DNA of 64,000 bases from Pseudomonadota bacterium (GTDB lineage: Bacteria; Pseudomonadota; Gammaproteobacteria; Burkholderiales; Burkholderiaceae_C), in the NCBI GenBank assembly GCA_029780695.1, contig JAKOYD010000130.1:1-64000 (forward strand), written 5' to 3'. A program made the translations under genes and the position numbers. Below the pieces are notes generated by a model that did not search any database, was not told the DNA's origin, and saw only the letters and a program-made list of their open reading frames with translations. Each line of letters starts with the position of its first letter. Within the stretch, counting starts at the first letter, position 1. Positions 1 through 64,000 of the stretch are shown piece by piece.

Positions 1-26
1 GTATGCGCGCGGCGAACCCATCTTGA
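1..26 (+). repeat. IS66 left terminal inverted repeat
   Basis: The window starts exactly at GTATGCGCGCGG, which aligns with the reverse complement of 2352-2377 (GTAAGCGCGCGG) with four mismatches in 26 bases. IS66 ends typically begin with GTAA; here the fourth base is T. Confidence 0.85.
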
Positions 27-79
27 ATCTGCTGCAGTAGGCTGTAACGATCCTGTCCAGTAAGGAGAAGCTGGACACG

Positions 80-427
80 ATGGCAACGCAGATAGTCAGA
101 AGGCGCAGGCACTACAGCGCCGAATTGAAAGAGCAGATCCTGCTCGAATGCGCACAGCCGGGCGCGTCAGTAGCCAAGATCGCAATGGCGCATGGCATCA
201 ACGCCAACATCGTGCACGGCTGGCGCAAGCTGGCGCGCGAGGCAAACGCACTGATGTTGCCGGCGCCGTCCTTCATCCCGGTAACCGTCGCCACTGAAGA
301 TCGGCCCGCCGCACCGGAGCGCCAGATCGATCTGGAACTGCGCCGCGGTCCTTTGACGGTCAAACTGAATTGGCCGAGGACCGAGGTGGCCGATCTGGGC
401 ACTTGGCTGCGCGAGCTGCTGCGTTGA
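80..427 (+). CDS. tnpA: IS66 family accessory protein TnpA (helix-turn-helix)
   Basis: This 115-residue basic protein is the small first ORF of IS66 elements. Its N-terminal part (about residues 8-55: YSAELKEQILLEC then VAKIAMAHGINANIVHGWRK) is a Tn3/IS3-like helix-turn-helix expected to bind the element ends. A purine-rich GTAAGGAGAAG stretch lies about 10 bases before the ATG. The stop overlaps the start of tnpB (TTGA), implying translational coupling. In IS66 elements all three proteins are needed for efficient transposition, although the exact role of TnpA is not well defined. Confidence 0.9.
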   Translation: MATQIVRRRRHYSAELKEQILLECAQPGASVAKIAMAHGINANIVHGWRKLAREANALMLPAPSFIPVTVATEDRPAAPERQIDLELRRGPLTVKLNWPRTEVADLGTWLRELLR

Positions 428-756
428 TCCGCATCGATGCCCTCTGGCTGTCCGTCGAGCCCTTGGACATGCGTGCCGGCACCGACACCGCACTGGCGCG
501 CGTGGTCCAGGTCTTCGGCGCCGCCCGCCCGCACCATGCATATCTGTTTGCCAATAAGCGGGCCAACCGCATGAAGGTTCTGGTGCACGATGGCATCGGC
601 GTTTGGCTGGCGGCACGCCGGCTGAACAGCGGCAAGTTCATCTGGCCGCGCAACATGACCGGCACGCTCACCTTGAGTCGCGAGCAACTGGATGCACTGG
701 CTTTGGGCCTGCCCTGGCAGCGCATCGGCGAAGCCGGCGTCATCACCGTCCTGTAG
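424..756 (+). CDS. tnpB: IS66 family accessory protein TnpB
   Basis: The 110-residue product matches the conserved IS66 Orf2/TnpB pattern: IDALWLSVEPLDMRAG at the N terminus, then HHAYLFANKRANRMKVLVHDG and WLAARRLNSGKF. I place the start at TTG 424, which overlaps the tnpA stop and gives the usual family N terminus (I-R-I-D-A-x-W-L). An upstream in-frame start at 370 would add a non-conserved extension read from inside tnpA. Its biochemical role is unknown; it is required with TnpA and TnpC. Confidence 0.9.
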   Translation: MIRIDALWLSVEPLDMRAGTDTALARVVQVFGAARPHHAYLFANKRANRMKVLVHDGIGVWLAARRLNSGKFIWPRNMTGTLTLSREQLDALALGLPWQRIGEAGVITVL

Positions 757-814
757 GGCAATTGCGGCATCCCCCGATGGTGCGTACACCATTGGACCGG
801 CAAGATGCCAGCCT

Positions 815-2326
815 GTGATCGATCTGCCAGACCTCGAAACGCTCGACGCCGAGCAACTGCGCCATGCCGTGCGGCAACTGGCGCAGCAGGCCAAGTTCAA
901 CCAAGCCCTGATCGACAAACTCACGCACGAGAACGCGCTCTTGAAGCGCTTGAAGTTCGCCGCCCAGTCGGAGCGCTACACACCCGAGCAGCGCAGCCTG
1001 CTGGAAGACGAAATCGAGGCTGACCTGGCTGCTGTGGCGCTGGAGATTGACCAACTGGCGCCCGGCCAAGCGCTCCCGGAACGCAAGCAGGCGAAGCGCC
1101 TGCCCTTGCCATCGAGTCTCCCGCGACGCGAGATTCGTCACGAGCCTGAGTCCACCACCTGCCGCTGTGGCTGCCAGATGAAGCGCATCGGAGAGGACGT
1201 GGCCGAGAAACTGGACTACGAACCTGGCGTCTTCAGCGTCGAGCGTCACATCCGAGGCAAATGGGCCTGCAATCGTTGCGATACCATCATCCAGGCACCT
1301 GTTGCTCCGCACATCATCGACAAGGGCATGCCCACCGTCAGCCTGCTGGCGCAGGTGCTGGTAGCCAAGTACGCCGATCACCTGCCTCTGTACCGCCAGG
1401 AGGCGATCTTCGCCCGGGCCGGCCTGGCCATTCCAAGATCAACGCTGGCGCAGTGGGTGGGCACCTGCGGAGTTCGGCTGCAGCCACTGGTGGATGCCTT
1501 GCGAGCAGAGCTACTCACTCACCGGGTGCTGCACGCCGATGAAACCCCAGTAGCGATGCTCAAGCCCGGTGCTGGCAAGACGCACCGGGCCTACCTGTGG
1601 GCTTATGCGCCGGGAGCGTTCGAGGACATGAAAGCAGTGGTCTACGACTTCTGCGAGTCCAGATCGGGCGGGCATGCGCGCCAGTTCCTGGGTGAGTGGA
1701 CAGGCAGCTTGGTCTGCGATGACTTCAGCGGCTACAAAGCCTTGATGACCGCCGGCGTGACCGAGGTCGGCTGCCTGGCACACGCGCGGCGCAAGTTCTT
1801 TGATCTGCATGTCAGCGGGAAAAGCCAGATTGCCGAGACAGCGCTGGCGCACTTTGGCAAGGTCTACGACATTGAGCGGGAGATCAAGGATGCCGCTGTC
1901 GATGAACGCAGGACAGTCCGGCAGCAAAGAACCAGACCCATCGTCGATGCGCTGCACAAATGGATGACATTGCAGCGGCAGATGGTGCCTGGCAGTTCGG
2001 CCACAGCCAAGGCGCTCGATTACAGCTTGCGCAGGTGGCAGGCGCTGACCCGGTTCGTCGATGATGGGCAGCTTCCGGTCGATAACAACTGGATCGAGAA
2101 CCAGATCCGGCCGATTGCCATTGGCAGAAACAACTGGCTGTTTGCTGGGAGTTTGCGTGCTGGGCAACGCGCTGCCGCTGTCATGAGCCTGGTGCAGTCG
2201 GCACGCGTAAACGGGCACGATCCCTATCAGTACCTCAAGGACGTGCTCGCGCGACTGCCGACGCACAAGGCCAGTCGCATCGGCGAACTGCTGCCCCATC
2301 GCTGGCAGCCAGGCCAGAGCGCTTGA
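815..2326 (+). CDS. tnpC: IS66 family DDE transposase TnpC
   Basis: This 503-residue transposase catalyses strand transfer of the element. The N-terminal part (about residues 15-50) is a leucine-rich predicted coiled coil, followed by a cysteine cluster (CRCGCQ near 115 and CNRC near 150) typical of the IS66 zinc-binding domain. The catalytic DDE core is visible as LHADETPV, VCDDFSGYKAL and NNWIENQIRPI. The start chosen is GTG 815, giving the common IDLPDLETLDAEQL N terminus; the frame stays open upstream to 692, but that stretch overlaps tnpB. Length is normal for the family and no frameshift is seen. Confidence 0.92.
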   Translation: MIDLPDLETLDAEQLRHAVRQLAQQAKFNQALIDKLTHENALLKRLKFAAQSERYTPEQRSLLEDEIEADLAAVALEIDQLAPGQALPERKQAKRLPLPSSLPRREIRHEPESTTCRCGCQMKRIGEDVAEKLDYEPGVFSVERHIRGKWACNRCDTIIQAPVAPHIIDKGMPTVSLLAQVLVAKYADHLPLYRQEAIFARAGLAIPRSTLAQWVGTCGVRLQPLVDALRAELLTHRVLHADETPVAMLKPGAGKTHRAYLWAYAPGAFEDMKAVVYDFCESRSGGHARQFLGEWTGSLVCDDFSGYKALMTAGVTEVGCLAHARRKFFDLHVSGKSQIAETALAHFGKVYDIEREIKDAAVDERRTVRQQRTRPIVDALHKWMTLQRQMVPGSSATAKALDYSLRRWQALTRFVDDGQLPVDNNWIENQIRPIAIGRNNWLFAGSLRAGQRAAAVMSLVQSARVNGHDPYQYLKDVLARLPTHKASRIGELLPHRWQPGQSA

Positions 2327-2351
2327 TCGCATCCATCAACGCCGCTCGGCG

Positions 2352-2377
2352 TCAATGTGGGTTGGCCGCGCGCTTAC
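2352..2377 (-). repeat. IS66 right terminal inverted repeat
   Basis: Read outward-in on the minus strand it begins GTAAGCGCGCGGCCAACCC, matching the left end at 22 of 26 positions. It marks the boundary between the insertion sequence and the interrupted gene. Confidence 0.88.
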
Positions 2378-3359
2378 TCTTTTTGCACTGCTTGACCAGA
2401 TCAATCAGCGCTGTGGTCTTACCCGTGCCTTTGGGTGATTTGACGAAGGTCACGCCCTCTTGAAGGGTGATGGGTGGAAGGTACTGCTCACGAAGTCGAT
2501 GAATGTCGGGCTCCTGCGCCATCAGCCCCTCCACCACAGCGCCCTCCTTAAACACGGGCTGGTCAGCGCCCGCAGCGGCCAACGAGCCGATCACGCGCTC
2601 AAATTGGTCGAAGTCGTATTGGTTACGCGCGCGTGGGGTCGCGTAGGTGCATTTGCAGTGTGAACACTGGACGCCCACCGAACCACCTCCGTACCGACGC
2701 ACGATGCCCGTGGCTTTGTCGTCCACGTGAACGGGACAGAACACCCGCATTCCGTCCTCCAAATCACCCAGCAGACAAGACCGCTGCCCGTGATCCAGCA
2801 CGATTGCCGTGGTGATGCCCAAGTGGATGTGTGAGCGCAGATACGCGCCTTGAAGCGCCGCCACCTTGGTTGACTGCTCGCCCAGACGAACCAAGTGGTC
2901 GCAGCCCTCGTCGTCCAGAACGTTTTGCCAAGTGACCGAACGAAGGTCAGTGCCGGAGATTCCGTAATCCTGATCTGCACGCATCGCCACCGACCCCGCG
3001 TAGAGTGCCTGCAAACCCTTGAGCAACTGCTGATACTCACGTCCGACCGTCACCGGCCGGGGCAGCGCAAACGCGAGTAAGAGCATTCCGCCGCCTTCGT
3101 TACCGCCCCAATAGATCGCTGCACTCGCGTACTTCCGCGTGAACGAGGCCGAAAGCATTGCTTCCAATTTCACGCTGCGAAGGTCAATGCACGCGATCAG
3201 CGTATCCGCCTCCACGAATCGCGCCTTGTCCCGTTCCGTTGCCGTAATCGCTGGTTGAACGCGCGCCCCTGATTGCCAGAGCGCAGCCAACTCGACTGAG
3301 GTCACGTCCATGACTCCCTCAAACTCACCGCCATCACCGCTTTTGATTTCTACCTTCAT
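2352..3359 (-). pseudogene. Plasmid/ICE-type primase-helicase, cut by IS66 (N-terminal part)
   Basis: The protein starts at ATG 3359 behind a strong GGAGGG Shine-Dalgarno. It has a CHC2-like zinc motif (C-P-x-H then, about 20 residues on, C-S-H-C) as in primase zinc-binding domains. Near the broken end it has a Walker A motif (SPKGTGKTT) preceded by PPITLQEGVTFV, which resembles the start of herpesvirus-type origin-binding helicases found in plasmid and ICE replication proteins. The last native codon is near 2378; the final residues and the stop at 2352 come from the IS66 end. The helicase body is therefore separated from this part and should lie left of the window. Family assignment is by motif only. 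Confidence 0.7.
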
Positions 3360-3837
3360 CACTAACCCTCCTTTGTTTGCCATGCAGCGCACACCGTGTC
3401 CGCTGCCCACCGTCTGCCGGTGGAAGCCCGTTATCGAGCCCGTAGGGTGAAGATAGTGAAGTGGGCGGAAAAAAGATATTTTTCTGGTCAGCCCAAGCGC
3501 GAAAAATTTAAATTGACAATGTGCGCAAATACCCCCTTGAAAACACGAACACTGTAGGTCGATTGCCATCCGTTGCAAACAAACTACATTTACTGGATGC
3601 AGTTGAACGCAGCCTGCGCGCTTCAGACAAAACGCTGCATAATCCACCTCACTCAGTTGCACCCCCAAACCCCGATCCGGGCGATGCTGCTGATGAATCC
3701 TCTGCTAGCCGGTTGCAATGACTGAGGCGGCCCTCAAAGGCCAATAGCAGACCTTCTTGAAGCGCGCGAACCATATGCCGCGCTTTTGGAACCCCTCGCC
3801 ATCCGGCGAAGGTGCCACCAACCAAGGAGGTTTTTCC

Positions 3838-4269
3838 GTGAAATCAGCAACTTTCCCCACCCATTCCAAATCCTCGCCACAGTCCGTCGAAGCTTGCTTG
3901 AGCCGACAAGCTGCGTACCGCGTTCAAATGCGCGAGGAGTCATTCAGTGCACTGCGTTGTCTAGCTATTCGAGCAGAAACCAAATACAACGACCGGGACG
4001 AAAATGACACGAGTTTGGGTATTCACGACCTGCAATACAAGCAGCTCAAGATTGAACAGGCTGCCAAGCACGCAGTTTTTGAAGAGTTCGACTTCTCCAT
4101 AAAAAGCGCGCACTATGTCGAGTGCCCATTATTCCTAGCACGCCTTGCAAAAGAGTTCATATGCAAAGAGCCAAGTGAGAATTTCGAAAGGGAGCTTTGG
4201 GCATTGAAATGGATATTCAACTACCTGAATTCAGAGTTTTCAATAGACGCCCTTCGTAATCAAATTTGA
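3838..4269 (+). CDS. Hypothetical protein of the integrated element
   Basis: I do not recognise this 143-residue protein. The start is GTG 3838, preceded by AAGGAGG with a good spacing; the frame extends further upstream to 3757 but without a ribosome-binding site. The product is soluble, rich in charged residues, has no signal peptide or membrane segment, and contains an aromatic C-terminal stretch (LWALKWIFNYLNSEF). It is followed by a strong terminator, suggesting a stand-alone transcription unit. Codon use is more AT-rich than the flanking chromosome, consistent with horizontal transfer. Confidence 0.6.
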   Translation: MKSATFPTHSKSSPQSVEACLSRQAAYRVQMREESFSALRCLAIRAETKYNDRDENDTSLGIHDLQYKQLKIEQAAKHAVFEEFDFSIKSAHYVECPLFLARLAKEFICKEPSENFERELWALKWIFNYLNSEFSIDALRNQI

Positions 4270-4291
4270 TTCCGTAGATATAGAAAAAATT

Positions 4292-4319
4292 GGCACCTTC
4301 GGGTGCCATATTTTTTTTT
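4292..4319 (+). terminator. Rho-independent terminator
   Basis: A perfect 6-bp stem GGCACC with tetraloop TTCG and GGTGCC is followed by a run of nine T after ATA. A run of A precedes it, so it could also act on the other strand. It ends the transcript of the 3838-4269 gene. Confidence 0.85.
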
Positions 4320-4679
4320 GACAGAGCAAGCCTATTAGGTAAACATTGTCACAAGCCAAAAATTGCGACGTGTTCAGCGATGTGTTATGCACCAAGGCAA
4401 TGTTTTCTAATTGAAAAACCAAAACATTTCGCGCTCAACAATAAATATGCAAGTCCGAGACAACTGGGTAGGATCGATCCTCGATCCGACTGAGAAGTCA
4501 GGTCACGCACCACGTCTGCACTCAGGTGGCGCGTCGCGTTAAAGGCTGGTCAGTTGATCCGCATTAGCTTCTCTTTGCCCGAAGACTTTTCGCTCACAAT
4601 TTTTTGTGGAGCACGAAAAATCTTCTCAAAGAAAACCGAATCGCTTCATTAATCTGCTGAATACGCAAACTGAACCAAG
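4320..4679. other. Non-coding stretch with a long hairpin before the HUH-like gene
   Basis: No convincing gene is seen here. The notable structure is the hairpin at 4581-4625, described separately. The remainder is AT-rich relative to the chromosome. Confidence 0.5.
4581..4625. repeat. Long inverted repeat (possible replication or transfer origin)
   Basis: GAAGACTTTTCG-CTC-ACAA on the left pairs with TTGTG-GAG-CACG-AAAAATCTTC on the right around a T-rich loop, giving a near-perfect stem of roughly 19-20 bp. There is no T tract placed as in a terminator. It lies about 55 bases before a gene with an HUH-type motif, an arrangement known for nick sites of rolling-circle replicons and relaxases. 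The origin role is inferred. Confidence 0.45.
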
Positions 4680-5225
4680 GTGAATCAAACACACCTTGTA
4701 CCTCTCCGAACCACAAAGACCGGAGAGTCATTCAAACCGATCCAATTGATGTATACCTATACCTCAGCCGAAAAACAAGCACTGAGATACCGCCAAGAAC
4801 TGATTGCCTTTGGACAGCGGATTGCTGCCACGCACTTTGTCACGCTCAATACCAACCGTGATTTCACGCTCGAAGTCGCCCAGCGACTGCTGAAGCTCTG
4901 GACGATTGAGGTCGAGCGTCAAGTGTGTGGAAAGAACTACAAGAAGCGCCCGTCTGAAGAGCGCATCGAGTTCTTGGGGGTGCCAGAGTTCACCTTGGCC
5001 GGATGTCCGCACTTCCACCTGTACGTCAAGGTGCCTGCCGCCAAGTGGGACAAGTACGAACGCATCGCCACCAAGAGGTGGGACGCTATCGTCAACTCTG
5101 GCTCGATCGACGTTCAGCGCCTAAGCGATGACGCTCGATCGCCGGAGCGCGTCTTGGGCTATATGACCAAACGCGTAAGCCAGAACGCCAGCTTGCCGTT
5201 TGTCCACAGCGCGCTTTACGCCTGA
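4680..5225 (+). CDS. HUH-motif replication/relaxase-like protein
   Basis: The 181-residue product contains HFHLYVKV, which fits the His-hydrophobic-His (HUH) metal-binding motif of rolling-circle replication initiators and relaxases. It is preceded by FVTLNTNRD (resembling motif I, a beta strand ending in T-L-N) and followed by ERVLGYMTKRV, where the Tyr could be the nucleophile (motif III, Y-x-x-K). Order and spacing are as expected for small Rep proteins. GTG 4680 has a poor ribosome-binding site; ATG 4749 is an alternative that keeps all motifs. The 3' end overlaps by 10 bp the convergent gene ending at 5216. Exact family unknown. Confidence 0.55.
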   Translation: MNQTHLVPLRTTKTGESFKPIQLMYTYTSAEKQALRYRQELIAFGQRIAATHFVTLNTNRDFTLEVAQRLLKLWTIEVERQVCGKNYKKRPSEERIEFLGVPEFTLAGCPHFHLYVKVPAAKWDKYERIATKRWDAIVNSGSIDVQRLSDDARSPERVLGYMTKRVSQNASLPFVHSALYA

Positions 5226-5548
5226 TCAGGGGCCGGTTCGACACCCAACAGACGAACTGCCTTTGTCAGGTAGCAATCTTCGAGCGCTGTCGCAACCAGC
5301 TTGTCGGCCAGATAGGGTCTTGCTGCCGGATGCATGAATTTGCGCGCGTATTGCAGCGCACTTTCGAGGTCAGTAGCAGGACGACCTTCGCCGAGATAGG
5401 TCAGCGCCAGCAGTTCGACCAGCTTCTCGTCGCCGAAGTGGTCAAGGAGATCCAGGAGGCCTTCCGTGTTGTGGGCCTGAAGCGCGCCGTTTCGCGCGGC
5501 CTGGATAACCGAGGTGATGTCGTGTGAGGTGAGGTGTCGCAAAGCCAA
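5216..5548 (-). CDS. Hypothetical small helical protein
   Basis: I choose TTG 5548 as start because AAAGGAG lies 7 bases upstream; the frame is open to 5653, but without such a site. The product is 110 residues, soluble and mostly helical by appearance, with leucine-rich helices (GLLDLLDHFGDEKLVELLALTYLGEG) and a YARKFMHPAARPYLADKLV segment that may be a helical-repeat fold. No family is recognised. It converges with the HUH-like gene and overlaps its last codons by 10 bp. It may belong to the element's replication or cargo module. Confidence 0.5.
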   Translation of the reverse strand: MALRHLTSHDITSVIQAARNGALQAHNTEGLLDLLDHFGDEKLVELLALTYLGEGRPATDLESALQYARKFMHPAARPYLADKLVATALEDCYLTKAVRLLGVEPAPDQA

Positions 5549-5639
5549 GGCTGTTCTCCTTTGAGGATCATGGAGTCTGCCTGAACTGCTCAAAAAACGC
5601 GATTTGATTTTCGCTCCTATTCTCCGCGTAGCACCACCT

Positions 5640-6083
5640 CTACTGCCGACCACTCTTCAGCTTCACGCCTTCAAGGTTGTGTAGCACCTTGCCGTTAGGC
5701 GAACACAGCACCTGAGCAACCTGCTTTCCGTTCGTTTCGACGTTGACGCCTGCCTCAATCGTGTGGTTGCTGGACAGCTTGTCCACGCCCCAAAACACGC
5801 TGTACGTCGTATCACCGTTGGGAACGTCAACCGAGTAGGACTCCCAGCGCCCAATCCCTTCGTATTGCGTGGTACTCGCATCACCGCGCACCGCGCGTAC
5901 CACGATCTCGGGCTTCTCTCTTGGCTTGCCAAATGAGTAATCAATGGTCTTGCCGGAATCGCAAAGTTCGATGACTTTCCCCTTTGCTGTAGTGCATTGG
6001 AAAAGTTGCTTGCTGTCTTTGCCGCAATCAGCCATAGCACTCAACGAAATCAGTCCGAGCGCGAACGACACAAAAATTCTCAT
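5640..6083 (-). CDS. Secreted hypothetical protein
   Basis: The 147-residue product starts with a clear Sec signal peptide (about residues 1-18, MRIFVSFALGLISLSAMA). The mature part has four cysteines, including two close to its N terminus (DCGKDSKQLFQC) and one near the C terminus (VLCSPNGKV), so disulfides in the periplasm are plausible. The middle is rich in beta-type sequence. No family is recognised. It is one of three consecutive minus-strand genes for small exported proteins on the integrated element. AT-rich codon choice differs from the chromosome. Confidence 0.6.
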   Translation of the reverse strand: MRIFVSFALGLISLSAMADCGKDSKQLFQCTTAKGKVIELCDSGKTIDYSFGKPREKPEIVVRAVRGDASTTQYEGIGRWESYSVDVPNGDTTYSVFWGVDKLSSNHTIEAGVNVETNGKQVAQVLCSPNGKVLHNLEGVKLKSGRQ

Positions 6084-6160
6084 ATTAATTTTTTCCTTGG
6101 AATATGACGAATAAAAAAATTAATTGAAGGATCGCTGAAACCAATACGAAACAATCAATA

Positions 6161-7003
6161 TTATCTGCTCGGAGCTTGAGCTCTTTGATCAACCATCATC
6201 TGCTTAATATTCGCTGGCGCACTTTTACAGCGGATAGAAGGACTGCTGGAGCGATCAACAGCATCGGATTTGTTCCAATTTTCAAATTTCACATAGCCCA
6301 AATCCCATTCGTCAGGACTTGTTTTTTTCATCCTGAAGGTCTTGATAAGATAGTTGCTTGATGAAACAGCATTCGACTTAGTGTTGTTAAGCCAACCCTT
6401 AGGAACAGATGGGTTGGGGTTAGACAAAAATTTTCCCATTTTTTCCGTTATAACCAAAAAAGGGGGCTTTGATTCATAAGATCCCGCAAGCAGCAAGTCA
6501 AATCCATCCTTTGGCTCAATCACTCTCGATAGATAGTATTTGTCGTCGAAGAGCGCCACAATTTGCTTGGCTGTCGTGCTGCCATTGACTGTGCATACGA
6601 GAAAAATATCAGCATCGGAGGCTACAGGATTTTTTTTCGCTGAATTTTCTTGCCCAAGTCGCAAATCTGCCTGCGAAACGATTGCAGCATAAGATTCGCA
6701 GCTTATTTTGAAAACGTGTGGCTTGAAGCTTGCTCCCTGTTCTCGCTGCTTCAAAAGTGTTTCAAGCTGCTGATCATAGGATTTCAACATGATGAAATAC
6801 GTGCTGGCAGTACGTACATTTTCTGGATCGTTGGAATTCTTGAGCATTGAAATTGAACGTTCTGCTGAACTGCGCATGTTGATCGCTCGATTTATCGCAT
6901 CTTCTTCACTGCTAGCGCCGCAAAAATCACCCGAATGATTTCCCTGGCCAAACGCAAAGCCTGCATGTAAAAATATAACTAAGCAAATAATTTTTTTAAT
7001 CAT
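6161..7003 (-). CDS. Secreted hypothetical protein
   Basis: The 280-residue product has an N-terminal signal peptide (MIKKIICLVIFLHAGFAFG, cleavage near residue 19). The mature protein starts with a helical half containing Cys (DFCGASSEEDAINRAINMRSSAERS and KSYDQQLETLLKQREQ) and ends with a beta-rich half (DIFLVCTVNGSTTAKQIVALFDDKYYLSRVI). No enzyme motif is visible. The gene is visibly AT-rich and lies between other exported-protein genes with short gaps, so these may be co-expressed cargo. Function unknown. Confidence 0.6.
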   Translation of the reverse strand: MIKKIICLVIFLHAGFAFGQGNHSGDFCGASSEEDAINRAINMRSSAERSISMLKNSNDPENVRTASTYFIMLKSYDQQLETLLKQREQGASFKPHVFKISCESYAAIVSQADLRLGQENSAKKNPVASDADIFLVCTVNGSTTAKQIVALFDDKYYLSRVIEPKDGFDLLLAGSYESKPPFLVITEKMGKFLSNPNPSVPKGWLNNTKSNAVSSSNYLIKTFRMKKTSPDEWDLGYVKFENWNKSDAVDRSSSPSIRCKSAPANIKQMMVDQRAQAPSR

Positions 7004-7251
7004 GATGTCTCAATATTCTATTGTTAATCGAAAATTTTTTAATGATTGCGCCCAAAGCGCAATTGAAATAATGGCCTCAGAACCACGCAGTAGAGATGCG
7101 ATTTATTGCGAATAATCCTAGCCAACCTCATAATCAAAAGGGTTGCAAGGTCATTTTGCGTATGGGGACGAACCACCGAACGCAGCATCTGCCCACCCTT
7201 TGAACTGCGAACAAATGCAATCAGCGGTACTACAGCTATTCAGCATCTTGT

Positions 7252-7566
7252 TTAGCCAGTAACGCCTCTGGGTTTCCTGTGGTCTAGTTCAGTTTTTGTC
7301 GCATTTTCATACGCGTAGATCGCTCCCATGTGATCCAGCTTTTCCATGAAACGAAGAACGTCGCTACCACATACCATCTTCTGGTTTCCAATCGGCTTGG
7401 AGCAATCGATTCTGCTTGGAAGGTCACCATATGAACCCGAGTGATCACTGATTGACTGCCTCAGCTTAGCCATGTTCACGGAGGCTAGACAACTTTCCGC
7501 CGCATGGACAGAGTTCGCCATTAAAAAGGAAAAAATGATGCCTGCGGAAATTAATTTTGATGACAT
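7252..7566 (-). CDS. Small secreted hypothetical protein
   Basis: The 104-residue product begins with a signal peptide (MSSKLISAGIIFSFLMANSVHA, cleavage after A-H-A). The mature ~80 residues contain three cysteines (SCLAS, IDCSKP, MVCGSD) and a short helical C terminus (DVLRFMEKLDHMGAIYAYENA). No family is recognised. It lies between the exported protein ending at 6161 and the serine hydrolase ending at 7612, all on the minus strand. Confidence 0.55.
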   Translation of the reverse strand: MSSKLISAGIIFSFLMANSVHAAESCLASVNMAKLRQSISDHSGSYGDLPSRIDCSKPIGNQKMVCGSDVLRFMEKLDHMGAIYAYENATKTELDHRKPRGVTG

Positions 7567-7611
7567 TCAATCAACCCCAAATCAACTTTATTGAATAAAC
7601 AAACTTTAGTC

Positions 7612-8778
7612 TCATTTCACTCGCATCCAGTCCCGCGCTACCTCATAAACTTCGGGCATCCAGTTTTCTATATTGCTAAAAGTGATGAGCATCCGATTGT
7701 TTGCAGGATCGGTATTCCAGCCAATGCGCTGACCACCCCAGCCAGAAGCCCATGCCGTATTTGGAGCTATGCTATTTTCAGTCCAAGTGAAGTAACCATA
7801 ACCAGCAAAGAGTTTGCCCATCTTGCGAGTGTTAGGGCTAGTGCCGTTGCTGATCTGCGTGCTCAGTGCAGCACGCACGTAGTCACCAAAGCAGCTCTGT
7901 TCTCTGGAACTACGTTTTACCCAAACTGCGAACCGCATCCAGTCATCAAGGTGTAAGCGCATACCGCCGTCAGCTAATCCATTATTTTGACGATCTTGAA
8001 CATACAGCCCCGACCTAGCGGCACCCATCGGATTGAGAACTTGTTCTTGAAGCCACTGGCTCCAAGGGGTGCCAGTTGAACGGCTAACCATGATACCCAA
8101 CAGAATAGGATCAGTGCTCTTGTATGAAATTATTTCGCCAGGCTTATAGTCAGAAAGCATGCCGCGCGCAGCCTTCGCAATACGATCTTCTGTCACCAGA
8201 TTGACCAGATTCAAGTTTCCGCGCCCCCACTCTTTGAACTGCTCCGGCGTCCAAATAGAGCTATCTTGGTTGGGATCAGCCGCACCCGATGCCATGCGCA
8301 GCAAATCGCGTACCGTGGCGTTGCCCAACGCTTTGCCGCTCAGCTCCGGAACAACTTCGCTTGCCTTCGTTTCCAACTTCATCTTTCCGGCGCAGATAGC
8401 CTGACCCACTGCCATTGAAGTCACTGTTTTTCCCATAGAAAAACCAAAGAAAACGGAGTTTGCATCCGCTGGCGCTTTGGTCTCGGAGTACACCACCGAG
8501 TCACCATCCATTAAGACGAATGCTTTTGCTGGCCGATTTGCAACCAATGTTCGCGCTTTATCAATGATGATTTGCTCTGCCGTCGAGGGTGGTCGCTTTT
8601 GCAGTTGCGAGGGCATTGGGCTTGGCTTGGTTTCGTACCACCATGGACTACCTTTCCGAACCAATAGCCATTCGTCTGGAGCAACGTTACTGCCATTTGC
8701 GGAAGGGTTATTTTGTGCAAATGTTAAACTACAAGAGCAGATGATACCTGTAAAAATCAAATATAGCGTCTTTTTCAT
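7612..8778 (-). CDS. Periplasmic serine hydrolase, beta-lactamase/esterase (class C-like) family
   Basis: The 388-residue protein has a signal peptide (about residues 1-21, ending TFA) and the serine beta-lactamase-like fold markers. The nucleophile motif S-x-x-K is SMGK; the second motif position is YKS rather than Y-x-N; the third motif appears as WGGQ rather than K-T-G. This pattern fits esterases and 6-aminohexanoate-oligomer hydrolase (NylB)-type enzymes better than true beta-lactamases. Substrate is not predictable. It is cargo on the integrated element, and its promoter region is shared with the divergent XRE gene. Confidence 0.75.
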   Translation of the reverse strand: MKKTLYLIFTGIICSCSLTFAQNNPSANGSNVAPDEWLLVRKGSPWWYETKPSPMPSQLQKRPPSTAEQIIIDKARTLVANRPAKAFVLMDGDSVVYSETKAPADANSVFFGFSMGKTVTSMAVGQAICAGKMKLETKASEVVPELSGKALGNATVRDLLRMASGAADPNQDSSIWTPEQFKEWGRGNLNLVNLVTEDRIAKAARGMLSDYKPGEIISYKSTDPILLGIMVSRSTGTPWSQWLQEQVLNPMGAARSGLYVQDRQNNGLADGGMRLHLDDWMRFAVWVKRSSREQSCFGDYVRAALSTQISNGTSPNTRKMGKLFAGYGYFTWTENSIAPNTAWASGWGGQRIGWNTDPANNRMLITFSNIENWMPEVYEVARDWMRVK

Positions 8779-8904
8779 AAGTTTACTCTGCGCACCTAAT
8801 TAAATGAGATGGAATTGTTGCTTTAACATCAGCTAATGATGCGCCAATCAATATGCGCGTGATTTATACCAGATTAACCACTCACGCAGAATCACATGAC
8901 ACCC

Positions 8905-8948
8905 TTGCACCAATTTGCACCTCGCAATGCTAACCTGTAGATTATAAT
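8905..8948 (+). promoter_or_regulatory. Candidate promoter/operator of the XRE gene
   Basis: Two copies of TTGCACC start at 8905 and 8915, exactly one helical turn apart, followed by a perfect TATAAT at 8943-8948, 39 bases before the GTG start. The spacing from the TTGCAC copies to TATAAT is longer than 17 bases, so they are better read as repressor half-sites than as a -35 box. Inferred from sequence only. Confidence 0.35.
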
Positions 8949-8987
8949 CCGTGGATCGACAGTCGCAACACTGCGATGCTGTGAGGT

Positions 8988-9230
8988 GTGTCAGATGAGT
9001 ACAACACCCTCCGCCAAAACATCGCTGCCAACGTTCGCGCTGGCCGTGCGAGGCTAGGTATCTCTCAAGAAGAGCTTGCCTACCGGGCTGACATTGACCG
9101 TACCTACGTCAGCCAGATCGAGCGCTGCGTCAACAATCCTTCTCTCCAAGTTCTTTGCAAGGTAGGCCATGCGCTAGGGGTAAGCACAATCAGTTTGTTG
9201 ACTGTTTCTGATCTTTCTTCGCAGGATTGA
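8988..9230 (+). CDS. XRE-family (Cro/CI-like) transcriptional regulator
   Basis: The 80-residue protein is nearly all one HTH_XRE domain: IAANVRAGRARLGISQEELAYRADIDRTYVSQIERC then NNPSLQVLCKVGHALGVS, with the recognition helix at DRTYVSQIE. It starts with GTG at 8988. Such small repressors commonly control integration and transfer genes of mobile elements. The 3' end overlaps the convergent serine recombinase gene by 41 bp, so transcription of either may interfere with the other. Confidence 0.8.
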   Translation: MSDEYNTLRQNIAANVRAGRARLGISQEELAYRADIDRTYVSQIERCVNNPSLQVLCKVGHALGVSTISLLTVSDLSSQD

Positions 9231-10758
9231 TCTTTCGTCTGTTGCCTCCCACTTTTTCCATGTATGTGCGTACATCATGGAACGACTCTGCGCCACCGAA
9301 GTTTTCTTGATAGAAGACGACTACTCCTGGCCTTTTACCCTCTGCATCAGGCCAAAAATGAACTTCCCTAATTATTTTCCGTAGTTCAGTTTGCAGCTTT
9401 AACCGTGTCTCGTGGGGAACTTGATATCCAGCTTCCCATTTCAATTGGTCGAAGAGTTCTGCAACCTCAGTCGCCGATCTTATTCGCTCTGAAGGCGGAA
9501 CCATCTTTAACATACTTTGCTCAATTTTTTGTATTTGTTCCTGCAACTCATTAATTCGATCCACCAGGATGGGCGATCTTACTTCGGACAGGCTGTCTAC
9601 CAGATTTTTGACTTTGGCTTCTAATGCATTCTTTTTATTCTGAAGTTCAATTCGCGGATCGGAGGGTTGTTCGTCGAGTTTGCTATTTTGTGCAATGAAT
9701 TCACTCAAGTCATCTGCCAAGTGTCTTAGAATAGCTCGTTCCGCGGCCAAATAGGGAAATCGGCCCTCCGTACATCCACCCTTTGAGTAGGAGTTTAGGC
9801 ACTTCAAGTAGATGTGCTTATTGTTGCTGCCAACAACGCGCATGAGGCTTTTGCATTCGTAGCAAAATGAATATCCTGCAAAAAGATTTGTAACGCGCTC
9901 GCGACTTCTGCCGCCGACCCATCTTCGCTGACTCATTACTTCTTGAACAATAGCGAATTCCGCATCGGTCACAATCTTTGGGAAATATTCAGAAATTGGA
10001 CTGGCGATCGCTTTCTTGGGAGTATAAATACCTACTACTGCTGAGTTTTTCAAAATTGCTGCGACCGTTCCGAAGGTCCACATCGCTGCTGACTTCATCG
10101 TTGGAATTTGCTTCTCATTCAGAATTCTGGCGATAGTGGGGGCCCCATTTCCATCTATTGCAAGACGGAATATTTCTCTGACAACATTGGCCTTATATTC
10201 GTCAACGATCCAACCGGTTCGATCTTCAGAAGGCTTCAGCCACGCCGGAGCCATTGAAGTGATAATTTTTGCTGTCTTCCGCTTTTGATCCCATGCCTGT
10301 TTCACCCGCTGTGACTTCATGACGGATTCATCATGGGCGCGTCCCATATAGATGATGGACGCCATTAACGACGCTGTACTTTTTCGTATTGCTTCTTTGT
10401 CGTATTTTTGATCATCCTTCAGCGTCACGATGGCGATGCCTGCATGAATGATCTGAAGAAATAGCATTAGGGCTTCGTCAATCTCGTTTCGAGATAGTCG
10501 ATCGAAGTCCTCAATCAGGAGTGTTGAGCCCTTGGGTATGAGCCCCTGCTTAATGGCGGTCAGGAATGCGCCGAGTTTGCCTTCAGCAGCATTGTTGCCG
10601 TGGAACGCGGAAACTCCGAGGTCTCTATAGCTCTGATGGTCGAGCGTCAGGCCATGTAGCTGAGCGTACCGTTCAGCTTTCTCAACTTGCCTCCGCAGTG
10701 AGTCACCGAGTTGCTGCTTCTCGGTGCTGAAACGAATGTAGCTGTACGCGAGAGCCAT
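9190..10758 (-). CDS. Large serine recombinase (site-specific integrase)
   Basis: The 522-residue protein has an N-terminal resolvase catalytic domain (Y-S-Y-I-R-F-S, with Ser11 the likely nucleophile, then LRRQVEKAERYA and DFDRLSRNEID) and a recombinase domain at about 170-270 (APTIARILNEKQIPT). A zinc-ribbon follows (CYECKSL ... CLNSYSKGGC), then a coiled-coil stretch rich in Glu/Lys/Leu (about 375-425) like that of phage-type large serine integrases. It starts at the very edge of the element, about 45 bp from the junction with the broken DUF455 gene, as expected for an integrase next to its attachment site. Confidence 0.88.
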   Translation of the reverse strand: MALAYSYIRFSTEKQQLGDSLRRQVEKAERYAQLHGLTLDHQSYRDLGVSAFHGNNAAEGKLGAFLTAIKQGLIPKGSTLLIEDFDRLSRNEIDEALMLFLQIIHAGIAIVTLKDDQKYDKEAIRKSTASLMASIIYMGRAHDESVMKSQRVKQAWDQKRKTAKIITSMAPAWLKPSEDRTGWIVDEYKANVVREIFRLAIDGNGAPTIARILNEKQIPTMKSAAMWTFGTVAAILKNSAVVGIYTPKKAIASPISEYFPKIVTDAEFAIVQEVMSQRRWVGGRSRERVTNLFAGYSFCYECKSLMRVVGSNNKHIYLKCLNSYSKGGCTEGRFPYLAAERAILRHLADDLSEFIAQNSKLDEQPSDPRIELQNKKNALEAKVKNLVDSLSEVRSPILVDRINELQEQIQKIEQSMLKMVPPSERIRSATEVAELFDQLKWEAGYQVPHETRLKLQTELRKIIREVHFWPDAEGKRPGVVVFYQENFGGAESFHDVRTYMEKVGGNRRKINPAKKDQKQSTN

Positions 10759-10787
10759 TGAATAGCCCTTTCAAAGATACATTCATT

Positions 10788-11063
10788 TTAAACCATCTTA
10801 ATGGCGTTGAATTCGATGTGGCAGATGGCGTGCACAAGGGCGGCGCGGCCTTCGGGCGTGTGCACGCTGCGTTGCGGCACTTGGGCGGGGTCGATCAGTT
10901 CAGGCCGCGCGGGGCGGCCGGGCAGGTGGGCGGGCGCCGGGGGTGCTGCCTCGGAAGCTATCGAAACAGTAGCTGGCGGCGCTTGCAGGGCCAGCGTCAG
11001 GGCCAGTTTTTGTTCAACATCGGGCTCGCAGAGAGCCTGCAGGGCAAGAGAGCGCAGCGCCAT
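10788..11063 (-). pseudogene. DUF455 ferritin-like protein, 5' fragment cut by element integration
   Basis: The fragment starts at ATG 11063 ([15 protein letters not shown]) and carries the conserved N terminus of DUF455 ferritin-like proteins: P-G-R-P-A-R-P-E-L then [28 protein letters not shown]. Family members are about 270-280 residues; here the frame stops after about 91. The conserved H-x-x-H/E-F-N-A-I helix is where similarity ends, and the following codons are element DNA. The remaining part is expected on the other side of the element. The divergent gamma-carbonic anhydrase neighbour is usual in this family of bacteria (from general knowledge). Confidence 0.75.
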
Positions 11064-11139
11064 CCCTAGAATTGTAGGCAGCGCGCCCGCCCGTCCGGGC
11101 GCACCCATTGGACGCAGCAACCGCAGGAGACATCAGCAC

Positions 11140-11664
11140 ATGGCCGTATACGAAGTGGATGGCAAGGCACCGCAGGTCGATTCCACCGCCTGGATCGCCG
11201 ATTCGGCGCAGGTAATGGGCAACGTCACGCTGGGGCCCGACGCCAGCGTGTGGTTTGGTTGCGTGCTGCGCGGCGACACCGAGAGCATGACCATCGGCGA
11301 GGGCAGCAACATCCAGGACCTGACCGTGATGCACGCCGACGTCGGCATGCCGCTCACCGTGGGCAAGCACGTGACGGTGGGGCACAAGGTGATGCTGCAC
11401 GGCTGCACCATCGGCGATGAGTCGCTGATCGGCATCGGTGCCGTGGTGCTGAACGGCGCGAAGATCGGCAAGCACTGCCTGGTGGGCGCTGGCTCGCTGG
11501 TGACCGAGGGCAAGGAATTCCCGGACGGCAGCATGATCATGGGCACGCCGGCCAAGGTGGTGCGACAGTTGACGCCCGAGCAGATCGAGGGTCTGCGCAT
11601 GAGCGCGCAGCACTACATCGACAACGCGCGCAAGTTCCGCGCCACCTTGAACAAGCTGGGCTGA
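11140..11664 (+). CDS. Gamma-carbonic anhydrase family protein
   Basis: The 174-residue protein is a left-handed beta-helix of hexapeptide repeats (for example [50 protein letters not shown]). The three histidines expected for a metal site are visible in MHAD, VGHKV and LHGC. Family members (YrdA/PaaY type) are cytoplasmic trimers; real carbonic anhydrase or thioesterase activity varies between members. The start ATG 11140 follows GCAGGAGA at good spacing; the frame extends upstream into the divergent DUF455 region without support. It precedes hslO by 17 bp. Confidence 0.85.
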
Positions 11665-11681
11665 GCCTCCATCTGCGCAGG

Positions 11682-12671
11682 ATGTCCGAACTCCACAAAT
11701 TCATCTTCGACGGCCTGCCGGTGCGCGGCCAGCTGGTGCGCCTGACCGACGCCTGGCAGGAAGTGCTGCGCCGCCGCGCCGCCAACACCCAGACCGGCGC
11801 CTACCCGCCGCCCGTGGCCGAGATGCTGGGCGAAATGGCCGCCGCCGCGGTGCTGATGCAGGGCAACATCAAGTTCGACGGCGCGCTGGTGATGCAGATC
11901 TTCGGCGACGGCCCGGTGAAGGTGGCGGTGGCCGAAGTGCAAAACGACCTGCGCCTGCGCGCCACGGCGACCGTGGTCGGCGCCGTGCCGCCCGGCATGC
12001 AGTTGCCCGACATGGTCAACGCGCGTGGCAAGGGCCGCTGCGCCATCACGCTCGATCCGCGCGCGCGGCAGGAAGGCCAGCAGCCGTATCAGGGCGTGGT
12101 GCCGCTGGCCGACGAGGGCGGCGCGCCGCTGATGGACATGGCGGCCGTGGTCGAGCACTACATGCGCCAATCGGAGCAGCTGGACACCACGCTGGTGCTG
12201 GCCGCCGACGAGCAGGTGGCCGCGGGCCTGCTGATCCAGCGGCTGCCGGTGCAGGGGCAGGACAACCTGTCGCAAAGCAGCGTGGCGCGCGAGGACGACG
12301 CCGGCGACGCGGCCGAAGACGACTACCAGCGCATCGCCATCCTGGCCAAGAGCCTGAAGCGTGACGAGTTGCTGGGGCTGGACGTCGACACCATCCTGCG
12401 CCGCCTGTTCTGGGAAGAAAGCGTGATGCGCTTCGAGCCGCAAGCCGGTGCGCAGGGGCCGCGCTTTGCCTGCTCGTGCAGCCGTGAGCGCGTGGGCGCC
12501 ATGCTGAAGGGCCTGGGCCAGCACGAGGCCGAGGACATCCTGCAGGAGCAGGGCCAGATCGAAGTAGGCTGCGACTTCTGCGGCCAGCAGGAACGCTTTG
12601 ACGCCGTCGATGTCGGCCGCCTGTTCACGCCCGCCGCGCAGCAGCTGCCGCAGCCGGGTTCGGTGCAGTAG
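11682..12671 (+). CDS. hslO: Redox-regulated chaperone Hsp33
   Basis: The 329-residue protein holds unfolding client proteins under oxidative stress. The N-terminal substrate-binding domain starts with LHKFIFDGLPVRGQLVRLTDAW. The C-terminal redox switch has the zinc-binding C-x-C (FACSCSRERV) and C-x-x-C (GCDFCGQQ) motifs, with both cysteine pairs intact. Length is normal for betaproteobacteria. It lies 17 bp after the gamma-carbonic anhydrase gene, probably in one transcript. Confidence 0.95.
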   Translation: MSELHKFIFDGLPVRGQLVRLTDAWQEVLRRRAANTQTGAYPPPVAEMLGEMAAAAVLMQGNIKFDGALVMQIFGDGPVKVAVAEVQNDLRLRATATVVGAVPPGMQLPDMVNARGKGRCAITLDPRARQEGQQPYQGVVPLADEGGAPLMDMAAVVEHYMRQSEQLDTTLVLAADEQVAAGLLIQRLPVQGQDNLSQSSVAREDDAGDAAEDDYQRIAILAKSLKRDELLGLDVDTILRRLFWEESVMRFEPQAGAQGPRFACSCSRERVGAMLKGLGQHEAEDILQEQGQIEVGCDFCGQQERFDAVDVGRLFTPAAQQLPQPGSVQ

Positions 12672-12746
12672 CAGGGTGGGGGAGTATGTGGCTCTGGCGC
12701 TTGACTGGCGTGCGCTGGCGGCCACTTGCTGGGGGAGTATGTGTTG

Positions 12747-13556
12747 ATGAGCGCTGATCAGGCCTTCGCCCCCACGCGCGCGCTGCGCTTCGATGTGCTG
12801 ACGCTGTTCCCTGAACTGTTTGCTCCGTTTATTGAAGCGGGCATTGCTCGCCGCGCCTACGCCAGCGGCCAGATCGTGCTGAAGCTGTGGAATCCGCGCG
12901 ATTTTGCCGAGGGCAATTACCGCCGGGTGGACGACCGCCCCTTTGGCGGCGGCCCCGGCATGGTCATGATGGCCGAGCCGCTGGCGCGCTGCCTGCAGGC
13001 GGCGCAGGCCGATCGCGCGCAGGCGCAGGCCGGCGAAGCGCCCGTGCTGCTGTTTTCGCCCATCGGGGCGGCACTGAACCACGCCGCCGTCGAACGCTGG
13101 TCGGCCGGCGCAGGCGCCATCCTCATCTGCGGCCGCTACGAGGGCATTGACCAGCGCTTCATCGACCGCCACGTCACGCACCAGGTCAGCTTGGGCGACT
13201 TCGTGCTGTCGGGCGGCGAAATCGCCGCGCTGGCGCTGCTGGACGCCGTGGCGCGGCTGCAGCCCGGCGTGCTTCATGATGAGGGCAGCCACCAGCTGGA
13301 CAGCTTCAACCCCGCCGTCGACGGTCTGCTGGACTGCCCGCACTACACCCGCCCCGAGGACTGGGACGGTCAGCGCGTGCCGGCCGAATTGCTGAGCGGC
13401 CACCACGCGCAGATTGAGCGCTGGCGGCGCGGGCAGCGGTTACGACTGACCGCCACCCACCGACCGGACTTGATCGCGGCCGCCCGCGCCGCCGGTCTGC
13501 TGACGGCGCAGGACGAGACGCTGCTAGCGCGTCTGACCGACACCGCCGCACCCTGA
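12747..13556 (+). CDS. trmD: tRNA (guanine-N1)-methyltransferase
   Basis: The 269-residue SPOUT enzyme methylates G37 of tRNAs next to the anticodon, preventing frameshifts. The knot signature is seen in FDVLTLFPELF, RRVDDRPFGGGPGMVMM, LICGRYEGIDQRF and GDFVLSGGE. ATG 12747 is chosen, with GGGGGAG about 10 bases upstream. Unusually, the partners rpsP and rimM are not upstream (hslO is), and rplS is 2.1 kb downstream beyond a GNAT and a patatin gene. A GGGGGAGTATGTG repeat occurs at 12677 and again before trmD at 12731. Confidence 0.95.
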   Translation: MSADQAFAPTRALRFDVLTLFPELFAPFIEAGIARRAYASGQIVLKLWNPRDFAEGNYRRVDDRPFGGGPGMVMMAEPLARCLQAAQADRAQAQAGEAPVLLFSPIGAALNHAAVERWSAGAGAILICGRYEGIDQRFIDRHVTHQVSLGDFVLSGGEIAALALLDAVARLQPGVLHDEGSHQLDSFNPAVDGLLDCPHYTRPEDWDGQRVPAELLSGHHAQIERWRRGQRLRLTATHRPDLIAAARAAGLLTAQDETLLARLTDTAAP

Positions 13557-13867
13557 CCGCACGCGGCCAGGGTCATCGTTCGGGCATCGCAAGCGCCGCG
13601 CGTTGGCCGGCTGCGTGGCCCCATGCCGAGGTGCTGGCGCGCTTGCCACGCAGTGGGCCGCGGACCGGAGCTGGCCCATGCCCGCCTCCAAGACGGTGAT
13701 TTGCACTGCGGCCCCTTGCTTATCCGTGGTTCCTGGTAATGCGCCGATGCTTGTGCCCAATGCTTACGTCGGAGGAGGGAGCGCGCGCAAATTCAGGGGA
13801 TGCATGGCTGGTACCAGGTTTTTAGACTCGCTCCAACACATTTTGGAATGTGATTGGAGTGATTCAT
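13557..13867. other. Intergenic stretch between trmD and the GNAT gene
   Basis: About 310 bases without a convincing gene; plus-strand frame 13603-13983 has no recognisable protein sequence and runs over the next gene's start. The one clear structure is the palindrome at 13831-13859. Confidence 0.5.
13831..13859. promoter_or_regulatory. Palindrome overlapping the GNAT ribosome-binding region
   Basis: CTCCAA-C-ACATT-TTGG-AATGT-GA-TTGGAG is a 29-base interrupted palindrome with 11 paired bases per side. The right arm contains the GGAG that serves as Shine-Dalgarno for ATG 13868. It could be a repressor operator or an RNA hairpin that hides the ribosome-binding site. Role inferred. Confidence 0.45.
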
Positions 13868-14530
13868 ATGTTCCAGCTGACGACAATCAATGCGCTTCGA
13901 TCCGCGGTCATGCCGGGGGTCTCGTCGCAAAGGCCTGTGGACCAGGTCACCACCCGGATGGGGGTTTGTCTGCAGCTGCGTGAGCTGCAGGCTCGCGACG
14001 CCGACGCGTTCAGGCGGTTTGTCGATGGGTTGTCGCACGCCAGCCGGCGCATGCGCTTTCATGTGTCGACACCCGTGGGCGATGCCCAGGCTGGGCTGGT
14101 GTGCGGCGCCGGTCGTCCGGGTGGGCCCACGGCGCAGACCTGGGTGTGGTCGCTGGCCCATGACCCGGACCAGGTGGTGGGCGAGGTCTGCGTGGCCTTT
14201 TCGCCAGCGCCGGACGATGCCGCCGTGCAGACAGTGGAACTGGGCATCGTGGTGGCCGACGACCACCAGCGCCAGGGGGTCGGGTTGCGCTCGGTGAAGT
14301 TTGTGCAGGGCCTGGCCCGCCGCAGGGGCGTGACCGCGGTCAAGGGAACACTGTTGTCCCACAACCGCGCCGTGGTCGGGCTGCTGGAGCAGTGCCAGTT
14401 CGAATTGGCGCGCGACGTGAACGACCCCGGCCTGGTGCACGCGGTCTGGCGCCGATCAGAAGCTTGGTTCGACGACGAAGCAACGCCGTCGGCATGGCAG
14501 CGGCTGGTTTCGCGCATGGCAGGACTCTGA
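13868..14530 (+). CDS. GNAT-family N-acetyltransferase
   Basis: The 220-residue protein contains the acetyl-CoA binding signature of GNAT enzymes (GIVVADDHQRQGVGLRSVKFVQGLARRRGV, with the Q-x-x-G-x-G/A-like turn) in its second half, and LRELQARDADAFRRFVDGLS near the start. ATG 13868 is preferred because GGAG lies 8 bases upstream; the frame runs further up to 13850. Substrate unknown. It is 2 bp before the patatin gene, so the two are likely translated together, and they separate trmD from rplS. The promoter-proximal palindrome suggests dedicated regulation. Confidence 0.75.
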   Translation: MFQLTTINALRSAVMPGVSSQRPVDQVTTRMGVCLQLRELQARDADAFRRFVDGLSHASRRMRFHVSTPVGDAQAGLVCGAGRPGGPTAQTWVWSLAHDPDQVVGEVCVAFSPAPDDAAVQTVELGIVVADDHQRQGVGLRSVKFVQGLARRRGVTAVKGTLLSHNRAVVGLLEQCQFELARDVNDPGLVHAVWRRSEAWFDDEATPSAWQRLVSRMAGL

Positions 14531-14532
14531 TC

Positions 14533-15516
14533 ATGATGAACAATTTCATGCCCCGATCCTGCATGCGCAGCGCCTCGTCTGACCTTGGCCGGGTGGCCGG
14601 TGGTTCGACTCGCCACGCGCAGCCCGCCAACCCCGGCGTCGACACGCGCGCGCCGCATCGACGGCCTTACCGGTTGGCCTTGGTTGCCGGCGGCGGCGGC
14701 GTGCGCAGCATTGCCGTACTGGGATTTGCCGAAGCGCTGCGCGAAGCGGGGCTGGAGCCCGACTTGCTGGCCGGGTGCAGCGCGGGCGCCATGTTTTCGT
14801 CGCTGCTCGCCCAGGAGATGAATGTCGCCGAGGGCGCACGCCTGGCTGCCACGCTCTGGACCGCTGAAGTGACGCGCCAGCGCCGCCGGGGCGCCGTGGC
14901 GCAGATGCTGTGGCCGCGCTGGTTTGGCTTCAACGGCGACTTCAGTCTGCGCCGCGACGACCTGGTGCGCACCCGGCTCGGACAGGCATTCGGGGACACG
15001 CGAATCGAGGAGCTGGCGACGCCCCTGCGCGTGGTGGCTTCGTGCGTGGAATCGGGCGATTCGGTGTGCATTGAAAGCGGATCGCTGGTTGACGCCCTGC
15101 GCGCCAGCATTGGAATTCCGTTTCTGTTTGCGCCGCAGAGCATCGGGCCGCGCCGGCTGGTCGATGGCTTCCTGAGCGACCCCTTGCCCGTCAGTGCCAC
15201 CGCCGACGCGCGCGTCACCGTGGCCCTGGGCTTCACGGCGCCGCAGCCCACACGCATCGACAAGCCCCAGCGCCTGCTGGGGAGCATTACCTCCACCATG
15301 ACCAACAACCTGATGCAGGCCCGGCTTGCAGCCGCCCTGGGGCAGGGGCAACGCGTGATAGCGGTTTTTCCCGAATTCGAGCGGCGCGTGGGATTGTTCG
15401 ATATCGAGGCCATGCCGCACGTCATCGCCAAGGGACGCGAGGCCGCTTACCGGGCGCTTCCCGCGATCGAAAAGGCACTGGTGGGCACGCCCGCGCCCGC
15501 GCTGGCGGCGGCCTGA
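14533..15516 (+). CDS. Patatin-like phospholipase
   Basis: The 327-residue protein has the patatin layout: oxyanion-hole glycine motif VAGGGGVRSIAVLG, the nucleophile elbow GCSAG (G-x-S-x-G), and the catalytic Asp in LVDGFLSDP (D-G). Patatins hydrolyse acyl esters of lipids with a Ser-Asp dyad. The start ATG 14533 is 2 bp after the GNAT stop; an ATG follows directly at 14536. The first ~40 residues are basic and do not form a clear signal peptide, so it is probably cytoplasmic or membrane-associated. Confidence 0.85.
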   Translation: MMNNFMPRSCMRSASSDLGRVAGGSTRHAQPANPGVDTRAPHRRPYRLALVAGGGGVRSIAVLGFAEALREAGLEPDLLAGCSAGAMFSSLLAQEMNVAEGARLAATLWTAEVTRQRRRGAVAQMLWPRWFGFNGDFSLRRDDLVRTRLGQAFGDTRIEELATPLRVVASCVESGDSVCIESGSLVDALRASIGIPFLFAPQSIGPRRLVDGFLSDPLPVSATADARVTVALGFTAPQPTRIDKPQRLLGSITSTMTNNLMQARLAAALGQGQRVIAVFPEFERRVGLFDIEAMPHVIAKGREAAYRALPAIEKALVGTPAPALAAA

Positions 15517-15595
15517 GCGGCCCAAACTGCAGCGTCACCAGGCGCGATGTCACCGCCGTCGCAAGCACCCCGGCGACTGATCTGCGTGGACGGCA

Positions 15596-15601
15596 TATAA
15601 T
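15596..15601 (+). promoter_or_regulatory. Candidate -10 box for rplS
   Basis: TATAAT lies 112 bases before the rplS start in an otherwise GC-rich stretch. No good -35 is seen at 17 bases. A separate promoter makes sense because rplS is here cut off from trmD. Confidence 0.35.
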
Positions 15602-15643
15602 CAAAGGCTTTTCGATCCTCTGCCGGCCGCGGCCCAGAACAAG

Positions 15644-15667
15644 GCCTTGAACCCAGGTGTTCAAGGC
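15644..15667 (+). promoter_or_regulatory. Hairpin in the rplS leader
   Basis: GCCTTGAAC and GTTCAAGGC form a perfect 9-bp stem with a 6-base loop in the presumed 5' untranslated region, about 45 bases before the start. There is no T tract. Ribosomal protein genes are often controlled by leader RNA structures, so this may be an autoregulatory site; inferred only. Confidence 0.4.
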
Positions 15668-15712
15668 TGCCGCCCCTAGCGTAGCGTGTGCACGATCGAA
15701 AATGGAACTGCA

Positions 15713-16105
15713 ATGAACCTGATCCAGACCCTCGAAAAAGAGGAAATCGAGCGCCTCGGCAAGACCATCCCCGAGTTCGCCCCCGGTGACACCGTGATCG
15801 TGTCCGTCAACGTCGTCGAAGGCAGCCGCAAGCGCGTGCAGGCCTACGAAGGCGTGGTCATCGCCAAGCGCAACCGTGGCCTGAACAGCGGCTTCACCGT
15901 GCGCAAGATCTCCAGCGGCGAAGGCGTCGAGCGTACTTTCCAAACCTACAGCCCGCTGATCGCCAAGATCGAAGTCAAGCGCCGCGGCGACGTGCGCCGC
16001 GCCAAGCTGTACTACCTGCGCGGCCTGTCGGGCAAGAAGGCCCGCATCAAGGAAAAGCTGCCCGGCCGTGCCGTCAAGGCCGGTGCCGAGGCCGCCGCCG
16101 AATAA
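15713..16105 (+). CDS. rplS: 50S ribosomal protein L19
   Basis: The 130-residue protein has the full L19 sequence: [44 protein letters not shown] and [27 protein letters not shown]19 sits at the 30S-50S interface of the ribosome. The start is ATG 15713; an in-frame upstream start at 15686 would add nine residues not found in the family. A terminator follows at 16141. It usually follows trmD directly; here two genes intervene. Confidence 0.97.
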
Positions 16106-16140
16106 GCTGGCGCCCGGCGGCAACCCCGCCTCACCGACCA

Positions 16141-16172
16141 ACCGCCTGTGGCCCGCGCCCAGGCGGTTTTTT
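16141..16172 (+). terminator. Rho-independent terminator after rplS
   Basis: ACCGCCTG pairs with CAGGCGGT around an 11-base GC-rich loop, followed by six T. It ends the rplS transcript 35 bases after the stop. Confidence 0.85.
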
Positions 16173-16234
16173 CATGGCCGGCGCGGGGTGCGCCGCCCGA
16201 CGCACAATCGCACCTTGCCCGACCTGCGCGCGCC

Positions 16235-16978
16235 ATGACTTCGTTCACCCCCCTGTCCAAGCTGCCTCACTTCAACCCGCGCGACGTGCCGGTCACGGCC
16301 GTCGATGCGCATCTGCCCGCCGTGCCTGCCGATCGCCTGACGCCGCAGGCGCTGCGCCAGCGCTTCGTGGCGCCGCCCGCGTGGCAGCCTGAGCTGCGGC
16401 AGGAGCCGCGCTTTGCCGACCGCGCGCCCGCGGCGGCGGCGGTGCTGGTGCCGCTGGTCGACCGGCCGGGCGGGCTGTCGGTGCTGCTGACCGAGCGCAC
16501 GGCGAACCTGTCGACGCATTCGGGCCAGGTGGCTTTTCCGGGCGGCAAGGTCGACCCGGAAGACCGCAGCGTGGTCGACGCCGCGCTGCGCGAGGCGCAG
16601 GAAGAAGTCGACCTGCCGCGCACGCACGTCGACGTGATCGGCCAGCTGCCGGTGTACGTGACCGGCACGCAGTTCATCGTCACGCCCGTGGTGGCGGTGG
16701 TGCGGCCGGGCTTTGTGCTGCGCCCCAACCCCGGCGAGGTGGCGCACGCGTTCGAGGTGCCGCTGGCCTTTTTGATGAACCCGGCGCACCACCAGCGTCA
16801 CCGTTTTGAATGGGACGGCCAGGTGCGCGAATGGTTCTCGATGCCTTACGTCGAGCGCGTGCGGGTCGAACCCGGCACGGGCGAATCGCCACCCACCCCC
16901 GACAGCGAAGTCGAACGCTTTATCTGGGGCGCCACGGCGGGCATGTTGCGTAACTTCTACAGATTCCTGTCGGCCTGA
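16235..16978 (+). CDS. NUDIX hydrolase, CoA pyrophosphatase-like
   Basis: The 247-residue protein has the NUDIX box GGKVDPEDRSVVDAALREAQEEVDL (G-x5-E-x7-R-E-x2-E-E variant, with the REAQEE core) preceded by SGQVAFPGG, the pattern of the CoA diphosphatase subgroup that cleaves CoA and acyl-CoA to phosphopantetheine. It starts at ATG 16235; the longer frame from 16148 begins inside the rplS terminator. It sits between rplS and a CobD-like gene, an order common in Comamonadaceae. Confidence 0.85.
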   Translation: MTSFTPLSKLPHFNPRDVPVTAVDAHLPAVPADRLTPQALRQRFVAPPAWQPELRQEPRFADRAPAAAAVLVPLVDRPGGLSVLLTERTANLSTHSGQVAFPGGKVDPEDRSVVDAALREAQEEVDLPRTHVDVIGQLPVYVTGTQFIVTPVVAVVRPGFVLRPNPGEVAHAFEVPLAFLMNPAHHQRHRFEWDGQVREWFSMPYVERVRVEPGTGESPPTPDSEVERFIWGATAGMLRNFYRFLSA

Positions 16979-17057
16979 AGTGGCGCGAAGGCCGGGTCCC
17001 GGCGGCTGACTATCATGGAGATGCCATGAAACCCTGCACCACATACAGCACTGAACG

Positions 17058-17174
17058 CGTTGGCCGAGTGGCCGCGGCGCAGGCCATGCGGGGACGCCAC
17101 GGAGCGGGCTCGGCCCGGCCGTCAGCGTCGTCCCCCAGGGGGGATGGCGGCCGCAGGCCGACTCAGGGGGGGTA
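17058..17174. repeat. GC-rich dispersed repeat (family A), copy 1
   Basis: A ~110-bp copy of a GC-rich palindromic repeat: GGCCGCGGCGCAGGCC, then paired GGC/GCC blocks, then CGTCGTCCCCCAGGGGGG, ending CTCAGGGGGGG. Related copies are at 18167, 25318, 30331, 33210, 44912, 48033 and 62903. Its terminal G run lies where a Shine-Dalgarno for the following gene (ATG 17183) is expected. Confidence 0.65.
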
Positions 17175-17182
17175 AATCCTTC

Positions 17183-18166
17183 ATGGCCTTCTTTGCAATT
17201 GCGATAGCACTGCTGCTCGAGCAGGTGCGCCCGCTGGCGGCCAATCATCCGGCGGCGGTCGGGCTGCGGCGCTGGTTGAGCGTGGTGGGCCGCAACGTCG
17301 ATGCGGGCGCGCCGCAGCACGGCTGGCTGGCCTGGATGCTGGCCGTGGGCGTGCCCACGCTGTGCGTGGCCGCGGTCAACGCGTTTCTCGGCTGGCTGGG
17401 CGGCTGGCCGCTGGTGCTGGTGTGGAACGTGGGCATGCTGTACCTGACCCTGGGTTTTCGGCAGTTCAGCCACCACTTCACGGGCATTCGCGATGCGCTG
17501 GAAGCCGGCGACGAGGACCGCGCGCGCACCCTGTTGGCGCAATGGCAGCAGGTGGACGCCAGCGCCGTGCCGCGCAGCGAAATCGTGCGCCACGTCATCG
17601 AGTATTCGGTGCTGGCCGCGCACCGCCACGTGTTCGGCGTGCTGGTGTGGTTCTGCATCGGCGCCGTGCTGGGCCTGGGGCCGGCGGGCGCGGTGTTCTA
17701 TCGCAACGCCGAATACGGCGCGCGCTACTGGCGCCGCCATTCGGAATCGGCCGAACACCCCACCAGCCCGGCGCTGCGCGCGGCGGCCGATACGGCCTGG
17801 CACCTTATCGACTGGCTGCCGTCCCGAGCGACGGCGCTGGGGTTTGCCATTGTTGGCAGCTTCGAGGAGGCCATCGACGTCTGGCGCAACCACGCCCTGC
17901 GCTTTGCCGACGCCAACGACGGCGTGATTCTGGCGGCCACGGCCGGCGCCATCGGCGTGCGGCTGGGCGGCGCGTCGCTGCGCCCGCTGTCGGCCGACGC
18001 CAGCGCCCAGCCCGCGCCGGCCCAGGGCGCCGCGTCGGCCGACGGCCTGCCTGGCGCGACGGCGCGCACGGCCCACTTCGGCCAGGTGGTCGGCCTGGTG
18101 TGGCGCACGGTGGCGCTGTGGCTGCTGCTGCTGGTGTTGCTGACGCTGGCGCATGTGCTCGGGTGA
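17183..18166 (+). CDS. CobD/CbiB-family integral membrane protein
   Basis: The 327-residue protein resembles CbiB/CobD (adenosylcobinamide-phosphate synthase) proteins: four or five hydrophobic segments, an FRQFSHHFTGIRDALEAGDEDRARTLLAQW region and EIVRHVIEYSVLAAHRHVFGVLVWF. In many betaproteobacteria a protein of this type sits after the L19/NUDIX genes without a cobalamin cluster, so true cobalamin synthesis is uncertain. The start ATG 17183 follows a G-rich stretch belonging to a dispersed repeat. The C-terminal ~90 residues include an Ala/Pro-rich loop and a final membrane segment. Confidence 0.75.
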   Translation: MAFFAIAIALLLEQVRPLAANHPAAVGLRRWLSVVGRNVDAGAPQHGWLAWMLAVGVPTLCVAAVNAFLGWLGGWPLVLVWNVGMLYLTLGFRQFSHHFTGIRDALEAGDEDRARTLLAQWQQVDASAVPRSEIVRHVIEYSVLAAHRHVFGVLVWFCIGAVLGLGPAGAVFYRNAEYGARYWRRHSESAEHPTSPALRAAADTAWHLIDWLPSRATALGFAIVGSFEEAIDVWRNHALRFADANDGVILAATAGAIGVRLGGASLRPLSADASAQPAPAQGAASADGLPGATARTAHFGQVVGLVWRTVALWLLLLVLLTLAHVLG

Positions 18167-18245
18167 CCCCCCTGTGTCGCCTGCCGCGCCTTTCCCCGAG
18201 CGGGACAACTCCAGCGGGTGGGGCAAAGGCTTTGCGCGGCGTTTA
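18167..18245. repeat. GC-rich dispersed repeat (family A), copy 2 (partial)
   Basis: CCCCCCTGTGTCGCCTGCCGCGCC then TTTCCCCGAGCGGGACAACTCC followed by a GGC/GCC-rich half. It is inverted relative to copy 1 and begins directly at the stop of the CobD-like gene. Confidence 0.55.
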
Positions 18246-18343
18246 CCGTGTGGCCGGCGCCGCGGCCGTTCGATCGGTGGTTCTGATGGAAATCGGCCTT
18301 CAGGGCCTGTTCATCGGGCGCGGGCAGCTATGGTTTTTAATGG

Positions 18344-18589
18344 TTGACGCGTGACGCGCTGATCGTGGATAACGTGGCTGACAGTGGCGTCGGCGCGGCG
18401 TTGCGCTGCACCATCCAGGACGAGGTTAATCCCGCCGAGGTGGCTTGTTTGCGACAGGCCTTGTTGCATGCCGGCTGCGGCCGCGCCAGCCTGGCCGACA
18501 CCGTGGGCTACGCCGATCCGGTCGGCGTGGCGGGCCGGCCTGCCCCACACGCTGCAGGCGGCATGAACCCTAATGCTATGAACCAATGA
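18344..18589 (+). pseudogene. Remnant of an HMG-CoA-lyase-like gene
   Basis: The translated stretch CTIQDEVNPAEVACLRQALLHAGCGRASLADTVGYADP matches the C-terminal half of HMGL-type lyases, where the S-L-A/G-D-T-x-G motif helps bind the metal ion. Only about 60 codons of similarity remain of a ~300-residue enzyme; the sequence before it is unrelated and the tail after GYADP is out of register (VGVAGRPAPHAAGG). It lies directly before a CaiB-type CoA-transferase, a frequent partner of such lyases. I infer gene decay by deletion. Confidence 0.6.
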
Positions 18590-19797
18590 GCAAACAACCC
18601 AATTCCATCAAGCGCCAGCGGCCTCTGGAAGGCCTGCGCGTCGTCGAATTCACGCATATGGTGATGGGCCCCACCTGCGGCCTGGTGCTGGCCGACCTGG
18701 GGGCCGAGGTGATCAAGGTCGAGCCGGTGGACGGCGACCGCACGCGGCACCTGCTGGGGTCGGGCGCGGGCTTCTTCCCCATGTTCAACCGCGGCAAGAA
18801 AAGCATCGCCATCGACCTGCACCAGCCCGAAGGCGCGGCCGTGGCGCGCCGGCTGGCGGCCAGCGCCGACGTGGTGACCGAGAACTTCAAGCCCGGCACG
18901 ATGAAGAAGTACGGGCTGGACTACGAAAGCCTGTCGCGGCAGAACGAGCGCCTGATTTACGTCAGCTGCAAGGGCTTTCTGCCCGGCCCGTACGAACACC
19001 GCACGGCGCTGGACGAAGTGGTGCAGATGATGGGCGGGCTGGCGTACATGACGGGCCGCCCGGGCGACCCATTGCGTGCCGGCACCAGCGTGAACGACAT
19101 CATGGGCGGCATGTTCGGCGCCATCGGCGCTTTAGGCGCGCTGGTGCAGCGCGGCATCACCGGCCGCGGGCAGGAAGTACAAAGCGCGCTGTTCGAAAAC
19201 AACGTGTTCCTGGTAGGCCAGCACATGATGCAGTACGCCATCACCGGCCAGCCCGCCGCGCCCATGCCGGACCGCATCAGCGCCTGGGCGGTGTACGACG
19301 TGTTTACCGTCAAGGACGGCGAGCAGATCTTTCTGGCCGCCGTGAGCGACGCGCAGTGGCGCACGTTCTGCGACGTGCTGGGTTTCAGCGACTTGCGCGA
19401 CCGGCCCGATTACGCCACCAACAACGACCGTGTGCGAGCGCGGCCCACCCTGCTGGCGTTGCTGCGCGAGCGGCTGTCGACGCGCAGCGCGGCCGATCTG
19501 GCGGCGCTGTTCGAGCAGGCGGGCCTGCCGTTTGCGCCGATCCGCAAGCCCGAGGAACTGTACGACGACGAACACCTGCGGGTGACCGGCGGGCTGGCGG
19601 AGGTCACCCTCACCGACGGCGCGCGCGCCGGCCAGACGGCGCAGACCACGCTGCTGCCGTTCACGATGGACGGCCAGCGGCTTGGCGCCGGCACGCAGCC
19701 ACCCGCGATGGGGCGCGATACCGATGCCTTGCTGGCCGCCGTGGGCTGCACGCCAGCGGAGATCGCGGCATTGCGGGCGGCGCATGCCGTGGCGTGA
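18586..19797 (+). CDS. CaiB/BaiF family CoA-transferase
   Basis: The 403-residue protein is a class III (formyl-CoA/carnitine type) CoA-transferase. It shows the N-terminal LRVVEFTHMVMGPTCGLVLADLGAEVIKVEPVDGDRTR, the GFFPMFNRGKKSIAIDL segment, and DEVVQMMGGLAYMTGRPGDP, where the catalytic Asp of the family is expected near the start of that segment. Substrate acyl groups are not predictable. The start ATG 18586 overlaps the end of the HMG-CoA-lyase-like remnant, which was probably its original operon partner. Confidence 0.88.
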   Translation: MSKQPNSIKRQRPLEGLRVVEFTHMVMGPTCGLVLADLGAEVIKVEPVDGDRTRHLLGSGAGFFPMFNRGKKSIAIDLHQPEGAAVARRLAASADVVTENFKPGTMKKYGLDYESLSRQNERLIYVSCKGFLPGPYEHRTALDEVVQMMGGLAYMTGRPGDPLRAGTSVNDIMGGMFGAIGALGALVQRGITGRGQEVQSALFENNVFLVGQHMMQYAITGQPAAPMPDRISAWAVYDVFTVKDGEQIFLAAVSDAQWRTFCDVLGFSDLRDRPDYATNNDRVRARPTLLALLRERLSTRSAADLAALFEQAGLPFAPIRKPEELYDDEHLRVTGGLAEVTLTDGARAGQTAQTTLLPFTMDGQRLGAGTQPPAMGRDTDALLAAVGCTPAEIAALRAAHAVA

Positions 19798-19827
19798 TAC
19801 GACAGTGCGGTCAAAGCGAAAAGAGCC

Positions 19828-19920
19828 GGTCGGGCTGAGCCTGTCGAAGCCGCAGACAGCGCATGGACTTTGACAAGCCTGTCATGAGCGAAGTCGAATG
19901 GCTTGGTGCGAACGGCGTCT
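19828..19920. repeat. Dispersed repeat with GCTGAGCCTGTCGAAG core (family D)
   Basis: CGGGCTGAGCCTGTCGAAGC is followed about 45 bases on by a degenerate inverted arm (CGAAGTCGAATGGC, then GCGAACGGCG). A clearer copy is at 56688-56759 downstream of rpoD. Such cores are widespread in proteobacterial intergenic DNA. Confidence 0.5.
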
Positions 19921-20416
19921 AAACATTCGAACGCCAATGGGCGTGGGCTGCAATCAATTGCTATTGATATGAGAGCTGGTGGTGTTTGCCTGATGGCGGC
20001 GGCGACGCTTTTTGACTGGATTTGATCACCAGATGCATTCACCGCGACTTGTGATGACCCCTGTCTGCCTGCTCTTGCGCTGCGGCACGCTTCACCCATT
20101 GGCGCCGCAGGCCTGGCTGCGCTCGATCCCGGCGTGCGGGCGCAGGGCCGAACAGGTGCGGCGCATCCATCAGGCCTTTTTTGCCAGCGCGTTTGCCACG
20201 GCCGACGTGCGCGAAGCCACGGACAGGCACGGCAACATCCTCGTGCTGAGCACGCCCGAGCAGGCGCGGACCCATTGCAAGAGCGACCTGGGCACGTAAA
20301 CCGCCATCGTCAAGCGCGCCGGCGTGACGCCGCCATAGTCGCTTCGCCACACCGTTGCTAGGGGTAATTCCCAAGCGATCCGGGGCTGGATAGGCGTGCC
20401 CGCGCCCGTAGAATCA

Positions 20417-20440
20417 TTAGCCGACCGATCGGTCAGTTAA
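20417..20440. promoter_or_regulatory. TetR-type operator upstream of the ABC importer
   Basis: TTAGCCGACCGATCGGTCAGTTAA contains a perfect 12-base palindrome GACCGATCGGTC with near-symmetric flanks, a form typical of TetR/AcrR-family operators controlling acyl-CoA and aromatic catabolism. It lies about 60 bases before the substrate-binding protein gene. The repressor gene is not in the window. Confidence 0.55.
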
Positions 20441-20499
20441 TGAAACTGGGCACGATCGGGCAAGTCTGTTCACACATCCGCATCAGGTAGGAGACCTCC

Positions 20500-21654
20500 A
20501 TGCAATTGAAGAAGCTGGCGTTGCTGTGCATCGCCTCCGTTGGTATTTGCGCCCCCGTCTGGGCCGACATCAACGTGGGCGTCACGGTGTCGTCCACCGG
20601 CCCCGCGGCATCGCTGGGCATTCCCGAGCGCAACACCATCGCACTGCTGCCCACCAGCATCGGCGGCCAGAAGGTCAATTACATCGTGCTGGATGACGCG
20701 TCGGACACCACCCAGGCCGTCACCAATACGCGCAAGCTGATTTCAGAGCGCAACGTCGACATGGTGCTGGGCTCGTCCACCACGCCGGCGTCGCTGGCCA
20801 TGATCGACGTGGTGTCGGAGGCGCAGACGCCGATGATTTCACTGGGCGCGTCGGCCGCCATCGTGGAGCCGCAGGACGGCAAGAAGCGCTGGGTGTTCAA
20901 GACGCCGCAGAACGACATCATGATGGCGCTGGCCATTGCCGAGCACATGGCGGCCAATGGGGTCAAGACAGCGGCCTATGTCGGCTTTTCCGACGCGTAT
21001 GGCGAAGGCTGGGCGAAGGAGTTTTCCAAGGCGCTGGATCTGAAGAAGATCAAGCTGGTGGCCAACGAGCGCTTTTCGCGCACCGACACCAGCGTGACCG
21101 GCCAGGTGCTGAAGATCATGGGCGCCAAGCCCGACGCGGTGCTGGTCGGCGGTTCCGGCACGCCGGCGGCGCTGCCGCAAAAGACGCTCAAGGAGCGCGG
21201 CTACACCGGCAAGTACTACCAGACGCACGGCGTGGCCAACGCCGACTTCCTGCGCGTGGGCGGCAAGGACGTCGAGGGCACCTTCCTGCCGGCCGGCCCG
21301 GTGCTGGTGGCTGACCAGCTGCCGGCCACCAACCCGGTGCGCAAGTCGGCGCTGGAGTACATCCAGGCCTACGAGGGTGCCCACGGCAAGGGCGGCGTCA
21401 GCACCTTTGGCGGCCACGCCTGGGATGCGGGCCAGGTGCTGAAGGCGGCCATTCCGGTGGCGCTGAAAGCGGCTCAGCCCGGCACGCCGCAGTTCCGCGT
21501 GGCGCTGCGCGACGCCATGGAAAAAGTGCACGAAGTGCCGGGCGCGCACGGCATCTTCAACATGTCGCCGACCGATCACTTGGGGCTTGACCAGCGCGCG
21601 CGCGTGATGGTCAAGATCGAAAACGGCCGCTGGAAATACCAGGAAAGCAAGTAA
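20500..21654 (+). CDS. ABC transporter substrate-binding protein, branched-chain amino acid/aromatic acid type
   Basis: The 384-residue protein has a signal peptide (about residues 1-22, ending VWA) and the Peripla_BP_6 fold: INVGVTVSSTGPAASLGIPERN, LDDASDTTQAVTNTRKLI, VDMVLGSSTTPASLAMIDV and MISLGASAAIV. It is the periplasmic receptor for the importer encoded directly downstream. Members of this family bind branched-chain amino acids, but in Burkholderiales many bind benzoate or other aromatic acids. The BoxD/PaaZ-type dehydrogenase gene downstream favours an aromatic ligand; this is inference. GGAGA precedes the ATG. Confidence 0.9.
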   Translation: MQLKKLALLCIASVGICAPVWADINVGVTVSSTGPAASLGIPERNTIALLPTSIGGQKVNYIVLDDASDTTQAVTNTRKLISERNVDMVLGSSTTPASLAMIDVVSEAQTPMISLGASAAIVEPQDGKKRWVFKTPQNDIMMALAIAEHMAANGVKTAAYVGFSDAYGEGWAKEFSKALDLKKIKLVANERFSRTDTSVTGQVLKIMGAKPDAVLVGGSGTPAALPQKTLKERGYTGKYYQTHGVANADFLRVGGKDVEGTFLPAGPVLVADQLPATNPVRKSALEYIQAYEGAHGKGGVSTFGGHAWDAGQVLKAAIPVALKAAQPGTPQFRVALRDAMEKVHEVPGAHGIFNMSPTDHLGLDQRARVMVKIENGRWKYQESK

Positions 21655-21744
21655 GCTACAGGCTTCAAGAGGAAGGGGTGCGGCGGCAGCGCCGTCGCAC
21701 GGGTTTCATTACATCGACAGCGCCGATCACACGGCCCGGCTCGC

Positions 21745-22773
21745 ATGGATCTACAAATCGCCCTGTTGCTGGTGCAGGACGGCATCGTCAACGGCGCCAT
21801 CTACGCGCTGATGGCGCTGGCCCTGGTGCTGGTGTTTTCGGTGACGCGCGTCATCTTCATCCCGCAGGGCGAATTCGTCGCCTACGCGGCGCTGGCCATG
21901 GCCGCCCTGCAGTCGGGCAAGCCACCCGCGGTGCTGTGGATGCTGCTGGCGCTGGCGGCGCTGACCCTGCTGGTCGAGGCAGTGCGCCAGGCGCGCGGCG
22001 CCGAAGTCGACTGGAAGGGCACGGTCGTCTGGGCCGTGCTGCTGCCCGCGCTGGCGGCGCTGATGCTGCTGGTGGTTCAGCCGCAGTCCATGCTGCTGCA
22101 GGTGCTGTCGGTGCTGTTGCTTGTGGTGCCGATGGGGCCGCTGGTGTATCGGCTGGTCTATCGTCCGTTGGCGCACGCCACGGTGCTGATCCTGCTCATC
22201 GTGTCGGTGGCGCTGCACCTGGTGATGGTGGGGCTGGGGCTGTTCTTCTTCGGCGCCGAGGGCTCGCGCACGGCGGCGTTCTCTGAAGCGCGCTGGGACG
22301 TGGGCGGCATGACGATCAGCGGGCAATCGCTGGTCATCCTGGGTGTGACGGCGCTGCTGGTGGTGGCCATGTTCTTCTTCTTCGAACGCTCCATCGTCGG
22401 CAAGGCGCTGCGGGCCACGGCGATCAACCGCGTGGGCGCTCGGCTGATGGGCATTCCCACTTCGCTGTCGGGCGATCTCAGCTTTGCGCTGGCGGCCCTG
22501 ATCGGCGCCGTGTCCGGCCTGCTGATCGCGCCCGTGACCACTATTTACTACGACACCGGCTTTCTGATCGGCCTGAAAGGCTTCGTCGCCGCCATCGTGG
22601 GCGGGTTGGGCAGCTACCCGCTGGCCCTGGCCGGCGCTCTGCTGGTGGGGCTGCTGGAGTCGTTCTCGTCCTTTTGGGCCAGTGCGTTCAAGGAAGTCAT
22701 CGTGTTCACGTTGATCATTCCGGTGCTGTGGTGGCGTTCGCTGAACACGCACCATGTGGAGGACGAGGAATGA
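21745..22773 (+). CDS. livH: ABC transporter permease, LivH type
   Basis: The 342-residue membrane protein has the LivH signature: QDGIVNGAIYALMALALVLVFSVTRVIFIPQGEFVAYAAL at the start and GKALRATAINRVGARLMGIP in the cytoplasmic coupling loop, with about eight hydrophobic segments. It forms half of the membrane channel. A middle segment (about residues 75-125) is longer than in E. coli LivH. The stop overlaps the next gene's ATG (GAATGA), so the genes are translationally coupled. Confidence 0.9.
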   Translation: MDLQIALLLVQDGIVNGAIYALMALALVLVFSVTRVIFIPQGEFVAYAALAMAALQSGKPPAVLWMLLALAALTLLVEAVRQARGAEVDWKGTVVWAVLLPALAALMLLVVQPQSMLLQVLSVLLLVVPMGPLVYRLVYRPLAHATVLILLIVSVALHLVMVGLGLFFFGAEGSRTAAFSEARWDVGGMTISGQSLVILGVTALLVVAMFFFFERSIVGKALRATAINRVGARLMGIPTSLSGDLSFALAALIGAVSGLLIAPVTTIYYDTGFLIGLKGFVAAIVGGLGSYPLALAGALLVGLLESFSSFWASAFKEVIVFTLIIPVLWWRSLNTHHVEDEE

Positions 22774-24581
22774 AGCCGCTTCATCTCGTCATTGGCTTCA
22801 TCGCGCTGCTGGCGGCGGTGTGGGGGTATCTGCCGCCATTTACCGTCACGCTGCTGTGCTACATCGGCCTGTACTCGATGGTCGCCGTGGGCCTGGTCAT
22901 GTTGACCGGCGTGGGTGGCATGACCTCGTTCGGGCAGGCTGCTTTCGTCGGCCTGGGTGCCTACGCCACGGCGTGGATCTGCACCTCGCCCCAGGCGGCC
23001 GAACTGCTGGGCGCGCTGCCCAAGGGCGCCTACCCCTGGGTTGGGCTGCTGCTGGGGCTGGCCGTGACGGCGCTGGTGGCCTGGGTGCTGGGCGCGGTCA
23101 CGCTGCGCCTGTCGGGCCACTACTTGCCGCTGGGCACCATCGCCTGGGGCCTGAGCCTGTATTACGTGTTCGGCAACCTGCAGTCGCTGGGCGGTTTTAC
23201 CGGTTTGTCCGGCATTCCGCCGCTCGAACTGTTCGGCCTGTCGCTGGCCTCGCCGCGCGTGCTGGGCGTGGTGATCTGGGCGCTGCTGCTGCTGGCCATC
23301 TGGGCGCTGCACAACCTGCTGGATTCGCGCGAGGGCCGGGCTATCCGCGCCCTCAAGACGGGCCGTCTGATGGCCGAATCGATGGGCGTGGACACGGCCC
23401 AGCAGCGCATCAAGCTGTTCGTGCTGGCCGCGCTGCTGGCGGCGGTTTCGGGCTGGCTGTACGCGCATATGCAGCGCTTCGTCAACCCGACGCCTTTCAA
23501 CCTCAACATCGGCATCGAATACCTGTTCATGGCCGTGGTGGGTGGCTCGGGCCACCTGTGGGGCGCGGTGCTGGGTGCCACGCTGATCACCCTGCTCAAG
23601 GAACAACTGCAGGACTGGCTGCCGCGCCTGCTGGGCACCACCGGCAACTTCGAAATCGTGGTGTTCGGCCTGCTGATGCTGCTGGTGCTGCAGCGTGCTT
23701 CGACCGGCCTGTGGCCGCTGCTGGCCAACGCCACGCGCAGCTGGCTGCGGCCAGACGCGCCGGCGCGCCAGCCGGTCGGCGGAGCGGCGCAACTCGACCA
23801 GCGCCAGCTGCCCCCGGCGGGCCAGCAAGTGCTGGAGGCGCGCAAGGTCACCAAGCGCTTTGCCGGCCTGGTGGCCAACAACGCCGTCGACATGGACGTG
23901 CGCGCCAGTGAGGTGCACGCACTGATCGGCCCTAACGGCGCGGGCAAGAGCACGTTCTTCAACATGATTTCCGGCGTGGACGACCCCACCGAAGGCCAGG
24001 TGCGCCTGATGGGGCAGGACATGCGCGGCAAGCCCTCGCGCGCCTTCGCGGCGCTGGGGCTGGGCCGCACCTTCCAGCACGTGCGCCTGCTGGGCGAGCG
24101 CAGCGTGCTCGACAACGTGGCCTTGGGCGCGCACCGCCGCGGCCACAAGGGCTGGGTGGCCAGCATGTTGCGTCTGGACCGCGGCGAGGAAGCCGCCGTG
24201 TTGGCCGAAGCCATGCGCCAAATCGAGCGCTGCGGCCTGGCCGAGGTAGCGCACACGCCCGCCGCTTCGCTGCCGCTCGGGCAGCAGCGCATCGTCGAAA
24301 TCGCGCGGGCCCTGGCCGGCCAGCCGGCCATCCTGCTGCTGGACGAGCCCGCTGCCGGCCTGCGCCACCTGGAAAAGCAGAGCCTGGCCGCACTGTTGAC
24401 CCAACTGCGCGCCGAGGGCCTGGCCATCCTGGTGGTGGAGCACGACATGGAATTCGTCATGAACCTCGCCGACCGCATCACCGTGCTGGAGTTCGGCACC
24501 GTCATCGCGCACGGCACGCCGGCCGAAGTGCAGGCCGATCCGCGCGTCATCGCGGCCTATCTCGGGGGGGACATGCTGTGA
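22770..24581 (+). CDS. Fused LivM permease - LivG ATPase of an ABC importer
   Basis: This 603-residue protein joins two usually separate subunits. Residues 1-320 are a LivM-type permease (SMVAVGLVMLTGVGGMTSFGQAAFVGLGAYATAW, RAIRALKTGRLMAESMGVD). Residues 355-603 are a LivG-type ATPase with Walker A GPNGAGKST, a signature motif LPLGQQR and Walker B ILLLDEPAAGL followed by VVEHDMEFV. A ~35-residue Pro/Gln/Ala-rich linker lies between. The start ATG 22770 overlaps livH; the stop overlaps the next gene. The fusion fixes one ATPase per permease subunit. Confidence 0.9.
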   Translation: MKPLHLVIGFIALLAAVWGYLPPFTVTLLCYIGLYSMVAVGLVMLTGVGGMTSFGQAAFVGLGAYATAWICTSPQAAELLGALPKGAYPWVGLLLGLAVTALVAWVLGAVTLRLSGHYLPLGTIAWGLSLYYVFGNLQSLGGFTGLSGIPPLELFGLSLASPRVLGVVIWALLLLAIWALHNLLDSREGRAIRALKTGRLMAESMGVDTAQQRIKLFVLAALLAAVSGWLYAHMQRFVNPTPFNLNIGIEYLFMAVVGGSGHLWGAVLGATLITLLKEQLQDWLPRLLGTTGNFEIVVFGLLMLLVLQRASTGLWPLLANATRSWLRPDAPARQPVGGAAQLDQRQLPPAGQQVLEARKVTKRFAGLVANNAVDMDVRASEVHALIGPNGAGKSTFFNMISGVDDPTEGQVRLMGQDMRGKPSRAFAALGLGRTFQHVRLLGERSVLDNVALGAHRRGHKGWVASMLRLDRGEEAAVLAEAMRQIERCGLAEVAHTPAASLPLGQQRIVEIARALAGQPAILLLDEPAAGLRHLEKQSLAALLTQLRAEGLAILVVEHDMEFVMNLADRITVLEFGTVIAHGTPAEVQADPRVIAAYLGGDML

Positions 24582-25342
24582 GCGCGCCGCTGCTGACCCT
24601 GCCCAGCTTTTCCGTCTATTACGGGCCGGTGCAGGCCATCCACGGGATCGAGCTGCACGTGAACGAGGGCGAGATTGTCACCGTCATCGGCCCCAACGGT
24701 GCCGGCAAGACCACGTTGCTGAATGCCATCATGGGCTTGCTGCCCTCGCAGGGCGGGCTGTCGCTGGACGGCCACGCCATTGCCCGGCCCACCGTGGAGG
24801 CCATGGTCCGTCACGGCGTGGCGCTGGTGCCCGAAAAGCGCGAGCTGTTTGGCGAGATGTCGGTCGAAGACAACCTGTTGCTGGGCGGCTTTGCCCTGTG
24901 GCGGCGCGGCCAGCGCGACCAGGCCGCGCGCATGAAAGAAATCTTCGCCATCTTCCCGCGCCTGGAAGAGCGCCGCGCGCAGATGTCTTCGACGCTGTCG
25001 GGCGGCGAACGGCAGATGCTGGCCATTGGCCGCGCGCTGATGAGCCGCCCCCGGCTTCTGATGCTGGACGAGCCTTCGCTTGGCCTGGCGCCGCTCATCG
25101 TGCGTGAGGTGCTGAACACCGTGTCGGCGCTGCGGCGCACCGGCGTGTCGGTGCTGCTGGTCGAGCAGAATGCGCGCGCCGCGCTCAACACCGCCGACCG
25201 CGGTTACGTGCTGGAGATGGGCGAGGTCGCCGTGCAAGGCGATGCGCGCGCGCTGATGCACGACCAGCGCGTGATCGACACTTATCTGGGCGTGGGCGGA
25301 AAAAAGGCTACGCCTGAGGCGCCTGCGGCGCCTTCCCCCTGA
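24578..25342 (+). CDS. livF: ABC transporter ATP-binding protein, LivF type
   Basis: The 254-residue ATPase starts at GTG 24578 inside the end of the preceding gene. Walker A is GPNGAGKTT, signature LSGGERQML, Walker B LLMLDEPSLGLAP, switch His replaced by the usual VEQNA motif (LLVEQNARAAL) of LivF proteins. It pairs with the LivG domain of the fused protein. The last ~12 residues (TPEAPAAPSP) are read from the start of a dispersed GC-rich repeat, so the original C terminus has probably been altered. Confidence 0.92.
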   Translation: MSAPLLTLPSFSVYYGPVQAIHGIELHVNEGEIVTVIGPNGAGKTTLLNAIMGLLPSQGGLSLDGHAIARPTVEAMVRHGVALVPEKRELFGEMSVEDNLLLGGFALWRRGQRDQAARMKEIFAIFPRLEERRAQMSSTLSGGERQMLAIGRALMSRPRLLMLDEPSLGLAPLIVREVLNTVSALRRTGVSVLLVEQNARAALNTADRGYVLEMGEVAVQGDARALMHDQRVIDTYLGVGGKKATPEAPAAPSP

Positions 25343-25412
25343 GGGGGGCAACGCCTGTGGCCGGGCAAAGCCCGCTTCATGGCGTTCCGGGGTGGTTTGC
25401 TTCGCGGCCTTC
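25318..25412. repeat. GC-rich dispersed repeat (family A), copy 3
   Basis: GGCGCCTGCGGCGCCTTCCCCCTGAGGGGGGCAACGCC is followed by GCCGGGCAAAGCCCGC, GGCGTTCCGG and TTCGCGGCC. It begins inside the livF coding end. Confidence 0.65.
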
Positions 25413-25606
25413 GAATGGGGGCGGGCTTACTGCGCATCCCGGGATGCTATTGAATTGAGAGCTGGTTGCGGTGATTCTGACTGGGTTTCATGGGTTTTTA
25501 TCTTGAAGTCCTTGACTGGCTTGCGCGAGCTGCTATCAAAATCATGTTGTTTGGCGTTTGATGCGGTCAAACATCCGCCCAATTTTTCGTTCTCGGAGAC
25601 TTTTCA

Positions 25607-27160
25607 ATGACTCAACTTCAAAGCTACATCGCCGGCCGCTGGATTGGCAGCGAACCGGCGCAGGCGCTGCGCAGCGCCATCGACGGCACGGTGGTGGCGC
25701 ACAGCCATGCCGATGCCATCGACTTTGGTGAAGCGCTGGACCACGCCCGCCGCGTCGGTATGCCCGCCATGCTGAAGACCGACTTCCAGCAGCGCGCAGG
25801 CATGCTGAAAAGCCTGGCCAAGTTTCTGGGCGAGCGCAAGGAAGAGATGTACGCGCTGTCGTTTCACACCGGCGCCACGCGCACCGACGGCTGGGTCGAC
25901 ATCGAAGGCGGCACTGGCACGCTGTTCGCCTACGCCAGCATGGCCAAGGAATTGCCCAAGACCGGCAACGTCTGGCATGAAGGCCCGCAGATGCCGCTGG
26001 GCAAGACGGGCGCCTTCGCCGGCACGCACGTGCTCGTGCCGCGCGGTGGCGTGGCGGTGCACATCAACGCGTTCAACTTCCCGGTGTGGGGCCTGCTGGA
26101 GAAATTCGCGCCCACCTTCCTGGCGGGCATGCCGTGCATCGGCAAGCCGGCCACGGCCACCAGCTTTTTGACCGAGAAGCTGGTGCGGCTGATCAACGAA
26201 TCGGGCATCCTGCCCGAAGGCGCGCTGCAGCTGGTCATCGGCGGCACGGGCGACTTGCTGGACCGGCTGGATGTGCGCGACGTGGTCACCTTCACGGGCT
26301 CGGCCGACACGGCGGCCAAGCTGCGCGTCACGCCCAATCTGGTCAAGCACAGCATTCCCTTCAACGCCGAGGCCGATTCGCTCAACTGCGCGATCCTGGC
26401 GCCCGATGTCACGCCCGATGACGAGGAGTTCGATCTGTTCGTCAAGGAAGTCGCGCGCGAGATGACGCAAAAAGCCGGCCAGAAATGCACCGCCATCCGC
26501 CGCGCCATCGTGCCGGCCGACCGCATCGACGCCGTTGCGGCAAGGCTCAAGGAGCGCCTGGCCAAGACCACGGTGGGCGACCCGCGCCTCGACAACGTGC
26601 GCATGGGCGCGTTGGCGTCCAAGTCGCAGCAGGCCGACGTGGCCGACCGCGTGGCCACCCTCAGCCAGGGCGCTGAAATCGTGTTCGGCGGCGGTGCAGG
26701 CTTCGCGCCGGTGGGCGAGGGCGTGGCCGAAGGTGCCTTCTTCCAGCCCACCCTGCTGCTGGCGCGCGATCCGCGCAACCACGCCGCGCATGACGTCGAA
26801 GCTTTCGGGCCCGTCAGCACGCTGATGCCTTACGACGGCATTGAAGAAGCTGTCGCGCTGGCCGCCAAGGGGCAGGGCAGTCTTGCGGGCACGCTGGTGA
26901 CCCAGTCCACCGACGTGGCGGCGCAGGTCATCCCGCAGCTGGCGGCGCTGCATGGTCGCTTGCAGATTCTGGATCGCGCGGCCGCGCCCGAAGCCACGGG
27001 CCACGGCTCGGCATTGCCGTATCTCAAGCACGGCGGCCCGGGCCGCGCGGGCGGCGGCGAAGAGCTGGGCGGCCTGCGCGCCGTCAAGCATCTGATGCAG
27101 CGCGCCGCGCTGCAAGGTTCGCCCGCCATGCTGGGCGCCGTCACGGGCGACGGCGCCTGA
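25607..27160 (+). CDS. boxD: 3,4-dehydroadipyl-CoA semialdehyde dehydrogenase (BoxD/PaaZ-type)
   Basis: The 517-residue aldehyde dehydrogenase has the catalytic Cys in AGQKCTAIRRAIVP and the general base Glu in FNAEADSLNCAIL, the hallmark of the PaaZ/BoxD subgroup. It lacks the C-terminal hydratase domain of PaaZ (681 residues), so its length fits BoxD, the NADP-dependent enzyme of the aerobic benzoyl-CoA (box) pathway. The other box genes (boxA, boxB, boxC, benzoate-CoA ligase) are not in the window; the importer upstream may supply an aromatic acid. A PaaZ-like role in phenylacetate breakdown remains possible. Confidence 0.72.
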   Translation: MTQLQSYIAGRWIGSEPAQALRSAIDGTVVAHSHADAIDFGEALDHARRVGMPAMLKTDFQQRAGMLKSLAKFLGERKEEMYALSFHTGATRTDGWVDIEGGTGTLFAYASMAKELPKTGNVWHEGPQMPLGKTGAFAGTHVLVPRGGVAVHINAFNFPVWGLLEKFAPTFLAGMPCIGKPATATSFLTEKLVRLINESGILPEGALQLVIGGTGDLLDRLDVRDVVTFTGSADTAAKLRVTPNLVKHSIPFNAEADSLNCAILAPDVTPDDEEFDLFVKEVAREMTQKAGQKCTAIRRAIVPADRIDAVAARLKERLAKTTVGDPRLDNVRMGALASKSQQADVADRVATLSQGAEIVFGGGAGFAPVGEGVAEGAFFQPTLLLARDPRNHAAHDVEAFGPVSTLMPYDGIEEAVALAAKGQGSLAGTLVTQSTDVAAQVIPQLAALHGRLQILDRAAAPEATGHGSALPYLKHGGPGRAGGGEELGGLRAVKHLMQRAALQGSPAMLGAVTGDGA

Positions 27161-27205
27161 TCGGCGCAGCCAGCAGCCTGGCTGGCGCATGCTGCTAAAA
27201 ATATA

Positions 27206-27233
27206 GCGCGCCGGTGTCTACACGCCGGCGCGC
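27206..27233. terminator. GC-rich hairpin between boxD and norC
   Basis: GCGCGCCGG and CCGGCGCGC form a strong 9-bp stem, extended by TGT/ACA, about 45 bases after the boxD stop. There is no T run, so factor-independent termination is uncertain. Confidence 0.4.
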
Positions 27234-27311
27234 GGGCTGAATCACGCCGGTCAGCGCGTCATCCTTGGCGCCGGCGCCGGGCCGCGCGGCTGCGTCTGCC
27301 GTGCGCGCGCC

Positions 27312-27338
27312 AATGTCCGACTCAAGCTGTCGGACATT
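27312..27338. promoter_or_regulatory. Perfect palindrome upstream of norC
   Basis: AATGTCCGAC, a 7-base spacer and GTCGGACATT form a perfect 10-bp inverted repeat one base before the FNR/DNR-type box. It lacks a T run. It may be a second regulator's site (for example an NO-responsive protein) or a hairpin ending upstream transcripts. Confidence 0.5.
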
Positions 27339-27339
27339 C

Positions 27340-27353
27340 TTGACTTGCTTCAA
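27340..27353. promoter_or_regulatory. FNR/DNR-type box of the nor operon
   Basis: TTGACTTGCTTCAA fits TTGAT-N4-ATCAA with one mismatch in each half. It is 62 bases before norC. The same sequence, but for one base, lies upstream of nirS (50012). Dnr, encoded downstream of norD, is the likely activator. Confidence 0.7.
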
Positions 27354-27414
27354 GGACGCTGCAGGGGTGCCTTCCTACCCTACGAGGGTTATCACCAGAG
27401 AGAGGGCAGCACCC

Positions 27415-27864
27415 ATGAGCACGGCCACCAGTGGATTCACCAAGGAGATGGCGCGCAACATCTTCTACGGCGGATCGTTGTTTTTCATCCTGATTTTCGT
27501 TGGCCTGGTGTTCCACACCGAGCAGCACATTCCCACGCGATCCAACCAGGCCGCCATGACCGATGCCGTGGTGCGCGGCAAGGCAGTGTGGGAAACCAAC
27601 CAGTGCATCGGCTGTCATTCGCTGCTGGGCGAGGGCGCCTATTTCGCCCCTGAACTGGGCAACGTCTACCAGCGCCGCGGTGGCGATGCGTCGGGCGGCG
27701 CTTTCATCAAGGCCTGGATGAAGGCGCAACCCACCGGCACACCGGGCCGCCGCCAGATGCCGCAGTTCAACCTGACGGACCAGCAGCTTGACGACCTGGT
27801 CGAGTTCTTGAAATGGTCGAATGGCATCAACACCGAAAAGTGGCCGCCGAACATCGAAGGCTGA
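27415..27864 (+). CDS. norC: Nitric oxide reductase subunit C (cytochrome c)
   Basis: The 149-residue membrane-anchored cytochrome passes electrons to NorB. One N-terminal membrane helix (about residues 14-34) is followed by the heme c motif CIGCH (64-68) in ETNQCIGCHSLLGEGAYFAPELGNVYQRRGG, with the axial Met near RQMPQFNLTDQQ. The start ATG 27415 has GAGAGGG upstream; a longer frame to 27265 runs through the promoter. norB follows after 21 bp. Expression is likely controlled by Dnr through the box at 27340. Confidence 0.95.
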   Translation: MSTATSGFTKEMARNIFYGGSLFFILIFVGLVFHTEQHIPTRSNQAAMTDAVVRGKAVWETNQCIGCHSLLGEGAYFAPELGNVYQRRGGDASGGAFIKAWMKAQPTGTPGRRQMPQFNLTDQQLDDLVEFLKWSNGINTEKWPPNIEG

Positions 27865-29340
<1,476 letters not shown>

Positions 29341-29352
29341 TCTGAACTGGCC

Positions 29353-29470
29353 AACAGCCGGACGCAAAGGACGCAAAGGATTCGCGAAGAACGCAAAAAA
29401 GAAAACCATTTTTTGGTTGTTCTTTCGCGTCCTTCGCGTCATCTTCGCGTTCTTCGCGTCCGGCTGTTTT
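29353..29470. repeat. Long imperfect palindrome between norB and norQ
   Basis: AACAGCCGGACGC at the left pairs with GCGTCCGGCTGTT at the right. The interior is made of repeated GGACGCAAAG / CTTCGCGTCC units that pair across a T-rich centre. The ~118-bp structure fills the whole gap between norB and norQ and could attenuate or stabilise the nor mRNA. Confidence 0.65.
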
Positions 29471-29481
29471 ATGGCGCACCC

Positions 29482-30297
29482 ATGAGCATGTATCGCACTG
29501 AATCCGCCGGCGTCCCGGCCATTCCCTTCTACGCCGAGCAGGCCAACGAATGCAGCCTGTTCGAGCACGCCTACCGGCAAAAACTGCCCGCGCTGCTGAA
29601 AGGCCCCACCGGCTGCGGCAAGACGCGCTTTGTCGAGCACATGGCCGCGCGCTTGGGCCGCCCGCTGGTTACCGTCAGTTGCCATGACGACCTGACGGCG
29701 GCTGACCTGGTGGGCCGTTACCTCATTGGCGACGGCAACACGGTGTGGAACGACGGCCCGCTGGCGCGCGCCGTGCGCACGGGCGCCATCTGCTACCTCG
29801 ACGAAGTGGTCGAGGCGCGCAAGGACACCACCGTGGTGCTGCACCCGCTGGCAGACGACCGGCGCCAGTTGCCCATCGAGCGCACGGGCGACGTGCTGCA
29901 GGCGCCGCCCGAATTCATGCTGGTCGTCTCGTACAACCCCGGCTACCAGAACCTGCTGAAGAACCTCAAGCCCAGCACCCGCCAACGCTTTGTCGCGCTG
30001 GTGTTCGACTACCCCGAGCCGCAGGTGGAGCGCCGCATCATTGCTGCGGAATCAGGAGCAAGCGAGCAGCTGGCGACGCGCCTGGTCAAGCTCGCGTCGG
30101 CCCTGCGCCGACTGACCGACCAGGACCTGGAAGAAACCGTCAGTACCCGCCTGCTGGTGATGGCCGCGCGGCTGGTGGCCAGCGGCCTGCCCGAAGTACC
30201 TGCCTGCCGCGCCGCCATCGTCGACGCCTTGACCGATGACGCCGATACCGCCGAGGCGCTGCACGAAGTGGTGTTGGCGGCGTTCGCGGCCGACTGA
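29482..30297 (+). CDS. norQ: AAA+ ATPase NorQ (CbbQ/NorQ family)
   Basis: The 271-residue MoxR-class ATPase has Walker A GPTGCGKT (about 37-44), Walker B ICYLDEVVEARKDTTVVLHPLADDRR and sensor 1 VVSYNPGYQNLLKNLKPSTRQRF. NorQ works with NorD to insert the FeB iron into NorB. The start ATG 29482 (MSMYRTESAG) lies just past the palindrome; a longer frame from 29413 reads through that palindrome and is rejected. norD follows after a repeat-filled gap of 154 bp. Confidence 0.92.
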   Translation: MSMYRTESAGVPAIPFYAEQANECSLFEHAYRQKLPALLKGPTGCGKTRFVEHMAARLGRPLVTVSCHDDLTAADLVGRYLIGDGNTVWNDGPLARAVRTGAICYLDEVVEARKDTTVVLHPLADDRRQLPIERTGDVLQAPPEFMLVVSYNPGYQNLLKNLKPSTRQRFVALVFDYPEPQVERRIIAAESGASEQLATRLVKLASALRRLTDQDLEETVSTRLLVMAARLVASGLPEVPACRAAIVDALTDDADTAEALHEVVLAAFAAD

Positions 30298-30330
30298 CGG
30301 GCATGCCGCCACGCTGCAGCTTCGTCCGAT

Positions 30331-30450
30331 CAAAAGGCCGCGGAGCAGGCCACGCCAGCGAACGTGGTGCCCGGGCTTGCATCGGGCATCGGCGTTGTCT
30401 CCCCTCCCGCAGGAGAGGGGGGAAGGCGCGTCAGCGCCTCAGGGGGGTGT
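30331..30450. repeat. GC-rich dispersed repeat (family A), copy 4
   Basis: GGCCGCGGAGCAGGCCACGC, then GCCCGGGCTTGCATCGGGC, GGCGTTGTCTCCCCTCCCG, AGGAGAGGGGGGAAGGCGCG and CAGCGCCTCAGGGGGG. The final G run is 4 bases before the norD ATG and probably serves as its ribosome-binding site. Confidence 0.7.
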
Positions 30451-30451
30451 G

Positions 30452-32449
30452 ATGGAGGAATGGGTCGGCGAACGCTGGCACCGATTCATCTGGCGCGCCG
30501 CCGATGCCACCCATCCCAAGGCCGCCGTGCGCCTGGAAAGCGTGCAGCGGGCCGTGCAGATGCTGTTTCGCGCTGGCGGCGGCGACCCGCTGGTGCGCGT
30601 GGTGCCCGCCACCGCGCAGAAGATCGGTGGCCCGCGCGGCTGGCTGCAGAAAGTGGCCGGTCAGGGCGAACGCGCGGCGCTGACCACGCTGGACGAACAG
30701 ACGCTGGCGTTGCCGCCCGTCATCGCCGTGTTCCCCGATGCGGTGCTCAACCGCGACCTTTACCTGTGGCTGGCCGCGCAAGGTGCTTGCCATCGGTCCA
30801 CGCCCGCCGGCTGGCTGTCCGACAACGTGGCCGCCACCCAGCGCGCGCTGCAGCGCTTTCCGGGGTTGCGCGCGCGCTATGGCCGGCTTGCCGAGGCGCA
30901 CCTGGCGCAGCGACCAGCGCCCGAGCGCCTGCGCGGCACAGCGCGCCAGATGGAGCAGGCGGTGCAAAAGGCGCTGCGTGCCAGTCTTTGTTTTTCGCCC
31001 GACGGTTGCCGTCAGTCTTCCTCCCCCTCTGGGGGAGGGCAGGGGTGGGGGTCGCCCACGCCACCTGCCGCCGTCGCGGCCCCCATCCCAACCTTTCCCC
31101 AGCGGGGGAAGGAGTGGATCGCCATTGCCCCCGTCTGGCTCTGGCTGCAGGCGCTGCAAGGTTCCCCGGATGCTTCTAAATTAATAGCGCAGCAGCCTGA
31201 ATCAGAAAGCGCCAGCGAGCGTTCAGAACCCAAAACTCCCATCAAGAGCGACCCCAAGCGCCGCCGCGCCCAGCGAACCGAAGACACCAGCAACAAGGAC
31301 GGCCTGGTGATGTTCTTCCGCGCCGAATCCATTCTGAGCTGGAGCGAGTTCGTGCGCGTCAACCGCACCGCCGACGACGAGGACAACCAGGACTACGCCC
31401 AAGTCGCCGACGACATGGAGCAACTGGCGATTGCGCAGCGCAAGCCGGGCGAGACGCTGGCTGCTCGCATCAAATTCGACCTGGACCTGCCCAGCGCCAG
31501 CGCCGACGACCTGCCCGTGGGCGAGGGTGAACCGCTGCCCGAATGGGACTGCCAGCAGCAGCGCCTGCTGCCCGATCGATGCCGCGCGCAGCGCCTGCGG
31601 CATCGGCCCGCAGCCGACGATGCGACCGAATCCCATGCGACCGACGCCGCAGCCGAGCTGGCGCGGCGCCTGCGCACCACGTCGCGCCAGGTGCGCCGGC
31701 GCTTTGAGGTGCTGCGCGCCGCGCCGCGTTGGCAACACGCCCTGACGCAGGGCGACGAACTGGATCTGGATGCCTGGGTGCGCCACCAGGTCGACCGGCG
31801 CGACACGCGCCATCCGCATGGCGAATCGCCGCCCATCTTCTCGCGCCGCGTGCGGTCCGAGCGCAGCCTGTCCACGTTGATGCTGGCCGACCTGTCGCTG
31901 TCGACCGACGCCCACGCCACGCAAACGGCGCGCGTGATCGACCTGGTGCGCGACAGCCTGTTCGTGTTTGGCAACGCGCTGGATGCGGTGGGCGACCCAT
32001 TCGAGATGCTCGGTTTCTCATCCGTGCGCCGTACCGTGCGCATGCATGAGTTAAAGCGCTTTGGCGAGCCGTGGAACGACGCCGCCCGCCAGCGCGTGGC
32101 CGCCATCAAGCCCGGCTTCTACACCCGCATGGGCGCCGCCGTCCGCTACGGCACGCTGCGCCTGGGCGAGCGGCCCGAGCGCCAGCGCCTGATGCTGATC
32201 CTGTCCGACGGCAAACCGAACGACCTGGACCACTACGAAGGCCGCCACGGCCTCGAAGACACGCGCCACGCCGTGCAGGCCGCCCGCGCGGCCGGGCTGG
32301 TGCCGTTTTGCGTCACCATCGACCAGGAAGCCAACAGCTATCTGCCGCGCCTGTTCGGCAGCCAGGGCTTTGCGTTGGTCCATCGGCCGGACCAATTGGC
32401 CGGTGCGCTTACACAGGTGTACATTCGACTGACTGCCTCGGTCAGATAA
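30452..32449 (+). CDS. norD: Nitric oxide reductase activation protein NorD (VWA domain), with in-frame repeats
   Basis: The 665-residue protein partners NorQ in NorB activation. The C-terminal half has a von Willebrand A domain with MIDAS motif D-L-S-L-S-T (near 490) and LMLILSDGKPNDLDHYEG. The N-terminal half includes VRLESVQRAVQMLFRAGGG. Residues of about 188-222 (SSSPSGGGQGWGSPTPPAAV...) are the translation of a palindromic intergenic repeat, and about 239-249 of another. Both keep the frame and lie in a probable linker. ATG 30452 follows a G-rich repeat end. No stop or frameshift is seen, so the protein may still work. Confidence 0.9.
   Translation: MEEWVGERWHRFIWRAADATHPKAAVRLESVQRAVQMLFRAGGGDPLVRVVPATAQKIGGPRGWLQKVAGQGERAALTTLDEQTLALPPVIAVFPDAVLNRDLYLWLAAQGACHRSTPAGWLSDNVAATQRALQRFPGLRARYGRLAEAHLAQRPAPERLRGTARQMEQAVQKALRASLCFSPDGCRQSSSPSGGGQGWGSPTPPAAVAAPIPTFPQRGKEWIAIAPVWLWLQALQGSPDASKLIAQQPESESASERSEPKTPIKSDPKRRRAQRTEDTSNKDGLVMFFRAESILSWSEFVRVNRTADDEDNQDYAQVADDMEQLAIAQRKPGETLAARIKFDLDLPSASADDLPVGEGEPLPEWDCQQQRLLPDRCRAQRLRHRPAADDATESHATDAAAELARRLRTTSRQVRRRFEVLRAAPRWQHALTQGDELDLDAWVRHQVDRRDTRHPHGESPPIFSRRVRSERSLSTLMLADLSLSTDAHATQTARVIDLVRDSLFVFGNALDAVGDPFEMLGFSSVRRTVRMHELKRFGEPWNDAARQRVAAIKPGFYTRMGAAVRYGTLRLGERPERQRLMLILSDGKPNDLDHYEGRHGLEDTRHAVQAARAAGLVPFCVTIDQEANSYLPRLFGSQGFALVHRPDQLAGALTQVYIRLTASVR
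31017..31117. repeat. Palindromic repeat inserted in norD coding sequence (family C)
   Basis: CCTCCCCCTCTGGGGGAGGG, GCAGGGGTGGGGGTCGC on the left pairs with GCGGCCCCCATCCCAACC and TTTCCCCAGCGGGGGAAGG on the right. A second copy of this type lies between nirC and nirS at 47948-48010 (CCCTCACCCCAACCCCCCGC, CTCTCCCAGCAGGAGAGGG). Here it is translated in frame. Confidence 0.65.
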
Positions 32450-32507
32450 ACTCGGTTTTTGCACAAATTTGGTGCGTGTTTGCGCCGCGCCGACCCCAAG
32501 CCCGCCT

Positions 32508-33206
32508 GTGGACCTCGACAAATTCAACTTCCCGCGTTACCTCGCCACGCTGCCGCTGTTTTCCAGCATGCGCGAAGAAGAGCTTCGCCGACTGGCCACT
32601 GGCTGCCAGCTGCGCCGCATGGAACGCGGCAAGCTCATCTTTCGCGCCGGCGAGCCGTGCAATGAATTCCACGTGGCCGTGCTCGGGCAGGTCAAGCTGT
32701 TCGCCATTTCGCCCGCGGGGGTCGAAAAAGTCATTGAGCTGTGCGGCCCGGGCAACAGCTTTGCCGAAGCGGTGATGTTCATGGGCGCGCCCTACGTGGT
32801 GTCGGCGCAGACGCTGACCGATTCGCTGATCCTCACGGTGAACAAGGACACGGTCTTTTCAGAAATCGCCCAGAACCCCGACTTCTCGCTGCGCATGTTG
32901 GCCGGCCTGTCGCGCCGTCTCCACGGTCTTATCAAGGACGTAGAGGCCTACGCCCTGCACAGCGGCGTGCAGCGGGTCATTGGTTACTTGCTGGGCGACC
33001 GCATGACCGAGAGCGAAACCGCCTCCGAAGCCATCACCGTGTCGCTGCCCGTCAGCAAGGCGTCCATCGCCTCGCGCTTGTCCCTTACGCCCGAATACTT
33101 CTCGCGCGTGCTGAACGAGCTGGAAACGGCGGGGCTGATTCACGTCGACAAGCGCGATATCCACATCGCCGACACGGCGCGGCTGGCCAACTACCAGCCG
33201 AGATAA
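32508..33206 (+). CDS. dnr: Crp/Fnr-family regulator of denitrification, Dnr type
   Basis: The 232-residue protein has an N-terminal cyclic-nucleotide-like sensor domain (LIFRAGEPCNEFHVAVLGQVKLF) and a C-terminal winged HTH (ISLPVSKASIASRLSLTPEYFSRVLNELETAGLI; here VSLPVSK). It lacks the N-terminal cysteine cluster of oxygen-sensing FNR, so it fits the heme-based NO sensor Dnr. The start is uncertain: GTG 32508 aligns with family N termini (DLDKFNFPRYLATLPLF), while TTG 32469 is further upstream. Its targets should be the boxes before norC and nirS. Confidence 0.85.
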   Translation: MDLDKFNFPRYLATLPLFSSMREEELRRLATGCQLRRMERGKLIFRAGEPCNEFHVAVLGQVKLFAISPAGVEKVIELCGPGNSFAEAVMFMGAPYVVSAQTLTDSLILTVNKDTVFSEIAQNPDFSLRMLAGLSRRLHGLIKDVEAYALHSGVQRVIGYLLGDRMTESETASEAITVSLPVSKASIASRLSLTPEYFSRVLNELETAGLIHVDKRDIHIADTARLANYQPR

Positions 33207-33209
33207 GGA

Positions 33210-33320
33210 CTCCCCCTGAGTCGCCTGCGGCGCCTTCCCCCGAAGGGGGACAACGCTGGCGGCCGGGGAAACCCCGGCCACTGCGTTCTGGCTTGGCCTG
33301 CTCCGCGGCCATTTGAAGGG
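33210..33320. repeat. GC-rich dispersed repeat (family A), copy 5
   Basis: CCCCCTGAGTCGCCTGCGGCGCC, TTCCCCCGAAGGGGGACAACGC, GCCGGGGAAACCCCGGC, then GGCCTGCTCCGCGGCC. It fills most of the space between the convergent dnr and nirN genes and may help terminate both. Confidence 0.7.
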
Positions 33321-33376
33321 GCTTGCTTCGCAGCCCTTAGGTTGATCTTCCAGCGTGTAAAAACGCGAAGCATCCG

Positions 33377-34984
33377 TTAATGCGAAGTGCCCTCGGATTT
33401 CGAGATTTTGTTGTGCAGGTTGTATTTGCCGACGGGTTTGCGCATCGGTAGCCGCTTGACTTCCTTGAACGTCGCCGCGTCGTAGACGATCAGCGCGCCG
33501 TCGTCTTCCCACAGGCTGGCCAGGGCATATTTGCCGTCCTTGGTGAATTCGATGTGCGCGAGCGTCTTGCCCGGCTCGCCCTTCACTTCAGCCACCGGCG
33601 CCAGCGTGCGCTTGTCGATGATGGTCATGATGTGCTTGGCCTTCGGGCTCATCATCGAATCGGTCCACGCGTAGGGCGTCGCTTCGTGGCTGCGCATGAA
33701 GAAGCCAGGGCCGGGCGTGGCGATGTTCTTCACCAGCTGCCACGTCTTCATGTCGATCACGCTGATGGTGCCGTCCTGCAGATTCGGGCTGGCCAGCACG
33801 CGCGTGCCGTTGTAGTCGAAGGTGATGCCCGAGCCCAGGTGCGGCATGCCGGCAATCGGCAGCGTGGCGATTTTGCGCCGCACGTTCAGGTTGACCACCT
33901 GGCCGCTGGGTGTGCCGTCGGCGTGCGGGCGCGCGGCGCCCAGGGCGTGCGTGTAGCTCTGGTCAAAGAAGAAGTCGTCCAGTGGCTCGTCCAGCGGCGT
34001 GCGGCGAACGCCGTGAAAGCCGGGCTTGGCGATGGCCTCGCCCATCTTGTAGTCGTGCACCAGGCCGTCGTAGATGGGCGCGGCCTTGGGGTCGTAGCTG
34101 ATCTCCCACAACTCGGCGATGTCCTTCAACGCGACGACGAAGCTCTTGCGCGGCTCGGCGTCGTACACGGCCGACACGCGCGAGCTTTGCTTGCCGTCGA
34201 GCGTGGTGGCGGCATAGGTCTTGACCGGCTTCAGGTCGGCATCGAACAGCACCACGGTGTGCGGCAGGTAGTTGGCGGCCATCACCCACTGGCCGTCGCC
34301 GCTGACGGCGATGTTGCGCATGTTGATGCCGGCGCGCACCTCGGCCACGGTTTTCAGGTTCCACAAGTCGACCTTGGTGATCCAGCCGTCGCGCGAGCCG
34401 AAGAACACATAGCGCCCATCGGGCGTGAACTTGGGGCCGCCGTGCAGCGCAAAGCGGCTGGCGAAGCGGTGGATCGGCTCGAAGGTGTCGCCGTCGAGCA
34501 GGGTGACGTGGTGGTCGCCGCCTTCGACGACCACGAACAGGTTCATGGGGTCGGCGCGCCATTGCGGCTTCGCAGGCCAGTCCTTCCAGCCTGCTGTTTC
34601 GATCCGGCTGGCGGCGATGTCGGCGTCGGTCCAACTCGGTGCAGGCGACACAGGCGTGTAGATCCAGTCGGCGAGGGCGGTGATTTCGTCGGACTTGAGC
34701 GTGTCCTTGAACGGCAGCATCTGCGTGGCCGCCCGGCCGTCCTGGATCACCTTCAGCGCGTCGGGTTTGCGCAGGCGCGCCAGGCTTTCCGGCAGCAACG
34801 CCGGCCCCATGCCGCCCAGGCGCTGCGCGCCGTGGCAGCTGGCGCAGTGCTGTTGATAAAGGGCCTGAACCGCCGCCGGCGAGGGACTTTGGGACGCGGC
34901 GGCTGGCGCCTGTGCGCTGGCTGCGGCTGTCGATGCGATCAGGAAGGCGGCCACGAGTGCGCGCTGGGTAACTTCAAAAAACAT
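33377..34984 (-). CDS. nirN: Cytochrome NirN (dihydro-heme d1 dehydrogenase)
   Basis: The 535-residue protein resembles NirS: signal peptide (about 1-25), a cytochrome c domain with CASCH at 47-51, then an eight-bladed d1 propeller (NLFVVVEGGDHHVTLLDGDTFEPIHRF, HALGAARPHADGTPSGQVVNL). NirN oxidises dihydro-heme d1 to heme d1 in the periplasm, the last step of cofactor synthesis. The start codon lies within a dispersed repeat (CAAGCGCAAGCAGCTATG). It follows nirJ by 42 bp and both form an operon cut off from the other nir genes. Confidence 0.88.
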   Translation of the reverse strand: MFFEVTQRALVAAFLIASTAAASAQAPAAASQSPSPAAVQALYQQHCASCHGAQRLGGMGPALLPESLARLRKPDALKVIQDGRAATQMLPFKDTLKSDEITALADWIYTPVSPAPSWTDADIAASRIETAGWKDWPAKPQWRADPMNLFVVVEGGDHHVTLLDGDTFEPIHRFASRFALHGGPKFTPDGRYVFFGSRDGWITKVDLWNLKTVAEVRAGINMRNIAVSGDGQWVMAANYLPHTVVLFDADLKPVKTYAATTLDGKQSSRVSAVYDAEPRKSFVVALKDIAELWEISYDPKAAPIYDGLVHDYKMGEAIAKPGFHGVRRTPLDEPLDDFFFDQSYTHALGAARPHADGTPSGQVVNLNVRRKIATLPIAGMPHLGSGITFDYNGTRVLASPNLQDGTISVIDMKTWQLVKNIATPGPGFFMRSHEATPYAWTDSMMSPKAKHIMTIIDKRTLAPVAEVKGEPGKTLAHIEFTKDGKYALASLWEDDGALIVYDAATFKEVKRLPMRKPVGKYNLHNKISKSEGTSH

Positions 34985-35026
34985 AGCTGCTTGCGCTTGC
35001 TGGAAGGGCGCTGGCGCCCGATTTGA

Positions 35027-36262
35027 TCAAGAATCGAGGGGCACGAGTTCGATGACCTTGCGGCGCGATGAGAACACGGTGGTCTCGACGCGATCACCGC
35101 TGCCGTCAAAGCCGATCTCCTCGTCCGTCAGGTAGCAGCCCGGGTCTTCGGCCCAGGCGTCGCCCGTGACCTGCTGGGCGCGCACGCGCGTGTTGCCGCT
35201 GCAGATGGCGAAGTGCGCGCACTGGCCGCAGCGACCGCCCACGGGGCGGGGCTTGGCCTTCAGGCCGGCCATCAGCGGGTCGGACGTGTCCTGCCAGATC
35301 TCGGAGAACGGCCGCGCCTTGACGTTGCCCAGGCCGTAGTGCCACCACATGGTGTCGGGGTGCACGTCGCCCACGTTGTCGATGTTGGCGATGTTGACGC
35401 CCGACGAATTGCCGCCCCAGGCAACAAGGCGCGCGCGCACGTCTTCCGTCCAGCGTGGCAGGTGCTGCTCCACCCATTGCAGCAGGTACACGCCGTCGGC
35501 GTCGTTGTTGCCGGTGACGTATTCGTGCCGACCGCCGGCTTGGGCGTCGGCCCAGGCGGTGTCGTAGAGCAGGTCGAGCGCGGCGCGCGTGGCGATGTGG
35601 CGCGCGTCCTTGCCGCGGTGGATGTTGCCGCGGCCGGCGTAGTTGAGGTGGCTGAAGTAGAACTTGTCGACGTCCTCTTCGCGCATCAGCTGCAGCAGGT
35701 TGGGCAGGTCGTGCGCGTTCAGCTCGGTCATGGTGAAGCGCAGGCCCACCTTGGTGCCCAGCTTTTGCAGGTGGCGCACGGCGGCCAGCGATTTGTCAAA
35801 CGCGCCGTCGAGCCGGCGGAACTTGTCGTGCGTGGCGCCAATGCCGTCGAGGCTGATGCCCACGTAGTCAAAGCCGTGGTCGTGGATGCGCCGGGCCAGC
35901 GGCTCGTCGATCAGCGTGCCGTTGGTCGAAAGGCCGACGTAGAACTTCATCGCCTTGGCGCGCTCGGCAATCTCGAAGATGTCCGGCCGCAGCAGCGGCT
36001 CGCCGCCGGAGAGGATGAGCGCTGGCACCTTGAAGGCCTTCAGGTCGTCCATCACGCCAAAGACCTGTTCCAGCGTCAGCTCGCCCGGGTAGTCGTGGTC
36101 GGCGCTGAAGGCGTAGCAATGCTTGCAGGTGAGGTTGCAGCGGCGGATCAGGTTCCAGATGACGACGGGGCCCGGCGGCCCGCCACGGCGCGCGGGTGGC
36201 GGATAGGTGCCGGTGGCCTCGGCGCGGGCCAACTCGTGCATGAACTGGGAGATGCGGAACAT
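35027..36262 (-). CDS. nirJ: Heme d1 biosynthesis radical SAM protein NirJ
   Basis: The 411-residue radical SAM protein carries the CxxxCxxC cluster motif (RCNLTCKHCYAF, about residues 41-49) and a C-terminal SPASM-type cysteine cluster (GRCGQCAHFAICSGNTRVRA ... DPGCYLTDEE). NirJ removes propionate side chains from didecarboxysiroheme and installs the oxo groups of heme d1. It starts with MFRISQFMHELARA and has a Lys/Arg-rich C terminus. It lies upstream of nirN on the minus strand; a weak FNR-type half-match lies about 65 bases upstream. Confidence 0.93.
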   Translation of the reverse strand: MFRISQFMHELARAEATGTYPPPARRGGPPGPVVIWNLIRRCNLTCKHCYAFSADHDYPGELTLEQVFGVMDDLKAFKVPALILSGGEPLLRPDIFEIAERAKAMKFYVGLSTNGTLIDEPLARRIHDHGFDYVGISLDGIGATHDKFRRLDGAFDKSLAAVRHLQKLGTKVGLRFTMTELNAHDLPNLLQLMREEDVDKFYFSHLNYAGRGNIHRGKDARHIATRAALDLLYDTAWADAQAGGRHEYVTGNNDADGVYLLQWVEQHLPRWTEDVRARLVAWGGNSSGVNIANIDNVGDVHPDTMWWHYGLGNVKARPFSEIWQDTSDPLMAGLKAKPRPVGGRCGQCAHFAICSGNTRVRAQQVTGDAWAEDPGCYLTDEEIGFDGSGDRVETTVFSSRRKVIELVPLDS

Positions 36263-36325
36263 GGGTTGGCCTTTGCAAACGACTGGACAGATCGGCCCAT
36301 CTTAGGGCGCCAACCAGCGCCAGCC

Positions 36326-36339
36326 ATGACATGAGTCAA
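36326..36339. promoter_or_regulatory. Weak FNR/DNR-type box upstream of nirJ
   Basis: Read on the minus strand, TTGACTCATGTCAT matches TTGA-N6-TCAA at all but the last base. Position (64 bases before nirJ) resembles the nor box. A separate promoter would be needed because nirJ is split from nirS. Confidence 0.35.
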
Positions 36340-36484
36340 TTTCGGCGAGGGCGCCGTTCTCGTCATAAATGTCTCATCGTCCCTAGGTTAAATACCGTTG
36401 ACAAGCGTTCCGCTTTAGGTGCTGCGCCTGCCGAGCAGGCAGCGGCTCGCCGACGGAAAAAACCTTTTTTGAAAACCCTACGCC

Positions 36485-37336
36485 ATGCACGAAGTCACAG
36501 ACACCTCTTCCAGCATCCCGCCCAGCGCCCACGACCCCCTGCCCAAGGTCTGGGACGAGAACGCCCGCATCGGCGAAATGCTCAAGGGCCGGCGCGGCCT
36601 GATCATCGGCGTTGCCAACGAGCACAGCATTGCCTTCGGCTGCGCGGCCAAGCTGCGCGGCTTTGGCGCCGAGGTGGCGCTGACCTATCTGAACGAAAAG
36701 GCCAAGCCTTACGTGCAGCCCTTGGCCGAGCGCATTCAGGCCGACGTGCTGCTGCCGCTGGACGTGTGCGAGCCGGGCGGCGTGCAAGCGGTGTTCGAGA
36801 GCTTGCGCGAGCGCTGGGGCTATCTGGACTTCATCGTGCACTCCATCGCCTTCGCGCCCAAGCACGATTTGCACGGCCGCATCGTCGACTGCTCGCGCGA
36901 GGGCTTTTTGCAGGCGATGCAGATTTCCTGCCACTCGTTCATCGAGGTGGCGCACCACGCGCAAAGCCTGATGCGGCCCGGCGGCGCGCTGGTGACGATG
37001 AGCTACTACGGCGCCGACAAGGTGGTGCAGAACTACAACATGATGGGCCCGGTCAAGGCGGCGCTGGAGTCCACGGTGCGCTACCTGGCGGCCGACCTGG
37101 GCGAATCGCGCGTGCGTGTCTACGCCGTGTCGCCCGGCCCGCTGAAAACCCGCGCCGCCAGCGGCATCGACCACTTCGACGAACTGGTGCGCATGGCACT
37201 GGAACGCACGCCGGAGCGCCGGCTGGTCGACATTGCCGAGGTCGGGCGCGTGGTGGCGTTTCTGGTCGGGGGCGGCGCCTCGGGCATGACGGGCGACGTG
37301 ATCTACGTCGATGCCGGGCTGCACCACATGGCCTGA
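36485..37336 (+). CDS. fabI: Enoyl-[acyl-carrier-protein] reductase, FabI type
   Basis: The 283-residue protein is a FabI-class short-chain reductase: nucleotide site [32 protein letters not shown] and the catalytic pair Y-x6-K in [14 protein letters not shown], with [13 protein letters not shown] downstream. FabI reduces enoyl-ACP in fatty-acid synthesis. It has a longer N terminus (about 30 extra residues) than E. coli FabI and heads a module for polyhydroxybutyrate/acyl-CoA and acetate metabolism, so it may be a second copy with a special role. It starts 71 bp before the DUF3141 gene. Confidence 0.88.
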
Positions 37337-37406
37337 GCCGGCTGTCTTTTCTTCGTTTCCCCTTTTATTTCTCTCCCCAAGACCGCTTGCCGGGAAAGGT
37401 TTCGCC

Positions 37407-39890
37407 ATGAGCAACATTTTTGACCTGTTCGATCCGACCCGGCAGCCCGCCGTGCCGCGCCCCGAAACCGACGCGCTGGAGGCGATGCGCCGCCAGATGC
37501 ACGCCATGGAGGCCGAACTGGGCGCGGGCTCGGCCACCGCCAAGATTCTTTCGACCGCCGCCGCGCGCCATGCGCAGCGCATCAGCGACACGCATTCGCG
37601 CCGGGCGCACGACGCGCTCGGCAAAAGCGAAAAGCTGATGGAGTCGCTGCGCCAGTCGCAGTCCAGCGGCGCCTTGCTGGACGACTGGGCGGCCTACCTG
37701 CGCGATGCCGCCGAGCGCGCCGTGCTGACGCTGGACACGCTGCGCAAGCGCGGCGATATTTTTTTGCAGCACGAGGCCGCCGGCTGCCCGCCGGTGCTGG
37801 TGTACGACTATGAAGTCGTCATGGACGGGCACGACCTGAAGTACCCGTCCAACTACCAGTTGCTGCGCATCCTGCCGCCCGAGGGCGTGACGGTGGACGA
37901 CCGCCGCCGCCCCTACATCATCATCGACCCGCGCGCCGGCCACGGGCCCGGCATTGGCGGCTTCAAGAGCGACAGCCAGGTCGGCGTGGCGCTGCGCGAC
38001 GGCCATCCGGTGTATTTCGTCGCGTTCCGGCGCGAACCGGAGCCGGGGCAGTACTTGTCTTACGTCACGCGCACCGAAGCCGCCTTTGTGCGCGAAGTCA
38101 TGCGGCGCCACCCCGATGCGCCCAAGCCGGTGGTCACGGGCAACTGCCAGGGCGGCTGGGCCACGCTGCTGCTGGCCGCCACCAACCCGGATCTGACCGG
38201 GCCGATCGTCATCAACGGCGCGCCGGTGGCGCCCTGGTCGGGCAAGGTGGGCGAAAACCCGATGCGCTACAACGCCGGCGTGCTGGGCGGCACCTGGATT
38301 CCGATGTTTCTGTCCGACCTTGGCGGCGGCATTTTCGACGGCGCGCACCTGGTGCAGAACTTCGAGCTGCTCAACCCCGCGCGCACGCTGTTTCGCAAAT
38401 ACACCGACCTGTTCCGCGACATCGACCAGGGCGACGAGGCGTTTTTGGAATTTGAAACCTGGTGGGGCGGTTTCTTTCTGCTGACCGAGGCCGAGATCCG
38501 CTGGATCGTCGAGCAGCTTTTCGTCGGCAACCGCCTGACCAAGAACGAGGCCCGCATCGAGCCCGGACGGCCGGTGGATCTGAAGGCGATCCGCGCGCCC
38601 ATCATCGTCTTTGCCAGCCACGGCGACAACATCACGCCGCCGCAGCAGGCGCTGAACTGGATCGCCGACACCTACGCCGACGTGGCCGAAATCCGCATCC
38701 GCGGCCAGCGCATCGTCTACATGGTGCACGAGCAGGTGGGGCACTTGGGCATCTTCGTGTCGTCGCAGATCGCCAACAAGGAGCACACCGAGGTCGCCTC
38801 GACGCTGAAAACCATCGAGGCACTGGCGCCCGGCCTGTACGAGATGTACATCGAGGACATTGTCGAAAAAGACGGCAAGAAGCACTTTACCGTCGGCTTT
38901 TCAGAGCGCACGCTGGACGATTTGCGCACGCTCGACGATGGCCTGAACGACGAGCGCCCCTTCGCGGCGGTGGCGCGCGCCTCCGAGGTGCAGGCGCAAC
39001 TGTACGATGCCACGGTGCGGCCGCTGGTCAAGTCGATGGTGACGCAGACCAGCGCCGAAATCAGCCGCGCCACCCATCCGCAGCGCCTCTCCCGCGCGCT
39101 GATGTCGTCGCGCAACCCGGCCATGAAGCCGGTGGCCGAGACCGCCAGCAAGATCAAGGCCAGCCGGCAGAAAGCGGCGCCCGGCAATCCCTTTCTGGCG
39201 GCTGAGGCGCTGTGGGTTCAGGCCACCGAGCAGACTATCGACTTCTGGCGCGACGCGCGCGACATGGCCTATGAGCTGACTTTTTATGGCTTCTGGGGCA
39301 CGCCGTGGATGCGCTCGTTCGGCCAGACGCACGAGGCGCGCCGCACGCTCAAGAGCCATGACGAACTGCGCAGCCTGCCCGAAGTGGCGCAGGCGCTGCA
39401 CAGCATGGAGCACGGCGGCTTTGCCGAGGCGGTGATACGCATGCTGGTGCTGCTGGCCGAAAACCGCGGCCAGGTGCGGCGCGACCGGCTGGAACGCTCC
39501 AGCCGCGTGCTGACGCAGGACGAGCCGTTCCGATCGCTGGGGGCCGAGCGGCGCGCGATGATCATCCACCAGCAGACGCTGATTGCCACCTACGACCCTG
39601 AGCGCGCGATCGAGACGCTGCCGACGCTGCTGCCCGATCAGGCGCAACGGGAGCTGGCGCTGCAGGTGGTGCAATACATTCCGGGCGCCATCGGCGAGAT
39701 GTCACCCAAGACCCTGGCGCTGCTGCAGCGCTTCCGCCAGGTGCTCGATCTGCCGGCTTTGACCGGCGACGTGGTGGACGACCCCTTGAGCGTGCCGCCC
39801 GCAGTGGCGCTGGAGCACGCCGCGCCGGCCGCAACCGCCGCCGCGCGCCCCGCCGCACCGCGCGTTCGCGCTGCCGCCAAGAGGGCCTGA
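37407..39890 (+). CDS. DUF3141 protein, PhaC-like alpha/beta hydrolase
   Basis: The 827-residue protein has an N-terminal helical part, a PhaC-related alpha/beta hydrolase core and a long C-terminal extension. The nucleophile elbow is GNCQGG (Cys, as in polyhydroxyalkanoate synthases), with [14 protein letters not shown] for the Asp and [12 protein letters not shown] for the His. It begins [14 protein letters not shown], about 25 bases after GGGAAAGG. No activity is established for DUF3141. It is followed by the MaoC-Pta, AckA and CoA-transferase genes at 1-3 bp spacing, so a link to acyl-CoA/acetate balance is likely. Confidence 0.8.
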
Positions 39891-39891
39891 A

Positions 39892-41277
39892 ATGCGCCTG
39901 ACCAACCGCACACTGGCCGAATTGGCGCCCGGCGACCGCGCGGAGTTGCGCCGCCTGATCACGGCCGACGATCTGTACATGTTCGCGGCCATCTCGGGCA
40001 ATTGCAATCCGATGCACTTGACCGACCGCGATCTGGACGGCGACGGCACCACCGAGCGCGTGGCGCCGGGCATGTTCGTGGCGTCGCTGATTTCGGCCGT
40101 GCTGGGCACCCAGTTGCCCGGCGCGGGCACGCTGTACCGCCGCCAGTCGCTGGACTTTCATGAGCGTGCCCATGCGGGTGAAGAGCTGATCTGCTCCGTC
40201 ACGGTGCGCGAAAAAAGCGCCGATGGCGTGGTGCGGCTCGAAACCCGGGTGCAGCGCAAGTCGGACGATGCGCTCATTCTTTCGGGCGAGGCCGACGTGC
40301 TGGCGCCGCAGCAGAAGATTGACCAAACAGACGTCGAAGTACCTGGCCTGATCGTGCAGCGCCACCGTCACTTCGAGGCCTTGCTGGAACGCGCACGGCC
40401 GCTGCCGGCCGTGCCCACGGCCGTGGTGTGCCCGGACGACGCCAACTCGCTCGGCGGCGCGCTGCTGGCCGCACGCGAGAGCATCATCGCGCCGGTGCTG
40501 ATCGGCCATGCCGACCGCATCCGCCAGACCGCGGCTGAATTGGGCGAAGACCTGGCGGGCATCGAAATCATCGACGTGCCCGGCAGTGAGGAAGCCGCTT
40601 CCGCCAAAGCCTGCGCGCTGGTGCGCGAGGGCAAGGCGCAAGCGGTGATGAAGGGGCATCTGCACACCGACGATCTGCTGCGCCCCATGCTCGACAAGGC
40701 GACTGGCTTGCGCGTCGGGCGGCGCTTCACCCACGTCTTCGTGATGGACATCCCGGGCCAGCCCGAACCGGTCATGGTGACCGACGCCGCCATCAACATC
40801 GCGCCCGACCTGGCCACCAAATTGGACATTTGCCAGAACGCCATCGACCTGGCGTTGGCGCTGGACATGGAGCCGCGGGTCGGGGTGCTGAGCGCGGTGG
40901 AAACGGTGAACCCGGCGATTCAGTCGTCCATCGACGCGGCCCTGCTGTCGAAGATGGCCGATCGGGGCCAGATCAAGGGCGGCCAGGTGGAAGGCCCGCT
41001 GGCCATGGACAACGCGGTGGACATGGGCGCGGCGCGCACCAAGGGGCTGCGCGGCGGCGTCGCCGGGCGGGCCAATATTCTGGTGGTGCCCAACCTGGAT
41101 GCCGGCAACATGCTGGCCAAGCAACTGGCCTTCATGAGCCACGCCGAGGGCGCCGGCCTGGTGCTCGGCGCGCGCGTGCCGGTGATTCTCAATTCGCGCT
41201 CCGACAGCCCCATGTCCCGCCTGGCGTCGTGCGCTGTCGCCGCGCTGCACCACGAAAAAACCAAGGGCAAGAAATAG
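39892..41277 (+). CDS. Bifunctional MaoC-like hydratase / phosphate acetyl(butyryl)transferase
   Basis: The 461-residue protein joins a MaoC-like hot-dog domain (residues 1-150) to a phosphate acyltransferase domain (about 165-461; SLGGALLAARESIIAPVLIGH, VMKGHLHTDDLLRPMLDK, VEGPLAMDNAVD). The (R)-hydratase active site is normally D-x4-H in S-G-D-x-N-P-x-H; here it reads SGNCNPMHLT, with Asn in place of Asp. The hydratase half may therefore be weak or inactive, while the transferase half looks complete. It starts one base after the DUF3141 stop and is followed by ackA after 3 bp. Confidence 0.85.
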   Translation: MRLTNRTLAELAPGDRAELRRLITADDLYMFAAISGNCNPMHLTDRDLDGDGTTERVAPGMFVASLISAVLGTQLPGAGTLYRRQSLDFHERAHAGEELICSVTVREKSADGVVRLETRVQRKSDDALILSGEADVLAPQQKIDQTDVEVPGLIVQRHRHFEALLERARPLPAVPTAVVCPDDANSLGGALLAARESIIAPVLIGHADRIRQTAAELGEDLAGIEIIDVPGSEEAASAKACALVREGKAQAVMKGHLHTDDLLRPMLDKATGLRVGRRFTHVFVMDIPGQPEPVMVTDAAINIAPDLATKLDICQNAIDLALALDMEPRVGVLSAVETVNPAIQSSIDAALLSKMADRGQIKGGQVEGPLAMDNAVDMGAARTKGLRGGVAGRANILVVPNLDAGNMLAKQLAFMSHAEGAGLVLGARVPVILNSRSDSPMSRLASCAVAALHHEKTKGKK

Positions 41278-41280
41278 GCC

Positions 41281-42495
41281 ATGAACGCACCCGAACCCAT
41301 TCACACCCGGCCAGGGCAATTCGTTCTGACGCTCAACGCCGGTTCTTCGTCGCTGAAAGTGGCGCTCTATGCCAGCGGCGGCGACACCCCGCTGGTCAGC
41401 GGCATCGCCGACCGTATCGGGGGTGCCGACGGCATCCTCAAGCTCAAGGACGGCGCCGGCCAGCCGATGCCCGTCCACGGCGCGCAACTGGATTCGCACG
41501 AATCGGCGCTGGCCGCCGTCATCGACGCGCTGCGCCGGGATTTCCCCGCGCTGGCGCTGGTGGCGGTCGGGCACCGCGTGGTGCACGGCGGCGCCCGCTA
41601 CGCCGAGCCGCTGGTGCTGGACGATGCCGCGTTGGAGTATCTGGAGTCGCTGGTGCCTTTCGCTCCGCTGCACCAGCCGCACAACCTGCGCGGCATCCGT
41701 GCGGCGATGGCGGCGTTTCCCGGCGTACCGCAGGTGGCGTGTTTCGACACCGCGTTTCACCGCCAGCACCCGTGGGTGAACGATGCCTTCGCGCTGCCGC
41801 GCGCGCTGTACGCCGAAGGGGTGCGCCGCTACGGCTTTCACGGCCTGAGCTATGAATACGTCTCGGGCGCTTTGGCCCAGCGGGCGCCGGGCTTGTCGAG
41901 CGGCTGCGTGGTGGTGGCGCACCTGGGCAACGGGGCGTCGATGTGCGCCGTGCAAAACGGCCGCTCGGTGGCGTCGACCATGGGGTTTTCCGCGCTCGAT
42001 GGCCTGCCCATGGGCACGCGCTGCGGCCAGTTGGACCCGGGGGTGCTGCTGTACCTGATGGATCAAAAAGGGATGAGCGCCGGCCATATTTCCGACCTGC
42101 TGTACAAGCAGTCCGGGCTGCTTGGGCTGTCTGGGGTGTCCAACGACATGCGCACGCTTGAAGCGTCGCCAGCGCCCGAGGCCGCCGAGGCCATTGACTA
42201 TTTCGTCTTTCGCTGCCAGCGTGAGGTGGGCGCCATGGCCGCGGCCATGGGCGGCATCGATGCGCTGGTGTTCTGCGGCGGCATCGGCGAGAACTCCCGG
42301 CTGATCCGCCAGCGCATCTGCGAGCGCCTGGCCTGGATGGGGATCGAGCTGGATCATCAGCGCAATGCGGCGAACGCTTTCGTCGTCTCGACCGAAACGG
42401 CGCGCACCACGGTGCTGGTGATCCCGACCAACGAAGAACTGGTCATCGCCCGCGCCGCGCGCGCGGCGGCGCTGACGGCGGAGGCAAACCCATGA
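41281..42495 (+). CDS. ackA: Acetate kinase
   Basis: The 404-residue enzyme interconverts acetyl phosphate + ADP with acetate + ATP. ASKHA-fold motifs are clear: VLTLNAGSSSLKVALY, AVGHRVVHGG, CFDTAFHRQ, RRYGFHGLSYEY, VVAHLGNGASMCA and FCGGIGENSRLIRQ. With the phosphotransacetylase upstream it can form acetate and ATP from acetyl-CoA when respiration is limited. The stop overlaps the next ATG (ATGA-type overlap of 4 bases), so the CoA-transferase is co-translated. Confidence 0.95.
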   Translation: MNAPEPIHTRPGQFVLTLNAGSSSLKVALYASGGDTPLVSGIADRIGGADGILKLKDGAGQPMPVHGAQLDSHESALAAVIDALRRDFPALALVAVGHRVVHGGARYAEPLVLDDAALEYLESLVPFAPLHQPHNLRGIRAAMAAFPGVPQVACFDTAFHRQHPWVNDAFALPRALYAEGVRRYGFHGLSYEYVSGALAQRAPGLSSGCVVVAHLGNGASMCAVQNGRSVASTMGFSALDGLPMGTRCGQLDPGVLLYLMDQKGMSAGHISDLLYKQSGLLGLSGVSNDMRTLEASPAPEAAEAIDYFVFRCQREVGAMAAAMGGIDALVFCGGIGENSRLIRQRICERLAWMGIELDHQRNAANAFVVSTETARTTVLVIPTNEELVIARAARAAALTAEANP

Positions 42496-43148
42496 AAGGC
42501 GCCCTGAGTCCCCAGGCCGCGGCGGAACTGATACCCGACGGCGCCAGCCTGATCATCGGCGGCTTCATGGCCGTGGGGTCGCCCCAGAGCCTGATCGACG
42601 CGCTGGTGGCGCGCCGGGCACGCGGCCTGACGGTGATCGCCAACGACACCGCCATGCCCGGCAAGGGCATCGGCAAGCTCATCAGCGCCGGCGCGGTGAC
42701 GCGCCTGATCGCCTCGCACATCGGGCTGAATCCGGAAACCCAGGCGCGCATGATCGCCGGCGACATCGACGTCGAGCTCTGCCCGCAGGGCACGCTGATC
42801 GAGCGCATCCGCGCCGGCGGCATGGGCCTGGGCGGCGTGCTCACGCCCACCGGCTTGGGCACCGAGGTGGAGGACGGCAAGCAAGTGATCGAGGTCGACG
42901 GCCAGCGCTTTCTGCTGGAGACCCCGCTGCGCGCCGACTTCGCGCTCATCGGCGCCTGGCAGGCCGACTACGTGGGCAATCTGTGCTACATGCTGACGGC
43001 GCAGAACTTCAACCCCATGGCCGCGCTGGCCGGCCGCACGGTGATTGCCGAGCCTGAAAGCATCGTGCCGGTGGGCGTGATCGCGCCCGATTCGGTCAAA
43101 ACCCCCGGGGTTCTGGTGGACCACCTGCTGGTTCGCCCCGCGCACTGA
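42492..43148 (+). CDS. atoD: 3-oxoacid/acetate CoA-transferase subunit A
   Basis: The 218-residue subunit shows the class I CoA-transferase A pattern: LIPDGASLIIGGFMAVGSPQSLIDALV, ELCPQGTLIERIRAGGMGLGGVLTPTGLGT. With the B subunit 10 bp downstream it transfers CoA between acetoacetate or short-chain acyl-CoA and acetate/succinate. The location in an acetate/acyl-CoA operon favours acetate as CoA acceptor. Start overlaps ackA. Confidence 0.87.
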   Translation: MKGALSPQAAAELIPDGASLIIGGFMAVGSPQSLIDALVARRARGLTVIANDTAMPGKGIGKLISAGAVTRLIASHIGLNPETQARMIAGDIDVELCPQGTLIERIRAGGMGLGGVLTPTGLGTEVEDGKQVIEVDGQRFLLETPLRADFALIGAWQADYVGNLCYMLTAQNFNPMAALAGRTVIAEPESIVPVGVIAPDSVKTPGVLVDHLLVRPAH

Positions 43149-43158
43149 AGGCCATGCC

Positions 43159-43809
43159 ATGGATGCAAAAGAACTGATCGCGCGCCGCGTGGCGCAAGAA
43201 ATTCGGCCCGGCATGCTGGTCAACCTGGGCATCGGCCTGCCGTCGCTGGTGGCGAACTTCGTGCCGGCGCAGATGGGGGTGTTTTTCCAGGCCGAAAACG
43301 GCGTCATCGGCCTGGGCGCGCGACCGCCCGAAGGCATGCAGGACCCGCATCTGACCGATGCCGGCGGCGGCTTCGTGTCGGCGGTGCCGGGCGCGGCCAG
43401 CATCGACAGCGCCATGAGTTTTGGCCTAATTCGTGGCGGCCATCTGGACATGACGGTGCTGGGAGGCCTGCAAGTCGACGAGGCCGGCCACCTGGCCAAC
43501 TGGAAAGTGCCCGGCAAGATGGTGCCCGGCATGGGCGGTGCCATGGACTTGGTCACCGGCGCGGCCCGCGTGGTGGTGGCGATGCAGCACGTGGCCAAGG
43601 GCGAGCCCAAAATCTTGCCGGTCTGCACCCTGCCGCTGACGGCGCGCCGCCGCGTGAGCCTGATCGTGACCGATCTGGCGGTGATCGAACCCAGCGATGC
43701 CGGTTTGATGCTGCGCGAGCGCGCGCCGGGCGTGCCGGTGGAAGCCATTCTGAACGCGACGTCGGCGCGGCTCATCGTGCCGGAGACGGTGCCGGAGATG
43801 CAGCTGTAG
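43159..43809 (+). CDS. atoA: 3-oxoacid/acetate CoA-transferase subunit B
   Basis: The 216-residue B subunit carries the catalytic glutamate in VFFQAENGVIGLG, and GIGLPSLVANFVP, GGHLDMTVLGGLQVDEAGHLANWKVPGKMVPGMGGAMDLV. It completes the heterodimeric enzyme with the preceding gene. Its stop is 28 bp from the stop of the convergent nir gene at 43838, where a GCCGACG/CGTCGGC hairpin may separate the two transcripts. Confidence 0.87.
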   Translation: MDAKELIARRVAQEIRPGMLVNLGIGLPSLVANFVPAQMGVFFQAENGVIGLGARPPEGMQDPHLTDAGGGFVSAVPGAASIDSAMSFGLIRGGHLDMTVLGGLQVDEAGHLANWKVPGKMVPGMGGAMDLVTGAARVVVAMQHVAKGEPKILPVCTLPLTARRRVSLIVTDLAVIEPSDAGLMLRERAPGVPVEAILNATSARLIVPETVPEMQL

Positions 43810-43837
43810 CCGCCGGTCGCGCCACGCGCGCCGACGC

Positions 43838-44878
43838 TCACGCCGTCGGCTGGCGCAAGCGCAGGCCGGTCTTTTTCAGGATCGCGCTGGAAAAAAGCAC
43901 GTCGTGCGCGCGGTGTGCCGGGCCCAGCACCTTGGCCAGCACCTCGGCCTGGGCCAGCACCTCGGTACGCGTGTGGCCATGCAGCATGGCAAACAGGTTG
44001 TAGCGCCACACGCCGGCCTTGCGCGGGCGGCGGTAGCAGTGGCTGACGGCCGGCTGGCTGCCGATGAGTTCGCCCAGGCGGTCGACCTCGGCGTCTTCGA
44101 CGTCCCACACGCTCATGCCGTTGGCGGCGTAGCCCAGGCGGTAGTGGTTGGGCACGGCGGCGATGCGGCGCACCACGCCGGCGGCCAGCAGCTCGGCCAG
44201 GCGTGTGCGCACGGCGTCGCTGGTGCTGCCCAGCACGGCGGCTACGCTGGCGTAGGGGCGCGGCACCAGCGGCAGGCCGGATTGGGTGGCGGCGATGAGC
44301 TGGCGGTCAAACTCGTTCAGCGTGATTGGCTGGGGCGCCGGCAGCGGCTGGCGCGCTGCCGAGTCATCGCCCAGGCGGGGCGCGCGCGCCAGCAGCGGCA
44401 GGTACAGGCCGACGAAGTATTCGCGCTCTTTCGGAAAGGCGTGCACCGGCAGGCCGGTGGCGGCCTCGATCTGGTCGCAGGCGGCCCAGGCGGCCTCGGG
44501 CGTTTCGGCGGCCACCACGAACCACATGTTCAGCGCGTGGTCGCGCCGGTAGTTGTGCGCCACCTCGGGCAGGGCGTTGATCAGCGCCGTGACCTCGGCG
44601 TAACGGGCTTCGGGCACCTGCAGCGCGGCCAGGATGAACTGGCCGCCGGCGCGCTCGATGTGAAACAGCGGCCCGAAGCGCGTGAGCACGCCGCTGCCCA
44701 GCAGGCGCCCGAGCTGGTCGATCACCTGCGCTTCGGTCATGCCCAGCTCGGCCGCGACGTCGGAAAACGGGCGGTCTGTCAGCGGCAGCTCGCGCTGCAG
44801 GCGGTCGATCAGCCTCGCCGCATCGAGGTCGATGCCGACGGGCAGGCGCAGCAGGTGGGCGGGTGCGTCAGGGCGCAT
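43838..44878 (-). CDS. Siroheme decarboxylase, fused NirD/L/G/H-type (second copy)
   Basis: The 346-residue protein consists of two Lrp/AsnC-like units: 1-165 (DRLQRELPLTDRPFSDVAAELGMTEAQVIDQL, NYRRDHALNMWFVV) and 175-346 (FDRQLIAATQSGLPLVPRPYASVAAVLG, SHCYRRPRKAGVWRYNLFAMLHGH). This is the heme d1 NirDLGH siroheme decarboxylase layout, here as a fusion of two subunits; the conserved His of H-Y-R and H-A-L-N is visible. With the other fused gene, all four Nir subunits may be covered. The C-terminal unit (VPNHYRLGYAANGMSVWDV) looks most like NirH. It is not a true transcription regulator. Confidence 0.82.
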   Translation of the reverse strand: MRPDAPAHLLRLPVGIDLDAARLIDRLQRELPLTDRPFSDVAAELGMTEAQVIDQLGRLLGSGVLTRFGPLFHIERAGGQFILAALQVPEARYAEVTALINALPEVAHNYRRDHALNMWFVVAAETPEAAWAACDQIEAATGLPVHAFPKEREYFVGLYLPLLARAPRLGDDSAARQPLPAPQPITLNEFDRQLIAATQSGLPLVPRPYASVAAVLGSTSDAVRTRLAELLAAGVVRRIAAVPNHYRLGYAANGMSVWDVEDAEVDRLGELIGSQPAVSHCYRRPRKAGVWRYNLFAMLHGHTRTEVLAQAEVLAKVLGPAHRAHDVLFSSAILKKTGLRLRQPTA

Positions 44879-44911
44879 AGGTGTTTTCCTTCACAAGGCG
44901 AACACGGGTCA

Positions 44912-45016
44912 GAAGGCCGCGGAGCAGGCCAAAGCGCGGGCGCCGTGGCCGGGCTTGCATTGGCCAGGGGCGCCGCCCCCCTCCCGAAGAGAGAGGCGGA
45001 CGACGCCGAAGGCGGC
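44912..45016. repeat. GC-rich dispersed repeat (family A), copy 6
   Basis: GGCCGCGGAGCAGGCC, GCCGTGGCCGGGC, CCCCTCCCGAAGAGAGAGGC, CGACGCCGAAGGCGGCTCAG. It fills the gap between the two fused nir decarboxylase genes and appears to encode the last codons of the upstream one. Confidence 0.6.
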
Positions 45017-46198
45017 TCAGCGGGTGCATCTGAAATACCGCGCGCCGGTCTGCTTGAAGCGGCGGCGGCTGAACAGCACCTGGCGTGGCTGCTCGGCCAG
45101 CCCGGCGGCGGCGATGGCGGCGTGCAGCAGCGCCAGTGTCTCGTCGCGGCTGCGGCCGTGCACCATGCAATACAGGTTGTAGCGCCAGCCCGGTGCGCGC
45201 TCGCGCCGGTAGCACAAGGTGATGCCGGGCTGCGTGGCCAGGCGCTCGCCAAAGGCATCGACCTGCTCGTCGGGAAGGTCGAACACCGTCATGGCGTTGG
45301 CGCCAAAGCCCAGTTCGTGGTGGCGCACCACCAGGCCAAAGCGGCGCAGCGTGCCGGCGTCGAGCCAGGCCTGGATGCGCGCCAGCACGTTGGCTGTGGG
45401 CACGCCCAGCTGATCGGCCCAGTGGGTGAAGGGCTCGGCGACCAGTGTCGCGTCAGGTCTCAAATGTTGGATGGGCGTGCCGTCATCGGCGTTTGTGGCA
45501 AGGCGCTGATCGCCGCCAATACCGGATGTATTGGCCAGATCAGCAACGCCGCCACGGACGTCGAGGGCGGTGCGAACACCGACATTTGAGGCCTGACGCG
45601 ACACCATAGGCAGGCCGGCTTCGACCAGGGCGGCCAGGGCGCGGTCGGCTGCGTCCACGCGCGGCGGGCGTTGGCGAATGGCGCTGCCGCCGACGGCGGG
45701 GCGGTGCAGATCGAACCCCAGGTCGATGCGATAGGGGCGCACCATCTTCAGCCGGGTGACGGGCAGGGCGGTTTCGCTTTCGATGGCGGTCAGGGCCTGA
45801 TCCAGCGGCTCGGCGCCGGTGCCGGTGATGACGAACCACAGGTTAAGCGCATGCTCGCGCTCATAGTTGTGGTTGACGCCGGGGTGGGCGGACACGAGCG
45901 CGGCAACCGCCTCGAGCCGCTCAGGCGGCACGGCCATGGCGCACAGCAGGGCGGCGCCGCCCACGCCGGGTGCCCACACACCGCCGATGCGGCTGATGGC
46001 GCCGCGCTGCAAGCCTTTGGCGAAGACCTCGATGACTTCAGTTTCTGTAGCACCTTCCGCTTGTCCCACATGGACAAAGGGGCGATTTGATAAGGGAAAG
46101 CCGCGCTGCCAGTTGTTCAGCAGGCGTTCGTTCAAGCCCACGTCGGCGTGACCAGCCGCCATGGCCCCTGGTGTCGCGTCGTGCCGGAAGTGAAACAT
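45017..46198 (-). CDS. Siroheme decarboxylase, fused NirD/L/G/H-type (first copy) with in-frame MITE
   Basis: The 393-residue protein has the same two-unit layout as its neighbour: NERLLNNWQRGFPLSNRPFVHV and NYEREHALNLWFVI in the first half, then RRFGLVVRHHELGFGANAMTVFDLPDEQ and CYRRERAPGWRYNLYCMVHGRS in the second. About residues 199-252 (RQASNVGVRTALDVRGGV...) come from an inserted 159-bp element that keeps the frame; without it the protein would be ~340 residues, like its neighbour. The insertion breaks the first helix of the second DNA-binding-like unit. The start ATG 46198 (MFHFRHD) is preferred; the longer frame from 46279 reads a palindrome. Confidence 0.82.
   Translation of the reverse strand: MFHFRHDATPGAMAAGHADVGLNERLLNNWQRGFPLSNRPFVHVGQAEGATETEVIEVFAKGLQRGAISRIGGVWAPGVGGAALLCAMAVPPERLEAVAALVSAHPGVNHNYEREHALNLWFVITGTGAEPLDQALTAIESETALPVTRLKMVRPYRIDLGFDLHRPAVGGSAIRQRPPRVDAADRALAALVEAGLPMVSRQASNVGVRTALDVRGGVADLANTSGIGGDQRLATNADDGTPIQHLRPDATLVAEPFTHWADQLGVPTANVLARIQAWLDAGTLRRFGLVVRHHELGFGANAMTVFDLPDEQVDAFGERLATQPGITLCYRRERAPGWRYNLYCMVHGRSRDETLALLHAAIAAAGLAEQPRQVLFSRRRFKQTGARYFRCTR
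45445..45603. mobile_element. MITE-like element inside a nir gene
   Basis: Terminal inverted repeats of 23 bp start GTGTCGCGTCAGG and differ at one base; the inner part forms a second palindrome (GCTGATC ... CCAATAC-CGGAT-GTATTGG ... GATCAGC). Total length is 159 bp, exactly 53 codons, with no stop codon on the nir frame. No transposase is encoded. A clear target-site duplication is not seen (at most CA on both sides). Confidence 0.78.
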
Positions 46199-46233
46199 GA
46201 CGTCGCTTCGCTCAATGACCGGTGCTGGCGCAC

Positions 46234-46287
46234 CATGACGAATGACAAAAGCGCGGCGCCAGGCATTGGCTTTCGTCATTCGTCATG
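46234..46287. repeat. Inverted repeat between nirF and the fused nir gene
   Basis: CATGACGAATGACAAAAGC pairs with GCTTTCGTCATTCGTCATG (18 of 19). A third copy of GTCATTCGTCATG lies at 46303-46315. It may be a transcript processing or termination structure in the nir operon. Confidence 0.6.
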
Positions 46288-46325
46288 TGCCGCAAGGCGC
46301 GGTCATTCGTCATGCGTTTCACGCG

Positions 46326-47528
46326 CTAGAACCCCGTGCGCGCCGCGCGCGAGGTGAAGAAGATGCCGCTGGGCGACTTGGCCGGCAGCGTGGCCAGGGT
46401 CTGGAACGATTGCGTGTCGATCACCACCACCTTGTGGTCGTCGCGCGCGCTGATCCACACCGCGTCGCCGCGCGGGGTGAATTCCATGTGCAGCACGGCC
46501 TTGCCGGGTTTCAGGCTGTGCACGATCTGCCGCGTTTGCGTGTCGATGACCTGCACCGTGTCGTAATCGGGCACGGCAAAGTTGACCCACACTTGGCGCC
46601 CGTCGGGCCGCGCCATCACGAACACGGGCTGGCCGGCGACGGAAATGCGGCCCACCTCCTTCCACGTGTCGGTGTCGACCACCAGCACCTCGTGCCGGCC
46701 GATGGCGGGCAGGTAGGCGTGCTTGCCGGCGATGGACCAGCCGCGCAGGTGCGGCATCTTGAACACGGGCAGCGGCTGCTGGCCCTTGCCGTAGCCGGGC
46801 AGGATGCGCTCGACCTTCGGTTCACGCGCCCACAGGTCGATCTTGGCCAGGCCGTCTTCGCCAAACAGGCCGGCGATGTAGGTGCGGCCGTCGGGCGAGA
46901 TGAGGGCGTCGTACGGCTGCTTGCCGATGTGGGCGAACTTCGTCAAAACCGGCTTCGTCGGATCGGCCAGGTCAGCGATCCAGATCTGCCCGGCGTCGAA
47001 CAGCGAGAAGATGAAGCGGTTGCGCGGAATGTCGGCCAGGCCGACCACACGCGAAGCCTTGCCATCGACCACGGCAGGGATGTCGGCCAACTGCTTGAGC
47101 GTGCGCGCATCGAACACCTTGACGCCGCCCGGCTGGTAGTTCTGCGCCACCACCAGCGTGCCGTCGGTCGAGATGGCGCCGCCGATCGAGTTGCCTGCTT
47201 GCATGACCCGGCCTTCGATCTGGCCGGTGAGTAAGTTGACTTTGGTGAGTGCGCCATCGCGCCCGAACACGTAGGCCAAGGCGCCATCGCGCGAGAACAC
47301 GACGGAGGCGTGCGACAAATCGCCCAGCCCTTCGATGGTGCCCAGCCGTGTGCGCGCCGTGGTATCGAGCACACCGATTGAGCCGCTTTCCCGCTCGATC
47401 ACCAGCCCCAGATCGCCGCTGCCGCGCCCGGGCTCGACCAGCAGCTTCGGCGGGCTGGCGCAGGCGCCGAGCAGGGCTGCGATGGAAAACAGGGCTGCCA
47501 GAACAGCGCGGCGCGGAATCATCGTCAT
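46326..47528 (-). CDS. nirF: Heme d1 biosynthesis protein NirF
   Basis: The 400-residue protein is a d1-type beta-propeller without a cytochrome c domain. It has a lipoprotein signal (ALLGACAS lipobox, Cys near 23), so it is a periplasmic lipoprotein. Propeller motifs include VVFSRDGALAYVFGRDGALTKVNLLTGQIEGRV and AVLHMEFTPRGDAVWISARDDHKVVVID. NirF acts in the late periplasmic steps of heme d1 synthesis before NirN. The start overlaps the nirC stop by 4 bp, so both are co-translated. Confidence 0.9.
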   Translation of the reverse strand: MTMIPRRAVLAALFSIAALLGACASPPKLLVEPGRGSGDLGLVIERESGSIGVLDTTARTRLGTIEGLGDLSHASVVFSRDGALAYVFGRDGALTKVNLLTGQIEGRVMQAGNSIGGAISTDGTLVVAQNYQPGGVKVFDARTLKQLADIPAVVDGKASRVVGLADIPRNRFIFSLFDAGQIWIADLADPTKPVLTKFAHIGKQPYDALISPDGRTYIAGLFGEDGLAKIDLWAREPKVERILPGYGKGQQPLPVFKMPHLRGWSIAGKHAYLPAIGRHEVLVVDTDTWKEVGRISVAGQPVFVMARPDGRQVWVNFAVPDYDTVQVIDTQTRQIVHSLKPGKAVLHMEFTPRGDAVWISARDDHKVVVIDTQSFQTLATLPAKSPSGIFFTSRAARTGF

Positions 47529-47896
47529 GGTTGTGCCTTCTTGCCCGCCTCAAGCGGCAAACCGGCTTGCAGTTGGTGGGCGATCCAGGTGGCGTCGGCC
47601 TCGGACAGCATGCTTTTCCAGCCGGGCATCGCGGTGCCGGGGCGACCCTGGTAGATGACGGCGATCAGGTTGTCCACCGGAATCTCGACCATGCGGTCGC
47701 GCGTGAGTGCCGGGCCCAGGCCGCCAGTGAGCTGGATGCCGTGGCACGAGCCGCAGTCCTGCCGCACCATGCGCACCAGCTGCGTCTGGCGCGCACCATC
47801 GATCATCGGCACAGCGCCGGTTTGCAAGTCTTTTGCGTGTCCAGCGCTTGCCCATAAAGCGCAAGCAGCTATCAAAAACAAAGCAGGGCGAAACAT
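47525..47896 (-). CDS. nirC: Cytochrome c55x NirC
   Basis: The 123-residue protein has a signal peptide (residues 1-21, MFRPALFLIAACALWASAGHA) and one heme c motif CGSCH (48-52), with the likely Met ligand in GTAMPGWKSML. NirC is a small periplasmic electron carrier of the nir system. The start ATG 47896 is preferred over 47932, which adds a non-hydrophobic extension. The hydrophobic core of the signal peptide is encoded by a dispersed AT-containing repeat (ATAGCTGCTTGCGCTT). Confidence 0.85.
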   Translation of the reverse strand: MFRPALFLIAACALWASAGHAKDLQTGAVPMIDGARQTQLVRMVRQDCGSCHGIQLTGGLGPALTRDRMVEIPVDNLIAVIYQGRPGTAMPGWKSMLSEADATWIAHQLQAGLPLEAGKKAQP

Positions 47897-47947
47897 CGGG
47901 TGAGCCAGGGGCTGAGGTGAGGGCAGCGGCATGTTGGTCGCCGCTGG

Positions 47948-48010
47948 CCCTCACCCCAACCCCCCGCCTTCGCGGGGGCAAGCTCTCTCCCAGCAGGAGA
48001 GGGAGAAAAA
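47948..48010. repeat. Palindromic repeat between nirC and nirS (family C)
   Basis: CCCTCACCCCAACCCCCCGC, CTTCGCGGGGG, CTCTCTCCCAGCAGGAGAGGGAG. It is related to the repeat translated inside norD (31017-31117). Confidence 0.55.
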
Positions 48011-48032
48011 TCGGGCTGCGCAGCAAGCCCGA

Positions 48033-48138
48033 GATGGGCCGCGGAGCAGGCCGCGCCGGAACGCCGTGGCCGGGGTCTCCCCGGCCACCAGCGTTGTCCC
48101 CCTCAGGGGGAAGGCGCGCCAGCGCCACAGGGGGGGCG
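48033..48138. repeat. GC-rich dispersed repeat (family A), copy 7
   Basis: GGCCGCGGAGCAGGCC, GCCGGGGTCTCCCCGGC, CGTTGTCCCCCTCAGGGGG, GGCGCGCCAGCGCC, ending CAGGGGGGG at the nirS stop. With the family C copy it fills the nirS-nirC gap and may separate or stabilise the highly expressed nirS message. Confidence 0.7.
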
Positions 48139-50231
<2,093 letters not shown>

Positions 50232-50435
50232 TTAATTGCGCAGGACGACCGGCTCCGCTGGCGTGACCCCATTCGGCGGCGCCAGAACCTCGAGCGCGGC
50301 CTGGACTTCGGCCGCCGACACCGGCGTGACGTGCCGGTGCCCGACCACGACCGAGAAGGCCAGCACGACAGCCGCGGCAATGGCGGCGGCGGCGGCCAAG
50401 TGGCGGATGTGGATGCTGGCGTGCGTCGGGTTCAT
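50232..50435 (-). CDS. Small single-helix membrane protein (uncertain)
   Basis: The 67-residue product has one hydrophobic helix (HLAAAAAIAAAVVLAFSVVVGHRH) and a short Ala/Pro-rich soluble tail ending PVVLRN. An AGG sequence precedes the ATG. No family recognised. It lies between nirS and the Lrp gene on the minus strand; coding status is uncertain because other frames are also open here. Confidence 0.4.
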   Translation of the reverse strand: MNPTHASIHIRHLAAAAAIAAAVVLAFSVVVGHRHVTPVSAAEVQAALEVLAPPNGVTPAEPVVLRN

Positions 50436-50565
50436 GGCGGCCTCGCTGCGATGCGGTTGGGTCGGCTTTGGGGTTGGGGTAAACGGATCGTCGCCCGCCT
50501 GCGCCGCCGCGTCTGTCGGATAAAGCCGCAGTTGGCGTGGGCCGTCGCCGCGTCAGCCCGCCTCC

Positions 50566-51099
50566 TCAAGCCGCTGCGCCGCGGCGCCGGACGGGCGCGC
50601 CGCGCGCCGGAGTGGCCGCGTGCGCGGCAACCACCGGCAGGCGCACGTCGGCCTTCACCTCTTTCAGCACGATGGACGAGCGCACGTGCGTCACGCCCGG
50701 CAGCTTGAACAGCTGGTTGTGTAGAAAACGCTCGTATTCGGCAATGCCCGGCACCAGCACGGTGAGGATGTAGTCGGACTGCCCGGTGGTCGAAAGGCAG
50801 CGCACGATGGGCGGCGTGGCCTGCACGGCGCGTTCGAACGCCTGCACCACGTCTTCGCTGTGCTGGCTCAGGTTGATTTCGGCCACCACCAGCAGGTTCA
50901 GGCCCACGCGCGTGCGGTCCACCAGCGCGCTGTAGCCGGTGATGACGCCAGCCGCCTCCATGTCCTTGATGCGCTTCCAGCACGGCGTGCTGGACAGGCC
51001 CACGCGCTCGGCGATCTGCTGCACGGTCTGCCGCGCGTCGCGCTGCAGCTCGCGCAAAATGGCCAGGTTGTACGAATCAAGAATGAAATTCTCTTTCAT
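50566..51099 (-). CDS. Lrp/AsnC-family transcriptional regulator
   Basis: The 177-residue protein has the AsnC-type HTH (LDSYNLAILRELQRDARQTVQQIAERVGLSSTPCWKRIKDMEAAGVITGY) and the RAM ligand-binding domain (RCLSTTGQSDYILTVLVPGIAEYERFLHNQL). It is transcribed divergently from the indolepyruvate oxidoreductase gene with ~130 bp between, so it probably controls it in response to an amino acid. The C-terminal ~15 residues (TPARGAPVRRRGAAA) are unusual and basic. Confidence 0.88.
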   Translation of the reverse strand: MKENFILDSYNLAILRELQRDARQTVQQIAERVGLSSTPCWKRIKDMEAAGVITGYSALVDRTRVGLNLLVVAEINLSQHSEDVVQAFERAVQATPPIVRCLSTTGQSDYILTVLVPGIAEYERFLHNQLFKLPGVTHVRSSIVLKEVKADVRLPVVAAHAATPARGAPVRRRGAAA

Positions 51100-51230
51100 G
51101 GGTGATTGGCAGAATAATTTGCTCGAATGGTGGCATAAGCAAGGTCAACTGAGAACCCCCTTCTGGCCGCCACGGCCTACAGTGACGGCTTGACCGGCGC
51201 GCCCGCCAGCGCTGGCAAGGAGACATGTGC

Positions 51231-54200
51231 ATGAACACCACCGCCGCATCCCCGGCCGCCCCCGCATTGGCCGACGCAAGCCCGCTGCAGCGCCCCGACT
51301 ACCGTCTGGCCGACAACCTGTGGGCGCGCTCGGGCCAGGTCTTCATGACCGGCACGCAGGCGCTGGTGCGTCTGCCGCTGATGCAGCGCTGGCGCGACCA
51401 GGCGGCGGGACTCGAATCGCGTGGCTTCGTGAGCGGCTACCGCGGCTCTCCGCTGGGCATGGTGGATCAGCAGATCTGGAAGGCGGGCCCGAAGTGGAAA
51501 GAGGCGGGCCTGGAGTTCGTGCCCGCCATCAACGAGGAACTGGCCGCCACCCAGGTGCTGGGCACGCAGCGGGTGGAAACCGACCCGCAGAAAACCTGCG
51601 ACGCCGTGTTCGCCCTGTGGTACGGCAAGGGTCCGGGCGTGGACCGCGCGGGCGACGCGCTCAAGCACGGCAACGCCTATGGATCGTCACCCCACGGCGG
51701 TGTGCTGGTGGTGGCGGGCGACGACCACGGGTGCGTGTCGTCCAGCATGCCGCACCAGAGCGACCAGCTGTTTCAGGCCTATCACATGCCCGTGGTGGCG
51801 CCCGCCACGGTGGCCGAGCACCTGGAGTTCGGTCTGTACGGCTGGCAGCTGTCGCGCTTTTCGGGCAACTGGGTCGGGCTGACCTCGCTGTCGGAAGTGG
51901 TGGAATGCGGCGCCACGGTCGACCTGGACGCCATCAACGCCCGCGTGGCGGCGTGGAAGCGCAACGACGCTGTGAGCGCGCTGACGCGCCACCTGCCGCC
52001 CGCGCAAGGCCTGCACTACCGCTGGCCCGATTTCCCGTCGCTACAGATTGAGGAGCGCCTGGCGCACAAACTGCAAGCGGTGGCGGCGTTTTCGTCCATC
52101 AACAGCATTGACCGCCACGTCATCGAATCGCCCCACGCCACGGTGGGGATCGTCACCTGCGGCAAGGCGCATTACGACCTGATGGAAGTGCTGCGGCGGA
52201 TGGACATCACGCCGGCGATGCTGGCCGACGCGGGCGTGCGGCTGTACAAGATCGGCCTGTCCTTTCCCATCGAGACCACGCGCGCGCTGGCGTTTGCGCA
52301 GGGCCTCTCTGAAATCCTGGTCGTCGAAGAAAAAGGCCCGGTGGTCGAAACGCAGCTGCGCGAGCTGTTCTACAACGCGCCGGGCGGCCTGCGCCCCACC
52401 ATCGTGGGCAAGAAGGATGCGCAGGGCGCGCCGCTGGTCAGCGGCCTGGGCGAATTGCGCCCCTCGCGCTTGATTGAGCTGACGGCCGACTGGCTGATCC
52501 GCCACTTCCCCACGCGCTTTGCCGACCGGCGTGCGCTGGTGCGCGACTTCACGCTGCCCGATTTGCTGAGCAACGGTTCAGACAGCGTCAAGCGCATGCC
52601 GTACTTCTGCGCCGGCTGCCCGCACAACACCTCGACCAAGGTGCCCGAAGGCTCCACGGCGCGCGCTGGCATTGGCTGCCACTTCATGGCCAACTGGATG
52701 GACCGCGACACGGCCGGGCTGATCCAGATGGGCGGCGAGGGCGTCGATTGGGTTTCACACTCGCGCTTTACCCAGGTGCCGCACGTGTTCCAGAACCTGG
52801 GCGACGGCACGTATTACCACTCAGGCTACCTCGCCATCCGCCAGGCGGTGGCGGCCAAGGCGCGCATCACCTACAAGATCCTGTTCAACGACGCCGTGGC
52901 CATGACGGGCGGGCAGCCGGTGGATGGCGTGATCAGCGTTGACGCCATTGCGCGCCAGGTCGAAAGCGAGGGCGTGAAGCAGGTGGTGGTGCTGTCGGAC
53001 GACATTGGCAAGTACGACGGCATTAAAGGAAAGTTTCCCGCCGACACGCGCTTCTTCGACCGCGCTGAACTGGACCGCGTGCAGCGCGAGCTGCGCGAAG
53101 TCGATGGCGTGACGGTGCTGATCTACGAGCAGACCTGCGCCGCCGAAAAGCGCCGCCGACGCAAGAAGGGCGAGATGGCCGACCCCGACAAGCGCCTGTT
53201 CATCCACGAAGCCGTGTGCGAAGGCTGCGGCGATTGCAGCGTGCAGAGCAACTGCGTGGCCGTGCTGCCGCACGAAACACCGCTGGGCCGCAAGCGCAAG
53301 ATCGACCAGACGGCCTGCAACAAGGACTATTCGTGCGCCAAGGGCTTTTGCCCCAGCTTTGTCGGCGTGAGCGGTGGCAAGCTGCGCAAGAAAGCCGGCG
53401 CGCTGGCGGGGCAGGGCCAGGACGCGTTCAGCCGCCTTGTCAACGCGCTGCCGGCGCCCGCGCCGCACACGTGGACCGGCCCGTACGACCTGCTGGTGAC
53501 GGGCGTGGGCGGCACCGGCGTGGTGACCGTGGGCGCGGTGATCGCCATGGCCGCCCACCTGGAAGGCAAGAGCGCCAGCGTGCTCGACTTCATGGGCTTT
53601 GCGCAGAAGGGTGGGGCGGTGATGAGCTTCGTGCGCCTGGCCGACCGGCCCGAGCGGCTGAACCAGGTGCGCATCGACACCCAGCAGGCCGACGCCGTGC
53701 TGGCCTGCGACACCGTGGTGGCGGCGCAGCCCGAACCGCTGGCCGCCGTGCGGCACGGCCGCACGCGCATCCTGGCCAACGTGTACGAAACGCCGGTGGC
53801 CGAATCGCTGAAAAACCCCGACGCCGACCTGAAAACCGAGCTGCTGCTGGCCAAGCTGCGCTTTGCCGCCGGCGACGACCGTGTCGAAACCTTTGACGCG
53901 CAGCGCCTGGCCGAAGACTTTCTGGGCGACACGGTCACGGCCAACGTGCTGGCCATGGGCTACGCGTGGCAGCGCGGGCTGGTGCCCATCAGCCTGGCGG
54001 CCATGCAACGCGCGATCGAGCTCAACGGCGTGGCCGTGCCGGCCAACCTGGCCGCTTTTTCGCTTGGCCGCCTGGCGGCGCACGACCCGGGCGCGTGCGC
54101 GGCGCTGCTGGGCGATTCGGTGCGGCCCCTGCCGGCGCAGGGCGAATCGCTGGACGAGCTGCTGGCCCACGGCATGAGCCACCTCACCGCATACCAGAAC

Positions 54201-54869
54201 GCCGCCTGGGCCGAGCGCTATGCGCAGTTGGTGCGCGAGGCCCACGCGCGCGAGCAGACCGTGGCACCCGGTAGCGACACGTTCGCCCGCGCCGTGGCAC
54301 GCAGCCTGCTCAAGCTGATGAGCTACAAGGACGAATACGAGGTGGCACGGCTGTACAGCGCCCCGACGTTCCGCGAAACGCTGGCGCAGCAGTTCGAGGG
54401 CGATCTGCGTTTGAGCTTTTACATGGCGCCGCCGCTGCTCGTCCACGGGCAAGGCGGCGAGCCGCCGCGCAAGATCGAGCTGGGCGGCTGGATGCTGCCA
54501 GCCCTGCGCTGGCTGGCCAAGGGCAAGGCGCTACGCGGGGGCGTGTTCGACATCTTCGGCAAGACCGAAGAGCGCCGCATGGAGCGCGAGCTCATCACCC
54601 GCTACGAAGCCCGCGTGCGTGAACTGCTGCCGCTGCTGACGGCCGACAAACTGAAGCTGGCCACCGATATCGCCGCCGTGCCGCTGACGATGCGCGGCTT
54701 CGGCCACGTCAAGCACGCCAACGTTCTGCTGGCCCGCGTGCGCGAGGCCGAGCTGCTGCACCGCTTTGACGCCGTGCGCTACCCGGCGCCGCCGCGTGAG
54801 CCGCGCGCCGGGCAGATCAAGGGCATCGCCATCACGGCCGAAAAGAAATTGCCGGTTGCTACCGAATAG
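51231..54869 (+). CDS. Indolepyruvate:ferredoxin oxidoreductase, single-chain
   Basis: The 1212-residue protein oxidatively decarboxylates aryl/2-oxo acids to acyl-CoA with reduced ferredoxin. N-terminal TPP-binding oxidoreductase domains show SGYRGSPLGMVDQQIWK, EELAATQVLGTQRVE and FCAGCPHNTSTKVPEGS. The centre carries ferredoxin-like cysteines (CEGCGDCSVQSNC and CNKDYSCAKGFCPSF). A C-terminal gamma-type domain follows (GPYDLLVTGVGGTGVVTVGAVIAMAAHLEGK). This fusion type is common in proteobacteria. ATG 51231 has AAGGAG at 8-base spacing; ATG 51225 is too close. Divergent from the Lrp regulator. Confidence 0.92.
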   Translation: MNTTAASPAAPALADASPLQRPDYRLADNLWARSGQVFMTGTQALVRLPLMQRWRDQAAGLESRGFVSGYRGSPLGMVDQQIWKAGPKWKEAGLEFVPAINEELAATQVLGTQRVETDPQKTCDAVFALWYGKGPGVDRAGDALKHGNAYGSSPHGGVLVVAGDDHGCVSSSMPHQSDQLFQAYHMPVVAPATVAEHLEFGLYGWQLSRFSGNWVGLTSLSEVVECGATVDLDAINARVAAWKRNDAVSALTRHLPPAQGLHYRWPDFPSLQIEERLAHKLQAVAAFSSINSIDRHVIESPHATVGIVTCGKAHYDLMEVLRRMDITPAMLADAGVRLYKIGLSFPIETTRALAFAQGLSEILVVEEKGPVVETQLRELFYNAPGGLRPTIVGKKDAQGAPLVSGLGELRPSRLIELTADWLIRHFPTRFADRRALVRDFTLPDLLSNGSDSVKRMPYFCAGCPHNTSTKVPEGSTARAGIGCHFMANWMDRDTAGLIQMGGEGVDWVSHSRFTQVPHVFQNLGDGTYYHSGYLAIRQAVAAKARITYKILFNDAVAMTGGQPVDGVISVDAIARQVESEGVKQVVVLSDDIGKYDGIKGKFPADTRFFDRAELDRVQRELREVDGVTVLIYEQTCAAEKRRRRKKGEMADPDKRLFIHEAVCEGCGDCSVQSNCVAVLPHETPLGRKRKIDQTACNKDYSCAKGFCPSFVGVSGGKLRKKAGALAGQGQDAFSRLVNALPAPAPHTWTGPYDLLVTGVGGTGVVTVGAVIAMAAHLEGKSASVLDFMGFAQKGGAVMSFVRLADRPERLNQVRIDTQQADAVLACDTVVAAQPEPLAAVRHGRTRILANVYETPVAESLKNPDADLKTELLLAKLRFAAGDDRVETFDAQRLAEDFLGDTVTANVLAMGYAWQRGLVPISLAAMQRAIELNGVAVPANLAAFSLGRLAAHDPGACAALLGDSVRPLPAQGESLDELLAHGMSHLTAYQNAAWAERYAQLVREAHAREQTVAPGSDTFARAVARSLLKLMSYKDEYEVARLYSAPTFRETLAQQFEGDLRLSFYMAPPLLVHGQGGEPPRKIELGGWMLPALRWLAKGKALRGGVFDIFGKTEERRMERELITRYEARVRELLPLLTADKLKLATDIAAVPLTMRGFGHVKHANVLLARVREAELLHRFDAVRYPAPPREPRAGQIKGIAITAEKKLPVATE

Positions 54870-54927
54870 ATAGCGTGCTGCGCTTTCCCAGTAAGCGCTG
54901 GCGGCATATTTTTTGCAAACCGGCGCC

Positions 54928-55245
54928 TCAGGCGCTGGTCAGCTTCAGCCCCAGGATACCCGCCACGATCAGCCCCACGCACACCAGCCGCGCCGCGCTG
55001 GCCGGGTCGCCAAACAGAACGATACCCAGCACTACCGTGCCCACCGCGCCAATGCCCGTCCACACGGCATAGGCCGTGCCCACGGGCAAATCGCGCATCG
55101 CCAGGCCCAGCAAGGCCACGCTTACCGCCATTGCCGCCACGGTACCCACTGTCGGCCACAGCCGCGTGAAACCATGCGTGTACTTCAGGCCAATCGCCCA
55201 GGCGACCTCGAACAGGCCGGCGATGAAGAGGATGATCCAGGACAT
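54928..55245 (-). CDS. sugE: SMR-family guanidinium exporter SugE/Gdx
   Basis: The 105-residue protein has four membrane helices and the SMR signature: [25 protein letters not shown] (with the conserved Glu13 and W-A-x-G-L-K of the Gdx subgroup) and [25 protein letters not shown]. Gdx dimers export guanidinium in exchange for protons; broader quaternary-ammonium export is possible. I looked for a guanidine riboswitch in the ~75 bases upstream and saw none. It is isolated between a terminator and the end of the oxidoreductase gene. Confidence 0.9.
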
Positions 55246-55321
55246 GGGGTCATTATTCTGAAGGTCAGCGGGGTCGTTCCCAGCGTGTGAAGGCGGGCTG
55301 CATTCTGATGAGGCCCAAGTG

Positions 55322-55358
55322 AAAAAAGCCGGGCGACGTGTTGTTCATCAACGTCGCC
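55322..55358 (-). terminator. Rho-independent terminator of the MFS gene
   Basis: On the minus strand GGCGACGT and ACGTCGCC form an 8-bp stem; after CCGGC comes a run of six T. It ends the MFS transcript before sugE. Confidence 0.75.
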
Positions 55359-55369
55359 GAGCACTTCGG

Positions 55370-56587
55370 TCACCCCCCAATCGCCGGCCACCGCCTGCGC
55401 AGCCACAGCCACGACACCAGTCCCACCACCATGAAAGCGCTGGACATCAGCGCCAGGCCCATGGCCGAGTGCATGACTAGGGGGGCCACGGCGCCGGCGA
55501 CGATGCCGTTGGCGGTGGAGCCGACGACCGCTTGCAGCGACGAGGCCATGCCGCGCCGCTCGGGGTGCAAATCGAGCACCAGCAGCGTGACGACGGGCAC
55601 CATCAGCGCCCAGCCAAACGCAAACACGGCAATGGGCCAGAGCGACCACCAGGGGCTGGGCGCCAGCCACCAGTTGGCGGCGATGTTGACGGCCGACACG
55701 CCCAGCATGATGCGAAAGCCCTGCAGGATCTGGTTTTTGGGCCGCACCTGGCCGGCCATGCGGCCCGACAGCCACGAGCCGGTCATGATGCCCGCGATGC
55801 TGAGGATGAAGAACCAGAAGAATTGGGTGGGCCGCAGATGCAGGATGTCGCCCAGGAAGGCGGGTGCCGACAGCACGTAGAGAAACAGGCCGTTGAACGG
55901 CACGCCGGAGGCCAGCGCCAGCAGAAGAAAGCGCGGGTCGCTCAGCAGCTGGCCGTAGCCGCTCATCAGATGGCGCACCTGGAACGGCTGGCGGTCCTGC
56001 AGGTGCAGCGTTTCGGGCAGCAGGCGCAGGTTGATCGTCCACAGCACCACGCCCACGCCGACCAGGAACCAGAACACCGCGTTCCATCCCAGGTATTCCG
56101 ACAGCACGCCGCCGACGACGGGCGCCAGCGCTGGCGCCACGCCGAAAAAGATGGTGATCTGGCTCATCACCTTCTGTGCTTCCGATGGCGCGAACATGTC
56201 GCGCACCACGGCGCGCGACACCACCACGCCAGCCCCGCACGACAAGCCCTGCAGCGCGCGGAAGAAGATGAGCTGCCCCACGCTCTGCGACAGCGCGCAA
56301 CCCACCGAAGCCAGCGTGAACAGCGCCAGTCCCCACAGGATGACGGGCCGGCGGCCAAAGCTGTCGGACAGCGCGCCATGAAACAGGTTCATGAAGGCAA
56401 AGCCGAACAGATACGCCGACAGCGTCTGCTGCATCTGCACCGGCGTGGCCTGCAGCGACTGCGAGATGGCCGAAAACGCCGGGATGTAGGTGTCGATGGA
56501 GAACGGGCCGAGCATGCCCAGCACGGCCAGCAAGACGGCGAGCGTCCAGCGCGGGCCTTTCCACAGGCGTGCGGCGTCGGGGTTCAT
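55370..56587 (-). CDS. Bcr/CflA-family multidrug MFS transporter
   Basis: The 405-residue protein has 12 predicted membrane helices and the Bcr/CflA signature GPFSIDTYIPAFSAISQSL near the start, LSDSFGRRPVILWGLALF (MFS motif A) and SRAVVRDMF. Such pumps export chloramphenicol, bicyclomycin or sulfonamides with protons. The start ATG 56587 is preferred over TTG 56593. It is transcribed alone, with a terminator at 55322-55358. Confidence 0.9.
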   Translation of the reverse strand: MNPDAARLWKGPRWTLAVLLAVLGMLGPFSIDTYIPAFSAISQSLQATPVQMQQTLSAYLFGFAFMNLFHGALSDSFGRRPVILWGLALFTLASVGCALSQSVGQLIFFRALQGLSCGAGVVVSRAVVRDMFAPSEAQKVMSQITIFFGVAPALAPVVGGVLSEYLGWNAVFWFLVGVGVVLWTINLRLLPETLHLQDRQPFQVRHLMSGYGQLLSDPRFLLLALASGVPFNGLFLYVLSAPAFLGDILHLRPTQFFWFFILSIAGIMTGSWLSGRMAGQVRPKNQILQGFRIMLGVSAVNIAANWWLAPSPWWSLWPIAVFAFGWALMVPVVTLLVLDLHPERRGMASSLQAVVGSTANGIVAGAVAPLVMHSAMGLALMSSAFMVVGLVSWLWLRRRWPAIGG

Positions 56588-56687
56588 GGACAAACAGTTG
56601 CTACAAAAAAAAGCTGGTGGCGCGCAGTCGGCGCCGACCAGCCGGGGTTTTCAGGTAAACGTCCGCCAGACGGGGATCGATCAGCCC

Positions 56688-56759
56688 AACCGTTCGCACT
56701 GCGCTTGTCGAAGTGCCTTCCTTGATCCAGGCTTCGACAGGCTCAGCCCGAACGGTTGC
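56688..56759. repeat. Inverted repeat with GCTGAGCCTGTCGAAG core (family D), after rpoD
   Basis: CAACCGTTCG, CGCTTGTCGAAG on the left pairs with CTTCGACAGGCTCAGCCCG and CGAACGGTTG on the right around a 12-16-base loop. It starts 25 bases after the rpoD stop and may act as its terminator or mRNA end. A degraded copy is at 19828-19920. Confidence 0.65.
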
Positions 56760-56783
56760 GTGGGTTCGGGCCTCGCCGATTGA

Positions 56784-59045
<2,262 letters not shown>

Positions 59046-59313
59046 CAATACACCTCAGGGCTGGTGAGCAGCCACGCGCGCGCCCAATAAGCGCGCGCAC
59101 GGCGACTCGTGACAACAAATCGAGAAACGGGACTCTTCAACAACGAACGCCCCGGCGGCAGGGCCGACGGCGCCGCAGGCAAGATGGGTGGGCGAACATT
59201 TGGGGTGCAGTCCTTGCGGTGGATGGCCGCCCCTGACGAGGGGCATCGCGCTTGACGCTGGCGCGGGCCTGATCCGGAGGTGCTGCTGTCGCTCTTGCCG
59301 GGGTAAGCGTTTA

Positions 59314-59340
59314 ATTATAGCACCCAAGGCGTGTTTTCAA
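59314..59340 (-). promoter_or_regulatory. Candidate sigma-70 promoter of rpoD
   Basis: On the minus strand TTGAAA (59340-59335) and TATAAT (59319-59314) are separated by 15 bases, slightly short of the optimum. It lies after the dnaG stop, so rpoD can be transcribed independently. Confidence 0.5.
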
Positions 59341-59349
59341 GGGGAGTTG

Positions 59350-59371
59350 GCCGCACCGGTGTCGGTGCGGC
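59350..59371. terminator. GC-rich hairpin after dnaG
   Basis: GCCGCACC and GGTGCGGC form an 8-bp stem with a 6-base loop, about 10 bases after the dnaG stop. No T tract follows, so it may only weaken read-through or stabilise the 3' end. Confidence 0.45.
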
Positions 59372-59380
59372 GTGGGCTAT

Positions 59381-61237
59381 TCAGTCCGAACGATCGCGCG
59401 GATCGGATCGTTTGTCGGCGTCGGCCAGTTCGCGCAGCAAGGTCTGGTAGCGCGCCAGGTCGTTGGCGGCCAGGGCGTCGTCCATGCGGCGCTTGAGTTG
59501 CTCGCGCCGCTCGGTGCGCAGGATGCCGTGCAACTCGTCAGCCTCTGACACGATGTCGGGCGGCAACTTGGCCACTTCGTCCACCGCCAGGGCTTCGTGC
59601 GCGTGGCCGCGCAGGGCCTCGCGCAGCGCACTCCAGGGTTGCGGGCCGTGGTCCAGGTGCTGGCCCGCCAGCCACGTGAACAGCGGGCCATGCGGCGCCG
59701 GCAGATCGCACAGCAGTACATGGTCGTCCTGGCTCAGGCGGTCCCACGCGGTGGATTCGGTCAGCGCGATCTGCAGCGCGCGGCTGGCCCGGCTGGCCGG
59801 CTGGCCGCGCGCGCGGCGCAGCGGCGGGGGCGCGGTGCTGTCTGGTCTTTTTTGGGGGTAGCGCACTTCTACAGTGCGTTGGGTGCTCTGTTTTTCGTAG
59901 CGATTGAAATGTCGGCGGCGAAGGTCCCACAGCGCTTCCAGCTCGTGCGTGCCAATCTGCACCTGGGCCGCGATCTCGCCGAGCAACTGCTGCGCCAGCG
60001 CGCCGCCGGGCAGCAAGCGCCACAGCGGCCGGGCGTTGGCGGCAAAGCGCGAGCGGCCTTCGGCCGTGTCCATGTCGCATTCTTCGGCCGCCGCTTCGAG
60101 CAGAAAGCGCGACAGCGGCATGGCGTCCTTCACGGCCTGGCCGAAGGCGTCGGGGCCTTGCGCGCGCACGAAGCTGTCGGGGTCGTGCTCGGCCGGCAGA
60201 AACAGGAATTTCACGCTGCGCACGTCGGTGGCCAGCGGCAAGGCGGCTTCCAGCGCCTTGCGCGCCGCTCGGCGGCCGGCCGCGTCGCCGTCGAAGCTGA
60301 ACACCACCTGGTCGGTGAAGCGAAACAGTTTTTGCACATGGTCGGGCGTACAGGCCGTGCCCAGCGTGGCCACGGCGTTGCCGAAACCCAGTTGTGACAG
60401 CGCCACCACGTCCATGTAGCCTTCGGTGACCAGCGCATAGCCGTGTTCGCGCAGCGCCGCGCGGGCTTCGAACAGGCCGTACAACTCTCGTCCCTTGTGG
60501 AACACCGGGGTTTCGGGTGAGTTGAGGTACTTGGGTTTTTCGTCGCCCAGCACGCGGCCGCCAAAGCCGATCACCTCGCCCTTGACGCCGCGGATGGGGA
60601 ACATGATGCGGTCGCGAAAGCGGTCGTAGCGCTTGCCGGCACCTTGTCCCGATGCGGGTGAAGGATCGTCGCCGGCGATGACCAGGCCGCTTTCTTCGAG
60701 CAGCGGGTCGGCGTAGTCGGGAAACACGCTGGCCAGCGTGCGCCAGCCCTCGGGCGCATAGCCCAGGCCGAAATCGCGCGCCACCTGACCCGACAGGCCG
60801 CGCCGCTTCAGGTAGTCGATGGCGCGCGGTGTGTCTTTCAGGTACCGCTTGTACGCCTCGCCGGCGCGCGCCAGCACGTCGGTCAGGGTGTGGCGTTTTT
60901 CGGTTTCTTGCGCGGCGCGCGCGCGCTCGCCGGGGCTGCGTTCGTCCTCGGGCACCGTCATGCCGTATTGCTGTGCGAGGTCATGCACGACTTCGACGAA
61001 GCCGGCGCCGGTGTGGTCCATCAAAAAACCGATGGCGTTGCCGTTCTTGCCGCAGCCGAAGCAGTGGTAGAACTGCTTGGACGGGCTGACGGTGAACGAC
61101 GGCGATTTCTCGCCGTGAAACGGGCAAAGGCCCGAGAAGTTGGCGCCGGTCTTTTTCAGCTGCACGTACCGGCCGACGATCTCGACCACGTCGGCGCGGG
61201 CCAGAAGCTCCTGGATGAAATGCTGCGGAATCGCCAC
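59381..61237 (-). CDS. dnaG: DNA primase
   Basis: The 618-residue primase makes RNA primers for replication. It has the N-terminal CHC2 zinc-binding domain (CPFHGEKSPSF ... HCFGCGKNGNAIGF, about residues 38-65), the TOPRIM core (EGYMDVVALSQLGFGNAVATLGTA, FSFDGDAAGRRAARKALE) and a C-terminal helicase-binding part. The stretch at about 460-480 is Pro/Arg-rich. The order dnaG-rpoD is conserved in proteobacteria (macromolecular synthesis operon); rpsU is not next to it here. Confidence 0.97.
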   Translation of the reverse strand: MAIPQHFIQELLARADVVEIVGRYVQLKKTGANFSGLCPFHGEKSPSFTVSPSKQFYHCFGCGKNGNAIGFLMDHTGAGFVEVVHDLAQQYGMTVPEDERSPGERARAAQETEKRHTLTDVLARAGEAYKRYLKDTPRAIDYLKRRGLSGQVARDFGLGYAPEGWRTLASVFPDYADPLLEESGLVIAGDDPSPASGQGAGKRYDRFRDRIMFPIRGVKGEVIGFGGRVLGDEKPKYLNSPETPVFHKGRELYGLFEARAALREHGYALVTEGYMDVVALSQLGFGNAVATLGTACTPDHVQKLFRFTDQVVFSFDGDAAGRRAARKALEAALPLATDVRSVKFLFLPAEHDPDSFVRAQGPDAFGQAVKDAMPLSRFLLEAAAEECDMDTAEGRSRFAANARPLWRLLPGGALAQQLLGEIAAQVQIGTHELEALWDLRRRHFNRYEKQSTQRTVEVRYPQKRPDSTAPPPLRRARGQPASRASRALQIALTESTAWDRLSQDDHVLLCDLPAPHGPLFTWLAGQHLDHGPQPWSALREALRGHAHEALAVDEVAKLPPDIVSEADELHGILRTERREQLKRRMDDALAANDLARYQTLLRELADADKRSDPRDRSD

Positions 61238-61310
61238 GCGCTATTTTGGCCGATGGAGCGCGGGCAGGGGCTTCGAGGCGCCGTGCTGCCTCGCGTTCGG
61301 CGAACTACCC

Positions 61311-61706
61311 CTAAAAAACCAGCGTGCGCCAGCGCGCATCCAGCGCGCGCGCCATGAACTGTACGGCTCCGCCGCGGCCGTGGCACTCGGCGATCAGCTG
61401 TGCGGGGTTGATGCCCTGTGCGTGCAGGGCGTCGCTGCACGCCAGCAGGCGCGCGCCGTGCGCCACACAGTCTTGCATGTGCGCCAGGATGGTCTTGTCC
61501 ACGTGCGGCGCGGCACGCAGCGACGCGGCCACGCCGGGGACCAGCAGGCGCACGCTGGCGGCGGTGAAGTAGACCTCCACCTGGGCCTCCATCGCGGCGG
61601 CGGCAGCGGCGTGAAAGAAGGGCGTGGCCAGTCGCTCGGGCGCGGACGGATCGGCCGACCACAGGAGGATGGCCACGCCTTCCAGCGCATCGGGGCTGAA
61701 GCTCAT
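61311..61706 (-). CDS. DsrE-like protein (tentative)
   Basis: The 131-residue protein shows an alternating beta/alpha pattern of DsrE/DsrF-like folds: EGVAILLWSADPSAPERLATPFFHAAAAAAMEAQVEVYFTAASVRLLVPG and HGARLLACSDALHAQGI. A Cys in LLACSDAL occupies the place where DsrE/TusD proteins often have the persulfide cysteine. Start ATG 61706 overlaps the stop of the GcvH-like gene by 4 bases, so the two are translated together. Family assignment is by pattern only. Confidence 0.55.
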   Translation of the reverse strand: MSFSPDALEGVAILLWSADPSAPERLATPFFHAAAAAAMEAQVEVYFTAASVRLLVPGVAASLRAAPHVDKTILAHMQDCVAHGARLLACSDALHAQGINPAQLIAECHGRGGAVQFMARALDARWRTLVF

Positions 61707-62143
61707 GGCCGTTCCAAGTCCTGGCGAAACAGCCGCGCGTGCGCGGCCATGGCGGGCGCCACGGCTTGGCCGTGCACCAGCAAGGCCTGGTCGGTCGCCA
61801 AGTCGCGCAGGGCCACGCGCGCGATCCAGCCTTGGCCGTAAGGGTCTTCGTGCACCCATTCGGGCCGGTCGGCCAGCAGCGGGTTGATGGCGACGACGGT
61901 GCCGCTGACCGGCGACTTGACGGCCACGATGGACTTGGCCAGTTCCACCACCGCGATGGCGCGGCCCTGCTCGACCTCGACGCCCACGCTTTTGGGTCGG
62001 CACATGTAAATCTCGCCCGACAGCCGAATACCCAGGGCGGTGATTCCCACCGTGGCCGTGCCGTCGTCGTGCACGCGTGCCCACACCTGATGTTCGATCA
62101 GGTAGTGCAGCTCGGGCGGGTGGGGGTGCGCGGCGGCGATCAT
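61703..62143 (-). CDS. GcvH-like lipoyl-carrier protein
   Basis: The 146-residue protein resembles the H protein of the glycine cleavage system: VWARVHDDGTATVGITALGIRLSGEIYMCRPKSVGVEVEQG and VVELAKSIVAVKSPVSGTVVAINPLL, with Lys70 in the position of the lipoyl lysine (V-E-x-x-K). No gcvT or gcvP is nearby; instead it overlaps a DsrE-like gene. GcvH-like proteins of this kind (for example LbpA in sulfur metabolism) can carry lipoate in other systems. The start ATG 62143 is preferred. Confidence 0.7.
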   Translation of the reverse strand: MIAAAHPHPPELHYLIEHQVWARVHDDGTATVGITALGIRLSGEIYMCRPKSVGVEVEQGRAIAVVELAKSIVAVKSPVSGTVVAINPLLADRPEWVHEDPYGQGWIARVALRDLATDQALLVHGQAVAPAMAAHARLFRQDLERP

Positions 62144-62270
62144 CGGCGTATTCTGGCAGGCGCGGCGCGGGCGGCCAAGACGCGGGTCGGGAAGCTGCGC
62201 GTGCTTCAAAATAAATAGCTGCCTGCGCTTGCTAAACTTGCGCTGCAAGCTCATTAACTTTCAAATTTCG

Positions 62271-62753
62271 ATGATGAATCCCTTGCTTCACGCAACTTCT
62301 GGACTGCTGATTGCCGCGCTGGCCACGGCCGCGCAGGCGCAGAAAATCGGCGACGTCAGCACCGCCTTTCAGTGGGTCGGACCCAACCACAAGATCGTGG
62401 TCGAAGCCTATGACGATCCGCTGGTCGACGGGGTGACCTGCTACATCTCGCGCGCGCGCACCGGCGGCATCAAGGGCGGCCTGGGCCTGGCCGAAGACCG
62501 CGCCGAGGCGTCGATTGCCTGTCGCCAGGTGGGGCCGGTGCATTTCAAGGGCCCGTTGAAACAGGAAGACGAAGTCTTCAGCGAGCGCATGTCGATCCTG
62601 TTCAAGCGCCTGCGCGTGGTGCGCATGGTCGATGCGCCGCGCAACACGCTGGTGTACCTGACCTATTCGGACAAGCTCATCGAAGGCTCGCCGCAGAACG
62701 CCGTCACCGCCGTGCCCATCGATCGCGCGACCGCCATCCCGGTCAAGAACTGA
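62271..62753 (+). CDS. creA: CreA family protein
   Basis: The 160-residue protein has a signal peptide (about 1-23, ending AQA) and the CreA sequence: KIGDVSTAFQWVGPNHKIVVEAYDDPLVDGVTCYISRARTGGIKGGLGLAEDRAEASIACRQVGP and YLTYSDKLIEGSPQNAVTAVPI. Two conserved cysteines may form a disulfide. Function is unknown despite the name. ATG 62271 is followed by a second ATG at 62274. It is divergent from the GcvH-like gene. Confidence 0.9.
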   Translation: MMNPLLHATSGLLIAALATAAQAQKIGDVSTAFQWVGPNHKIVVEAYDDPLVDGVTCYISRARTGGIKGGLGLAEDRAEASIACRQVGPVHFKGPLKQEDEVFSERMSILFKRLRVVRMVDAPRNTLVYLTYSDKLIEGSPQNAVTAVPIDRATAIPVKN

Positions 62754-62799
62754 GGGCGCGCCCCGCCGACGTCCGCCAGGCCCGCGGGCCACGCGGTGG

Positions 62800-62895
62800 T
62801 GGCGGAAGGGCATGGGAGTCGAACCCACCCGGCGACGCTTGGCGCCACCCACCGGGTTTGAAGCCCGGCCCACCCACCAGGATGGTTGCCCTTCC
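62800..62895 (-). tRNA. selC: tRNA-Sec (anticodon UCA)
   Basis: On the minus strand the gene runs GGAAGGGC (8-bp acceptor) to GCCCTTCC followed by GCCA, so the CCA end is encoded. The anticodon arm CCGGGCTTCAAACCCGG has anticodon TCA. The long variable arm (TGGGTGGCGCC-AAGC-GTCGCCGGG) and the GGTTCGACTCC T loop are typical; overall it aligns well with E. coli selC. It inserts selenocysteine at UGA codons together with SelB, encoded next to it. Confidence 0.95.
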
Positions 62896-62902
62896 GAAAT
62901 GA

Positions 62903-63030
62903 AAACTCCCCCCTGAGGCGCTGACGCGCCTTCCCCCCTCTCTCTTCGGGAGGGGGGACAACGCCGGTGCTCGGTGCAAGCCCGCGCACGGCGTTTCTGG
63001 GGGGGGCCTGCTCCGCGGCCACCCGAACGC
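62903..63030. repeat. GC-rich dispersed repeat (family A), copy 8
   Basis: CTCCCCCCTGAGGCGCTGACGCGCC, TTCCCCCCTCTCTCTTCGGG, AGGGGGGACAACGCC, GTGCTCGGTGCAAGCCC, then GGCCTGCTCCGCGGCC. It fills the gap between selC and selB. Confidence 0.7.
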
Positions 63031-63060
63031 TGGAGGCGAGGCGATTGTGCGCCGTGCGGG

Positions 63061-64000
63061 TCATGGCAAAAACAGCGTGCATTCTGCCCGCAGCTTGTGT
63101 TCGTCGCCGACACGGCGCGTCAGGCCGATGCGGTCGAAGTATTCCAGAATCTGGATCGCGCGCTTGCGGCCCAGGCCGGTGGCGTCGCGGAATTGCGCGG
63201 CCAGCACGGTGCCGGCGTGGGCGGCGCCCACCTCGCGCGCCAGCGCGGCCAGCCGCTGCAGGGTGGCCGGCGGGTAGTACAAGTCCTTGACGATCTGATG
63301 CAGCTCGCCGCGCCGCGCCAGCCGCGCCAGTGTGGTGCGCACCAGCGGCTCGCTTTCGCCGGTGTTCTTGGCCAGGTCGCGTGCCCAGGCGCCTTCAAAG
63401 GCGGCCTCGGACAGCGCGGGCGCCACCTTCTGCGCGATGCGCGTTTCGGTGGCCGTGAGCTGCGCGCCGTGAGCGGGCAGGTGCGCGACGGCGCCGCGCA
63501 GCACCAGCGCGCCCTGCTCGGCCAGCCGCGCCAGCAGCGCCTGCCACAGGGCGGCGGGCAGGCGCGGTGCCGACAAGCGACGCAGGCGGGCGGTGTCGGG
63601 GCCCAGCTCGTCGGGGTGCTTGTCGTGAAAGGCCTGCAACGCGGCGCGCGTGGATTGCGCGATCGCTTCGGTTTGCATAGCGCCCAGCGCTTGTTCGGCC
63701 TGCGTCAGCGTGCCATAAGGCACTGCACCGGCGGGCAGCGCGCGCCATCCCTGCGCGGCGGCCAGGCGCGCCAGATCGACGCCGTGCGGCGCCACGCCGA
63801 TCAGTTCGGCGATGCGTTCACGCGCACTGGGCAACCGCAGCGCCGCCAGCTCGGCCAGCCGCTGCGGCGTGCGGCGGTAGCGCGTGGGCGGCAGGGGATC
63901 GATCACCACGCCGCCGGCCAGCGTGCGGCTGCCGGCGGCGTCGCGCAGCAGCACGCGCTCGCCGTGCCAGGCGCCCACCGGGGCGTGCAACACCAATTGC
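63061..64000 (-). CDS. selB: Selenocysteine-specific elongation factor SelB, C-terminal part (runs off the window)
   Basis: The visible ~313 residues lack the GTPase domain and correspond to the end of domain 3 (LHAPVGAWHGERVLLRDAAGSRTLAGGVVIDPLPPTRYRR) and the four C-terminal winged-helix domains (ALSEAAFEGAWARDLAKNTGESEPLVRTTLARLARRGELHQIVKDLYYPP, and GLGRKRAIQILEYFDRIGLTRRVGDEHKL). These bind the SECIS element of mRNAs. The position next to selC supports the call. The start is outside the window on the right. A selenoprotein such as formate dehydrogenase may be near. Confidence 0.9.
   Translation of the reverse strand, partial: QLVLHAPVGAWHGERVLLRDAAGSRTLAGGVVIDPLPPTRYRRTPQRLAELAALRLPSARERIAELIGVAPHGVDLARLAAAQGWRALPAGAVPYGTLTQAEQALGAMQTEAIAQSTRAALQAFHDKHPDELGPDTARLRRLSAPRLPAALWQALLARLAEQGALVLRGAVAHLPAHGAQLTATETRIAQKVAPALSEAAFEGAWARDLAKNTGESEPLVRTTLARLARRGELHQIVKDLYYPPATLQRLAALAREVGAAHAGTVLAAQFRDATGLGRKRAIQILEYFDRIGLTRRVGDEHKLRAECTLFLP

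Follow-up and report, generated by a model that had tools for sequence, protein, structure and literature searches.

Rickettsia palindromic elements (RPE), palindromes of about 105-150 bp, occur within unrelated protein genes, in frame, and are tolerated there, according to the available portions of two reports (PMC10969869, PMC2229807). The Correia/NEMIS, ERIC and Yersinia palindromic MITEs are likewise small hairpins, some with TA ends and in-frame fusions, in the available text of PMC2229807. Here we describe a palindrome that keeps the reading frame of a nirDL-type gene within a 64,000-nucleotide stretch of DNA, referred to below as the window. The initial annotation of this locus called such an element rare, which needs qualifying, as the available text on RPE already provides a precedent (PMC10969869, PMC2229807). 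It is very probable, in our judgement, that the insert is a non-autonomous IS630-type MITE that moved into a CTGG in nirDL, and that it is compatible with the frame by virtue of its length, its open frame and its target.

The insertion in nirDL

The features of the locus, in which the element is called T1 type, are as follows.

45017..46279, minus strand: nirDL-type siroheme decarboxylase ORF (heme d1 synthesis) bearing the insert, from Pfam, PDB 4ch7 and a structure model
43838..44878, minus strand: neighbouring paralogue of the same family without the insert, 346 aa, from the ORF list and Pfam
45445..45604, minus strand: T1-type palindromic MITE, 160 bp, from inverted repeats, copies and the empty site; peptide on the coding (minus) strand VSRQASNVGVRTALDVRGGVADLANTSGIGGDQRLATNADDGTPIQHLRPDAT
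45445..45470, plus strand: first arm of the terminal inverted repeat, 26 nt, from a repeat search and comparison with IS630 ends
45579..45604, minus strand: second arm of the terminal inverted repeat, 26 nt, on the same grounds as the first
45443..45444: copy 1 of the 2-bp target duplication, CA on the plus strand and TG on the coding strand; most orthologues have CTGG there
45605..45606: copy 2 of the 2-bp target duplication, CA on the plus strand and TG on the coding strand, on the same basis
45490..45558, minus strand: conserved 69-nt core hairpin, common to elements with other termini, 78.5 bits

The element reads GTGTC...GACAC, and its entire 160 bp fold as a single end-to-end hairpin, at -91.5 kcal/mol as RNA (z -8.7) and -64 kcal/mol as DNA (z -11). 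This is far beyond chance, since no shuffle folded as well (0/200 as RNA, 0/200 as DNA). It carries no transposase gene, and the host frame alone is open across the 160 bp. The initial annotation had an element of 159 bp with 23-bp ends and one mismatch; the element is real, and its size is corrected here to 160 bp, with 26-nt arms that are 92% complementary. The coding frame does run through it without a stop, as had been proposed, over 54 codons rather than 53. The position given for it, residues ~199-252, fits numbering from the Met at 46201, whereas counted from the first ATG at 46279 the insert occupies residues 226-279.

Compared with its orthologues, the gene has a net insertion of 162 bp (54 codons), made up of the 160-bp element and a 2-bp TG duplication. 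Without the 162 bp, the coding-strand flanks align gapless to the orthologue in the genome G013 (87.3% over 480 nt); outside the insert, 72 codon differences between the two genes are synonymous and 37 non-synonymous. The junction is CTGG in most orthologues (e.g., CTGCCGCTGGTG), the exceptions being L069, L072 and L074. In the window the junctions are CCTATG-GTGTC...GACAC-TGGTC, with TG duplicated and an A instead of a C before the first TG. The same letters would result from a 158-bp element and a 4-bp CTGG duplication; 160 plus 2 is favoured because two other copies (L095, L101) have TA/TA flanks with unequal outer bases. Amongst named homologous loci, none has an insert at this site (0/80, the best 80 of 210 found, all 80 spanning the site), and the 53 residues of the initial annotation, sought in distant homologues, occur in none of these 80. 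The collection searched was one of named genomes, from which records very near the source genome may be left out. The neighbouring paralogue (43838-44878) is without the insert, as had been stated at the outset.

Pfam finds NirdL-like_HTH and AsnC_trans_reg2 on the nirDL ORF, in two stretches each, and the solved structural relatives of the protein are siroheme decarboxylases. The start codon is uncertain, and might be at 46279 or at an internal Met such as 46201. The closest named homologues include several Ottowia, and judged on this one gene the source genome is probably an Ottowia. An AlphaFold2 model of the window protein with 33 homologues has a mean pLDDT of 81.9, and the top PDB match of the modelled fold is 4ch7, NirDL (E 2.6e-22). 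In the model the insert is placed between two helices of the second helix-turn-helix. Within the insert, residues 206-246 (counted from Met 46201) have a pLDDT below 50, and other blocks are mostly at 85-98; the low values may stem from the homologues being without the insert. No other lesion is visible in the gene, and orthologues align on either side of the insert.

Two further repeats were observed in genes of this type. The N-terminal part of the window ORF (~residues 1-64; window 46175-46330) has at least 18 dispersed matches in the related genome G008, with 30 of 87 candidates scored, and its DNA has a recurring ATTCGTCAT around GCCGCAAGGCGCGG. As it is dispersed, we regard it as a separate repeat family, and the first ATG of the ORF may fall inside it. 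In a NirDL homologue in G028 (L066 1501-2703; the same protein at L164 3904-5010), the linker that joins the two halves of the protein contains a palindromic repeat of another kind, G+C-rich and in frame. Together with the T1 insert, this indicates that nirDL has received two unrelated in-frame repeats. Inserts of 10 residues are found near the T1 site of NirDL at L177, L192 and L225.

Database searches gave no match for the element: none in Rfam at the gathering score for nine element loci or at E<=1 for window 45300-45750, none in a plasmid search with the element, and none in viral contigs searched with the T1 terminal repeat. In titles and abstract openings, the literature offered no description of the core hairpin or of T1-type elements.

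Copies, IS630-type ends and the shared core

The element was matched in 10 of 100 related genomes, in several by its core alone, and its terminal repeats (<=3 mismatches) occur in 6 of 29 genomes of the genus, those in G028, G021 and G015 not being full T1 elements. Full-length T1 accounts for 16 rows, which represent 14 distinct sites in four genomes, since two G023 rows are orthologous to sites in G000. Three sites are in G000 (the source genome, an 84% complete draft), nine in G008 and one further in G023 (both relatives), and one in G013. Left out of these counts are eight one-ended loci (L096-L100, L102, L111, L112), some of them cut by contig ends. The two further full copies of the source genome are 89% and 76% identical to the window copy; G008, with its nine, is a genome of the same genus. 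Of the thirteen other sites, ten are 84-89% identical to the window copy, and a divergent subtype (71-76%) is present at G000:C89, at G023:732 kb and in G013. Ten sites have a length of 160 bp, three of 161 and one of 159; the flanks are TA/TA at 4, CA/CA (TG/TG) at 2 and unequal dinucleotides at 8. At the level of the family, T1 matches at E<=1e-8 occur in at least 7 of 399 genomes (2 candidates scored per genome). Three family genomes outside the genus contain at least 4 full-length sites, ~69% identical, at which by eye no gene is evidently interrupted.

The ends of T1 are of the IS630 type. A 1,221-bp IS630 on a plasmid of Caballeronia sp. SBC1 agrees with the T1 terminal consensus at 24/26 bases of the right end and 21/26 of the left, and with the coding-strand arm in the window at 23/26 and 21/26, respectively. 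Both ends of ISPna1 from Polaromonas begin CTAGTGTCGCGTCATGA, an IS630 fragment in G028 begins GTGTCATGTCACGAATGAAATGACGG, and 8 of the 15 listed plasmid relatives of this fragment, including ISPna1, are annotated as IS630. DDE_3 transposases are present in 5 of the 9 genomes searched; G000 (as an 84% complete draft), G008 and G023 gave no hit to this IS630-type transposase. A scripted search around nine IS630 transposase loci detected no inverted repeats, and the IS630 termini were thus matched by motif and by eye. The search for other copies and a parent transposase to which the initial annotation had pointed has yielded the 14 full-length sites and an IS630 with matching ends in another genus. 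Its reading of the element as a MITE is borne out by the further copies in the same genome and genus, by the empty site in orthologues and by a transposase-bearing IS630 with near-identical ends.

Elements with other termini have the centre GGCGGCGTTGC...GCGCCTTGCC in common with T1. Besides the T1 type, the termini around this core are AAATCCGGCAGTTG, GTGCAGTGTT, AGAACCTGTT and GGCAACGCTGAACAAG, together with the CTAG-flanked GTGTGCTGTCC and GTACTGC types. The AGAACCTGTT and GGCAACGCTGAACAAG termini may perhaps be IS5-like; the T1 ends are the sole core-bearing termini that were tied to a transposon in this analysis. A covariance model of the core was built from 22 sequences. The core is present in at least 238 of 399 family genomes and at least 105 of 141 genera (<=12 candidates scored per genome), and in at least 70 of 274 genomes at the level of the class, its own family contributing three of the 70 (<=18 candidates scored per genome). 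At 11 of 19 loci outside the family (L298-L317), one element contains two inverted cores ~37-38 nt apart.

Covariation was analysed in 60 matches from 47 loci (59 distinct rows), a model-fitted set of which a few are also in the model and the weakest row is probably false. In this alignment 95.8% of cells pair. Double changes occur in 11 of 17 pairs (reached by 2/500 shuffles) and in 212 cells, with a covariation score of 0.500 (0/500 shuffles for each); slid controls give <=0.12. The number of pair types, 28, shows no excess over shuffles (257/500 attain it). Three wobble pairs are conserved in 58/58, 58/59 and 52/59 cases. attC, REP and known RNAs were all weighed as identities of the core, and against a known RNA stands the negative Rfam result for nine element loci and for window 45300-45750.

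A common core with different termini could reflect end replacement or slow divergence of the ends. We offer it as a tentative idea, somewhat against the odds, that the core may be an independent, class-wide hairpin module, with near-invariant wobble pairs and compensatory changes, carried by many transposon-type termini and several transposases. The T1 lineage would in addition be able to pass through genes by its length, open frame and CTGG target.

Several observations were made on core-bearing families with other ends. Terminal repeats of two such families are abundant at <=2 mismatches: TAGAACCTGTTYRCRNTC has 352 matches in G132 (reversed-pattern control 2), and GGCAACGCTGAACAAGTC has 212 in G052 (control 0). 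At L260 in G335, where two GGCAACGCTGAACAAGTC-type ends lie some way apart, inspection of the ORFs by eye gave no obvious transposase. In G052 (L116 ~930-2060), by eye, an IS630 transposon and a core-bearing element whose ends resemble its own meet at a TA border. The transposon was rejected as the parent of this AAATCCGGCAGTTG-ended element, its ends being similar but not the same (TTGATCCGGCAC). A core-bearing element with GGCAACACTGAACAAGTC ends at L267 ~1120-1365 (G013) appears, on inspection by eye, to interrupt a tRNA-like stretch within a cluster of tRNAs; ARAGORN detects 11 tRNA genes on L267, none at the spot of this element. Several double-core loci outside the family (L298-L317) are close to AGTACTAG.

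Reading frame and selection

Six of the 14 T1 sites are inside long ORFs taken as genes, and all six copies are in frame -0. According to Pfam the hosts belong to different families: NirDL (window), a PutA-like proline dehydrogenase/aldehyde dehydrogenase (G000 and G023), a DUF5682 protein, a sub-threshold DUF6714 ORF, a deaminase/alpha-beta-hydrolase ORF, and a class I/II aminotransferase with the insert near its N-terminus. Relatives without the insert were found for the PutA-like gene (G013, gapless, 89%; G008; G018), which also shows a target duplication and empty site, and for the DUF5682 gene (G013, 305 nt vs 305; G022, 2 gaps). Insert-free aminotransferase relatives occur in several genomes, with small indels in the variable N-terminus. 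In the hydrolase ORF the Pfam match extends across the insert. The weakest case is the DUF6714-like ORF (L104), for which no orthologue was found and whose Pfam match is below the cut-off. The remaining eight sites were judged to be outside genes, three after a scan of their ORFs that gave no Pfam match and the others by ORF listing; the G013 copy is situated between tRNA genes. All in-ORF copies are 160 bp long (6/6), and all four copies of other length are outside genes.

In a consensus built from nine copies, every frame but -0 (VSRHASNVGVRTALAARGGVAALANTDSIGGDQRLATNADDGTAIRHLRRDAT) and +0 contains a stop, and the +0 reading has many Arg, His, Trp and Cys residues; single copies may have additional open frames. 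In 15,408 nt from 11 hand-chosen window gene segments, CTGG occurs at 191 sites on the coding strand, and in 153 of these TG is at codon positions 2-3, the phase that gives frame 0. For CCAG on the coding strand this phase is found in 4/102, so that the rule is limited to one target orientation; CTGG and CCAG together have it in 157/293, against a third by chance, and CTAG occurs once in the same DNA. Since CTGG usually contains an in-frame CTG (Leu) codon, the element is placed in its open frame 0, and as 160+2 is divisible by three, target phase and codon use favour in-frame insertion. The count of six out of six is in part a matter of ascertainment, because gene-breaking insertions are hard to recognise and could be missed. 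As far as sequences can tell, the six copies in one frame agree with the term "protein-compatible" that was first applied to the window copy.

In the reading preferred here, a non-autonomous IS630-type (Tc1/mariner-like) MITE transposed into the CTGG of nirDL and duplicated the TG, presumably through the action in trans of an IS630 transposase. The resulting 162 bp would keep the downstream frame, a coding-strand CTGG with its in-frame CTG would set the insertion in frame 0, and one of the two frame-0 readings left open by the family consensus would be read through; selection would remove insertions that break the frame. The inserted peptide is small, hydrophilic and rich in Ala, Gly and Asp, and is predicted to form a disordered loop that leaves the enzyme fold intact, and the insert-bearing NirDL may be translated and work.

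It is not unusual for a single insertion to find an open frame by chance, and a paralogue adjoins nirDL; the insertion might thus be a recent disabling event that left a pseudogene in waiting, open by luck. We consider this unlikely, though worth some weight, given that six in-ORF copies share one frame, that the PutA-like copy is still open in two genomes, and that the window ORF aligns with orthologues on both sides and has no other visible lesion.

The element might also be retained in genes for an adopted host function of its peptide or hairpin, to which the strong constraint on the core would lend itself. Between G000 and G023, the PutA-like insert has 4 synonymous and 0 non-synonymous differences (30/24 and 12/3 in the flanks), a result with a chance of ~0.009 at 31% synonymous, and constraint on the peptide is suggested in this case. 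General peptide-level selection on in-ORF inserts finds no support in the six in-ORF copies, which compared with the consensus have 22 synonymous and 44 non-synonymous differences, or 33% synonymous vs 31% expected. Three copies outside genes have 4 and 24, and the difference between the two groups is not significant (Fisher p 0.08). As the host genes belong to different families and the core is conserved also in elements outside genes, a host function seems improbable. It is hardly credible that this 54-residue stretch is a variable loop native to NirDL, with no mobile element involved: length does vary in the nearby linker of a few homologues (L164, L177, L192, L225), but amongst the best 80 of 210 homologues none has an insert at this site, and related DNA is found in unrelated ORFs and outside genes.

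Comparison with known systems

Read as an IS630-type MITE, T1 looks like selfish DNA that is tolerated by genes. Protein-compatible selfish palindromes would then occur outside the Rickettsia reports, and because the type of parent transposon, the target and the empty sites are visible, the keeping of the frame is directly testable. A core common to many genomes under several termini raises the question of what recognises the core hairpin. For annotation there is a warning, in that mobile DNA can account for 54 "extra" residues of an enzyme as annotated.

T1 resembles ISPna1 (Polaromonas) and the Caballeronia sp. SBC1 plasmid IS630 in its terminal repeats and apparently in a CTAG/TA-type target, with TA/TA flanks at 4 of 14 sites; unlike these, each with its transposase gene of ~1.13 kb (1,221 bp for the whole Caballeronia IS), T1 is 160 bp long and without a gene. 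Like REP/BIME, it belongs with high-copy palindromes, and outside the family its core often forms inverted pairs; unlike REP/BIME, the core hairpin is inside longer elements with terminal repeats. The Correia/NEMIS, ERIC and Yersinia MITEs have other hosts, and one core under different termini is absent from the available description with which T1 was compared (PMC2229807). The likeness to RPE, again by the available descriptions (PMC10969869, PMC2229807), is one of working rather than of membership, in that T1 also lies in frame in unrelated protein genes. T1 differs from RPE in its betaproteobacterial host, its recognisable IS630-type ends, its visible duplication and empty sites, and a target that helps to explain the frame. 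It would appear to be an in-frame palindrome that works in the manner of RPE and is new in having a visible rule by which the frame is set.
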